Positions 1-43,641 of a stretch of 43,641 nt of DNA are shown piece after piece; position 1 is the stretch's first letter; each line of letters starts with the position of its first letter. The stretch is from Cyanobacteria bacterium FACHB-502 (GTDB lineage Bacteria > Cyanobacteriota > Cyanobacteriia > Elainellales > Elainellaceae). A program made the translations under genes and the position numbers. The stretch covers positions 1-43,641 of the forward strand of contig JACJNZ010000066.1 of NCBI GenBank assembly GCA_014695325.1, in the 5' to 3' direction. A model generated the notes under the pieces. That model did not search any database. It was given only the letters and a program-made list of their open reading frames with translations, and was not told the origin of the DNA.

Positions 1-117
1 CAACAAGATACGGGCACGGGTCAGTTTGCGAGCCGAGTGCTTTCCAGTCCTCAACAGGGTTTCTAGCTGTTGAACTTCGGCATCCGTTAAATCGACGATG
101 TAACGCTTCTGACCCAT
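1..117 (-). CDS. IS630-family transposase, N-terminal fragment cut by the window edge
   Basis: Thirty-nine codons are readable from an ATG at 117 leftwards to the window edge, beginning MGQKRYIVDLTDAEVQQLET and continuing with an RKLTRARILL segment. This opening, an N-terminal helix-turn-helix region followed by R-x-x-x-x-x-RARILL, is typical of IS630/Tc1-type transposases common in cyanobacteria. The DDE catalytic part lies outside the window, so activity cannot be judged. No ribosome binding site is obvious and the outer inverted repeat could not be located. Together with the transposase fragment at the right end it suggests that the assembled sequence breaks at repeated insertion sequences. 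Family assignment is from recognition of the N-terminus only. Confidence 0.75.
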   Translation of the reverse strand, partial: MGQKRYIVDLTDAEVQQLETLLRTGKHSARKLTRARILL

Positions 118-143
118 AATGATCTTCCTGGATTTGAGTCACC

Positions 144-281
144 TTACCAGAAATAACCCCACCAGGCAAAGTTCCCTTGGCAGACTACTAGGGCTTTGTC
201 GATATCGCGCACTTTGATCGATCGAATGGAAGTCAGCAGAGAACGGACGAGGGCAACCTCATCATCGGAAAGGGTAATCAT
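144..281 (-). CDS. Small hypothetical protein (45 aa), possibly the stub of a gene cut by the IS
   Basis: An ATG at 281 opens 45 codons that begin MITLSDDEVALVRSLLTSIR and end with an odd aromatic tail (FAWWGYFW) before TAA at 144-146. The first 37 residues look like ordinary protein with an acidic start and an amphipathic helix. The tail lies close to the IS630 transposase start and could be IS-derived sequence read through after insertion. If so, this is a broken gene whose remainder lies beyond the element. I do not recognise the family. It may equally be a complete small protein. Confidence 0.35.
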   Translation of the reverse strand: MITLSDDEVALVRSLLTSIRSIKVRDIDKALVVCQGNFAWWGYFW

Positions 282-463
282 GTTTGAAACTCCATGAGAA
301 TCTAACTCAGATGCAGCAATGATTCTGGGCGTTTTTGGCTTAATTTCAATATAAATTAATTCGGCAATTCGTACAATATAGAAATTCCAAAAATAAAGAA
401 TAATCCTGAAACCCCGTTACGATCGTTGAGTTGCAGAGGCTAGGTGTGTATTAAGAATTTTCG

Positions 464-661
464 ATGGCTAGGAAAAAGAAAGCAGAGCTGCGCCTGTATA
501 TCTCGCCTAGTCTAGATAGGCTGTTAAAGACGTTAGCGGGTCTTAGTGATCAAACCGTGAGCAGTATTGTCGAGGACACTCTTAGGGAGAGCCTGCCTGA
601 GCGATACAGCGAATTAATGAATACTCACAATCTGGGAAAGCTGCTAGAGGACGAGGATTAG
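464..661 (+). CDS. Ribbon-helix-helix (CopG/Arc-like) DNA-binding protein
   Basis: A 65-residue protein that starts MARKKKAELRLYISPSLDRL. The layout matches the ribbon-helix-helix fold: a basic start, a short beta strand (AELRLYISP, about residues 7-15), helix A (SLDRLLKTLAGL) and helix B (TVSSIVEDTLRESL). Such proteins dimerise and bind operators, and many are antitoxins or plasmid/IS regulators. No toxin-like ORF adjoins it, so it is an orphan here. The upstream stretch 282-463 is AT-rich and probably carries its promoter, but there is no clear Shine-Dalgarno sequence. It sits between an insertion sequence and an NLR-type defence pair, which fits an accessory island. The role in regulating its neighbours is unknown. 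Confidence 0.65.
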   Translation: MARKKKAELRLYISPSLDRLLKTLAGLSDQTVSSIVEDTLRESLPERYSELMNTHNLGKLLEDED

Positions 662-702
662 GAGACGGTTAAAAACGCACATCCTGCTGACGACACCACC
701 TT

Positions 703-2622
703 TCAGGACAGCCACCGTTTCAACCAGTTCCAGCCCCACGACGGCTCAGGCTTTGGCCTCAATGACTCGGAGAGTTTCTGCTGGAGCTGCTGCAAATTTC
801 CTCGACATTTAACAGTGTTGGGATGATTGACTCCGAGCCGCTGTTCCAGGATAAAAATTGCTCGCTCGTAAAGCGGTTCTGCCTCCGAGTAGCGTCCCTG
901 ATTCTTGTAGAGTACTGCCAGATTGTTGAGGCTAGCGGCAACATCAGGGTGATCTTTGCCTAACTGCGCTTCACAAATCTCTAGCGATCGTTGAAGGAGG
1001 GGTTCTGCTTCCACGTAGCGTCCCTGATAGTTGTAGAGTACTGCCAGACCGTTGAGGCTAGCGGCAACAGCAGGATGGTCTTTGCCTAGCTGCGCTTCAC
1101 AAATCTCTAGCGATCGTTGAAGGAGGGGTTCTGCCTCCGAGTAGCGTCCCTGATTCTTGTAGAGTACTGCCAGATTGCTGAGGCTTTCGGCAACATCAGG
1201 ATGGTCTTTGCCTAACTGCGCTTCTCGAATCTCTAGCGATCGTTGGTAGAGCGGTTCTGCCTCCGCATACTGTCCTCGTTGCTTGAGATAATATCCTGCC
1301 TGGTTCAGCAATCGTGCTAATGCTTCAACCTGCTCTAGCTCATCGGGGAGATAGGGTTGAATCGACTCTACGTGAGGTAGCAAACGGGCACACTGTGTCC
1401 ACTGGTCATAATCCACGAAAGGGAAGGCTGCATTCAGAGCGGCGACCGCCCGGTTCACCCACTGCTGCAACTGGTCATCAGTCATTCCTTGCCGCACAAC
1501 TGCCTGTACCATGCGGTGAATGCTGTAGGACTGGGCAGTAGGCTCCAGTTTAATCAGCGAATAGCAAGCCAGGGGATTGAGGAGATTTGCCAGTTGCAGG
1601 GGATCTGTCTCCGCCTCTGCCAGGGCAGTTTGGACTCGGTCGCCCAGGTGTTTTGCTCCTTTCACCAACAGCTCATAGGGAATTGCATCGGCAGCCAGCA
1701 AAGCACTCCACTGAAGCACATCAGCGGCAGCAGGAGCCGTTTCCTGGATGGCTTGAAAGTTAATTGCCCAGGTCGTCGTCACCGAGGCGGGATAGTTGAC
1801 TCCGGCAGGATGCTGTTCCAGCAGCTTGAATCGCTGTTGCTGATAGCTCGTCCAATAATCCTGAATGCGGATCTGCCGTTCGCGGATAAATGCGCCTGCC
1901 TGCTCCAATGCCAGGGGCAAATCGTCAAACTCTGCCGCCAATTGCGCTGCTGCGGTTCGTTCGGCATCGGTTCCCTGCTCCTGCCCGGTACGCTTCATCA
2001 GCAAGGCGATCGACTCCTGCCGAGACAGCTTCAAGACCTGCTTCACCTCAGCAATGCCCACAGCATCCAGGACGGGAGCGCGAGACGTGACCAGAATACA
2101 GCCCTGGGGATTTTGCGGACGGAATTTTTGCAGCAGTTCAGGGCGATCGGCGTTGTCAAAGATCAGCAGCCAGTCTTTATGATTCGCAAACCAACGCTTC
2201 ACCGCCTCAATTTTTTTCTCGGTTTCCTGCGCCTCCTGCTGCGGCAATGCCAGGGCACGCGCCAGATTGCCAAAATCCGTACTCAGCTCCAGCTCGGTAT
2301 CTGCCCTCACCCAAAACACCCACTGATACGGCTTCCCAAAATAGTGATAAGCATATTCCACCGCCATCTGCGTCTTGCCAATGCCGCCCAAACCTGACAG
2401 TGCCGTGGCGCGTCGCTGCTGTAGAGCCTCATGCAACTGCATCAGTAATGCATCGCGTCCAGTGAAGTACGGGTTCGGCGGAAAGGGAACGTTGAACGAA
2501 ATCGGCTCCTCGATCGGTTGAGCGGCTTGCTGATAGTAAATGTTTTCAGCAATGAAGTTTGTATTATCTTCTGCCGTTCTAACCTGATTGTTCATTCCCC
2601 CGTAGTTGTTCTGCTGCGTCAT
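703..2622 (-). CDS. NB-ARC STAND NTPase with kinesin-light-chain-type TPRs and an N-terminal amyloid-like motif
   Basis: A 639-residue NLR-like protein. Residues 1-30 are Asn/Gly/Tyr-rich (NNYGG at 5-9, NTNFI at 20-24) and match the C-terminus of the gene just upstream. The NB-ARC core follows: Walker A GLGGIGKT at 77-84, Walker B LLIFDNAD at 152-159, a TSR sensor at about 179-181 and the DLPLAL helical motif at 234-239. From about residue 440 come four TPRs of the 42-residue kinesin-light-chain type (RY-x-EAEPL-x-x-RSLEI). STAND proteins hold a nucleotide-bound off state, sense a ligand through the repeats and oligomerise to activate an effector. Here no catalytic effector domain is fused, so signalling probably passes through the shared motif to the upstream protein. 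The start codon lies 46 bp after the upstream stop, so the two are likely co-transcribed. The specific trigger is unknown. Confidence 0.88.
   Translation of the reverse strand: MTQQNNYGGMNNQVRTAEDNTNFIAENIYYQQAAQPIEEPISFNVPFPPNPYFTGRDALLMQLHEALQQRRATALSGLGGIGKTQMAVEYAYHYFGKPYQWVFWVRADTELELSTDFGNLARALALPQQEAQETEKKIEAVKRWFANHKDWLLIFDNADRPELLQKFRPQNPQGCILVTSRAPVLDAVGIAEVKQVLKLSRQESIALLMKRTGQEQGTDAERTAAAQLAAEFDDLPLALEQAGAFIRERQIRIQDYWTSYQQQRFKLLEQHPAGVNYPASVTTTWAINFQAIQETAPAAADVLQWSALLAADAIPYELLVKGAKHLGDRVQTALAEAETDPLQLANLLNPLACYSLIKLEPTAQSYSIHRMVQAVVRQGMTDDQLQQWVNRAVAALNAAFPFVDYDQWTQCARLLPHVESIQPYLPDELEQVEALARLLNQAGYYLKQRGQYAEAEPLYQRSLEIREAQLGKDHPDVAESLSNLAVLYKNQGRYSEAEPLLQRSLEICEAQLGKDHPAVAASLNGLAVLYNYQGRYVEAEPLLQRSLEICEAQLGKDHPDVAASLNNLAVLYKNQGRYSEAEPLYERAIFILEQRLGVNHPNTVKCRGNLQQLQQKLSESLRPKPEPSWGWNWLKRWLS
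860..1262 (-). repeat. 126-bp in-gene tandem repeats encoding TPRs
   Basis: The C-terminal TPR region is built of highly similar 126-bp units (42 codons each). Equivalent points fall at 928, 1054 and 1180, an exact period of 126 bp, with partial units on both sides. Long stretches, such as the segment around 1085-1135, are nearly unchanged between neighbouring units. This indicates recent duplication or ongoing homogenisation of the sensor repeats, and the repeat number may vary between strains. Confidence 0.9.
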
Positions 2623-2668
2623 TGTTTTGCTGCGTTTCGCTCATCGGGGTGAAGGCTAGAGAATGCGT

Positions 2669-3100
2669 TTATCCGTGATGGTGTTCTCCACCAATAAAGT
2701 TGGTGTTATATGCGCCTTTAATTACGTTCTGGTAATTCGTACCGCCGTAGTTGTTCTGCACGGTACTGCTGTTATCCTCTACCAGCATCAGCGTAATCTC
2801 ATGGGCGATCGTCTGAACTTGTGTGGCAAACTCCGGGTCTTCATCCATCACCACGTCCAGATTTTTGGCGATCGTATTCAGAGCCGCTTTGTCGCCCTGT
2901 TCCACCTTCTCTAACGCAAAATCAATGTTGGGCGATCGACCCCGCAGCTTATTCCAGATCAGCTTTCGCAGCTCGTCCATTCTGGCAACGGCTCCTTCTG
3001 TCAGCTTCTCAGCCGCTTTGCCCGCACCCGCCTCAATAAATTTTTGAAACGCCAGATTTGCGATCACACTTGCCGTTATCGCGGTTACAGGTTCTACCAT
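2669..3100 (-). CDS. Small helical Bell/HeLo-like protein with C-terminal amyloid-like motif (putative NLR partner effector)
   Basis: A 143-residue protein. The N-terminus (VEPVTAITASVIANLAFQKF) is a hydrophobic or amphipathic helix, followed by charged helices to about residue 108; this resembles the all-helical membrane-targeting Bell and HeLo-type cell-death domains. The C-terminus ends with NNYGGTNYQNVIKG and AYNTNFIGGEHHHG, rich in Asn, Gly and aromatic residues. The neighbouring NB-ARC protein opens with NNYGG and NTNFI in the same order and nearly the same spacing. In described bacterial NLR-associated amyloid pairs (BASS motifs), an effector carries the motif at its C-terminus and the adjacent NLR carries it at its N-terminus, which is exactly the layout here. 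A good Shine-Dalgarno sequence (GGGAG, 5 nt before ATG) supports the start. The fold and killing function are inferred and the exact BASS class is not assigned. Confidence 0.72.
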   Translation of the reverse strand: MVEPVTAITASVIANLAFQKFIEAGAGKAAEKLTEGAVARMDELRKLIWNKLRGRSPNIDFALEKVEQGDKAALNTIAKNLDVVMDEDPEFATQVQTIAHEITLMLVEDNSSTVQNNYGGTNYQNVIKGAYNTNFIGGEHHHG

Positions 3101-3179
3101 TGGTTTCTCCCAAAGATTGTCTCACCATGTCACGCAATACACCCAACGATAGCGAAATTCCAGGGAAAAACTCAAAGAG

Positions 3180-3217
3180 TTCAAAGTCTCCCACGAGTAG
3201 GGGATTTAGGGGGCTGC
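3180..3217 (-). repeat. Dispersed CCCCTAAATCCCC element, copy 1
   Basis: Read on the minus strand this gives GCCCCCTAAATCCCC, a short spacer, GGGAGACTTTGAA. It is one member of a family seen again near 5112, 22341, 34186, 34306 and 38451. It lies in the gap between rsmA and the promoter side of the NLR pair. Confidence 0.7.
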
Positions 3218-3295
3218 AAAGCCTGGAACACTAACAGAATCGCCTTATGAAAACACCGTAGCTCAGAATTGAGATCTAGGCAGGCAAAGCATCGT

Positions 3296-4177
3296 TTAAT
3301 CAGAAGAACTATCGCGCGTTTCTTCTTCTATCGCTTCATCATTCACTTTCACATCACCCAAATCATCCCTTAGCGAATTACTTAGCGTTACCCAATTTGC
3401 GACGCTCAAATCTTCTGCACGTACCTGAGCATTAAGCTGCATTGATTCCAGAAGTTCAGTCAGCTTGTCGCGATCGATCACACTCTTCAGGTTATTTCGC
3501 AGCATTTTGCGCTTGGTGGCAAATCCTAGCTTTACCAGCGTATCGAGCTTGCGGGGGTCGGTTACAGGGGAGGCAATCGATCGGGGTGTGAGGCGAACCA
3601 CTGCGGAATCAACTTTTGGCGGCGGTTGAAATGCTTTTGCTGGAACGTCTGCGATCCAGATGCAGTCCGCCAGATATTGCACGCGCACCGAAAGCGCACC
3701 AAAGGCTTTAGAACCCGGACTTGCCGTGATCCGCTCGGCAACTTCTTTTTGCATCAATAGGACGACCGACTCATAGGGTTCTGGGTTAGGGTGAGCGATC
3801 GTCCCCAGCAGCAGTTCCAGAATCGGTCCGGTGATGTTGTAGGGAATGTTGGCAACGACTTTGTTGGGATTTTGAAAGGCAGGAGCATTCGTCAGCAGTT
3901 CAGGCAGATTCAAGCTTAAAATATCGCCCTGAAGCAGCAGAAAATTCTCGGTTTGACCAAACTGTTTGACCAGCAGCTTGCACAAATCGCGATCGATTTC
4001 CACCGAAAGAACCGACTGCGCCAGGGGCAAAAGCCTGCGAGTAAGAATTCCCGTTCCGGGACCAATTTCCAGGACGCGATCGGTTGGCTGAAGGGCGGCA
4101 GCATTCACGATTTGCGCCAAAGCCTTTTCGCTCTGGAGCCAGTGCTGTCCAAATCGCTTTCGCGGTGAGTGAGTCAT
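3296..4177 (-). CDS. rsmA: 16S rRNA (adenine1518/1519-N6)-dimethyltransferase RsmA (KsgA)
   Basis: This enzyme dimethylates two adjacent adenines in the 3' hairpin of 16S rRNA with S-adenosylmethionine during 30S maturation. From the chosen ATG at 4177 the protein is 293 residues and starts MTHSPRKRFGQHWL, the conserved family opening (K-RFGQ-F/W-L). The reading frame extends 21 codons further upstream to 4240, but that extension lacks family character. The SAM motif LEIGPGTG lies at residues 36-43, and the catalytic motif IV NIPYNI starts at residue 110. The C-terminal helical domain ends in an acidic Asp/Glu/Ser tail of about 25 residues, longer than usual. It is transcribed alone, away from the SIMPL gene upstream. 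Confidence 0.95.
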   Translation of the reverse strand: MTHSPRKRFGQHWLQSEKALAQIVNAAALQPTDRVLEIGPGTGILTRRLLPLAQSVLSVEIDRDLCKLLVKQFGQTENFLLLQGDILSLNLPELLTNAPAFQNPNKVVANIPYNITGPILELLLGTIAHPNPEPYESVVLLMQKEVAERITASPGSKAFGALSVRVQYLADCIWIADVPAKAFQPPPKVDSAVVRLTPRSIASPVTDPRKLDTLVKLGFATKRKMLRNNLKSVIDRDKLTELLESMQLNAQVRAEDLSVANWVTLSNSLRDDLGDVKVNDEAIEEETRDSSSD

Positions 4178-4362
4178 GTGTGAAGTCAAAATTTTGAGTC
4201 CGCCGTCCCGATTTTCATAACTCGCGGCACTTAACCGCAAACCTCTATCCTAGCGGGTTTCCAAAACTGTAACTAAAGTCACTCTGAGGCGATCGGCGTG
4301 GCAGAGTAGAAACATCCTGAATCCATCGTCATTCGATCAGGAACCCATGTGAGGAGATTACC

Positions 4363-5106
4363 ATGTCGAAGATTACGTCTCGTCTTTCCCGCCGTACCCT
4401 GGGCATTGCTGTGCCGCTCTTGCTAGGGGTTGCTAGTATTTCGCTCACGCTACCTGTTCTCGCCCACGAAACCCAGCCAATGACACGAACCATTACCGTA
4501 ACCGGACAAGGCACTGAGTCGATCGCCACGACCCTGACTCAGGTGCAGCTCGGTGTTGAAGTGCAAGGTAGAACGGCAGAAGAAGTGCAGCAAGAAGCCG
4601 CTCGGCGATCGTCGGCGGTGGTGGAGTTTTTACGGGGGCGCAATGTCAGCAAGCTGCAAACCACCGGAATCAATCTCAGTCCGCGCTACGACTACGACAA
4701 CGGCAACCAGAGAATCGTAGGATACACGGCGACCAACACGGTGAGCTTCCGCATTCCCACAGAGCGGGCAGGCACTTTGTTAGACGAAGCAGTGCGGGCA
4801 GGCGCAACGCGGATCGATAGCGTATCGTTTATTGCAGAAGATGCGGCGATCGCAACCGCACGACAGCAGGCAATCCGGGAAGCAACGCAGGATGCCCAAA
4901 CGCAGGCAGATGCTGCTTTATCTGCGCTGGGACTCAGCCGCGAAGAAGTCGTGAGCATTCAGATCAACAATGCCTTTATGCAACCGCCTCCAATGCCCCT
5001 GTACCGCCAGAATGTCGCGATGGGTGCCGCAGACTCTGCCCCTACGCCGGTTGTGGGAGGCGAGCAGGACATTCAGGCAACGGTGACTTTGCAGATTCGC
5101 TATTAG
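4363..5106 (+). CDS. Secreted SIMPL (DUF541) domain protein
   Basis: A 247-residue protein with an N-terminal signal peptide: basic residues 1-11, a hydrophobic stretch at 13-31 and a likely cleavage after VLA (about residue 34), so it is probably periplasmic. The mature part begins TRTITVTGQGTESIATTLTQ, the conserved SIMPL start, and includes the YDYDNGNQRIVGYTATNTV region typical of the family. SIMPL proteins are poorly understood; related proteins include the mouse signalling protein SIMPL and the bacterial oxidative-stress protein YggE/BP26. A strong ribosome binding site (GAGGAG, 7 nt before ATG) supports the start. It is divergent from rsmA and convergent with the oxidoreductase gene downstream. 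Confidence 0.88.
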   Translation: MSKITSRLSRRTLGIAVPLLLGVASISLTLPVLAHETQPMTRTITVTGQGTESIATTLTQVQLGVEVQGRTAEEVQQEAARRSSAVVEFLRGRNVSKLQTTGINLSPRYDYDNGNQRIVGYTATNTVSFRIPTERAGTLLDEAVRAGATRIDSVSFIAEDAAIATARQQAIREATQDAQTQADAALSALGLSREEVVSIQINNAFMQPPPMPLYRQNVAMGAADSAPTPVVGGEQDIQATVTLQIRY

Positions 5107-5111
5107 TTTAA

Positions 5112-5180
5112 GAGGGTGTTTGAGCAGGGTGGGGGTTTCTACATTGCCCCCTAAATCCCTCAAGGCTGGGGAACTAAATT
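5112..5180 (+). repeat. Dispersed CCCCTAAATCCC element, copy 2 (overlaps a gene end)
   Basis: The run AGAGGGTGTTTGAGCAG is followed by CATTGCCCCCTAAATCCC and CTGGGGAACT. The first half aligns over about 50 bases with copy 3 at 22341 (AGAGGCTGTTTGAGCAG and CATTGTCCCCTAAATCCC), so the element is longer than its core here. Its right part encodes the last residues (LVPQP) and stop codon of the minus-strand oxidoreductase. Confidence 0.75.
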
Positions 5181-6266
5181 AATTTCCTGCCCACCCTGCT
5201 TTAGCGATGCCGTGAGCGCGGTGAGAATTTCGACCAGTTCTGCTCCCAGTTCTCCGGGGGATATGGCAGAAGGGGTGTTGTGCTGCACGCAGTCGAGAAA
5301 ATGGCGGCAGACCTGCTGAAGCGGCTCAAGCGACTCGATCGCAATGGGCTGAGATGGATGAGCGATCGGAGAAAATGGCATTCCTTCAGAAGAATTGGCA
5401 GACGCGAAACTGCCGGGCAGGAAGGTTAACGGCGATTCAGGATTTAGCTCGTCAAAAACCAGCGTACCGCGATCGCCTACTGCACAGAGTCGCCGCTGCT
5501 TATCAGGATTGCCCCAGCAAAGATGAATCATTGCCCGAAAGCCACTGGGATAGCTCAGGTTCACCCACACCAAATCAGAAATTCCCGGTTGCAGCCAGCT
5601 CATTCCCTGAGCCTGAACGGCGATCGGGCTTTCTCTCGTCCAGGCGTTGAAAATGGCAATGTCATGCACCACCAGATCCCACAAAGCATCGACATCCTGG
5701 CGCACCGGACCCAGGTGAGTTCGGCTGGCATAGCCATAGCGCAAATTACCCAGATCACCTGCCTGAATCCTGATCTGCCCCTGCTGCACTGCCGGATGAA
5801 ATAAATAGGTGTGATCGACCACAAGCTGTCGCTGCTGCTGTATTGCCAGTTCACAAAGCTGCCTTGATTCCCGGGGGTCAAGCGTTAGCGGCTTTTCTGC
5901 TAGCACATGGCAGCCCTGTTGCAAAGCGGCTTTAATAATGGAGAAATGGCTGATCGCGGGCGTTGCCACAACGACGGCTTCGACTTCGGGTAACGCCAGG
6001 GCTTCTGTCCAATCGGTGAGCAAAGGGCGATCGTCTAATCGATGATGCTGTCCCAGGCGATCGGACAAAGACTGAAGCTGTTCTAGATTCGGGTCTACCA
6101 CTGCCAGAAGTTCTGCTTGCGGCAGGGTGAGAAAATTGCGAACGAGGTGAGTTCCCCAGCGTCCCGCCCCGATGACAATCAGCTTAACAGGAGCGAGTTG
6201 GGCACGATCGCGCGAAAAATTGGGAGAGACAAAAGCAGCAGGAATCTGGGATAGACGAGCTGTCAT
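5160..6266 (-). CDS. Gfo/Idh/MocA-family NAD(P)-dependent oxidoreductase
   Basis: A 368-residue dehydrogenase-like protein. A Rossmann start KLIVIGAGRWGTHLVRNF at about residues 28-45 binds NAD(P). The family motif EKPL (HVLAEKPLTLD, around residue 125) carries the usual catalytic lysine, and DHTYLFHPA follows. The C-terminal alpha/beta domain contains the VHDIA-like segment. These enzymes oxidise or reduce sugars, inositols or biliverdin-like substrates; the substrate cannot be told from sequence. About 27 residues precede the Rossmann fold, so the true start may be internal. The last five residues and stop lie inside a dispersed intergenic repeat. It lies downstream of sds on the same strand, with about 140 bp between. 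Confidence 0.88.
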   Translation of the reverse strand: MTARLSQIPAAFVSPNFSRDRAQLAPVKLIVIGAGRWGTHLVRNFLTLPQAELLAVVDPNLEQLQSLSDRLGQHHRLDDRPLLTDWTEALALPEVEAVVVATPAISHFSIIKAALQQGCHVLAEKPLTLDPRESRQLCELAIQQQRQLVVDHTYLFHPAVQQGQIRIQAGDLGNLRYGYASRTHLGPVRQDVDALWDLVVHDIAIFNAWTRESPIAVQAQGMSWLQPGISDLVWVNLSYPSGFRAMIHLCWGNPDKQRRLCAVGDRGTLVFDELNPESPLTFLPGSFASANSSEGMPFSPIAHPSQPIAIESLEPLQQVCRHFLDCVQHNTPSAISPGELGAELVEILTALTASLKQGGQEINLVPQP

Positions 6267-6408
6267 AGCGGCTGGAGGCCAAATGCCTTTGGCGGCGAGT
6301 TTGTGAGCAAAGGGTTTGCTCCAGCGTGGCTCAATCGATCGCCCAACGTGACCCGCAATTCTGCGGAACTGTTTATGAGATTTGCTTAAAGTCGCTTAAT
6401 GGAAGCAA

Positions 6409-7380
6409 TTAATATAAACGGCTCAGAACGTAGTCACATAGCTCCAGCAGCGTTTGGCGCGAGTCTGAATCAGGCAGTTCGCTGAGGTTGGCGATCGCCT
6501 GCTGAGCGTGTTTGGTGGCGAGTTCCCGCGAGCGTTCGATGCCGTGACTGTCATAGACAAGTGCCAGTGCCTGCTCCAGATCCCCTTCCTGAGCAAACTC
6601 ACGCTCGATCAGGGTTTCTAGATAAGGCTTTTCTTCCATTGCGAAGAGAACCGGAGCCGTTAAATTACCGCTTTTCAGGTCTGATCCAGCAGGTTTACCC
6701 AGGGCATCACTAGAGGCAGTGAAGTCAAGAATGTCATCCACGATTTGAAATGCCAAGCCCACATTACGCCCGTATTCATAAAGCTGCTGCGCCAGTGCAT
6801 CTGAAACGCCACTTAGGAGAGCAGAGGCTTTTGCGCTGTTTGCCATTAGCGAAGCGGTCTTGTAATAGCTCTTTTCCAGATAGGCTGAGATCGACAAACT
6901 CGCATCAAAGCGATTGAGTCCCTGCTGAATCTCGCCCTCTGCAAAGTCGCGGATCACTTCAGAGAGCAGTTTCACGACTGCTAAATTATCCAGATTCGCC
7001 AGATACCAGGAGGACTGAGCAAACAGAAAATCGCCTGCCAGCACTGCAACCCGATTGCCAAAGCTGCTGTTAACCGTCGGCACGCCCCGCCGCAGCTCGG
7101 ACTCATCAATTACATCGTCATGCACCAGACTCGCAGTGTGGATCATCTCAGTAATTTCTGCGAGGCGGCGATGCTTTTGCGTAATTTCTTCGTCTGACAT
7201 CGTTGCCCTTGCCACCAGCAGGACGATCGCAGGTCTCAGCCGTTTTCCTCCTGCCCCAAAAAGGTATTCTGCTGCGGCGTAAAGAATGGGGTGTCTGGCT
7301 CCCACAAGTTGTTTCAGGTTCTCAGTCAGCAGCCGGAGATCTGCGTCTACTGGGGAAAAAAGGGAGGTCGCTGAGGTCAT
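6409..7380 (-). CDS. sds: Solanesyl diphosphate synthase
   Basis: A 323-residue long-chain trans-prenyltransferase that condenses isopentenyl diphosphate units to the C45 chain used for plastoquinone. The substrate-binding GKRLRP motif lies at residues 45-50. The two Mg-binding aspartate motifs are DDVID at 88-92 and DDILD at 215-219, and the GDFLFAQ and KTASL segments are also present. It ends RQTLLELCDYVLSRLY, close to other cyanobacterial homologues as I recall them. Chain length C45 is inferred from the cyanobacterial context. The length is normal, and the ATG at 7380 puts the conserved N-terminus in place. Confidence 0.93.
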   Translation of the reverse strand: MTSATSLFSPVDADLRLLTENLKQLVGARHPILYAAAEYLFGAGGKRLRPAIVLLVARATMSDEEITQKHRRLAEITEMIHTASLVHDDVIDESELRRGVPTVNSSFGNRVAVLAGDFLFAQSSWYLANLDNLAVVKLLSEVIRDFAEGEIQQGLNRFDASLSISAYLEKSYYKTASLMANSAKASALLSGVSDALAQQLYEYGRNVGLAFQIVDDILDFTASSDALGKPAGSDLKSGNLTAPVLFAMEEKPYLETLIEREFAQEGDLEQALALVYDSHGIERSRELATKHAQQAIANLSELPDSDSRQTLLELCDYVLSRLY

Positions 7381-7487
7381 GGATGAGCCGCCGCTGTTAA
7401 GTTACGAAATATTACACATCTTACCTTTATTTTACTCATATCTATTTTTCCTGGGGTAGTCTGATCTGCCCCTTCTTAGTAATGACC

Positions 7488-8399
7488 TTAGTGATGACGA
7501 GAACCATCTGGCAAAATCGTATTCTGTAAACGAGTGAGCGTCAGGTTCGCGCCAGTGAGGTTGGCAGCTATTAAATTTGCCCCGCTCAGGTCTGCCTGGG
7601 TCAGGTTTGCGCCGCGCAAATTGGCTCCGCTGAGGTTCGCTTCCTTGAGGCAAGCACGACTTAGATCGGCTCCGCGCAAATTGGCTCCAGCGAATGTTGC
7701 CTGTGCCAGGTTTGCCTTACTCAATTTTGCCCAGCTTAAATCCGATCGATCGCCTGCCGCCTCAATCAGGGTTGCCCCGGTCAGAATTGCATTCACCAGA
7801 CGAGCTTCGACCAGGATAGTTTTATAGAGCGTTGCTTTGCAGAGTAAAGCCGCATTAAGTTCTGCCTGATAAGCATTGGCGCGGCTCAGGGTGGCACTGG
7901 TGAGATTTGCCCCATTCAAATTCGCACGGCACAGCTCCGATCGCGTCAGGTTCGTATCGCTGAGGTCAGCCGATCGCAGATTTGCCTGTCGGAGGTCGGC
8001 TCCAATTAAATCCGTCAGGCTCAGATCTGCCTGGATCAAACTAGCTTCGCGCAGGTCGGCATTCCGCAAAATTGCCCCTTGAAGATCAGCTCCATCTACG
8101 GTTGTGCCAATCAGGTGAGCATCGCTCAGGTCTGCTTCGGTCAGGTCAGCGTGAATCAGAATTGCCTCATATAAATTGGCACGGGTGAGGTCAGCCGATC
8201 GCATCACAGCCTGGCTCAGATTTGCCGAAGCCAGGGACGTTCGACGCAGGTTTGCCCGACCCAAATCTAATCGGCTCAGATCAAAGCCGCGCAGATCCGC
8301 TTCGTTCAAGTCGGGGTCAATTTCAGGATGGTGCAGTCGCCAGTCTTGCCAGCCGATTGCTCCCCATTTCAGCAGTGCCAGATGTTCTGAATTTGCCAT
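7488..8399 (-). CDS. Pentapeptide-repeat protein
   Basis: A 303-residue protein. From about residue 33 to 295 it consists almost entirely of tandem A-(N/D)-L-x-x pentapeptides (for example ADLTEADLSDAHLIGTTVDG), which fold as a right-handed quadrilateral beta helix. About 30 residues of ordinary sequence (HLALLKWGAIGWQDWRLHHP) precede the helix, as in many cyanobacterial members. There is no signal peptide or membrane segment, so it is probably cytoplasmic. Function is unknown; some family members mimic DNA, but nothing here shows that. The repetitive codons also create long spurious open frames on the other strand. Confidence 0.93.
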   Translation of the reverse strand: MANSEHLALLKWGAIGWQDWRLHHPEIDPDLNEADLRGFDLSRLDLGRANLRRTSLASANLSQAVMRSADLTRANLYEAILIHADLTEADLSDAHLIGTTVDGADLQGAILRNADLREASLIQADLSLTDLIGADLRQANLRSADLSDTNLTRSELCRANLNGANLTSATLSRANAYQAELNAALLCKATLYKTILVEARLVNAILTGATLIEAAGDRSDLSWAKLSKANLAQATFAGANLRGADLSRACLKEANLSGANLRGANLTQADLSGANLIAANLTGANLTLTRLQNTILPDGSRHH

Positions 8400-8462
8400 A
8401 ATGCCCGCTGCGCCCCTGCCTGTGCCTCCTATAGATTCGCTGTAAGCTGACCTAAAAAAGAA

Positions 8463-9104
8463 TTACTCTTTGCGTCCGCCCAGTTCAAGCTGCCGACCAG
8501 ATATGCTTTCCAGCGAACCGAGCACTGCCCTGGATGCCGCAATAATGTCCTGCTCCTGGCCACCGAGATAAAGTCGCCCAAAGCTGCCCACCGCTGAAAT
8601 GTGCAGAATGTTGATCAAAGCTGCTTTTTCCGCTTCGTTGGCAGCTAGAGCCGCATAAGCAGCAGGTTCGCATTCCATAATGTAGAGCGTTTGCCCAGCA
8701 AGCAGCATATTTCCCTTGCGGGTGCGGTTAATGAGCTGGGTATGGTGAGCGTCAATGTTGCGAATAATCTGGCTGGAAATAATCCGGGGCTTAAGGCTGT
8801 CTCGCGGACTCACCCCGATGTAATCTAAAATTGCACGTCCGGCAGCCAGGGTATCACTCTGACGACTGGAGTGAATTTCTAGCAGCCCATACAATCGCTC
8901 AATAAACAGCACCCCCGGGCGCACCGAAGCCGACTTCAGGGCGATGTCCATCAGGCGATTGATTTCAATTCCTGGCGCAATCTCCACCCAGAGCGAGGAA
9001 TCCCCCGGCAGGGGCAAAAACCCTAATGCCTGCGTCCCAAGGTAAGCGGCGTGCTGGGGCTGAAGGTTGTCGAGATAAACGTAGCTGCGAAGATCAATTC
9101 CCAA
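8463..9104 (-). CDS. ccmP: Tandem-BMC carboxysome shell protein, CcmP type (TTG start)
   Basis: From a TTG at 9102-9104 the product is 213 residues, starting [20 protein letters not shown] after the initiator. The frame stays open to an ATG at 9152, but GGAAGG lies 7 nt before the TTG and the length and N-terminus then agree with the CcmP family. Two BMC domains are visible: one at about residues 45-105 ([20 protein letters not shown]) and one at about 145-210 ([32 protein letters not shown]). CcmP forms stacked pseudohexameric trimers with a gated central pore in the beta-carboxysome shell and probably passes larger metabolites. It stands alone here, away from other ccm genes, as is common for ccmP. 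Confidence 0.85.
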
Positions 9105-9329
9105 AACAGTACCTTCCCAAAAAACACCCGAGACGAGACAGCTTTGCTGCAAGCTTAAACTGACCGCTAAGCGACAGCAACACCCACAGTGGTAGTTCTA
9201 TTATCGCTGAAGTGTTAATGATTATTGCGGGGATTCTAGCGAAGCGGCTGAAGAAAGGTTGCAAATTGCTCATCCCTACCCAATCGGCAAGTGGCCGCTA
9301 CTTGCTACACCGCTAGTTTAATCACGAAA

Positions 9330-9343
9330 GTGATTTAAATCAC
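9330..9343. promoter_or_regulatory. Perfect palindrome GTGATTTAAATCAC, CRP-type operator candidate
   Basis: GTGA-N6-TCAC with a TTTAAA centre fits the core of CRP/SyCRP1-type sites (TGTGA-N6-TCACA) except for the outermost base on each side. Immediately left, ATCACGAAAGTGAT forms a second inverted repeat that shares one arm, so ATCAC/GTGAT half-sites alternate three times. It lies 114 bp before the 9457 gene and about 225 bp before ccmP. Binding is inferred. Confidence 0.4.
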
Positions 9344-9412
9344 GCAGAATTCCATCAGAAAATCATAGAGTCACGACTGAAACTCCCGCATGCAGGCTTG
9401 GATCACTGTATT

Positions 9413-9444
9413 AACTAAACCATTCATCAACTAAACCATTCGCT
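9413..9444. repeat. Two-copy 16-bp tandem duplication
   Basis: AACTAAACCATTCATC is followed directly by AACTAAACCATTCGCT (identical over the first 13 bases). It ends 13 bp before the ATG at 9457, so it sits in the 5' untranslated region and displaces any ribosome binding site. Confidence 0.8.
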
Positions 9445-9456
9445 TCACTGCCTTCT

Positions 9457-9831
9457 ATGATTCAGCTCCAGCCGCAAATCACTCGCCTGCCCCTGGCTGA
9501 CTTGATTCTCCCCATGAATCTGCTGCATTTTGATTCACAAAAACTGATTGCCCTCGGTGTCCCTCCCGAAGATGCAAAGTCGATCGCCCAAACCATCATC
9601 ACAAAACACACGATGCTGCGCTACTGGCGCAAGTTGGCTCAAGCAGGCATCCCCAGCGATGATGCGCGTCGAATTGCCAGAGCCATTGCCAAATATGATG
9701 TGATTCAAACTTTGCCCAGCGCACGGCAGCAAAACCTGATTCGCTACTATTGCCCGATCGTCTGTCGCTGTGGTCTGTGGCGATCGGCTCTCTTGCTGTC
9801 TCAGCCCAGCAAATTAACTCCAGTTTCCTAA
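9457..9831 (+). CDS. Hypothetical protein with duplicated helical motif
   Basis: A 124-residue protein that I do not recognise. It contains two copies of a helix-turn-helix-like segment: KLIALGVPPEDAKSIAQTII (about residues 28-47) and KLAQAGIPSDDARRIARAIA (about 59-78), each preceded by a hydrophobic or aromatic turn. The pattern G-(V/I)-P-x-(E/D)-DA-x-x-IA-x-x-I recalls small three-helix binding folds, but no family is claimed. The C-terminus has two cysteines (CPIVCRC) and is hydrophobic. No signal peptide is seen. A candidate CRP-type palindrome and a tandem duplication lie upstream. Confidence 0.6.
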   Translation: MIQLQPQITRLPLADLILPMNLLHFDSQKLIALGVPPEDAKSIAQTIITKHTMLRYWRKLAQAGIPSDDARRIARAIAKYDVIQTLPSARQQNLIRYYCPIVCRCGLWRSALLLSQPSKLTPVS

Positions 9832-9904
9832 TCCTTCAAATTTCTCCTGAGAGAACCCCGAAGCAGCCGATCTAGAATGGCAGGGAATAAAGGGAAAAGA
9901 ACCC

Positions 9905-10417
9905 GTGACACTGCACCTGACCCCAACCCAGCTACACCAGATTCAAACCCAGGCAGAGCGCACCTATCCTGAAGAATGCTGCGGATTACTGCTGGGTCAA
10001 CGCGATCGATCGGGCAACAAATTGGGCAACAAACAGGTTTGCGAAATCTACGAAACGCCAAACGCCTGGACAAAGGAAGCAACCGCCGAACTCGCCCTAC
10101 AAATCCCGGCTGCCCAAATTGCACAAGGCGCAAAAGCCGATCGCTACTGGATCGATCCCAGAGATTTACTCAAAGCTCAGAGATATTGCCGCGATCGAGG
10201 CTGGACAGTACTGGGTATCTATCACTCTCACCCGGATCATCATGCAGTGCCTTCAGAATGCGATCGGGTTCTGGCTTGGGCGGAATATGTTTATGTGATT
10301 GTCTCTGTGCAGCAGGGTAAAGCACAGGACGTTCGCGGCTGGCAGCTTGATTCAGCCCATCAGTTTCAACCCGAGGAACTTCTGATTACCGAGATGGATT
10401 TGCCTGGGCACAAGTAA
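9905..10417 (+). CDS. JAMM/MPN (Mov34, M67) zinc metallopeptidase
   Basis: A 170-residue protein with a GTG start. It has a complete JAMM signature: Glu24 in PEECCGLLLG and HSHPDHHAVPSECD, giving zinc ligands His107, His109 and Asp120 and Ser117. Bacterial stand-alone JAMM proteins (Mec+ type) cleave peptides from the C-terminus of ubiquitin-like sulfur carriers, or act in ubiquitin-like conjugation modules. The E1-like moeB gene lies 1.6 kb downstream on the same strand, separated by a convergent gene; a shared sulfur-carrier pathway is plausible but inferred. A 12-bp in-gene duplication (GGGCAACAAA repeats at about 10013-10036) encodes GNKLGNK. The stop overlaps the end of the opposite gene by 32 bp. 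Confidence 0.88.
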   Translation: MTLHLTPTQLHQIQTQAERTYPEECCGLLLGQRDRSGNKLGNKQVCEIYETPNAWTKEATAELALQIPAAQIAQGAKADRYWIDPRDLLKAQRYCRDRGWTVLGIYHSHPDHHAVPSECDRVLAWAEYVYVIVSVQQGKAQDVRGWQLDSAHQFQPEELLITEMDLPGHK

Positions 10418-11825
10418 TCGCCTGCTGAACTTGCTGACGTAATTCAAGGGGTTCGATCGCTTCTGTAATGCGTAAGGCATTCTCAGGTTGACCGAGTGCA
10501 AGATAGGTTGGGATGAGTGACACCGTGCTGACACTCTGCTGAGAAGCTTCACTGACAGCATCAGCAAGCTCCTGAGCCTGATATAAAACTTGCTGGGCGC
10601 GATCGTTCTCTTCCAAGGCTGTGTACACTCTGGCTACCCCAGATAAAATCATCGCTTTGACATACGATTCTTCCAGAGCTTCTGTACTCTGAAGAACGAA
10701 CGTAAGAACAGAATTTGCTTGCTCCTTCTGGTTTACTGCTTCATAAACGTAGGCAGTACCCAGCAATATGTATAGGGTAAGCAAAGTCTGCCTTGTAAAG
10801 CTCTGAACGAGTGTTACCAGTTCGTTTGCTAATGCAGCAGCTTGTCTCGCTCCTCCTGCCACCGAATAAATTCCCATAAACCTAGCAAGAGTCGTAAAGC
10901 GAATGGCATTGGCGGCTTCAAGGGAGTATTTGGCGAGTTCTTCCGTTTTCTCTTCCTCTTCGCTGCGATAGTTAGCTAGAGCAAGATCCAGCACTGCTAA
11001 AGCCTTGGCTGGCTGACCCTGCACCTGATAATGCTCCGCAATGTCAAGCAAAAAAGGTAGCCTGTCCTCCTCATCTCGCTGATTAACCAATGCCAAAGCG
11101 GAGTCTAACTGTCCGGCATTGATGTAGGCGGTGATGACCGATGATATTGCCCAATCTCGCCCGAAAGGATACTCACCATCGTAGGGTTCGACATCGTGGA
11201 GTTCGCCCTCTGGCAAGGAAGGAGCCGGAATACCAAGCGCGATCGTCTCTGCCTGCTGCAATTGTCCGCGCTGAAGGTAAGCCTCGCTAATACTTGCTAG
11301 AGTTGCCTCACGCTCATACGGATTCTGAATTTTTGGTACTAACGCCAATGCCGCTTCAAGCTGCCCTGCGCGGATAAGCCTGACAATTTCCGGACTGATT
11401 CCTGCGGCTTCCAACGGCCATTGGTTTTCCGAACTCTCCCCCAGCAGGGAGCTTTGAACCTGCTCTGGCTCCGATGTGGCAGGTTTTACGAAGAGGGAAA
11501 AACTTATTATTTCGTCAGTCGATTCCGATAAGGGAATGGGTGGGAAAGGGCATGAGGGCGACAACGGGGCAAAAGTAAACTGTGCTGAAGATACGGTAGA
11601 AGCAGTATGCCCTCCAGTCAGAGACGAAATTGCCGCAGGATCAGGCTGAGCTAAGCCAGCATGACCCCCTCCAAATACTCCCGAAATGACAGCAATACTC
11701 AAGGTAAACGAGACTCTTGGCTTTGGTACGAGGGACATCAGGCAACCGATCGTTATCAGGGCGAATACGCGAATTATCTCCGAGCCATTTCTACCCAGCA
11801 TCCGTGAAAACTGGCTCAATCCCAC
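10386..11825 (-). CDS. Secreted TPR-like helical repeat protein
   Basis: A 479-residue protein. The N-terminus has hydrophobic stretches at about residues 18-34 and 40-57, and a plausible signal cleavage in HAGLA-QPDP near residue 59, so export is likely although the start may be too far upstream. After a Ser/Pro-rich linker, residues about 125-475 form repeated helical hairpins (QLEAALALVPKIQNPYEREA, YLQRGQLQQAETIALGI, YINAGQLDSALALVNQ, YQVQGQPAKALAVLDLALA) like degenerate TPRs. Similar exported proteins in cyanobacteria have no firm function. The 3' end overlaps the JAMM gene convergently by 32 bp. Its upstream gap (11826-12026) is C-rich and pyrimidine-biased. Confidence 0.75.
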   Translation of the reverse strand: MGLSQFSRMLGRNGSEIIRVFALITIGCLMSLVPKPRVSFTLSIAVISGVFGGGHAGLAQPDPAAISSLTGGHTASTVSSAQFTFAPLSPSCPFPPIPLSESTDEIISFSLFVKPATSEPEQVQSSLLGESSENQWPLEAAGISPEIVRLIRAGQLEAALALVPKIQNPYEREATLASISEAYLQRGQLQQAETIALGIPAPSLPEGELHDVEPYDGEYPFGRDWAISSVITAYINAGQLDSALALVNQRDEEDRLPFLLDIAEHYQVQGQPAKALAVLDLALANYRSEEEEKTEELAKYSLEAANAIRFTTLARFMGIYSVAGGARQAAALANELVTLVQSFTRQTLLTLYILLGTAYVYEAVNQKEQANSVLTFVLQSTEALEESYVKAMILSGVARVYTALEENDRAQQVLYQAQELADAVSEASQQSVSTVSLIPTYLALGQPENALRITEAIEPLELRQQVQQAITCAQANPSR

Positions 11826-12026
11826 AAAACGCTCTAAACCTCACCCTTTATCGCCCCTGCCCCTGCCCCCTATCCACCCATCTACTCCCCACTCCAACCC
11901 TAAAGAAATCCTGATTCTTAACATCATGCGATCGAGAATGCAGCAGACCTGCTGTAATAGAAAAAGGCAAGTCACGCCCAATCCCCTCAAAACCTTTGTA
12001 TCTCTTCATGCAGTGTTACTCGTATC

Positions 12027-13199
12027 ATGCTGAATCCGAATCTGGATGACATTCAATTAACCAAAGACGACTACGAACGCTATTCGCGTCACCTGATCCT
12101 GCCGGAGGTTGGGCTAGAGGGGCAAAAACGCCTGAAAGCCGCGAGTGTTCTGTGCATCGGCACGGGCGGACTCGGCTCTCCACTGCTGCTCTATTTAGCG
12201 GCGGCAGGCATTGGGCGAATCGGCATCGTTGATTTTGACGTAGTCGATTTCTCGAACCTTCAACGGCAGGTGATCCACGGCACGTCGTGGGTTGGCAAGC
12301 CCAAAATTCAGTCTGCAAAAGATCGCATTCTGGAAATCAATCCCTACTGTCAGGTTGACCTCTACGAAACTCGTCTCTCTGCCGAAAACGCGCTGGGCAT
12401 TATCGAACCCTACGATGTGGTGGTAGACGGCACAGACAACTTCCCGACGCGCTATCTGGTGAACGATGCCTGTGTGCTGGCGGGTAAGCCCAACGTCTAC
12501 GGCTCAATTTTCCGGTTTGAAGGGCAAGCAACGGTCTTTAACTATCAGGATGGACCCAACTATCGCGACCTCTATCCCGAACCGCCGCCACCCGGACTGG
12601 TTCCCTCTTGCGCTGAGGGTGGTGTACTGGGCATTCTCCCCGGACTGATTGGGGTGGTTCAGGCGACGGAAACGGTGAAAATCATTATGGGCGTGGGGCA
12701 AACGCTGAGCGGTCGGCTGCTGCTCTACAATGCGCTAAACATGACCTTCCGTGAACTGAAACTGCGCCCGAATCCGGTTCGTCCCGTGATCGAGAAGCTG
12801 ATTGACTACGAAGAGTTTTGCGGCATTCCTCAAGCAAAAGCAGCAGAAGCACAGCAACAGGCAGCCATGGAAGAAATTACCGTTCAGCAGCTCAAAGAAA
12901 TCCTCGATAGCAGCGCATCGGATTATGTGCTGCTCGATGTTCGCAATCCGAACGAGTACGACATTGCCAAGATTCCCGGCTCGGTGCTGGTTCCTCTACC
13001 AGATATCGAAGAGGGTGGCGGCGTTGAAAAAGTGCGCGAACTCGTCAACGGGCACAAGCTGATTGTTCATTGTAAGATGGGCGGGCGATCGGCTAAAGCG
13101 ATCGGTGTTTTGAAGCAGTCTGGCATTGACGGCATCAACGTTAAAGGCGGGATCAATGCTTGGAGTCAGGAAATCGATCCGTCTGTTCCGCAGTATTAA
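12027..13199 (+). CDS. moeB: Adenylyltransferase/sulfurtransferase MoeB (MoeZ type) with C-terminal rhodanese
   Basis: A 390-residue E1-like enzyme that adenylates the C-terminal glycine of MoaD or ThiS-type sulfur carriers and can then pass on sulfur from its rhodanese domain. GTGGLG at residues 45-50 is the nucleotide loop, and Cys195 in PSCAEGGVLG is the conserved active cysteine. The rhodanese domain spans about residues 285-390 with active Cys349 in HCKMGGRS. The zinc-binding CxxC pairs of E. coli MoeB are missing: the first position reads PNYRDLYPEPPP where the zinc form has CYRC. This is the usual zinc-free MoeZ form. A good intrinsic terminator follows. It serves molybdopterin, thiamine or thiolated-tRNA pathways; which one is not shown. 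Confidence 0.92.
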   Translation: MLNPNLDDIQLTKDDYERYSRHLILPEVGLEGQKRLKAASVLCIGTGGLGSPLLLYLAAAGIGRIGIVDFDVVDFSNLQRQVIHGTSWVGKPKIQSAKDRILEINPYCQVDLYETRLSAENALGIIEPYDVVVDGTDNFPTRYLVNDACVLAGKPNVYGSIFRFEGQATVFNYQDGPNYRDLYPEPPPPGLVPSCAEGGVLGILPGLIGVVQATETVKIIMGVGQTLSGRLLLYNALNMTFRELKLRPNPVRPVIEKLIDYEEFCGIPQAKAAEAQQQAAMEEITVQQLKEILDSSASDYVLLDVRNPNEYDIAKIPGSVLVPLPDIEEGGGVEKVRELVNGHKLIVHCKMGGRSAKAIGVLKQSGIDGINVKGGINAWSQEIDPSVPQY

Positions 13200-13229
13200 A
13201 CAGAACTCAGGCGTTTAAGCCAATTGTGC

Positions 13230-13261
13230 ATCGGGTAATCCGGCTGGGTTGCCCGATTTTT
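13230..13261 (+). terminator. Rho-independent terminator after moeB
   Basis: ATCGGGTAA and TTGCCCGAT form a 9-bp stem with one G-U pair around a 10-nt loop, followed by a run of T. It begins 31 bp after the moeB stop. Confidence 0.75.
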
Positions 13262-13350
13262 AGTGGTTTAGGGGCTACAGTTCGCCGATTTGAAGCTGAT
13301 ATTCGGTTGGGGTGAAGCGATAGATTCCTAAAGGCTTAACTCGATCGACC

Positions 13351-15033
13351 CTAGCGATCGTCCAGCCGCACGGGAACTGGCTCAAACGCCGGACAGTAGC
13401 CCTCAGGCGTTACCTTAAAGCCAAATAAAGGCGAGGCCTGATTCCAGCATCGCTGTCCCCGAAAGTGAAGGCAGTTTGCGCAGCATTCAACATCGGTGGG
13501 CAAGCTGGACTCACTGCTTTGATGCAATAGCTCACGCTGATGCAGTCCGCGTAGAATCAGTTCTTCGCCCTGCCAGCGTGCCTCGATTAGCCCAGTATCA
13601 GCAAAGTTTTGCCAGCGGGGATCAGAGGTAATGGCTGCGGGTACGACGATCGTGACTGCCGTTTCTTGAGCTGAAAGTTCACCTTCATAGCGGGCATCGG
13701 GGGCAGCAGGCTGAATAAAGGTTTCACCGATCGGCAGGTCGACTCGGATTCCGGCAGCAGGCGTGTGTAGATGATAGCGATTTTGCAGTTCTTCCAGACT
13801 GGTTAAATCACTAAGATACGCCGGAGAACCATGCACAAAGATAACGTGCTGCGGGCGCAGATTATGAATGAGCTGAGTGGTTCCGGTTCCATCGCAGTGG
13901 TCGCCCAGAAAATAAGACTCGATCGATAATTGTCCGCTTTGCAGCAACCGATTTAGGGTCGGCGAATCTTCCAGCATTTGCAGCAGAGCCGGGTCGATCG
14001 CCGATCGCCCAAACTGTTGCGGAACCAGCAGCAGCCAGGGACCGCTATCGGGCAGGCAGTAATCGCTCAGATCTGCTTCCTGGTCGGTCAACACAATGCA
14101 GGGAAACCGATTCATGGCTGCACTGCCGTTGCCATTATTGCCCCCGTTTTTACCGTTCTGCTTCAGGTGCAAATGCCGCACGCGAGGACGAATACGCTCA
14201 TCCCAAAATAGGGGCTGATGCCGGGCAAAATTTTGCACTGAACTGGGAAAGTGAGACAGCATTTCCAGATAGGCATTGCAGCCCAGTGCCACGCTTCCCG
14301 CCACCCAGATATCCACATCGCGTCCGGTGAAGTGATGATGGCTCCGCAGCAGCATCAAGATTTCCTGCCCCAGCCCCAGGGTTGGAGTCGGCAGCAGCAC
14401 CGACTGACCCTCGCCGATCGCGTGATGAATCCGTTCAGCAAGCTGGTTTTCCTGCTGTCTGCGGTGGGGATAGCGGGCTGTGCCATAGCTGCCTTCCATA
14501 ATCAGCACATCGGGCTTGAGTCCGCGCAGCTCTTCCAGCGGCAGGCCATCTACCAAACGAGAATTCGACAGTAAGCAATCCCCGGTGTAAAACAGCGTAT
14601 ACGATCGCTCTGGGGTGGTGTGGGTGAGCAAAATAGCAGCAGCCCCGGGCAGATGACCTGCTGGAACCAGCTCTGCACTGAGTCCTTCCCGAAACTCAAC
14701 GGGCGATCGCCAGGGCAGGGCGTGGCAAAAAGCAGAAACTTCCGGCTGGTCGAGCCAGTTCAGCGGTAGGAGCTGTGTCGTTACCTCACTGGCATAAATC
14801 GGCATCTGAGGAAACGCCCGATGCAGTTCGAGTAGCCCTCTGGCATGATCAGGATGGGCATGGGTACAAATCACTAGATCAGCAGGCGGTTTTTGACCTG
14901 CATTACGGAGCAGCGGCGCGAGATTTGTTAACCCGCAATCCAGCAGAATCCGATGCGACCCCATTCGCACCAGCAGACCAACCCCTTCTTCCTGTTGACC
15001 CGCTCCATAAGGTAAGCATTCCAGTTCGACCAC
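13351..15033 (-). CDS. Metallo-beta-lactamase/beta-CASP-type hydrolase (RNA exonuclease-like, COG1236 type)
   Basis: A 560-residue protein. The metal motif HAHPDH lies at residues 58-63, after LDCGL. Further metallo-beta-lactamase elements are TGDCLLSNSR, EGSYG and the late DHCDGTGTTQLIHNLRPQHV segment followed by VHG, which matches the beta-CASP arrangement of RNA-processing nucleases. A Cys-rich tail (CCANCLHFRGQRCW and EGYCPAF) may bind metal and is a cyanobacterial addition. A Gly/Asn-rich insert (NGKNGGNNGNGS) lies mid-protein. RNA is the likely substrate by family, but this is not proven. It converges with moeB. Confidence 0.8.
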   Translation of the reverse strand: MVELECLPYGAGQQEEGVGLLVRMGSHRILLDCGLTNLAPLLRNAGQKPPADLVICTHAHPDHARGLLELHRAFPQMPIYASEVTTQLLPLNWLDQPEVSAFCHALPWRSPVEFREGLSAELVPAGHLPGAAAILLTHTTPERSYTLFYTGDCLLSNSRLVDGLPLEELRGLKPDVLIMEGSYGTARYPHRRQQENQLAERIHHAIGEGQSVLLPTPTLGLGQEILMLLRSHHHFTGRDVDIWVAGSVALGCNAYLEMLSHFPSSVQNFARHQPLFWDERIRPRVRHLHLKQNGKNGGNNGNGSAAMNRFPCIVLTDQEADLSDYCLPDSGPWLLLVPQQFGRSAIDPALLQMLEDSPTLNRLLQSGQLSIESYFLGDHCDGTGTTQLIHNLRPQHVIFVHGSPAYLSDLTSLEELQNRYHLHTPAAGIRVDLPIGETFIQPAAPDARYEGELSAQETAVTIVVPAAITSDPRWQNFADTGLIEARWQGEELILRGLHQRELLHQSSESSLPTDVECCANCLHFRGQRCWNQASPLFGFKVTPEGYCPAFEPVPVRLDDR

Positions 15034-15302
15034 AGCAGCGATTCCGTGTAACCAGTAGCAGCATCAGCAAGAGATCAAAGCAGTTTCCCGAAGGGCAAAC
15101 GAGAATAATGCTCTCAAACCGGATCTATCGCAATGCCGGAGAAGTGAAAGTTAGGAAAAACCCGATCGATCCCTGCTCTCCTTTCAAAGGGCTGTGAAGC
15201 CTCTGCAAACCGGAGCGGCATCGCCGATCGTGCCTGGATTAATCCTGACTTTATTCTAAATTTATTCTGAATTTAATTGTGCCTTAGCGGACAACTGAGG
15301 AG

Positions 15303-15425
15303 TTAGTGGGCAGAGCCATTTCCGTGGTAGTTATCGGTATCGTAAAAGCCGTTTCTCGTGCCGAAGAAGAGGCAAGCCACAATAAAAACCGGGGTCAGGG
15401 CCAATAAGATCAGTTTGACATCCAT
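15303..15425 (-). CDS. Small single-span membrane protein (40 aa)
   Basis: An ATG at 15425 opens 40 codons beginning MDVKLILLALTPVFIVACLF, with a hydrophobic membrane span at about residues 4-22 and a polar tail FYDTDNYHGNGSAH. AAAGGAG lies upstream with 13 nt to the ATG; an in-frame GTG four codons earlier would be too close to it. Its size and layout recall small thylakoid subunits of photosystem or NDH-1 complexes. The start faintly resembles PsbY, but the tail does not, so I give no name. It sits alone between the beta-CASP gene and the glycosylase gene. Confidence 0.65.
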   Translation of the reverse strand: MDVKLILLALTPVFIVACLFFGTRNGFYDTDNYHGNGSAH

Positions 15426-15715
15426 CGTTGCAATCACACTCCTTTAGTTTTTGACGTTGACGGGTTGACAATGCAGGTTGACATTGATCGAGATTCTACC
15501 GAATCCAATCCACGAAAGACGATCGGGCAAAGGAGGGATATTCTCGGCTTTCGGGATCAAACCAGGCTAAATGCAGCACTGCTGGATCAAAGCCAAATTA
15601 ATTTATCCGATTGTGGAGCAAAAATCGATGGGGTAACGAGGATGAACTAATATTCTTTACGATCGTGCTTTAGTTAGGCCTTTATTTTTTATTCTGCAAC
15701 TTCTGGTTTTCCCCT

Positions 15716-16342
15716 GTGCTATCTGCTTCCCCATCCGCTGATGGTTTCCCGATCGCCCCCGAATGGCTTTCCCGTGATGCAACCGAGGTTGCTCCCGACC
15801 TGCTGGGCTGTACTGTCGTGCGCCAGTTTGTCGACGGACAGATTTATCGGGGATTAATTGTGGAAACCGAAGCCTACACGCCCAACGATCCAGCAATGCA
15901 CGCCTACCGAAGGGAAACCGATCGCAACCGCGTCCTATTCGGCAAAGCTGGGATGAGCTATGTCTATCGCATCTACGGCATGTATCACTGTTTTAATGTC
16001 GTCACTGATCTAGAAGGCAGACCAAGCGCGGTTTTGTTCCGTGCCCTGGAGCTTGACACACTGCCGGAATGGATTACTCCCCCCGATGCCGCCAAACCTC
16101 ACCGCGCCGCCGCTGGACCTGGAAAACTCTGCCGCCTCCTCAGGATTGACACCAGCCTCACCGCCCAGCCGCTTCAGCCAGGAAACCCGCTCTGGCTCGA
16201 ACACCGCAGCCCCGCCTGGCAAACCCAGCTAGATTCCGGTCAGCTCGAATTCGTTCAAACGACCCGCATCGGCTTAACTCAAGGCATTGACCTGCCTTGG
16301 CGATGGTATCTCAAACACTCAAAAGCCGTTTCCCGCCGCTAA
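15716..16342 (+). CDS. mpg: DNA-3-methyladenine glycosylase (AAG/MPG family)
   Basis: A 208-residue base-excision-repair enzyme that flips and removes alkylated purines. It has ARDLLG-like [12 protein letters not shown], the VETEAY motif that holds the catalytic Glu, a [16 protein letters not shown] segment and [15 protein letters not shown], all in the family order. The start is GTG at 15716; no better upstream start was seen. Later family segments include [14 protein letters not shown] and the short TRIGLTQG near the end. Length is normal. It stands alone on the plus strand. Confidence 0.92.
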
Positions 16343-16647
16343 AGCCACCTACCCCTCACTCACCAAACTCAAACTTTTCCTAACACTGCAGACAAACTCA
16401 CTCCAGCAATGCGATGCTAGAATCGTAATGATGTCAAAATTCACCTTATTTCCGATCGGGATACCGGGTATGAGGTCAGGACAATGAAGTCAAACAGAGC
16501 CTAGAATAAACGAACGCTGTCCGCCATCCTGCGAGTTCATCATCGCCAAGTTATAAATTCCCAGGTTGCAAATTCTCAGGTTACAAATTCCCGATCAAGA
16601 TTAATACTCTTTCTTGCCACTTGTTCTGTCTTTACTAGCTCATTGCA
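16343..16647. other. Promoter region of sir with short repeats
   Basis: A 305-bp gap. It contains an 11-bp inverted repeat ATACCGGGTAT at 16461-16471 and three consecutive 15-bp repeats at 16551-16595. No gene and no clear GTA-N8-TAC NtcA site were seen. Confidence 0.55.
16551..16595. repeat. Three-copy 15-bp tandem repeat upstream of sir
   Basis: TTATAAATTCCCAGG, TTGCAAATTCTCAGG and TTACAAATTCCCGAT lie head to tail, 53 bp before the sir start. Spacing of 15 bp is not a whole helical turn multiple, so a phased operator array is uncertain. Confidence 0.85.
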
Positions 16648-18576
16648 ATGGTTACAACTCCGCCGCGATCGATTTCTCCTGCACCCAAAGTTTCCAAAGT
16701 CGAAGGAATTAAAGAGCGTAGCCATGCGCTGCGAGAACCTGTCGCTACAGAAATTCTTCAGGACACCACCCACTTTAGCGAAGACGGGATTCAAATCCTC
16801 AAGTTTCATGGCTCCTATCAGCAGGACAACCGCGACAACCGGGTCAAAGGGCAGGAGAAAGACTATCAGTTTATGCTGCGAACCCGCAGTCCGGGCGGTT
16901 TTATCCCTTCACAGCTTTACCTGACGCTCGATCGCCTCTCGGAGCAGTATGGCAACCACACCCTGAGAGTTACTACCCGCCAGGCCTTCCAGATCCACGG
17001 CATTCTGAAGCGCAACCTGAAAACGGTGCTGGCAGAGATGATTCGCAACATGGGATCAACGTTAGGAGCCTGCGGCGACATTAACCGCAATGTCATGGCT
17101 CCGCCTGCCACCTACAAGAATAAACCTGCCTACGTCTACGCTAAAGAATATGCCGATCGGATCGCCGATTTGCTGGCTCCCCACACAGGTGCGTACTACG
17201 AAATTTGGCTGGATGGTGAGAAGGCAATTACCGCAGAACCTCACCCAGACGTAATCGCAGCCCGTCAGCGCACCCGTGAAGGAGTGACAATTCCTAACAA
17301 CGAGGAACCCCTGTACGGCACGTACTTTATGCCGCGCAAGTTCAAAATCGCCATCACGGTTCCGGGCGATAACTCGGTGGATCTGTTCTCGCAGGATGTG
17401 AGCCTGGTGGTCATCCTTAACGATCGCGATGAGCTGGAAGGCTTCAACGTTTATGCAGGCGGCGGACTGGGACGGACGCACAATAAAGAAGAAACGATCG
17501 TCCGTGCCGCAGACCCAATCGGCTATGTAGACAAAGACGATATCTATGACCTGATGCAGGCGATCCTGGCAACCCAGCGCGATCACGGCGATCGGGCAAA
17601 CCGTAGACACGCCCGGATGAAATACCTGCTGCACGACTGGGGCGTAGACAAGTTCCGCGAAACGGTCGAAGGCTATTTTGGCAAACCGATTCAGCCCTTC
17701 AGACCGCTGCCTAAGTTCAAGTACGAAGACTACCTCGGCTGGCACGACCAGGGCGATGGCAAGCTGTTTTTGGGCATCTCGATCGAAAACGGGCGCGTGA
17801 AGGACGAAGGCTCCTTCCAGCTCAAGACGGCTCTGCGCGAGATCGAGGAGAAATTTGCGCTGCCGATACGCCTTACGCCCAATCACAACGTCATTCTGTC
17901 GGAAATCGATCCAGCAAACAAAGACGAGATCCAAGGCATTCTCGATCGCTGCGGCGTGAAAAAAGAGACGGAAATTGATCCGCTCGTTCGCTACTCAATG
18001 GCTTGTCCTGCGCTACCTACCTGCGGCCTGGCAGTGACGGAATCCGAGCGAATCATGCCTTCGATCCTCGATCGCATTCGCGCCCTGCTCAACAAAGTTG
18101 GACTACCGCAGGAATCCTTGGTTACCCGCATGACAGGCTGCCCGAACGGTTGTGCCCGTCCTTATCTGGCAGAACTGGGCTTTGTGGGTCAGTCGCCGAA
18201 TGCTTATCAAATCTGGCTAGGTGCTGAGCCAAACCAGACGCGCCTCTCGGCTCCCTATTTGGACAATATGGCGATCGATGATCTGGAGGTGACGCTGGAG
18301 CCGCTGTTTATTTACTTCAAGCAGTCGCGTCTGCCTGAGGAAAGCTTTGGTGATTTCTGCCATCGCGTCGGGTTTGAGGCGCTGCGTCAATTTGCGGCAA
18401 CCTACGATCCCACCGTTCTGGAAGAGAAAATAGCCCCGACTAGCAAGCCTCGCCACCGAATTTCGGTTCGTCCTGAGCTGTATCAGCGACTCAAGGACAT
18501 GGCAACCGAGCAGGGCAAACCAATGACGGAACTGGTCAATGCAGCGATCGAGGCATACCTGAACGGATTGCTTTAG
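16648..18576 (+). CDS. sir: Ferredoxin-dependent sulfite reductase with ribbon-helix-helix-like tail
   Basis: A 642-residue assimilatory enzyme that reduces sulfite to sulfide with six electrons from ferredoxin. Siroheme and 4Fe-4S ligand cysteines are C453 and C459 (CPALPTC) and C498 and C502 (CPNGC). Half-domains with [22 protein letters not shown] and [14 protein letters not shown] are all present. The last 45 or so residues (about 597-642: [20 protein letters not shown], then [16 protein letters not shown]) read as strand-helix-helix, like a CopG/Arc ribbon-helix-helix. I recall similar tails in other cyanobacterial Sir proteins, so the fusion is probably genuine and not a frameshift. Plant plastid Sir is known to bind DNA; a DNA-binding role here is inference. 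Confidence 0.95.
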
Positions 18577-18697
18577 TAGGATGAATTAGCGCAGCGTAAC
18601 GGATCTTCTTCGATTGCCGGGGGTGATGCGCTCCTAATCCAATGAACGCTTGAGGATAATTCGCTAAAATTCAGCTTCCTCTCAGAATTGGGGGGAA

Positions 18698-18723
18698 GTT
18701 TGTTGTTGGGGTTTGTTGTTGGA
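18698..18723. repeat. Two-copy 13-bp tandem duplication
   Basis: GTTTGTTGTTGGG is followed by GTTTGTTGTTGGA, 23 bp upstream of the AraC-family gene start. The gap 18577-18745 contains no other recognised element. Confidence 0.8.
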
Positions 18724-18745
18724 CAGTGCGAGCGGGGCAAGATGA

Positions 18746-19594
18746 ATGATGAATTCTGACCAGCATCCAAACCGAGAATTCGCCAGACTCTGGGAATCAA
18801 GTATTCCTGGAATTGAGCTGTATCACGCTCACTTGTCTCGCCATCGCTTTGGCAAACACTTTCATGAGTCTTATACGATCGGCATGAACCTCAGCGGTCA
18901 GGGCTGCTTTCAGCATGGAGGCCAAACCTATATCGCCTCGCCCGGCAGTTTTCATTTGATCAATCCGGGCACTGTGCATACCGGAGCAGTGCTGCCCCAA
19001 ACTCACTGGAGCTTTTGTGATCTGTACCTCAGCCTGTCGATCGTCGAAACGGTGCTGACACAGCTTGAATGGCAGGGACAAATGCCTGCATTTCGTGAAC
19101 CGGTAGTGGCGGATCGATCGCTGCAAACCATATTTTACCAATTGTTTCATGCCCTGAGCCAACCTGCTTCTCTGCTTGAACAGCAGTCCCTTTTACTCAA
19201 AGCTTTGTCTCAGCTTTTTCTACGTTATGCGTCCTGCCGCGATCGAATTTCTCTGCCTCAGCCCGAATCAAAAGCCGTTGCTCAAGTCCGGGCATACCTG
19301 GAAGCGCATTATGCTGAATCCGTTTCGATCGACACTTTAGCTAATCTCGTCGGGTTAAGTCCCTATTACTTAATTCGCAGTTTTCAGCAGCAGGTGGGCT
19401 TGCCGCCCCACGCCTATCAGAAGCACTGGCAGCTCATGCAGGCAAAGCGATCGCTCCGCAGTGGGAAGCCTCTGGCTGAGATTGCGCTAGAAAGCGGTTT
19501 TTATGACCAGAGCCACCTGAACCGCAGTTTCAAACAAACCTTTGGCATCACGCCGGGACAGTACCGCAAGAGCAATTTTGTCCAAGAGAACTGA
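18746..19594 (+). CDS. AraC-family transcriptional regulator
   Basis: A 282-residue regulator. The N-terminal cupin domain (HFHESYTIGMNLSGQGCFQH, then SPGSFHLINPGTVHTG) should bind a small effector. The C-terminal AraC DNA-binding domain has two helix-turn-helix units: SIDTLANLVGLSPYYLIRSF and PLAEIALESGFYDQSHLNRS with the conserved FKQTFGITPGQYR end. A BenE-type transporter starts 51 bp downstream on the same strand, so the regulator probably controls import of that transporter's substrate, which may also be its ligand. The start ATG at 18746 is one of several close ATGs; only this frame is open. Confidence 0.92.
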   Translation: MMNSDQHPNREFARLWESSIPGIELYHAHLSRHRFGKHFHESYTIGMNLSGQGCFQHGGQTYIASPGSFHLINPGTVHTGAVLPQTHWSFCDLYLSLSIVETVLTQLEWQGQMPAFREPVVADRSLQTIFYQLFHALSQPASLLEQQSLLLKALSQLFLRYASCRDRISLPQPESKAVAQVRAYLEAHYAESVSIDTLANLVGLSPYYLIRSFQQQVGLPPHAYQKHWQLMQAKRSLRSGKPLAEIALESGFYDQSHLNRSFKQTFGITPGQYRKSNFVQEN

Positions 19595-19644
19595 GCCGCA
19601 GCACTGGTAGCTTAAGGGCGGGATTAAGCGACGGGATTTGGGCA

Positions 19645-20820
19645 ATGGTTTCTGCAAAAAGCTTTTTCAACGACCTCTCTTTTTCGGCGATCGTCGCTGG
19701 ATTTGTGACGGTATTAGTCGGGTTTACGAGTTCTGCGGTGATTGTGTTTCAGGCAGCGCAAACCCTGGGTGCATCTGAGGCAGAGATTGGCTCCTGGATG
19801 CTGGCTCTAGGGTTAGGCATGGGCATCACCTCTATCGGGCTATCACTGCGCTACAAAGTGCCGATCGCGACCGCCTGGTCTACTCCGGGAGCCGCCATGT
19901 TAACGACCGCAGCCGCCGGAATTCCAATGGCAGAAGCAGTCGGAGCTTTTCTGATTTCGGCAGTGCTGATGACGCTCTGCGGCTTTAGCGGCTGGTTTGA
20001 ACGTGCGATGAATCGGATTCCGGTGTCGATCGCCTCTGGAATGCTGGCAGGAATTCTGTTGCGCTTCGGGCTAGAGATCTTTACTGTGATGCAGACGCGA
20101 TTTCTCATGAGCTTTGCCATGTTTTGCGCCTACCTCCTGGCTCGTCGCCTGCTGCCTCGCTATGCCGTGATTGTAGCTCTACTGGTCGGGACGGCGATCG
20201 CTAGCCTCCAGGGATTAATGCACTTTGAAACCATTCAGTTGCAGTTCGGTCAGCCAATTTTCACTTCGCCTCAATGGTCGATCGCCGCTTTGGTTGGGGT
20301 TGCCCTGCCTTTGTTTGTCATTACAATGGCATCGCAAAATGTTCCGGGTGTTGCCGTGATCCGTGCCTCTGGCTATCAGGTTCCCATTTCGCCGCTGATT
20401 GGCTGGACGGGAGCTGCAACGCTGGTTCTTGCGCCTTTTGGCGGCTATGCAATCAATCTGGCAGCCATTTCTGCCGCGATTTGCTTGGGACGCGAAGCGC
20501 ACGAAGACTCCTCAAAACGATATATTGCCGCTGTTGCTGCCGGAGTCTTTTACGCACTGATTGGACTATTGGGTGGAACAGTAAGTGCGGTTTTTGCTGC
20601 CTTTCCCAAGGAGTTGGTTTTAGCGATCGCAGGGCTAGCTCTGCTGGGAACGATCGGCAATAGCTTAGCCGTCGCGCTGACTAATGAGAAACACCGAGAA
20701 CCTGCCCTGATTACCTTTCTCGTGACCGCATCGGGCATTAGCTTACTTGGTGTTAGCTCCGCTTTCTGGGGACTTGCCGCAGGCGGACTCGCGATCGTCA
20801 TTCTGCAAGCAAAACGCTAG
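19645..20820 (+). CDS. BenE-family benzoate/H+ symporter-like membrane transporter
   Basis: A 391-residue polytopic membrane protein with about twelve hydrophobic spans. It has the BenE features AGFVTVLVGFTSSAVIVFQA at the N-terminus, TAWSTPGAAML in the third span region and a GGYAINLAAISAAICLGREA segment. BenE proteins are proton-coupled carriers linked to aromatic acids such as benzoate, but the true substrate in cyanobacteria is not established. It probably forms an operon with the AraC regulator just upstream. It converges with the AAA+ gene that follows, with 22 bp between the stops. Confidence 0.88.
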   Translation: MVSAKSFFNDLSFSAIVAGFVTVLVGFTSSAVIVFQAAQTLGASEAEIGSWMLALGLGMGITSIGLSLRYKVPIATAWSTPGAAMLTTAAAGIPMAEAVGAFLISAVLMTLCGFSGWFERAMNRIPVSIASGMLAGILLRFGLEIFTVMQTRFLMSFAMFCAYLLARRLLPRYAVIVALLVGTAIASLQGLMHFETIQLQFGQPIFTSPQWSIAALVGVALPLFVITMASQNVPGVAVIRASGYQVPISPLIGWTGAATLVLAPFGGYAINLAAISAAICLGREAHEDSSKRYIAAVAAGVFYALIGLLGGTVSAVFAAFPKELVLAIAGLALLGTIGNSLAVALTNEKHREPALITFLVTASGISLLGVSSAFWGLAAGGLAIVILQAKR

Positions 20821-20842
20821 TGCCAACTGTTCAAACAACCGC

Positions 20843-22288
20843 TTAAGCCTGATTTGTAATACTCATTCGATCGCTTTCAAACTGCGTCGGAATATCATCG
20901 GGTTCGATCGTCATTAGTATCTCGTTGGTAAAGTTAGACAACACTGCTAAGCGATTTGCCTGCCGCTCGATCGTCTTTTCAAATAAATTTCTGATCAGAC
21001 GACCGTTTCCAAAGTTTCGATCGCGGTTAACGTACAGATTTTCTAATAGCTGATGCAGTTTTTCACGGGCAGTCGGAGTCAGTTTAAAGTGGCTTTTTTC
21101 GCCCATTTTCTCGTAGATTGCCAGCAGTTCTTCGGGCGTGTAGTCTTTGAAGTAAAAATAACGGTTAAACCGAGATTCTAAACCTGGATTTGATCCAATA
21201 AAGTGGGTCATTTCATCGGTGTATCCAGCAACAATCACAACCATTCGATCGCGGTAATCTTCCATTCGTTTGAGCAAAATATCGATCGCTTCTTGCCCAA
21301 AATCTCGTCCTGATTCTTCAGGAACCAACGCGTATGCTTCGTCAATAAATAGGACGCCATCCAGCGCAGAATTAATTAAATCATCCACTTTTTTTGCTGT
21401 TTGACCGACGTAGCCTGCCACCATTCCAGAGCGATCGGTTTCGATGAGCTCGCCTTTCTTCAAAAAACCCAAGCCGCGAAAAATCTTGCCCATTAATCGC
21501 GCCACCGTGGTTTTGCCCGTTCCCGGTGGACCGCAGAAAACACAGTGCAGCGAAACCGAGGTTTGTGCCAGTCCGCGTTCGGCTCGCACCTTTTGCACCT
21601 TCAGGAAATTTGTGAGCGTTTGAACTTCTTCTTTGATGTTGGCTAAACCGACTAATTCTTGCAGTTCTGTTAGCGTTTTCTCGAGAAGCCGGGCTGGATC
21701 TTCTGATGCAGATTCATCTGGCTTTACTCCATCTTCCCCGGCTGATTCAGCCGTTTTAGTTGCAGGAAAACCGTCCTGATAGCGATCGAGCTTCTGATAA
21801 GTATGAAGCATTTGCCAGACCTGCGAGAGGGCTTCCATTTCTGCTAACGAAATAGCGTCATCAGCTTTTACAATCGTCTGAGCAAATTTATAAATTGCGT
21901 TGGTAATTGAGTCGAGGTAATGGGTATTTTTTTCTTCGTCTAATCGGTTCAAAACAGAAGGCAGCATCAGGCGATCTTCGGGCTGTCCCTGCGTCAGGTT
22001 CAGCATGATTTGCAGCGTAATTTTTTGATATTTGATGCGATCGTCTGTCACATCCCATCGGTTTAAAGCCGCATATAGCTTTTCGCCATCTTCCTTCAGC
22101 AGCGCGTATAGCACCAGATAAGCAAGCAGTTCGGTCGATCGCAGTTCGCCATTGCTGCGCCCGCAAATTTGAATAATTTTGGCAATGTCAACCAGAATGA
22201 GCTCTGTGAATCCGGCATCGATCGATAGGAGGGGTATCAGGGCTTTGTGCAGCAGATTTGCCTCTTTTTTAACAAGACTAGAATTCAC
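20843..22288 (-). CDS. TerB-like/CbxX-CfxQ AAA+ ATPase
   Basis: A 481-residue protein. The C-terminal AAA+ module (about 210-475) begins ELQELVGLANIKEEVQTLTN and has Walker A GPPGTGKT at 253-260, Walker B LFIDEA at 313-318 and NPGLESRF as the arginine-finger region. This is the CbxX/CfxQ/SpoVK type. The N-terminal 165 residues are helical and contain KADDAISLAEMEALSQVW near 141-158, which looks like the acidic metal-site region of TerB-like domains; an earlier helix pair resembles a second copy. Members remodel protein complexes, the best known being red-type Rubisco activase CbbX, but this one is not a CbbX orthologue. An acidic linker separates the two halves. Confidence 0.82.
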   Translation of the reverse strand: MNSSLVKKEANLLHKALIPLLSIDAGFTELILVDIAKIIQICGRSNGELRSTELLAYLVLYALLKEDGEKLYAALNRWDVTDDRIKYQKITLQIMLNLTQGQPEDRLMLPSVLNRLDEEKNTHYLDSITNAIYKFAQTIVKADDAISLAEMEALSQVWQMLHTYQKLDRYQDGFPATKTAESAGEDGVKPDESASEDPARLLEKTLTELQELVGLANIKEEVQTLTNFLKVQKVRAERGLAQTSVSLHCVFCGPPGTGKTTVARLMGKIFRGLGFLKKGELIETDRSGMVAGYVGQTAKKVDDLINSALDGVLFIDEAYALVPEESGRDFGQEAIDILLKRMEDYRDRMVVIVAGYTDEMTHFIGSNPGLESRFNRYFYFKDYTPEELLAIYEKMGEKSHFKLTPTAREKLHQLLENLYVNRDRNFGNGRLIRNLFEKTIERQANRLAVLSNFTNEILMTIEPDDIPTQFESDRMSITNQA

Positions 22289-22594
22289 AGAAAACTCCTC
22301 TTCTCACTTCTTTTCCCATTCAGTTACCAAAACACCTTTCAGAGGCTGTTTGAGCAGTCGCAGAGGTGCCACATTGTCCCCTAAATCCCTAATTTTGGGA
22401 AACTTTGAGAGTCAGAATAACCTGGCGCGGTTTCCCCCAGGATTAGGAAACAAAGGGGCAGTTCGGAAGGATTACTGCTTTTCAAACAACCTTTCTAAGA
22501 GGCAAGCATTTGCACCAGGAACTTTTACTTCCTGCAAAAAACATTACCGCAAATACTTTGTCTCTACCGTCTATCGATCGACCCATCCCCCCGA
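22289..22594. other. Intergenic gap holding dispersed repeat copy 3
   Basis: The gap between the AAA+ gene start and the small gene ending at 22595. Apart from the repeat at 22341-22411, nothing gene-like is supported. It ends in a C-rich stretch near 22580-22625. Confidence 0.5.
22341..22411 (+). repeat. Dispersed CCCCTAAATCCC element, copy 3
   Basis: AGAGGCTGTTTGAGCAG, CATTGTCCCCTAAATCCC and TTGGGAAACTTTGAGAG occur in order. It is the closest match to copy 2 at 5112, with the same 5' flank. Confidence 0.8.
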
Positions 22595-22852
22595 TTATCC
22601 CGGCTCCCCTGATTCCCCTTCTGCCCTTTTCCTCAAAGGTTGATTAGGAGGCTGAACTTCTTCACTTTTACCTTTAACAGGCGGCAAATGATCAACCAAG
22701 CCCAGCTCAAACGCGATATCAGGTAGTTGACCCGCAATGTATTTGCCGGGAGTGAAAACCCGAGCCGGAGTGAAACAGACCTGACGCAACTCGACAATTT
22801 CATCTGGAAAAAACGAACTTCTGCTAAAAATGCGCTGCTCAAACGATGACAT
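22595..22852 (-). CDS. Small hypothetical protein (85 aa) coupled to the DUF1802 gene
   Basis: The ATG at 22852 opens 85 residues: MSSFEQRIFSRSSFFPDEIV, then VCFTPARVFTPGKYIAGQLP and a polar tail PPVKGKSEEVQPPNQPL. The frame extends upstream to 23035, but that part lies inside the DUF1802 gene and has no protein character. The start overlaps the end of the upstream DUF1802 gene by 14 bp, which suggests translational coupling and a shared role. I recall similar small proteins in other cyanobacteria but no function. It is probably cytoplasmic: no signal or membrane span is seen. Confidence 0.7.
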   Translation of the reverse strand: MSSFEQRIFSRSSFFPDEIVELRQVCFTPARVFTPGKYIAGQLPDIAFELGLVDHLPPVKGKSEEVQPPNQPLRKRAEGESGEPG

Positions 22853-23480
22853 TGCTTGCTCCTGTCTTTTCGTCTTGAGGGATTGCAGGCACAGCGATTT
22901 CCCCTTCCGGGAACTGCGAAGCCACCGCCCGAACCGCATCGACCTGCTGCTGATAATCGGCATTCGCGAGAACCGGACGAGCTCCATCAGGAGATAAGCT
23001 TTCTGCCAAATTAATCCACGATTTACAGCCGCCATATTCAGTCAAATAAGGAATTTCAACCGCTTGCGGCAATCTGTGAACGCGCAGCAACAGCACCGAT
23101 AGGGGTAAACGCGGCTTCCATTTCAGGCGTTCCGTTACAAAGGCTTCATTCCAAATATGCAGGGGCAGCAGAGCTTCGACGATCGCAGCATCACTCACCT
23201 CGAAGCGATCAGTGATCTCAGCCCACGCAGAAATCCTAACCGTCTCCGGATGCCAACCCGAAGGGACGGGCGTGACTCGATTTGCGTACCCCGGCTTGAG
23301 TAAATGGGGCTTTTGATGTTCATAGGTGGGATACAGCCAGAAGGGGGAATCGGCGATCTTAAACTTGCCACCCGGTTCTCGAATCCCACCTTTGCGAAGC
23401 AGGACGATTGTTCTTCCAGCAGTGAGGGCATCAACAGCAACTGCCCATTCTTTAAGCGCAGCAGTAAAGGGAGAAATCAT
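22839..23480 (-). CDS. DUF1802-family protein
   Basis: From the ATG at 23480 the protein is 213 residues and begins MISPFTAALKEWAVAVDALT; the frame runs 17 codons further up, without conservation cues. The family pattern includes ALTAGRTIVLLRKGGIRE near the start, then FWLYPTYEHQK and, late, YLTEYGGCKSWINL. DUF1802 proteins occur in cyanobacteria and some other bacteria, often near restriction or nucleic-acid genes, and have no established function. The gene overlaps the 85-residue gene by 14 bp. Its leader carries a strong intrinsic terminator on the same strand 50 bp before the start, which suggests attenuation or a separate upstream RNA. Confidence 0.82.
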   Translation of the reverse strand: MISPFTAALKEWAVAVDALTAGRTIVLLRKGGIREPGGKFKIADSPFWLYPTYEHQKPHLLKPGYANRVTPVPSGWHPETVRISAWAEITDRFEVSDAAIVEALLPLHIWNEAFVTERLKWKPRLPLSVLLLRVHRLPQAVEIPYLTEYGGCKSWINLAESLSPDGARPVLANADYQQQVDAVRAVASQFPEGEIAVPAIPQDEKTGASNVIV

Positions 23481-23529
23481 CGTTTCGGGGAGAGCGAGTT
23501 GAAAGAAATTAAAGTTGAAGCCAAAATGC

Positions 23530-23556
23530 AAAAAAGACTGGCTTTCCCTGCCAGTC
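23530..23556 (-). terminator. Intrinsic terminator on the minus strand, upstream of DUF1802
   Basis: GACTGGC, a 7-nt loop and GCCAGTC form a perfect 7-bp stem at 23536-23556. On the minus strand it is followed directly by TTTTTT. It lies 50 bp before the DUF1802 start, so it would stop transcripts that begin farther right. Confidence 0.75.
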
Positions 23557-23740
23557 TAAAATAAATGTCGTTTTCTCAGTGGAAGAAACCCCGTTCTGCG
23601 CGTTCCCAATGCGGCAGGCGGGTAAGAGCAACTACAACTTAAGGCTGCCCTTTTCCAGTAAACATCGTAACAAAATACGTCGAGGTTCCGTCATAAAGGT
23701 TTACCTAAATTCTATCGAACGACATAACTCTTGCTGATGA
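23557..23740 (-). ncRNA. Candidate structured leader or small RNA
   Basis: Upstream of the terminator on the minus strand, CCCG-CTGC-GC and GC-GCAG-CGGG arms (about 23589-23622) pair as an interrupted hairpin around ATTGGGAAC. A TAGAAT -10-like box lies near 23710-23720. The transcript would be about 180 nt, ending at the poly-T. I do not recognise a known RNA family; extent and existence are inferred from the terminator and fold. Confidence 0.35.
23632..23694 (-). CDS. Possible 20-residue leader peptide (Leu/Arg-rich)
   Basis: ATG at 23694 to TAG at 23632 encodes MTEPRRILLRCLLEKGSLKL: six leucines and three arginines in 20 residues. AGG lies 9 nt upstream as a weak ribosome binding site. 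With the hairpin and terminator downstream it has the layout of an attenuation leader, but the downstream DUF1802 gene gives no amino-acid link. It could be chance. Confidence 0.25.
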   Translation of the reverse strand: MTEPRRILLRCLLEKGSLKL

Positions 23741-24062
23741 GTGCAAATCGAACCGGCTGTGATAGAAGGCTGGTTAGTAGGGTTGGCGATCGCCTGCTCA
23801 CCCCCCTCATCCGCCAAAGCCGCTCAGATTCTATATTTTGTTGAAATTTGTTTCCAGCGATCGCCAAGTGTGGGCACTCTTAACAGCGAAAATACGTCGC
23901 ACTCTACCATGAGCGATCTCAAGAACCTTAGCGACGCAAGCCGATCGCATCTGCATTATTCGCAGTCGCGGTGAGGCGACATCAGGAGTTAAAAAGGATT
24001 ATCCCTGTCGCTCGATTCGCATTTCATTTACTTCTGACTGAATTACTAAAGAGGAGTTTCCT

Positions 24063-24794
24063 ATGCCAGGAGTTTGGTTTAACCCGAAGCGTCGCCATTT
24101 TGTTCAAACGGTATGCATCAGTACGATCGCCGTGCTGTCTGGTTATGGATCTGTGCCTGCTCAGGCTGAGAGTGTGCAGCCCGATCGCTTGCTAGTGGCT
24201 CAAATTCAGTCGGCTCCCCCCACGACCTCGCCCTCCCCAACGACAACCCCCACCACTGATACCCGCTTCACCTGTCAGATGATGAACGGGCAATACACGG
24301 TCATGTATAACCCCCAGAGCCAGCCCGGAGAAGCCTATCCCTGGGCAGCACCAGGACAAATGGGCGGAGGCTGGAGTGCCGATCGTCGCTGTCAGGAAAT
24401 CAGCCGTCGCCTGGAGTTTTACCGTCCCGATGGGCTGCTGGAACTGCAAACGGCAGTTGAAAACGGCTATAACACGGTTTGCGTTACGACTGAGCAGGTT
24501 CCGGGCTGCCGGATTGTGTTGACGGTTCCTGAAGGACAAGACCCGATCTCGACCCGCGATCGTGTGTTTGCCAACCTCAGCACAGCCGATGGCGGACAAA
24601 ATACCGCTGCCGTGTCAACCTACAGGGGAGACGGTGCTGGGTCGCTGCTGAACCAGATTGGGCAGGCAGTGGGCTTAGACCTTTCTTCGCTGACCGGAAC
24701 TGGAACCAGAACCCGAAGCAGCAGCCGCAGCGGGATAAATCTGCGTCCATTCCTTGATCCCGCCGATGGAGGCACGGGAACTCGCCTGCGTTAA
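24063..24794 (+). CDS. Secreted COP23-domain protein
   Basis: A 243-residue protein with a signal peptide (RRH, hydrophobic 14-28, cleavage after AQA near residue 34). After a Ser/Pro/Thr-rich linker comes the COP23 domain: FTCQMMNGQYTVMYNPQS, then WSADRRCQEISRRLEFYRPD and the GYNTVCVTT region, with paired cysteines and R-C-x-x-IS-x-R-(L/F) as in the family. COP23 was first named for a circadian oscillating membrane-associated protein in a unicellular cyanobacterium; the biochemical role is unknown. GAGGAG 7 nt before the ATG supports the start. The C-terminus is rich in Gly, Arg, Ser and Thr. Confidence 0.87.
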   Translation: MPGVWFNPKRRHFVQTVCISTIAVLSGYGSVPAQAESVQPDRLLVAQIQSAPPTTSPSPTTTPTTDTRFTCQMMNGQYTVMYNPQSQPGEAYPWAAPGQMGGGWSADRRCQEISRRLEFYRPDGLLELQTAVENGYNTVCVTTEQVPGCRIVLTVPEGQDPISTRDRVFANLSTADGGQNTAAVSTYRGDGAGSLLNQIGQAVGLDLSSLTGTGTRTRSSSRSGINLRPFLDPADGGTGTRLR

Positions 24795-24822
24795 CTGCTG
24801 CGCCAGTCCCCCTCTTAATGAG

Positions 24823-24850
24823 AGGAAACTAATGTAAGGAAACCAATGTG
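24823..24850. repeat. Two-copy 14-bp tandem duplication
   Basis: AGGAAACTAATGTA is followed by AGGAAACCAATGTG, then AGGAAATC starts a partial third copy that merges into the terminator stem. It lies between the COP23 and pyk genes. Confidence 0.8.
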
Positions 24851-24887
24851 AGGAAATCTTCAAAATTCGAGGATTTCCTCAAATTTG
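24849..24887 (+). terminator. Hairpin between COP23 and pyk, terminator candidate
   Basis: TGAGGAAATC and GATTTCCTCA form a perfect 10-bp stem around a 13-nt loop, followed by AAATTTGTGTT, a weak T tract. It probably ends the COP23 transcript, 55 bp after its stop. Confidence 0.55.
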
Positions 24888-25018
24888 TGTTGCTTGTTGC
24901 TGCGAACCCGATAGACTGCTGTTAACGCATTCCCTAAACGTGATACTATCCCTTTTGCCGCTCCGAGAGGAGTGTCCTTCGTTTCACCGCCTAATTTTCA
25001 TCGCCCAAATCAACGTTC

Positions 25019-26806
25019 ATGCAACCACACCATTCGCTTCATCGCACCAAAATTGTGGCAACGATCGGTCCTGCCACAAGCAGTCCAGAGGTTTTACGCG
25101 AATTGATTCAGGCGGGAGCAACCACACTGCGGCTCAACTTCTCCCACGGGACGCACGAAGACCACCAGCGCAGCATTCGTCTGATTCGGCAAATTTCGTT
25201 TGAACTGAATCAGCCCGTTGGCATTTTGCAAGACCTTCAGGGACCGAAAATCCGTCTGGGTAAGTTTGAAAACGGCTCCATTACGCTTGAGAAAGGCGAC
25301 CCCTTTATCCTGACGAGCCGCAAGCTGCCGGGAACCCAGGAAATTAGTTCTGTCACCTATGGGCCGCTGGCGGAAGAAGTCCCCGAAGGCGCAACGATTT
25401 TGCTGGACGATGGGCGCGTGGAGATGCGGGTGGAGAAGGTCGATCGCGTCAACAAGGAATTGCACTGTCGCGTTGTTGTCGGTGGACCGTTATCGAACAG
25501 CAAAGGAGTTAATTTCCCCGGCGTTTATCTGTCGATCCGGGCAATGACGGACAAAGACAGAGAAGATTTGATGTTTGGGCTGGATCAGGGTGTAGATTGG
25601 GTTGCGCTCAGCTTTGTGCGAAATCCGCAGGATGTGCTGGAGATCAAAGAGATGATTTCCAGTGCGGGTAAAAATGTTCCGGTGATCGCCAAGATCGAGA
25701 AGCATGAGGCGATCGAGCAAATGGAGGCAATTCTCTCGCTTTGCGATGGCGTGATGGTAGCACGGGGCGATCTGGGCGTGGAACTGCCTGCGGAAGAAGT
25801 GCCCCTGCTGCAAAAGCGGCTGATTGCAACTTCTAATCGGCTGGGCATTCCGGTGATTACAGCAACGCAAATGCTCGACAGCATGGTGAACAATCCGCGT
25901 CCGACTCGTGCCGAGATTTCCGACGTGGCAAACGCCATCCTTGATGGAACTGATGCGGTAATGCTGTCGAACGAAACTGCCGTGGGCAAATATCCGGTAA
26001 TGGCAGTCGAAACGATGGCAAGAATCGCTATGCGAATCGAACAGGATCAGTCTCCAAACCGCAGCTTTGACATTATGGCGGGGCGATCGATCCCCAACGC
26101 AATTAGTCAGGCGGTCGGAAGAATTGCTGAGCAGCTTCAGGCAGCCGCGATTATGACTCTGACCAAGACCGGAGCCACTGCCCGCAACGTTTCTAAATTT
26201 CGCCCCAATAAGCCGATCCTGGCAGTAACGCCCCATGTCGATGTCGCACGACAGCTTCAGCTCGTATGGGGTGTGCGTCCGCTCCTGGTGCTGGATTTGC
26301 CTTCAACGGGTCAGACCTTCCAGGCAGCAATTAACGTAGCTCAGGAAAAGAATTTGCTGCGAGAGGGCGATCTGGTCGTGCTGACCGCAGGAACGCTGCA
26401 AGGTGTGGCAGGCTCGACAGACCTGATCAAGGTAGATGTTGTAACGGCAGTGCTGGGCAAAGGCGTGGGCATTGGTCAGGGATCAGTAAGCGGTTGTGCC
26501 AGAGTGGTGCAGAACGGTCGGGAGCTAAGCAGCTTTAATTCGGGCGAAATTCTGGTCGTTCCAAAGACCAATGCAGATTATGTCGAAGCGATTCGCAAAG
26601 CAGCGGGAATTGTGACCGAAGAAGATAGCCTGACTAGCCATGCAGCGGTGATTGGCTTGCGGCTGGGAATCCCGGTGATCGTCGGCATGAAAAATGCAAC
26701 CGAGGTCATCCGAGACGGCACGATTCTCACCCTCGATTTGCAGCGCGGCTTGGTCTACTCTGGCATGATGAATTTTGCTCAAACCGATGTGGCAATGACC
26801 GTTTAA
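25019..26806 (+). CDS. pyk: Pyruvate kinase with C-terminal PEP-utiliser domain
   Basis: A 595-residue glycolytic enzyme that turns phosphoenolpyruvate and ADP into pyruvate and ATP. It starts RTKIVATIGPATSSPEVLRE, and has the nucleotide/PEP residues of NFSHGTHEDHQ, the catalytic loop VIAKIEKHEAIEQM, the MVARGDLGVELP signature and ATQMLDSM. Residues beyond about 480 add a phosphohistidine-type domain: GEILVVPKTNADYVEAIRKA, then EEDSLTSHAAVIG with His541 and GIPVIVG. This extra domain is shared by many cyanobacterial and Bacillus pyruvate kinases and lengthens the protein from about 470. Alternative upstream starts are not supported. Confidence 0.96.
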   Translation: MQPHHSLHRTKIVATIGPATSSPEVLRELIQAGATTLRLNFSHGTHEDHQRSIRLIRQISFELNQPVGILQDLQGPKIRLGKFENGSITLEKGDPFILTSRKLPGTQEISSVTYGPLAEEVPEGATILLDDGRVEMRVEKVDRVNKELHCRVVVGGPLSNSKGVNFPGVYLSIRAMTDKDREDLMFGLDQGVDWVALSFVRNPQDVLEIKEMISSAGKNVPVIAKIEKHEAIEQMEAILSLCDGVMVARGDLGVELPAEEVPLLQKRLIATSNRLGIPVITATQMLDSMVNNPRPTRAEISDVANAILDGTDAVMLSNETAVGKYPVMAVETMARIAMRIEQDQSPNRSFDIMAGRSIPNAISQAVGRIAEQLQAAAIMTLTKTGATARNVSKFRPNKPILAVTPHVDVARQLQLVWGVRPLLVLDLPSTGQTFQAAINVAQEKNLLREGDLVVLTAGTLQGVAGSTDLIKVDVVTAVLGKGVGIGQGSVSGCARVVQNGRELSSFNSGEILVVPKTNADYVEAIRKAAGIVTEEDSLTSHAAVIGLRLGIPVIVGMKNATEVIRDGTILTLDLQRGLVYSGMMNFAQTDVAMTV

Positions 26807-26913
26807 GCAAGGGGTGGCAATCAGGATATTTCGCCGATCGTCCCGCAGCGGGAACTGCTTCATGTCGCCATTTCCTGATCATTGGTCAGGCTGCTGAATA
26901 GCAGAGTAGGGAG

Positions 26914-26940
26914 GAGAGGTCGATTCGATCTCTCTTTGTT
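26914..26940 (+). terminator. Terminator candidate for pyk
   Basis: GAGAGGTC and GATCTCTC pair over 8 bp with one G-U pair around a 5-nt loop, followed by TTTGTT. It lies 108 bp after the pyk stop. Confidence 0.5.
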
Positions 26941-27079
26941 CATTGGAGGTCTCGGTTGTAATTTGCATCAGGTTGGCTGGAGTTTGAGTTACCGCAAATT
27001 CGCAGTTCAGCAAGGAAACGATACAGGCAAGGGAAATTGAGCGGCCTCAACTGGAACCTGATGTTTAAGCCAGCAGCAC

Positions 27080-27109
27080 GGGCAAGTTAAACCTGGGCAA
27101 GTTAAACCT
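27080..27109. repeat. Perfect two-copy 15-bp tandem duplication
   Basis: GGGCAAGTTAAACCT occurs twice with no gap, 20 bp before the ATG at 27129. Confidence 0.9.
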
Positions 27110-27128
27110 AAGCACAATCCTCGATGCC

Positions 27129-28439
27129 ATGAAGAATCCGCTGAAAAGGCTGCGCTTTTCGAAACAGAAAAAACCTACTTCCTCTGGTCAAACCGCTTCC
27201 TCGACTTCCCCCACTTCTAGCAGCAAGCCTAAGACATTAGCAGATTTAGAAAAAGAAATCGAAGCGGAAATGGCAGCAGAAGCAAAGCGGCTCAAAGCCG
27301 AACAGCAAAAGCCAAATCAGCCACTCCGCAAGGCTTCCCAATTGCCTCGTTACGCACTCATGCTGGCTCTGCTAGCGAGCATTCCAGTGGGGTTGGTGTG
27401 GCTAGTGAATTTGCCTTATCCTCCAATTCGTCGTCCGATCGCACGATCGGCTCCTTTGCTGCTGCTGCCAAGCTACATCCGGTTCGACAATCAGTTTAAA
27501 GGCGCGATCAATCAGGTTGAGCAAGCAAGACAACTAATAGACCAATCGACTTCTCTTGCCGATTTGAGCCGGGGATCGGAAAAGCTGGAGCAGGCAAACA
27601 AAAACCTTGATGGACTACCCATCTGGTTAGAAAGCGAGTGGCGAGAGGTCGCGGGTGCAAACTCTTGGTATGTCTTTGCCTATAGTGCCGCCGGATTTAA
27701 CCTTGCTAGAGCAGAAGTCGGACGCCTTCAGGCAAAAATGTTTCAAGAAAAGAACGCTGAAACTAGATTGCTGGAAGCCGAAAAACAAATCGCTGCCGCG
27801 AAACAACAATATGCCGCTGCTCAAAACTTGCTGGTTCAGCAAACCGCGATCGGACAATGGGAAAAAGCGATCGAGCAGTTCGCTCAAATTCCGCCCGAAA
27901 CGTTAGCAGGCAGACTTGCTCCGCAAAAGCTTGATGCTGCTCAGAATGAGTTTATTGCCGTGATTGGGCAGTCCAGCACATTGCAGAGCCAGGGTGAAAT
28001 TGGGGCAGCAGCGCAGTTTGCTCGGAGAGCTGCCGAAGCCAGTCAAAACCCACCTCATCCGGTTGAAGAATGGCAGCGGGTGGAATCTTTGTGGCAGGAG
28101 GCGATCGATCGCTTGTCCAAAATCTCGTCAGAAGATTCAGCAGGCTATCAGCAGGCGCAAACAAAACTTGCCCAGTATCGGGATAATCTGGAGCAGATTC
28201 AGATTCGCAAGCAGCAAGAAGCGGACTCAGTGAAGGCTCTGGAGCAGGCAGAGGCATTAATCGAGATTCTGGTGGCGAACCCACCCCCAAATAATCGATC
28301 GCTCAGTGTCAGCCTTCAGCGGATTATTCGCGAACTTGAGAAAGTGAAGAACGGCACGACAGTCTACCAGAAAGCGCAGAACCGGCTTCAAAACGCCCAA
28401 AGCAAGCTAGACCAAATTTCTCCCAAAGCTAAAAGCTAA
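27129..28439 (+). CDS. Hypothetical membrane-anchored coiled-coil protein
   Basis: A 436-residue protein that I do not recognise by function. The N-terminus is basic and Ser/Thr/Pro-rich (1-35), then comes a short acidic coiled coil (TLADLEKEIEAEMAAEAKRL) and a single membrane span at about 77-97 (YALMLALLASIPVGLVWLVN). The rest is a long helical, Gln/Ala/Glu-rich region with heptad character (QKIAAAKQQYAAAQNLL and similar) that would lie on the far side of the membrane. Similar proteins occur in cyanobacteria without known function. It runs towards obgE on the opposite strand. Confidence 0.7.
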   Translation: MKNPLKRLRFSKQKKPTSSGQTASSTSPTSSSKPKTLADLEKEIEAEMAAEAKRLKAEQQKPNQPLRKASQLPRYALMLALLASIPVGLVWLVNLPYPPIRRPIARSAPLLLLPSYIRFDNQFKGAINQVEQARQLIDQSTSLADLSRGSEKLEQANKNLDGLPIWLESEWREVAGANSWYVFAYSAAGFNLARAEVGRLQAKMFQEKNAETRLLEAEKQIAAAKQQYAAAQNLLVQQTAIGQWEKAIEQFAQIPPETLAGRLAPQKLDAAQNEFIAVIGQSSTLQSQGEIGAAAQFARRAAEASQNPPHPVEEWQRVESLWQEAIDRLSKISSEDSAGYQQAQTKLAQYRDNLEQIQIRKQQEADSVKALEQAEALIEILVANPPPNNRSLSVSLQRIIRELEKVKNGTTVYQKAQNRLQNAQSKLDQISPKAKS

Positions 28440-28466
28440 CGGCAATTTCCTCCAGCGAGCCCAGGT

Positions 28467-29534
28467 TTAAAGCTCCTGACAGACAAATTCGGTTTCGATT
28501 CCCGCCTCGTCCTCGGTTTGACTCGGTTCAGAAGCTTTGATTTCGTCAAGCATTTGCCACACTGTTGGCAGCAGCTCATCCAGTCCGCTTCCCGAAACGG
28601 CAGAAATGATGAAGACCGGACAGCCGCTTCGATCGTGTAATTCGGCTGCGAGGTCGTTGGGTAGCGTGCTATCGGGCGGCAGAGCGTCGATTTTGTTAAC
28701 GGCAAGAATCTGGGGACGATCGGGTAACCCGCGATCGTATGCCTCAAGCTCAGCTTGGATCGTTTCGTAGGCAGCGATCGGGTCTTCAGAAGTCACATCG
28801 ATCAGGTGCAGCAGCAGCCGGGTTCGTTCAATGTGGCGCAGAAAGTCGTGTCCCAGTCCGGCTCCCTGGTGTGCCCCTTCGATCAGTCCGGGAATGTCGG
28901 CAAAAACAGTTCCGTCTCCGGTGGGCTTTCGCACCACGCCGAGGTTAGGGATCAGGGTGGTAAACGGATAATCGGCGATTTTGGGACGGGCAGCAGACAG
29001 GGCAGAAATCAGGGTCGATTTGCCTGCATTGGGTAAGCCAATAATTCCTACTTCTGCCAGCAGTTTCAGCTCCAGCCGAATGGCGCGTTCTTCTCCGGGA
29101 AGTCCGGGCAGAGCATTTTCGGGGGCGCGGTTGCGGTTGCTGAGAAAGTGACGGTTGCCGAGCCCGCCTTTGCCGCCTTGCGCGACGAGCAGGGTTTGTC
29201 CGGGCGTGACCAGATCTCCAACAATCTCATCGGTTTCGATGTCGTAAACAACTGTGCCGCAAGGCACTTCAATGTAAAGATCGTCTGCTGAAGCTCCGGT
29301 CATGTTTTTGGGACCGCCGCGCTGACCGTTTTTTGCCTTAAAAATGCGGGCGTACTGAAAGTCCAGCAGGGTTTGCAGATGCTCAACTGCTTTCAGATAA
29401 ACCGATCCACCTGCACCGCCATTGCCGCCCGCAGGACCGCCCGCAGGCACATATTTTTCGCGCCGGAAGGCAACCATGCCATCTCCGCCTGAGCCTGACT
29501 GAACTTCAATTTCTGCCTGATCGATAAACTGCAT
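28467..29534 (-). CDS. obgE: GTPase ObgE/CgtA
   Basis: A 355-residue conserved GTPase needed for 50S subunit maturation and stress signalling. The Obg glycine-rich domain starts [20 protein letters not shown] and contains [17 protein letters not shown]. The G domain has P-loop GLPNAGKS at 166-173, YPFTT switch, [10 protein letters not shown] and NKID motifs. I chose the ATG at 29534, giving the family start MQFID; the frame runs 10 codons further up. The C-terminal region after the G domain is short and acidic. It lies 119 bp downstream of the phosphorylase-kinase-like gene on the same strand. Confidence 0.95.
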
Positions 29535-29653
29535 GATCTGATTTGCTGGCAATAGTGATGACAATGGAATGATGCGATCGAATGCCGCGCTCCTTCTTTA
29601 GATCGTAGGCGATCGATTTTCAGTCGGGGAGGATTTGGCAAAATTCGATTCTC

Positions 29654-32600
29654 TCAGGCTGAGATCGGAGCGCGAGGCATCGGGGCTTGTCCCAGTTCGG
29701 TCAGGAAGCGCAGTGCTTTCGCAATATATTTCGCGCAAACATAGGGCGAGGTTTCATAGAACGATCGCCAAGCAACTCCTTTTTGCTGATCGTAGGTATC
29801 CGCAGCATCAGGGTGATGATCCAGCCAGGCGAGTCGGACGGCGTGACCGATCAGCACATCCAGCACAATGTATTCCTCGATCTGGAGGTCTGGATTGCGA
29901 TCGGCGATGGCAGCTAGCTCCATCAGTGCCTCGATGTTGACCTGACGATATTCGGAAGCCTGAATGTTGTTCAGCAGATGCTCGACCCGCAGCGCAAAGT
30001 TTTTCTCGCCTGGAGTCATTTCTGCCAGCAGCACTTCACTATCGAGCCGATTGCGGCGATCGAGCTTGTCGCCAATCACTACGCCTTTGCAGTGCCGCAT
30101 CACCTGCCACACGCTGGGATAAAACCCAGTGGGAACGCGATTCAGGGCCCCGTCTCGCTGCCGCTGCTTCCACCAGTCGATCGACTGTGCCGGAGCTTCT
30201 ACATTTGCCTCAGCGGAAATGACCCATTCGATTTCCTGGGTTTGGCGAACGTGCAGCGATTCTTGCTGAAATAGCGACTGGTTCAGCGTGTTGTAGCCTG
30301 CGAGAACCTGCATCAGACGCAGCTTAATCTCAAACGGACTGAGGCGCATCAGCCGCTCGTATGCTTCGTCTTGCGTGATTTGCTGCTCGCGTGCCAGTTC
30401 GGTGGTAATCAGCAGAATCAGATAGCTCACCCGCAGTGTCAGTAATCCTTTAAAAAGCTGGGGATCGGTCTTGATCAGCACACTGAGGTAGATTAGGATT
30501 TCCTGGGTGAGCGGACGCTCGCGCACGTCGCTGCTGCAAAAGTGCTGAATCTTGTCCATGATGTCCGTCGCAGGGAGGGGACTGGTGATTAGCGAAGCTT
30601 CGGTATAGGCCTTGCCCACCGAGATTTGCTTGCCCCGTACCAGGATATCGGTGACCGCATCCGAGAGGCTGACATCAACTTTGTGCAGCAGCCCGGCAAC
30701 GCGCCGAATGACTGCCCAGAGCTGAATCTGACTGGCTTTGCTGTAAACCTCATCCAACAGCATCGCGATCGTCACAGGCTGACCCGAACCCCCCAATCCT
30801 GTGTCAAAGGTGAGATCACACAAATTGCTGAGATTTTCCAGCAAATCAATCTGCTCATACAGGTTCACCGACTGCTGCAGCAAATCAAGCAATCGTGGAA
30901 TATTGGTTTCATAAGCCAGCAAAAATTCCTGCGTATTGCTCAGGGGCGCATTGCGATCGGGATAGAACGTTAGGTAATACTGTGCCGGAGCTGCATTTTG
31001 CACTGATGCCTCAGCAAACTCAAAGTCGTGCAGAAAATCAACCCGCTCCATGCCTGCGGTCAGCATCATTTGTTTTAAGTCGCTGAGCTTGACCGGAACG
31101 CCGTTGCAGCTTCCTTCCTGTAATTCCCGCAGCAGCTTGAGTAGGGGAGAAGATTCAGCAACCCCGTCGGGCGATCCCTGCGCTCCCTCGGTCTGGAACA
31201 TGGCGTGGGTCAGCAGCAGTGTCATCGTCGGTCTACCGAGCTGGTGCCAGTGTCGCTGAATGTAAGCCAGTTCGCCTTTGATCTGCGCCACCAGAAAGTG
31301 ATAGTCCAGCGTTAAGTAAAACTGCTGCGGATCGAGGAAGGCAGGCAGGAAGACGATCGTTTCCCCTCGAACCTTGAAAATCCGCGAAGTCGTCATGCTG
31401 CGAAGCCGCCGAACCGGGCGACCCGTGAGCTTCAGCTTGTCATTGCGTCCGATCTGGGAATAGACACGAGACAGTTCCTCTGCCCGTCTGACTTGAATGG
31501 GGGCAACTTGTGCTGGAGTTTGGGTGGCGATCCCATAGGTGGCTAGCTCTGCCTGAAGCGTTTCGTCTTCGGTCAGCAGCGCAATTTGCACCAGGGGTTT
31601 CTGACGCTTGCCCGACTGCCGATGCCGTCCGAGGGGGTCAATATCGCCGATCGCAAGCAGCCCTTCCCGAATCATCTGCCCCAGCAAATAGAGGCTTTGT
31701 GCCCAGACCAGCGGCACGTTTTCATTCGGCAAACGAGTTTGACTGTGGGGAGTCGATCGCTCTGCTTCGATTTTGTCCGCAGGCACGTAATAAAGCTCTG
31801 GCAACAGCTTAAAACCGTTTTGCTCGATCAGCAGCGGCTGAAGTTTCTGGTCATAGCGTTCCGCCTGTTCCCGATCGTCGCGAAACAGCGCGTCCAGCAG
31901 GAGATAGGTGAAAAAGAGGGGCCACTCGCACTCTATATGCTCAAACTGCTTCAGCTCTTTCGGCTCGTAGTGCAGCCGAGTCACATCTTCAATAACAGTT
32001 TGGTGTCCATCGCGCAGGAACCGTTTACAGCCATAGTTGCCTTGCAGCTTAGAAATCACGTTGTCGCGGGTGCGATCGACCAGAGTTCTGTCTTCGATCG
32101 CAAATGCTGGAAAGCCGATCACGCTCAGCAGTGCCCCATCCACTTCCTTGGAAGCCGATTCTCTGGGCAGCAGTGAGTCCAGCGTAATTCGTGCCCTGGC
32201 GATCTCATCCGGCAAGACGTGAATCACCGAAGCCTGACTGCCACGCACACCAAACAGATCGAGTCCATTAATGGCTTCCAGGGCTGCCTTTGCCATGCCG
32301 ATTGAGCTGGCGTTGAGTTCGGGCTTGCCGTGGTTCATTTTGTTGCCGCGTTCCCAGATGCCATAGTCCGGGGTACGGTAGGTGCGACCGATGTAATACA
32401 CCAGATTTTGAATGAAATTTACTTCATCAATCGTGAAGACAATTTGCAGCCCGGAAACCGTCATTTGCGCCAGCATCAGCAAATAGAGCGACGTGGCATC
32501 CAACTGAAGATGTCCCCAGCCGTCATCCACCACCACCACATCTGCAGTCTGGGTGTCGTATTTGGCGTGCAGCGCGTCAAGCAACCCCTGCGATACTTTG

Positions 32601-32944
32601 AATTTTTCGACTTTGTGCGCCTGCCGCATCATGGCAAACAGCAAGCCGCGCATCAGTTTCACGACGCTGTATTCTAGCTCATACGCCCTGCCACGATCGT
32701 CATTCACCTTGCGGTATGCCAGTCCCAGCCCCCAGACCGCCAGAATGCTGTAAACGTTGTCGCGCACCCAGGCATCGGTATAGTTGCCATGAGCAGTAAT
32801 GGCAGTGCTAGCAGGCAAAAGTCCAGTCACCGGATGCTGGCGATCGAGAATAACGGCGCAAATCTCTTGATAATAGGCATCCAGGCGACTTTGGAGCGCA
32901 AGATCATCAGTCAGATGAGCAGAGGTAGTCAGATGAGCAGCCAT
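29654..32944 (-). CDS. Phosphorylase kinase alpha/beta-like protein (GH15-related)
   Basis: A 1096-residue protein. The N-terminal half is a glucoamylase-like (GH15) alpha/alpha barrel: NYTDAWVRDNVYSILAVWGL, then DYGIWERGNKMNHGKPELNA and ECEWPLFFTYLLLDALF. These blocks, together with SASKEVDGALLSVIGFPAFA and LQGNYGCKRFLRDG, closely follow the regulatory alpha and beta subunits of animal phosphorylase kinase as I remember them. The match continues to the C-terminus (LNRVPTGFYPSVWQVMRHC, then EMTPGEKNFALRVEHLLNNI). No catalytic gamma kinase gene is in the window. In bacteria such proteins are usually annotated as GH15; a role in glycogen metabolism or sensing is plausible but unproven. Confidence 0.88.
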   Translation of the reverse strand: MAAHLTTSAHLTDDLALQSRLDAYYQEICAVILDRQHPVTGLLPASTAITAHGNYTDAWVRDNVYSILAVWGLGLAYRKVNDDRGRAYELEYSVVKLMRGLLFAMMRQAHKVEKFKVSQGLLDALHAKYDTQTADVVVVDDGWGHLQLDATSLYLLMLAQMTVSGLQIVFTIDEVNFIQNLVYYIGRTYRTPDYGIWERGNKMNHGKPELNASSIGMAKAALEAINGLDLFGVRGSQASVIHVLPDEIARARITLDSLLPRESASKEVDGALLSVIGFPAFAIEDRTLVDRTRDNVISKLQGNYGCKRFLRDGHQTVIEDVTRLHYEPKELKQFEHIECEWPLFFTYLLLDALFRDDREQAERYDQKLQPLLIEQNGFKLLPELYYVPADKIEAERSTPHSQTRLPNENVPLVWAQSLYLLGQMIREGLLAIGDIDPLGRHRQSGKRQKPLVQIALLTEDETLQAELATYGIATQTPAQVAPIQVRRAEELSRVYSQIGRNDKLKLTGRPVRRLRSMTTSRIFKVRGETIVFLPAFLDPQQFYLTLDYHFLVAQIKGELAYIQRHWHQLGRPTMTLLLTHAMFQTEGAQGSPDGVAESSPLLKLLRELQEGSCNGVPVKLSDLKQMMLTAGMERVDFLHDFEFAEASVQNAAPAQYYLTFYPDRNAPLSNTQEFLLAYETNIPRLLDLLQQSVNLYEQIDLLENLSNLCDLTFDTGLGGSGQPVTIAMLLDEVYSKASQIQLWAVIRRVAGLLHKVDVSLSDAVTDILVRGKQISVGKAYTEASLITSPLPATDIMDKIQHFCSSDVRERPLTQEILIYLSVLIKTDPQLFKGLLTLRVSYLILLITTELAREQQITQDEAYERLMRLSPFEIKLRLMQVLAGYNTLNQSLFQQESLHVRQTQEIEWVISAEANVEAPAQSIDWWKQRQRDGALNRVPTGFYPSVWQVMRHCKGVVIGDKLDRRNRLDSEVLLAEMTPGEKNFALRVEHLLNNIQASEYRQVNIEALMELAAIADRNPDLQIEEYIVLDVLIGHAVRLAWLDHHPDAADTYDQQKGVAWRSFYETSPYVCAKYIAKALRFLTELGQAPMPRAPISA

Positions 32945-33019
32945 AGATCCTCACAGGTTTCCGGGAGAACAATTCTGAAGGGCGTAGAAGACAGCAGCGG
33001 AGATAACCAAAGCAGGTAG

Positions 33020-33053
33020 CTTCAATCACAGGCATTCTTCAATCACACGCATT
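33020..33053. repeat. Two-copy 17-bp tandem duplication
   Basis: CTTCAATCACAGGCATT is followed by CTTCAATCACACGCATT, one difference in 17. It is about 75 bp upstream of the phosphorylase-kinase-like gene. Confidence 0.85.
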
Positions 33054-33324
33054 ACGGAACAAGAGCCAGGCAAGGGGGAAAGATAAATTCTCCTTACTTT
33101 GCTGAGTTGCCCTCAAAAAAGTGCTTGCAGTGTTTCTCTACTCATGAGGAGAAGTACTGATGCAGTTAATAAATTCTTAATGATCATACTCTGTGCAGAT
33201 GCCAGAGTGAAACCGTGCTGGCTATCGCCTCATTCAATCCTTAACCTTAATTCTGCCGAGAGGATAGCAAAGCCGATACGAAATCTGAGTAATTTCTCAG
33301 AATCTTCACGGAAACAAAGCCCCC

Positions 33325-33330
33325 TATAAT
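33325..33330 (+). promoter_or_regulatory. TATAAT -10 box candidate for the WecB-family gene
   Basis: A consensus TATAAT lies 30 bp before the ATG at 33361. A -35 match is weak (TCTTCA at 33303-33308 with 16 bp spacing). No ribosome binding site is visible, so the leader would be short. Confidence 0.35.
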
Positions 33331-33360
33331 TGGAAGGCATTAAATTCTGTCGTCTTCCCC

Positions 33361-34104
33361 ATGCCTGACCTGCTCCAAGCTCCCAGACGATCGACCGTGT
33401 TAGGGTTACCAATCCACTTGGTTTCCGACTATCCGGGCTGGCTACTGTCCCATGCAAAACATCATTGCGGCGTTCATGTCGTGACGCTGAATGCAGAAAT
33501 GGCAATGCAGGCAGAGAAAACGCCCGACCTGGCAGCGGTGATCCGCAAAGCAGAACTTGTGATTCCCGATGGCTCTGGAGTCGTCCTTTATCTGCGGCTA
33601 CGGGGTATGAAAGTGCAGCGATGTCCTGGCATCGAGCTAGCAGAAAAATTGATCAATCAAATGCCGCTGCTAGGGTCAGAAGGCACAGTTTTCTTTTACG
33701 GCGGTGCGCCCGGAGTGGCCCAAGCCGCAGCCGATCGCCTTCAACAGCGCATTCCCGAACTTAAGGTCGTCGGCGTTCAGCACGGATATTTATCGGCAGA
33801 AGAACGATCGCAGCTCAACGAAACCCTCCAACAGCTTCAGCCGCGCCTGATTCTTGTGGGCTTGGGCGTCCCCCGGCAGGAACTCTGGATCGCTGAGCAT
33901 CGCTATCTTTGCCCTGATTCGATCTGGATCGGCGTCGGTGGCAGTTTTGATATCTGGTCTGGCAAAAAGACCCGCGCTCCAAGATGGCTGGCAAATAACC
34001 ATTTGGAGTGGGTCTATCGGCTATATCAGGAACCCTGGCGATGGCGACGGATGCTGGCTCTGCCAAAATTTGCCCTGCGTGCCCTGCTCGATCCGCAACG
34101 GTAA
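33361..34104 (+). CDS. WecB/TagA/CpsF-family glycosyltransferase (GT26)
   Basis: A 247-residue enzyme of the family that moves N-acetylmannosamine(-uronate) or related sugars onto a lipid-linked acceptor in wall or capsule polymer synthesis. It has VTLNAEMAMQAEKTPDLAAV, the PDGSGVVLYLRLRG motif with the conserved Asp, FFYGGAPGVAQAAADRL and VGLGVPRQELWI, all in the family order. IGVGGSFDIWSGKKTRAPRW closes the core. The acceptor and donor are not known. It is transcribed alone; dispersed repeat copies 4 and 5 follow its stop. Confidence 0.92.
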   Translation: MPDLLQAPRRSTVLGLPIHLVSDYPGWLLSHAKHHCGVHVVTLNAEMAMQAEKTPDLAAVIRKAELVIPDGSGVVLYLRLRGMKVQRCPGIELAEKLINQMPLLGSEGTVFFYGGAPGVAQAAADRLQQRIPELKVVGVQHGYLSAEERSQLNETLQQLQPRLILVGLGVPRQELWIAEHRYLCPDSIWIGVGGSFDIWSGKKTRAPRWLANNHLEWVYRLYQEPWRWRRMLALPKFALRALLDPQR

Positions 34105-34185
34105 TTGGAACAAGTCGCTTTTCAATTCGGGGCTGTCGTCTTACCTTGAACCTGGAATTGCCTCTGGTTTGGGTCTGAGGCTTCG

Positions 34186-34222
34186 TAGCCCCCTAAATCC
34201 CCAGTCCTGGGGAACTTTGAGA
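34186..34222 (+). repeat. Dispersed CCCCTAAATCCCC element, copy 4
   Basis: GTAGCCCCCTAAATCCCC is followed by AGTCCTGGGGAACTTTGAG. CCCCAG-TC-CTGGGG inside it is a small perfect inverted repeat. It lies 80 bp after the glycosyltransferase stop and could act as a transcript end. Confidence 0.75.
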
Positions 34223-34305
34223 TTCGGAGCAAGGGAAGTTCGCCCCTAATGCCTTCATCCAATTCACGATTCTTGAATCTCGCTCCCAAGCTTTTTGAGC
34301 GGTTC

Positions 34306-34340
34306 GGAAGTCCCCCAAAGTTGGCCTATTTAGGGGACAT
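34306..34340 (-). repeat. Dispersed CCCCTAAAT element, copy 5 (inverted relative to copy 4)
   Basis: Read on the minus strand: GTCCCCTAAATAGGCCAACT, then TTGGGGGACTT. With copy 4 it makes an inverted pair about 85 bp apart between the glycosyltransferase and radical SAM genes. Confidence 0.65.
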
Positions 34341-34392
34341 AGGAGATTTGCAGCTGAGTCGAGAGTGTGATTGGAGATTGTTTAACACAAGC

Positions 34393-35976
34393 TTAAACCG
34401 CAGTCAGTTCCTTGGGTTCCTTCGGTTCTTTAGAGTCGATCGGGGCAGTGAGAGCTTCCTCTAATGGAGCCGCGCCCAAACGCTGTTCCAGAATATTCAT
34501 TACTTCCCGGCCAAAGTCGTTTGGGTTTTGTTGCCATGCCTGGAGGCAGACCTCGCCAAAGAAAGAGCCGAGCGGTTCTGGATTCCAAAGCAGCTTTTTA
34601 GCAACCCAGGGGAAGTAGATGGCAAGCGGATTGTAGCCTCGCTTCAAAATATTGTTCTTGAAGGCATACTCTTCCAGGTGCGTGTGGGGCTGGAGTCCGA
34701 TGAAGAAGATAGCAGGCTCCACCTTATCTGCACCAAAGATGCGCTCCATCTCCCGGTGATAAGCGATCGTCTGACGAATGGTGTCAAACGTCTCATCAAT
34801 GACATTAAACGAATAGTTAATCGAGACCAGGTCATTAAATCCGGCAGCTTTGAGATCGCGGCAGTTTTGCAGCACCGTCCGCAGGTTATAGCCCATCCGC
34901 ATTTTGCGAACCAGCTCTTGGGAACCGCTCGTGATGCCGATCTCAAAATAATTCATCCCGGTTTTCACCATCAGGTCGCAGAGTTCCGGGGTTAGGTTGT
35001 CTGCCCGAATGTACGCCGCCCAGTGAATATCCGTCATGCCTGCGTCGAGGATTTTTTGCAGGAGCTCGATCGCATCATTCATAAACCGCCGTGCCGGAAT
35101 AAACTGAGCATCGGTAAACCAGAAATTGCGAACGCCGCGATCGTAGAGCTGGCGCATTTCCTTCACGACTTCGTCTGCCGGATTGATTCGCACCTGCTTA
35201 CCTTCGACCACGGTGTAAACGCAGTAGCAGCAGTTGTGGGGACAGCCGCGCTTGGTCTGCACCCCAATATAAAAGTCGCCTTCTTGCAGATAGTAGTCAA
35301 AATCCGACCAGATTTCCGCAATGTAGTCGTAGTTGCAGGCAGTTTTCTCTAGGGGGGCAGGCTGTTCGTGAATGAGGCGATCGCGAGGCTGGGTTTCACC
35401 CACAATGTAGCAGCGTTCGTCTGCAATATCCTGTCCATGCAGCAGCTTTTCGAGCAGAGCTTCTCCCTCCCCAACCGAGATGATCGTCCCTTTCGGCAGC
35501 ACTTTGCCCAACTGCTCATAAAATACGCTGACCGCACCGCCCCCAACGACCGATCGTGCTTCCGGGCAATACTGACGGGCGCGCTTCAGCCCTCGCTGAA
35601 TCAGATTCTGGTTGCGCCACAGCTCAGTCAGGTAGGATGACACCATCCGCAGTCCACCAATCGCCCCTCTCAGTTTGGTGAATGGATTGCGGGCGTAGTA
35701 GAACTCAAACGCGTTTTGCAGCGGGTTACCGCCTCGTCCGCCGACCGGAGCGTAAATCTGAATATCGCGCCAGGAGAATACCAGCAGCGTTGGCTTGAAC
35801 TCGTCAATGCAGCGATCGAGCGCAGCTCCAAAATCTAGCGGCGGAATTGTTCCCAGATCGAAAATGCGCTGAGAAACGTCTGGAAATAGCTTGTGAACAT
35901 GATCTGCCAGATAAACAACTCCGATCGGGAAGATGGGGTTGCAGGGCAGGCGCACGTAGAGAATGCGATCGTTCAT
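34393..35976 (-). CDS. B12-binding-type radical SAM protein
   Basis: A 527-residue protein. The 4Fe-4S cluster motif CPHNCCYC gives C245, C249 and C252 (CxxxCxxC). The N-terminal 200 residues have the form of a cobalamin-binding-like domain (YVRLPCNPIFPIGVVYLADH, then SVVGGGAVSVFYEQL and ISVGEGEALLEKLL), although the usual DxHxxG motif is not seen. GITSGSQELVRKMRMGYNLR is a typical radical SAM strand-5 region. Homologues are widespread in cyanobacteria, and I recall one such family named for photosystem II high-light acclimation, but I cannot confirm membership. It stands alone. The C-terminus repeats KEP (DSKEPKEPKEL). Confidence 0.85.
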   Translation of the reverse strand: MNDRILYVRLPCNPIFPIGVVYLADHVHKLFPDVSQRIFDLGTIPPLDFGAALDRCIDEFKPTLLVFSWRDIQIYAPVGGRGGNPLQNAFEFYYARNPFTKLRGAIGGLRMVSSYLTELWRNQNLIQRGLKRARQYCPEARSVVGGGAVSVFYEQLGKVLPKGTIISVGEGEALLEKLLHGQDIADERCYIVGETQPRDRLIHEQPAPLEKTACNYDYIAEIWSDFDYYLQEGDFYIGVQTKRGCPHNCCYCVYTVVEGKQVRINPADEVVKEMRQLYDRGVRNFWFTDAQFIPARRFMNDAIELLQKILDAGMTDIHWAAYIRADNLTPELCDLMVKTGMNYFEIGITSGSQELVRKMRMGYNLRTVLQNCRDLKAAGFNDLVSINYSFNVIDETFDTIRQTIAYHREMERIFGADKVEPAIFFIGLQPHTHLEEYAFKNNILKRGYNPLAIYFPWVAKKLLWNPEPLGSFFGEVCLQAWQQNPNDFGREVMNILEQRLGAAPLEEALTAPIDSKEPKEPKELTAV

Positions 35977-36253
35977 GTGCGGGCAGTAGAAATCTGAACG
36001 GGAGGTTTATATAACTTCACGATACCACTGACTTTCTTGGGCTGCATGGATTTCCCCTAGACTGCTACTAACCGACCAACCTGAGTCAGGAAGAAGGTAA
36101 ATATTAAATGTTCAGAAAGAGCGGATTAACAAAACGGATCGCTCTTTCCCAAGGCAGAGATAGGGGGATGGTAGTCGGGTTTACAGCTAGCGGGGATCAG
36201 ACAGTGTTAGGGTCTAAATACTAGAAAACCTCGCTCCAACGCAGCTCAATCCT

Positions 36254-36607
36254 ATGGCGCAAATTTTTGATCCCCTTCCTCCAGGTGCATCCGATCCGAT
36301 CGTCTGCTGCTACGTAAATGCCACGAGCAGAATTCAGATTGGCAGAATTACCAATATTCCAAACTGGTATTTTGAGCGCGTCATTTTTCCCGGACAGCGG
36401 CTCGTGTTTGAGGCATTGCCACAGGCACAGCTCGAAATTCACTCTGGCGCGATGGCAAGTGCAATCTTGGCGGATATCATCTCCTGCAATCAATTGAGGA
36501 TCGAAGCTGCGCTAGAGGAAGATTTGGGCATGAGCCTCAATCCTGAGGAGTCTGGATCGCATCCGAGTGAGCAAGCTCCCCTGGCAACGGCGGCAACGGC
36601 AGACTAA
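36254..36607 (+). CDS. DUF1830-domain protein
   Basis: A 117-residue protein. The core (about 12-80) has the DUF1830 pattern CCYVNATSRIQIGRITNIPN, then WYFERVIFPGQRLVFEA and AQLEIHSGAMASAILADIIS. The family is short, cyanobacterial and of unknown function. A polar Pro/Ala/Thr tail follows. No signal or membrane segment is seen. No close operon partner: trmL follows 260 bp later. Confidence 0.85.
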   Translation: MAQIFDPLPPGASDPIVCCYVNATSRIQIGRITNIPNWYFERVIFPGQRLVFEALPQAQLEIHSGAMASAILADIISCNQLRIEAALEEDLGMSLNPEESGSHPSEQAPLATAATAD

Positions 36608-36644
36608 GTATCGACACCTGCTTTTTTCTAAATCGTCGATCGTT

Positions 36645-36676
36645 ACAGGATGGTTGATACACAGGATGGTTAATAC
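36645..36676. repeat. Two-copy 16-bp tandem duplication
   Basis: ACAGGATGGTTGATAC is followed by ACAGGATGGTTAATAC, one difference. It lies between the DUF1830 and trmL genes. Confidence 0.85.
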
Positions 36677-36866
36677 AAATTGATTTAGAAATCTTTGAAA
36701 TCCAGGTATCTGCAAGTTCTTGTTAGGGCTGCTCAACTTTATCTTCTCCTTCGGGTCAATCACCTGGAGGAGTTTTTATTACCTGGGCACAGTGTCCAAC
36801 CGCAACGCGCCCAAATCGCCTATAACTAGAGGACAGAAAACTCGAAACTGTGAAACGATCGATTCT

Positions 36867-37331
36867 ATGCCGCAGGTTGTTCTGGTTCATCCTCAAATTC
36901 CGCCTAACACGGGCAACATCGCTCGTACCTGTGCTGCAACCAAAACCCCGCTTCATCTGGTTGGACCGTTGGGCTTTGAAATCAGCGATCGATATTTGAA
37001 ACGAGCCGGACTCGACTACTGGGACTATGTGGATCTGCACTACCACGCCTCGCTAGAAGACTTTGTTGCCGAAACCCAGCAGCACCCCGGACGCTGGATT
37101 GGCTTTAGCACCTCAGGACGCTGTAGCCACCTTGAGTTTCAGTATGAGCCGAGTGATTGGCTCCTGTTTGGCTGCGAAACAACAGGACTACCGCCTCATG
37201 TGCTGGAAGCCTGCCATACAGTGGTGAGAATTCCGATGGCACATCCCAAAGTTCGCAGTCTCAATCTTTCGGTGAGTGTAGCGATCGGCTTATTTGAGGC
37301 GCGTCGGCAATTGGGCGATCTAGCGGAATAG
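36867..37331 (+). CDS. trmL: tRNA (cytidine/uridine-34-2'-O)-methyltransferase TrmL
   Basis: A 154-residue SPOUT-family methyltransferase that methylates the ribose at the wobble position of certain leucine tRNAs. The ATG at 36867 gives the family start MPQVVLVHPQIPPNTGNIAR; the frame is open 49 codons upstream, but with no homology cues. Later motifs are LVGPLGFEISDRYLKRAGLD, LLFGCETTGLP and the knot segment SLNLSVSVAIGLFEA. Length is normal for the family (about 155). Confidence 0.93.
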   Translation: MPQVVLVHPQIPPNTGNIARTCAATKTPLHLVGPLGFEISDRYLKRAGLDYWDYVDLHYHASLEDFVAETQQHPGRWIGFSTSGRCSHLEFQYEPSDWLLFGCETTGLPPHVLEACHTVVRIPMAHPKVRSLNLSVSVAIGLFEARRQLGDLAE

Positions 37332-37413
37332 GGCGATGTGGCACAGCGATAGATCCCAACCTTTGCTTAACAATGCCAAAATCTGTAGCAACATTTGAGC
37401 AAAGGAGGAGTGA

Positions 37414-38364
37414 ATGGGCGGTTCTACGATCGATCCGGGGGCGGTCGAACCTGAGTTTTTGCTGTTTGTGCAGCATGGGTGGGCAGACGATAATCAGGCT
37501 GTACTGAGTCTGGCAAAGCGGCTAGTGACCGATATTACGCCGGTCGTTGCGCCTGATCTAGGGTTTATTCAAACCTGGCTTAAAATTGACCCGCTGATTG
37601 ATGCAGTCGAAACGATCGCCGCCGCTCACCTTACGCCCTATCCCCAGACTCCGATCCGGATCGTCGGTCACTCAATGGGCGGGTTGATCTGGCTGGAGGT
37701 GCTGCATCGTCACCCAGAATGGTGGTCGCGGGTTCACTCGCTGGTACTGATTGGTTCTCCGGTTGGGGGTTCGGATCTGAGTCGGCTGATCGACCCCTGG
37801 CAGTTGGGAATTGGGATTGCAGCCGATCTGGGCGTGTCGCGGGTGCATTTGGCAGAGTCGATCGCCCAAAAGATTCCCACCCTGATCATTGCCGGAGATG
37901 TGGGGCAGGGAACAGACGGAACAGTGCCGATCGCCTGTATGCGGTTTGCCAATGCTCAATATGTTTGCCTACCGGGCGTCTCCCATTCTGCGCTGCGAAA
38001 CCATCTAGACGTGGCAGCCACGATTCGCGACTTCTGGGTAGATACGACGATCGGCGAAACCATTCTGGATAACGACATCATCCGGCGACTGCGCGCAACT
38101 CCGGGTATGACCGATGGACACTGCGGCGACTTCGATCAGGCAGCGATCGCCATGACGCTGGCAAACGGCGGTACGATTCGCACCTGGCGAAACTGGTTTG
38201 GCATGGATTATGCCTTCCTCACTTCCCCTGAGGGAGAATGCCTCTACGCCGGATATGTCGGCTGGTTTCACGCTCAGGATCTCCGCGAAGCTCTGGAGGA
38301 TATTAAAGGGGCGTATGCGATTACGCCTTCAGAGAACTGTGGAGCAACCAGGCTAGGAGGGTGA
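37414..38364 (+). CDS. Alpha/beta-hydrolase with serine nucleophile
   Basis: A 316-residue protein. The nucleophile elbow GHSMGG places Ser87, and SPVGGSD and PGVSHSALRNHL carry the expected later acid and His positions. A start of FVQHGWADDNQAVLSLAKRL matches the oxyanion-hole region of lipases and PGAP1-like hydrolases. The last 100 residues (about 215-316) form an extra domain unlike standard hydrolases, with a repeated WFGMDYAFLTSPEGECLYAG-type region. The substrate is unknown. A very strong AGGAGG 5 nt before the ATG supports the start. The C-terminus ends just before repeat copy 6. Confidence 0.82.
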   Translation: MGGSTIDPGAVEPEFLLFVQHGWADDNQAVLSLAKRLVTDITPVVAPDLGFIQTWLKIDPLIDAVETIAAAHLTPYPQTPIRIVGHSMGGLIWLEVLHRHPEWWSRVHSLVLIGSPVGGSDLSRLIDPWQLGIGIAADLGVSRVHLAESIAQKIPTLIIAGDVGQGTDGTVPIACMRFANAQYVCLPGVSHSALRNHLDVAATIRDFWVDTTIGETILDNDIIRRLRATPGMTDGHCGDFDQAAIAMTLANGGTIRTWRNWFGMDYAFLTSPEGECLYAGYVGWFHAQDLREALEDIKGAYAITPSENCGATRLGG

Positions 38365-38450
38365 AAGTTCTGATTGTGACCCGAACTGCCCCCGCACCCC
38401 CCTATTCTGGCGGTCGGTCGGTACGATGAGAAACCTAGTTGCCTTCAAGG

Positions 38451-38490
38451 AGTTCAAAATCCCCCAGAATTGGGGAATTGAGGGGCAACG
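38451..38490 (-). repeat. Dispersed CCCCTAAATCCCC element, copy 6 (divergent)
   Basis: On the minus strand: GTTGCCCCTCAATTCCCC, AATTCTGGGGGATTTTGAA. The CTAAAT core is changed to CTCAATT here. It lies about 110 bp upstream of rlmN. Confidence 0.6.
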
Positions 38491-38596
38491 CAGGACTCTA
38501 AGACTCCTCAAACATCCTCCAGGAGAAATTCGGGCAAAAAGTCGAGTCTCAGGGAATCTCGTATCATGGAAAGAGTGACCTCCTGTGCGAATTCCT

Positions 38597-39793
38597 ATGT
38601 CTGCTGTAACGCCGCTTGATGCTGATTCGATCGATTCTCCCCAAGGGAAAGCTGTAACCAAGCGCACAGGGGAAGCTGCAATCGATAGCCTCGCTGTTCC
38701 CCAAAGGGATGATAATCACCCGACCTCAACTCGCCCTTTATTAGGAATGACTCAGGCGGAACTCACAGAATGGGTTCAGCAGCAGGGTCAGCCCGCCTAT
38801 CGTGGCAAGCAGCTTTATCAGTGGATTTATCAGCAAGGGGCACGATCGCTTGCGGACATCTCGGTGTTTCCCAAGCAGTGGCGAGCGACAGTTGTGGATG
38901 GGGCGATCGGGCGGTCAACGGTTCACTATCGATCGGAAGCGGCAGACGGCACGGTGAAATATTTGCTGCGGCTAGCAGACGGGCACATCATCGAAACGGT
39001 GGGAATGCCCACGTACAAATACACGGACTTACCTGGAAATTCGGCAGTGCGACGCGGCGCCAGTGAGCGGCTGACCGTGTGTGTCTCTTCTCAGGTGGGC
39101 TGTCCGATGGCGTGTGACTTTTGCGCGACCGGAAAAGGCGGACTGCTTCGCAACTTAGAAACACACGAAATTATCGATCAGGTGTTGACTGTGCAGGAAG
39201 ACCTAGGGCAGCGCGTCAGCCATATTGTGTTTATGGGCATGGGCGAACCGCTGCTGAACATGAACAACGTGCTGGCTGCCATTCGATCGCTTAATCAAGA
39301 CGTAGGCATCGGGCAGCGCAACATAACCGTTTCCACCGTTGGCATTCCCGGACGCATTCGTCGCTTTGCCGAACATCAGCTTCAGGTAACGCTGGCAGTA
39401 AGCCTCCATGCTTCTAATCAAGCAACGCGAGAAAGACTCATCCCCAGTGCCCGTGCTTACCCGCTTCAGGCATTACTGGACGAATGCCGCGAATATGTCA
39501 GCCTCACGGGGCGGCGCGTCTCGTTTGAATATATTCTACTGGCAGGACTGAATGACGGTCAGCAGCAGGCGATCGAGCTGGCCCACCATCTGCGTGGCTT
39601 CCAGAGCCATGTGAACCTGATTCCCTATAACCCGATTAGCGAAGCAGACTACCAGCGTCCCAGCGAACAGCGCATTCAGGCATTTGTTAAAGCCTTGCAG
39701 GACAAACACATCGCCGTCAGCATTCGCTATTCCAGAGGCTTAGATACCGATGCCGCCTGCGGTCAACTTCGTGCTTCCAAGGCAACGCTGTAG
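38597..39793 (+). CDS. rlmN: 23S rRNA/tRNA adenine-C2 methyltransferase RlmN
   Basis: A 398-residue radical SAM enzyme that methylates A2503 of 23S rRNA and A37 of some tRNAs. The cluster cysteines CPMACDFC are C169, C173 and C176. MGMGEPLLN and the SLHASN region are present, as is the conserved late Cys in [10 protein letters not shown]. The ATG at 38597 (MSAVTPLD) is preferred over a GTG 12 bp earlier. The N-terminal 50 residues before [20 protein letters not shown] are extra, low-conservation sequence, longer than the E. coli enzyme. Confidence 0.95.
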
Positions 39794-40299
39794 AAACCAG
39801 GGCAACGATCGCCACTACCCAAAGCGCTTGTGCGGCTACTGATTCACCTACTGATCCATCAGCAACCGCAGAAAACAAGTAGAGCAAAAATTTATAAGGA
39901 ATTGAAGTCTAGTCAGGCATGATGGAAACAAAGAATATCTAGCTAACGAATTTATTTTTAAAAGCAACTCACAAACAAAATTGACCTATTCAGGAACGAT
40001 CGTTCAATCTTTTCAAGGTTAAACGTGTGAATAATAAGTTTGAAGGAAAGGCTCAACGATCGCAAATCGTTTTGCAAGAACCAAACTTTATTGGATCCTG
40101 AATTGATCCTGAAATCGATCGATGAAGAAATCTTGAGAATAAGCAAAATCTTGAGAATAAACATAAGAGAAAAACAAATCTCGACCAGGAGGTAGAAAAC
40201 TTGCTGACAACAGCACGCCCGGCGTAAACTTTGCTTGTACTGTTGCTCATGGACTCACTGAACCATGCAGGATATCTCAAAGGAAGATAATGCAGCGGT
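39794..40299. other. Convergent gap between rlmN and the RsmB-like gene
   Basis: 506 bp of rather AT-rich sequence with no supported gene. It holds an 18-bp tandem duplication (40128-40163) and a shorter GATCCTGAA doubling near 40095-40110. Short minus-strand frames show no protein family features. No clear terminator for rlmN was found. Confidence 0.5.
40128..40163. repeat. Two-copy 18-bp tandem duplication
   Basis: AAATCTTGAGAATAAGCA is followed by AAATCTTGAGAATAAACA, one difference in 18. Confidence 0.85.
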
Positions 40300-41358
40300 T
40301 TAAGAGCGCGATGTAGAAATCAATCTCGGACGCTGTAGAAATTCCTTGAGCCGCTGTGCGGCAGCTTCCTCGATCGCGTTATTGTCAGCAGACTCCCTAT
40401 CAATAGCCTCCCCGTTAATCGTAAAGCCAGCCGTATTTTGAAACAGGGCACTGAAGGCGCCTGCACCCAGCCCCAACTGAGGAAACATTCGATAGCAGGG
40501 AAACTGCGCCAGATGCGATCGATAAGCTGACAGGGCATCAACGGCGATTGGTTGAAACTGCGAAAACTTTTCTAAAAACCATTCACAAACCTGTTCATTT
40601 TCTTCTGGAGAATAGGCGCAGGTCATATAAAGCAAATATCCGCCGGGAGCAACCACCCGCGCTGAATTGGCAATAATTCGCTTTTGTCGATTTGCATTTT
40701 TGTTGATGCTGACCGGATGAAAGCAGCCCGGAGCCTTGCCGCCTTTTGCTAGCAACGATTGTCCAGTACAGGGCGCATCCACGAGCACCACCTCTGCCGT
40801 TTGCGGAATTGCCTCTGCCAGCACTTCAGGGTCTAAATTTGACACAACAGCAGGTTCAATCTGACACCGCTTCAGGTTCGACAGCAGGGCACCAATTCGC
40901 TTGCCGATCACTTCATTGGACAGCAGATAATCCGGTTGCAGAGCAGCCCAAGCAAAAATACTTTTTCCGCCGGGAGAAGCACACATATCGACCACGAGGC
41001 GAACAGGAGCATTAATTACCCCCCCCTGGGAACTGCTTCGTATCGCCAGCAGCGGTGTGGCCGCAAACACTGAAGAAAAATCCAGACAGTAAAAATAGCC
41101 CGCTTTATGCAGCGAATGCTGTCCTGGTCTTTCTCCAAGCGTCAATCGATCGACAAAGGCTGCCTGCCAGAGAAGAGCAGGTTCGACGGCAAAGGGAAAT
41201 GGCTCAGGACGAGGCTTTGTCCAGAGAATACAGGGCGAAAACGATCGCGGCTGAGTCAGCGCATGGATAAACTGCTGCTGTTGTTCGGCATCCGTCCAGA
41301 GTTTCTGGCTAAATTTAATCAGTAACTTAGAAGCTTCCATTTCACTTTTCGACTTCAC
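40300..41358 (-). CDS. RsmB/RsmF-type (NOL1/NOP2/Sun) RNA cytosine-C5 methyltransferase
   Basis: A 352-residue SAM-dependent enzyme. The SAM motif region is VVDMCASPGGKS. Motif IV is DAPCTGQS and motif VI TCAYSPEENE, which supply the two cysteines used in m5C chemistry. The target, rRNA or tRNA, is not known; E. coli RsmB and RsmF are relatives. No NusB-like N-terminal domain is present, as in a shorter RsmF-like form. A second ATG lies six codons in. It is followed after 18 bp upstream by mnmH on the same strand, so they may be co-transcribed. Confidence 0.9.
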   Translation of the reverse strand: MKSKSEMEASKLLIKFSQKLWTDAEQQQQFIHALTQPRSFSPCILWTKPRPEPFPFAVEPALLWQAAFVDRLTLGERPGQHSLHKAGYFYCLDFSSVFAATPLLAIRSSSQGGVINAPVRLVVDMCASPGGKSIFAWAALQPDYLLSNEVIGKRIGALLSNLKRCQIEPAVVSNLDPEVLAEAIPQTAEVVLVDAPCTGQSLLAKGGKAPGCFHPVSINKNANRQKRIIANSARVVAPGGYLLYMTCAYSPEENEQVCEWFLEKFSQFQPIAVDALSAYRSHLAQFPCYRMFPQLGLGAGAFSALFQNTAGFTINGEAIDRESADNNAIEEAAAQRLKEFLQRPRLISTSRS

Positions 41359-41376
41359 CTTTCGATCGCTTTCGCG

Positions 41377-42438
41377 CTAAACATTAGCTTTCACTTTTGC
41401 ACTAAGCATTGGCTCTGATTTCGCTTGCAGTTGCTGAACCGCGACCAACAGCTTTGCAGCACTTTCTTCGGCGGACAGCCCTGCAACGTCAGTCGGATGA
41501 ATCACCACATCTCGCCGCTGCAGATCGTAGGTGTAGGTCTTGTCGTAGTATTCCAGGACAATGCTCACGCCTTCACTGATTTGTCCCTGACGAATAAAAT
41601 CTACTGCCTGCTGAGTTCGCAGCCCACCCAACCGTTTGCGGATGCGCTCTGTTGCAGTTACGACTGCTTCGCGATCGGCTGAGCCATACACATTCGCTAG
41701 CAATGCCAATCGCTCCGATCGAGGACGAACAACTTCCAATACCTCAGCCTGATCCATCTGCTGAAACAAAGGCTCCGGAATGCAGCAGGTTCCAATTCGC
41801 TTGCTTTCTGCCTCGATCCAGATTGGGGAATCGGCCTGAAACTTTGCCCACTGCACGGCAGCCTCGTTTTCAAACTGCTCGTTTGTCGGTTGAGGAGGTA
41901 GCCCCAGCGAGCCATAGCTGCTGCCGCGATGACTGGCGATCGCCTCTAGATCAAGCACCTGAGCGCCTTGATTTTTCAGAGCCAGCAAAATGTCGGTTTT
42001 TCCAGTTCCAGTCATGCCGCCCAGAATCACGATCGGTTTAGGCTGCTCAAACGTTTTTAACGCCCAATTGCGAAATGCTTTGTAGCCGCCATGCAGGGTC
42101 GCAACCTCAAAACCCCCCATTTTGAGCACCCAGGCAACCGATCCACTTCGCATTCCACCCCGCCAGCAGTGAACTCGCACTCGGCGATCAGGGGCAAGCT
42201 GTTTGGCAGTCGCAAGAAACTGAGCGGATTTCGGTCCAACCAACTGAAAGCCTAGCTCAACGGCAGCGTCACGTCCCTCATGCTTATAGCAAGTCCCAAC
42301 CTGCGCCCGTTCCTGGTCGGTAAACAGAGGAAAGCTAATTGCCCCAGGAATATGACCCTGTCTGTACTCGGCTGGACTCCGAACATCCAGCATTACCCCA
42401 GGGTGTGCTAAAAAATCGATCGCGTTTAAGCCTTGCAT
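41377..42438 (-). CDS. mnmH: tRNA 2-selenouridine synthase MnmH (SelU)
   Basis: A 353-residue enzyme that geranylates or selenates 2-thiouridine at the tRNA wobble position. The N-terminal rhodanese domain has the active Cys91 in HCWRGGMRSG, and the P-loop domain has GGMTGTGKT at 140-148. I chose the ATG at 42438 (MQGLNAIDFL), which gives a length close to the E. coli protein; the frame is open 35 codons upstream without family features. Selenophosphate synthase is not in the window. The gene runs head-to-tail with the RsmB-like gene, 18 bp apart, consistent with a tRNA/rRNA modification operon. Confidence 0.92.
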   Translation of the reverse strand: MQGLNAIDFLAHPGVMLDVRSPAEYRQGHIPGAISFPLFTDQERAQVGTCYKHEGRDAAVELGFQLVGPKSAQFLATAKQLAPDRRVRVHCWRGGMRSGSVAWVLKMGGFEVATLHGGYKAFRNWALKTFEQPKPIVILGGMTGTGKTDILLALKNQGAQVLDLEAIASHRGSSYGSLGLPPQPTNEQFENEAAVQWAKFQADSPIWIEAESKRIGTCCIPEPLFQQMDQAEVLEVVRPRSERLALLANVYGSADREAVVTATERIRKRLGGLRTQQAVDFIRQGQISEGVSIVLEYYDKTYTYDLQRRDVVIHPTDVAGLSAEESAAKLLVAVQQLQAKSEPMLSAKVKANV

Positions 42439-42603
42439 CAAAAGCCAAACCAGAACTCGAAGCGTGCATTTTCCAGTGTAGCGAGTTTGACTCAGCGGTC
42501 GAAAATGGGGCAATAAAAAACTCAGTAGCTGCCATATCTGCAAGACTACTGAGCCATCGACAGGATAAGTGAGAAAATGAAATGCCTTGAGGCTTAGCTG
42601 CCG

Positions 42604-43248
42604 TTAGTCGATAAAGCCCATCAGGGTTTCGCTATCGTCGATTTCATTTGAAGCGATCGGACGACCACCAGGCAGAAGGGTTGCAGCCAGCAGATCCGGG
42701 TTACTTGCCATGACCGGGCGACCGCCGGGCAGCGTCAGGTCATCACATACCACCATATCGCTAGCGAAAATAGGACGATTGCCTGGAAGAGCATATTCCA
42801 TCACTTGCAGATGGCTTGCCATGATCGGACGACCGTTCAGAATCGTGCTAAAAACATCCATGTGGCTTGCAGCGATCGGGCGAACCCCTGCAGCAGTGAA
42901 CTCTTCTACAACCTCGATCGCACCATGTATAATCGGACGATCGCCCAGGTAGCCCGTAAACCCTTGCAGATCTCCCTTAGAGTCCTCGGTTCGCACTGCC
43001 AGCTTTGAATCCCCACCATTGGTTTCCGGTTTCTTCGCCAGATCCAGCTTGCCTGCTTTTGACTCAGTCACTTCGCCGTTGCCCGCGCTCTTCTCTGCCA
43101 TCGTTTCCTCCTGTACCAGTGCTTTATCTGATGGGTTACTTGGTGCGTTACTTGGTGCATTATCTGACGGATTTACCACCGCCGTTGCCTTTGCTCTGCT
43201 TCTGCGGCTTCTTCCCCCGGTCGAACCCCCCGCTGAACTTGTGCCCAT
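42604..43248 (-). CDS. Repeat protein with G-x-R-P-I-x-A-S units
   Basis: A 214-residue protein of unknown function. Residues 1-95 are polar and disordered, with a basic patch GRSRRSRAKA near the start. Residues 98-214 hold six units about 17-21 residues long, centred on DRPIIHG, VRPIAAS, GRPIMAS, NRPIFAS, GRPVMAS and GRPIAS, each followed by a short acidic stretch. Similar proteins occur in cyanobacteria, to my recollection. The ATG at 43248 has GGAG 8 nt upstream, but an internal ATG at 43101 (residue 50) has a perfect AGGAGG 5 nt away, so two forms may exist. It precedes mnmH on the same strand, 165 bp away. Confidence 0.75.
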   Translation of the reverse strand: MGTSSAGGSTGGRSRRSRAKATAVVNPSDNAPSNAPSNPSDKALVQEETMAEKSAGNGEVTESKAGKLDLAKKPETNGGDSKLAVRTEDSKGDLQGFTGYLGDRPIIHGAIEVVEEFTAAGVRPIAASHMDVFSTILNGRPIMASHLQVMEYALPGNRPIFASDMVVCDDLTLPGGRPVMASNPDLLAATLLPGGRPIASNEIDDSETLMGFID

Positions 43249-43576
43249 TGCCTACACTCCAACCTGCGCTAAATCAGTTTGCTGAAGCTCAATCAACTAG
43301 CTTCAAGTCAACTAGTTTAAAGGGATGATGCCGATCGTGAATAAAACGATATATAAGTGCAACTTAGGCTACATTATAGGCGGAAACCATCCCTTTTCCA
43401 TCGGCAGAATTTTGGCAGAACGATAGGGATTGCTAAAGCGTCCGATTACTTTTCGTTTAGACACTCGCTGAAAAGCGGACGGCGATCGTCAGCATATTGC
43501 CAGTGCATGATCAGCACCGTGTCAATAGACTTGTCGGGAAATAAGCAAGAATAGAAGGCAGAAATGGGATAAGCAA
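43249..43576. other. Gap before the right-end transposase
   Basis: 328 bp holding a tandem duplication (43293-43322), the promoter side of the repeat-protein gene, and probably the left end of the IS near 43520-43576. No gene was seen. Confidence 0.45.
43293..43322. repeat. Two-copy 15-bp tandem duplication
   Basis: TCAACTAGCTTCAAG is followed by TCAACTAGTTTAAAG, two differences. Confidence 0.75.
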
Positions 43577-43641
43577 ATGCTGGATATTGAACGGGTGCTG
43601 ACACAAGACCGCTTGCTGCGCGCTTTAACTGGCTTGAATCG
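43577..43641 (+). CDS. IS5-like transposase, N-terminal fragment cut by the window edge
   Basis: An ATG at 43577 opens 21 complete codons reading MLDIERVLTQDRLLRALTGL and continuing N at the edge. This is the opening of a transposase common in cyanobacteria (RxLTGLN, then normally a K-x-F-E-x-L segment), which I place in the IS5 group. The catalytic part is outside the window. Its terminal inverted repeat was not identified with certainty; a region near 43525-43550 is possible. Confidence 0.65.
   Translation, partial: MLDIERVLTQDRLLRALTGLN

Follow-up and report, generated by a model that had tools for sequence, protein, structure and literature searches.

In this study, we report a cyanobacterial protein that is homologous over its full length to the alpha and beta subunits of phosphorylase kinase (PhK), in which the residues of the alpha-type catalytic site and of the beta-type ADP site are conserved together in one chain, and from which the tested kinase-side features are absent. 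The gene lies in the window, that is, the whole stretch of 43,641 nucleotides that was analysed. Our tentative proposal, held with somewhat less than even confidence, is that the protein, a member of the PhK alpha/beta family, would work inside the cell as a GH15 alpha-glucosidase under nucleotide control, resembling the form that preceded the duplication of the two subunits, with a predicted hydrolase activity and a predicted capacity to bind ADP.

Work on PhK was at the heart of how regulation by phosphorylation came to be discovered. What the glucoamylase-like domains of its two big subunits do 'still requires further investigation', in the words of the available text of a cryo-EM study of the human enzyme (PMC10978961), and the foremost puzzle among these domains is an alpha site that is apparently intact yet silent. 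A single-chain bacterial relative that carries the residues of both sites, and not the tested kinase contacts, is a simple system for studying their original role, and the presence of a homologue in Synechococcus elongatus puts the question within reach of experiments on a single purified protein and a single knock-out. The GH15 and KPBB_C domains are already catalogued in Pfam. Among the literature matches listed, in a search outside which most subscription journals lay, there was no paper on bacterial PhK alpha/beta proteins and no discussion of the two-site combination; the term 'phosphorylase kinase' is also absent from 300,000 of the 445,374 characters of a 2024 review of prokaryotic alpha-glucan enzymes (PMC11046441).

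The features of the gene and its product are as follows.

29654..32944, minus strand: gene for a PhK alpha/beta-type protein of 1096 amino acids (open frame, Pfam, phmmer)
31625..32887, minus strand: GH15-like domain D1, residues about 20-440 (Pfam GH15; 5z3a-5z3e aligned at model residues 13-430)
within 31625..32887, minus strand: D1 site residues, comprising catalytic E198 and E383 and sugar-site D57/W59/R61/D62
32195..32386, minus strand: stretch of residues 187-250 with R187, Y189, R190 and R250, counterparts of the ADP-phosphate residues R211, Y213, R214 and R274 of human PhK beta
29687..30391, minus strand: KPBB_C domain, the C-terminal region of PhK alpha/beta (Pfam; fold match to 8xyb_A)

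The gene is a single open frame with an ATG start and 0 internal stops. Pfam assigned residues 19-840 of its product to GH15 (E 2.5e-93) and residues 852-1086 to KPBB_C, the phosphorylase b kinase C-terminal domain (E 6e-107). Both sequence blocks quoted in an earlier, sequence-only reading of this DNA were recovered from the translation, GIWERG beginning at residue 195 and LNRVPTGFYPSVWQV lying within the KPBB_C region.

That reading had recognised a full-length homologue of the PhK regulatory subunits, and both the sequence searches and the predicted fold bear this out. By Pfam, phmmer and profile search, GH15 is followed by KPBB_C and the whole length is collinear with PhK alpha and beta; the alignment reaches the C-terminal domain instead of being confined to the GH15 barrel, the outcome that would have refuted the reading. 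Using phmmer against solved structures, human PhK alpha was matched at E 1.4e-249 (query residues 20-638, 684-884 and 922-1016) and human PhK beta at E 2.5e-203 (13-882 and 923-1081), with a single further match up to E 1, at E 0.33. At E 0.01, a profile built from 30 cyanobacterial rows found PhK alpha and beta alone. Sequence identity over D1-D2 is 53.1% between the window protein and human alpha (606 residues) and 44.4% between it and human beta (579 residues), as against 43.1% between human alpha and beta themselves (571 residues). An AlphaFold2 model of the protein (mean pLDDT 77.9), with low confidence in three loops of the active site (127-144, the E198-bearing 195-203, and 304-326), was superimposed on PhK alpha (8z5r_A) with Z 37.8 over 803 residues at rmsd 3.4, and on 8jfl_B, taken as beta, with Z 36.1 over 939 residues at rmsd 11.3. 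GH15 glycosidases were matched at D1 only (Z about 21.7), and the predicted fold resembles solved PhK alpha and beta outside D1 too, model residues 921-1087 matching 8xyb_A with Z 18.2 over 158 residues at rmsd 3.1.

The family has a patchy distribution in Cyanobacteria. KPBB_C was found over cut-off in 71 of 292 genomes sampled evenly from the phylum, the window's genome included, all 71 being the genome itself or members of the same family or the same class; at E 0.001 the count was 72, the extra match (G090) being weak, outside the class and interrupted by stops. Any GH15 match was present in 95 of the 292. KPBB_C was found in 47 of 60 relatives sampled (own genome included), and among 14 control genomes Synechococcus elongatus alone matched it. 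In the host genome (6.6 Mb, 99.99% complete), KPBB_C and GH15 were each matched once, in the window gene in both cases. A mobile origin was rejected, with 0 matches in the plasmid and phage collections (tblastn) and no relative in two viral-contig scans, a limited pattern search.

Two sets of sequences were used for counting conservation. The first, of 119 rows, was drawn from 142 loci after leaving out L001, the 20 partial loci L083-L102, L120 and L129, all below 1000 amino acids; in the search of relatives, the best 80 of 323 were kept. Since close relatives are over-represented in this set, where 7 of the 118 rows besides the window fall below 50% identity to the window protein, the second set gives the fairer count. 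It comprises every over-cut-off copy, 72 in all, from the 71 genomes, and includes a copy in G215 split between two frames and one (G101) whose tblastn alignment shows a stop. The break in the G215 gene (L129), near query residue 410, is a frameshift or an assembly error. G197 was the sole genome with two copies (L106 and L107). Both are full-length, at 65% and 71% identity with the window protein, and retain the catalytic and the ADP residues; here a natural duplication has left the two sites together. Two genomes of 1.7-1.8 Mb (G107 and G114), with the same family code (f19) as G139 and others, had no match, and larger f19 members carry a diverged copy; the absence could be a loss accompanying genome reduction.

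The available text of PMC10978961 gives Glu185 and Glu371 as the catalytic pair of human alpha and states that some catalytic residues are missing from beta. The alpha pair aligns with E198 and E383 of the window protein; a lead that placed the GH15 base in a GDIDP stretch was dropped, as Glu371 of that study maps to E383 in LLPEL. D57, W59, R61, D62, E198 and E383 are identical in all 72 copies from the 71 over-cut-off genomes of the even sample. W59, R61, D62 and E198 are common to 8/8 plain GH15 proteins, while at the position of E383 an aligned Glu was found in two rows of about 800 amino acids and the other six were gapped. Invariance is not rare in the GH15 domain (145 of 596 positions over residues 20-615 in the 72-copy survey without G215), and it is therefore which positions are invariant that counts. 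At 13 site residues of our own choosing, alpha keeps 13 and beta six, the general acid among them. The catalytic glutamates being intact in 72/72 copies, the suggestion of the sequence-only reading that the protein is a still active hydrolase is a possible one, beside the sugar sensor that it also named.

In human PhK beta, ADP is bound with Arg211, Tyr213, Arg214 and Arg274 around its diphosphate (PMC10978961, available text). On the phosphate side of the pocket, which is the side that the comparison covers, these four align with R187, Y189, R190 and R250 of the window protein, and all four are identical in each of the 72 copies from 71 genomes. Human alpha has Ala, Tyr, Lys and His at the same positions, and none of 8 plain GH15 outgroup rows has the four together. 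The 119 cyanobacterial rows have 164 columns conserved to at least 98%. Human alpha and beta both share 107 of these; 36 are retained in alpha but not in beta, 11 in beta but not in alpha, and 10 in neither. The alpha-only columns include D57, W59, R61, W143, D149, W341 and E383. Three of the four ADP residues fall among the 11 beta-only columns (hypergeometric P 9e-4, from a test with one human alpha and one human beta, run after the ADP residues had been mapped). This split is the pattern expected if a bifunctional ancestor had divided its two sites between alpha and beta, and as a pattern of aligned residues it is suggestive of such an ancestor.

From the conserved residues and the likeness to PhK we infer a working scheme that covers hydrolase activity, substrate, ligand, switching, self-association and a role in glycogen use. 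D1 most likely hydrolyses an alpha-glucan or a malto-oligosaccharide, E198 acting as the general acid and E383 as the general base, and the D2-D5 part would serve as scaffold and switch. The second pocket, like that of PhK beta, most likely binds ADP or a metabolite containing it, for example ADP-glucose, the donor for bacterial glycogen synthesis. Nucleotide binding would tilt D2-D5 against D1, so that activity might track energy charge or glycogen flux. The protein would probably self-associate through a helix of D1 whose animal counterpart makes the pseudo-twofold contact between alpha and beta, given as alpha 68-94 in the available text of PMC10978961. The commonest cyanobacterial residue is found at 19 of the 27 positions of this helix in alpha and at 19/27 in beta; with 7/27 positions conserved to at least 98% among the cyanobacterial rows, the helix points weakly to a homodimer.

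The main argument against a hydrolase comes from human PhK: its alpha subunit carries the same catalytic pair, yet the enzyme is inactive on maltose, isomaltose and glycogen, as reported in the available text of PMC10978961. The same observation speaks for a catalytically silent glucan sensor or scaffold, in which the GH15 pocket would hold an alpha-glucan and the second pocket a nucleotide, and which would control another enzyme, such as glycogen phosphorylase, by contact. The KPBB_C region is, moreover, fairly well conserved in the 119 rows (34 of 235 positions invariant, beside 112/421 in D1 and 6/200 in residues 441-640), as such a function would have it. However, the acid, the base and the sugar-site residues are strict in all 72 copies, beyond the needs of simple binding, and no partner gene is conserved in general, the most frequent group of neighbours occurring at 27 of 120 loci (L010 left out of the neighbour count). 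We regard a silent sensor as rather unlikely.

The surroundings of the gene bear on the substrate. A gene for a WecG/TagA/CpsF glycosyltransferase was observed at 33361-34104 (plus strand), upstream of the window gene and on the opposite strand. Among the 113 loci with a gene upstream, 21 have such a gene in the first or second upstream position on the opposite strand; three of these loci (L118, L119 and L130) belong to the far, 45%-identity group. This placement would suit a hydrolase of the same mechanism that acts on another substrate than glycogen, such as a cell-surface oligosaccharide or a compatible solute. The linkage was, however, not found at the other 92 of the 113 loci, and the nearest solved homologues are PhK subunits, followed by GH15 glycosidases, so that we consider this substrate assignment improbable. 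The search for a conserved operon or an adjoining glycogen gene gave none among the neighbour representatives scanned with Pfam (4 from the window, plus 10 and 9), for which reason the substrate of the nucleotide-regulated alpha-glucosidase that we prefer is a guess.

Other neighbours were MgtE, a carbamoyltransferase, ExbB/ExbD, DUF1232, a PD-(D/E)XK protein, a histidine kinase and an amine oxidoreductase, and those of the far group were an oxidoreductase, a CNNM/CorC-type protein, a histidine kinase and a queuine tRNA-ribosyltransferase; a link to glycogen is suggested by none of them. The adjacency to obgE pointed out in the sequence-only reading is real (28467-29564, minus strand, the same as that of the window gene, and 89 bases past it from the listed obgE start) and carries no meaning, since an obgE-group gene lies within six genes at 3 of 120 loci, the window included; the linkage was rejected as incidental. 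A radical SAM protein of 527 amino acids, with a weak, below-cut-off B12-binding match, is encoded at 34393-35976 (minus strand). Elsewhere in the host genome there is a clear glycogen phosphorylase, besides which a second, weaker phosphorylase-family match (L174, contig C32 of G000; 90 bits, 885-amino-acid frame) was observed.

The kinase side of PhK was considered at the farnesylation motif and at two contacts. A CaaX motif is absent, with Cys at -4 in 0 of 119 rows. In the available text of PMC10978961, alpha Lys588 and Tyr593 contact the N-lobe of the gamma kinase, Lys588 pairing with the kinase; the position of Lys588 is Glu in 100/119 rows, and that of Tyr593 is variable, with Tyr in 2/119. 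These features agree with the earlier remark that the animal kinase cascade is lacking, and an animal-type kinase regulator was rejected on them. That the protein regulates a bacterial Ser/Thr kinase as one of its subunits, in the animal manner, is thus very improbable despite 35 Pkinase-domain matches in the host genome (34 over cut-off, general Pkinase search) and a conserved KPBB_C region, which holds D5, since neither the CaaX Cys nor the two contacts are kept, none of the four window neighbours scanned with Pfam is a kinase (one histidine-kinase group does lie near 10 of 120 loci, and such a gene also near L103), and the first 80 residues of the GlgP of the host genome do not match a pattern for the PhK target site. 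Given the 35 matches, the protein may have an unrelated kinase partner.

Human alpha and beta were recovered as sisters both with a plain-GH15 outgroup (support 98/96, 39 rows) and without an outgroup (95/78, 31 rows), with a warning from the tree program that two long branches meet at their node. In the rooted tree, branches starred at 100/100 and 98/98 put the human pair within the cyanobacteria, apart from the far group f19 and from L141 and L112; support for the exact neighbours of the pair is weak and the outgroup sits on a very long branch. The AU test did not reject the cyanobacteria as one clade (p-AU 0.129), nor the cyanobacteria plus alpha (0.288) or plus beta (0.264). As rooting and neighbours are insecure and these alternative topologies stand, we claim no donor, direction or date.

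Neither the root nor the duplication has a secure place in the trees, and the term 'ancestral', which the sequence-only reading had offered, rests here on the site pattern, the union of alpha catalytic and beta ADP residues in one chain, which favours it. It is conceivable, though we would sooner doubt than assert it, that the cyanobacterial proteins keep the state before the split, one chain being both an active alpha-glucosidase and a sensor of ADP or ADP-glucose; after the duplication, alpha would have kept the catalytic pocket, which then fell silent, and beta the nucleotide pocket, with the kinase added later. If this were true, the control of glycogen by PhK would derive from a nucleotide-gated glucan hydrolase.

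Among known systems, plain GH15 enzymes are the more distant. The GH15 glycosidase 5z3a-5z3e and fungal glucoamylases have the fold of D1 in common with the window protein (Z about 21.7 for 5z3a and about 17 for the fungal enzymes), and eight plain GH15 rows also have the W-x-R-D and WE motifs; unlike the window protein, however, plain GH15 glycosidases and glucoamylases lack the D2-D5 part, and the PhK-type set of ADP residues is found in 0/8 of the rows. Human PhK beta (8jfk_B) is collinear with the window protein and has all four ADP-phosphate residues. It keeps the general acid (E222), whereas K81, K83, Q85 and K408 stand at the positions of D57, W59, R61 and E383, and it bears a CaaX tail (PMC10978961, available text) that the cyanobacterial rows do not have. 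Human PhK alpha of skeletal muscle (8jfk, 8z5r) is collinear from residue 20, and the GH15 acid/base pair is intact in both proteins. By phmmer, alpha has 145 residues between the first two matched stretches, compared with 45 in the window protein, and 86 at the next junction, compared with 37; by profile search, it has 76 unmatched residues at each of two junctions. Alpha retains one of the four ADP-phosphate residues, whereas the cyanobacterial protein has all four.
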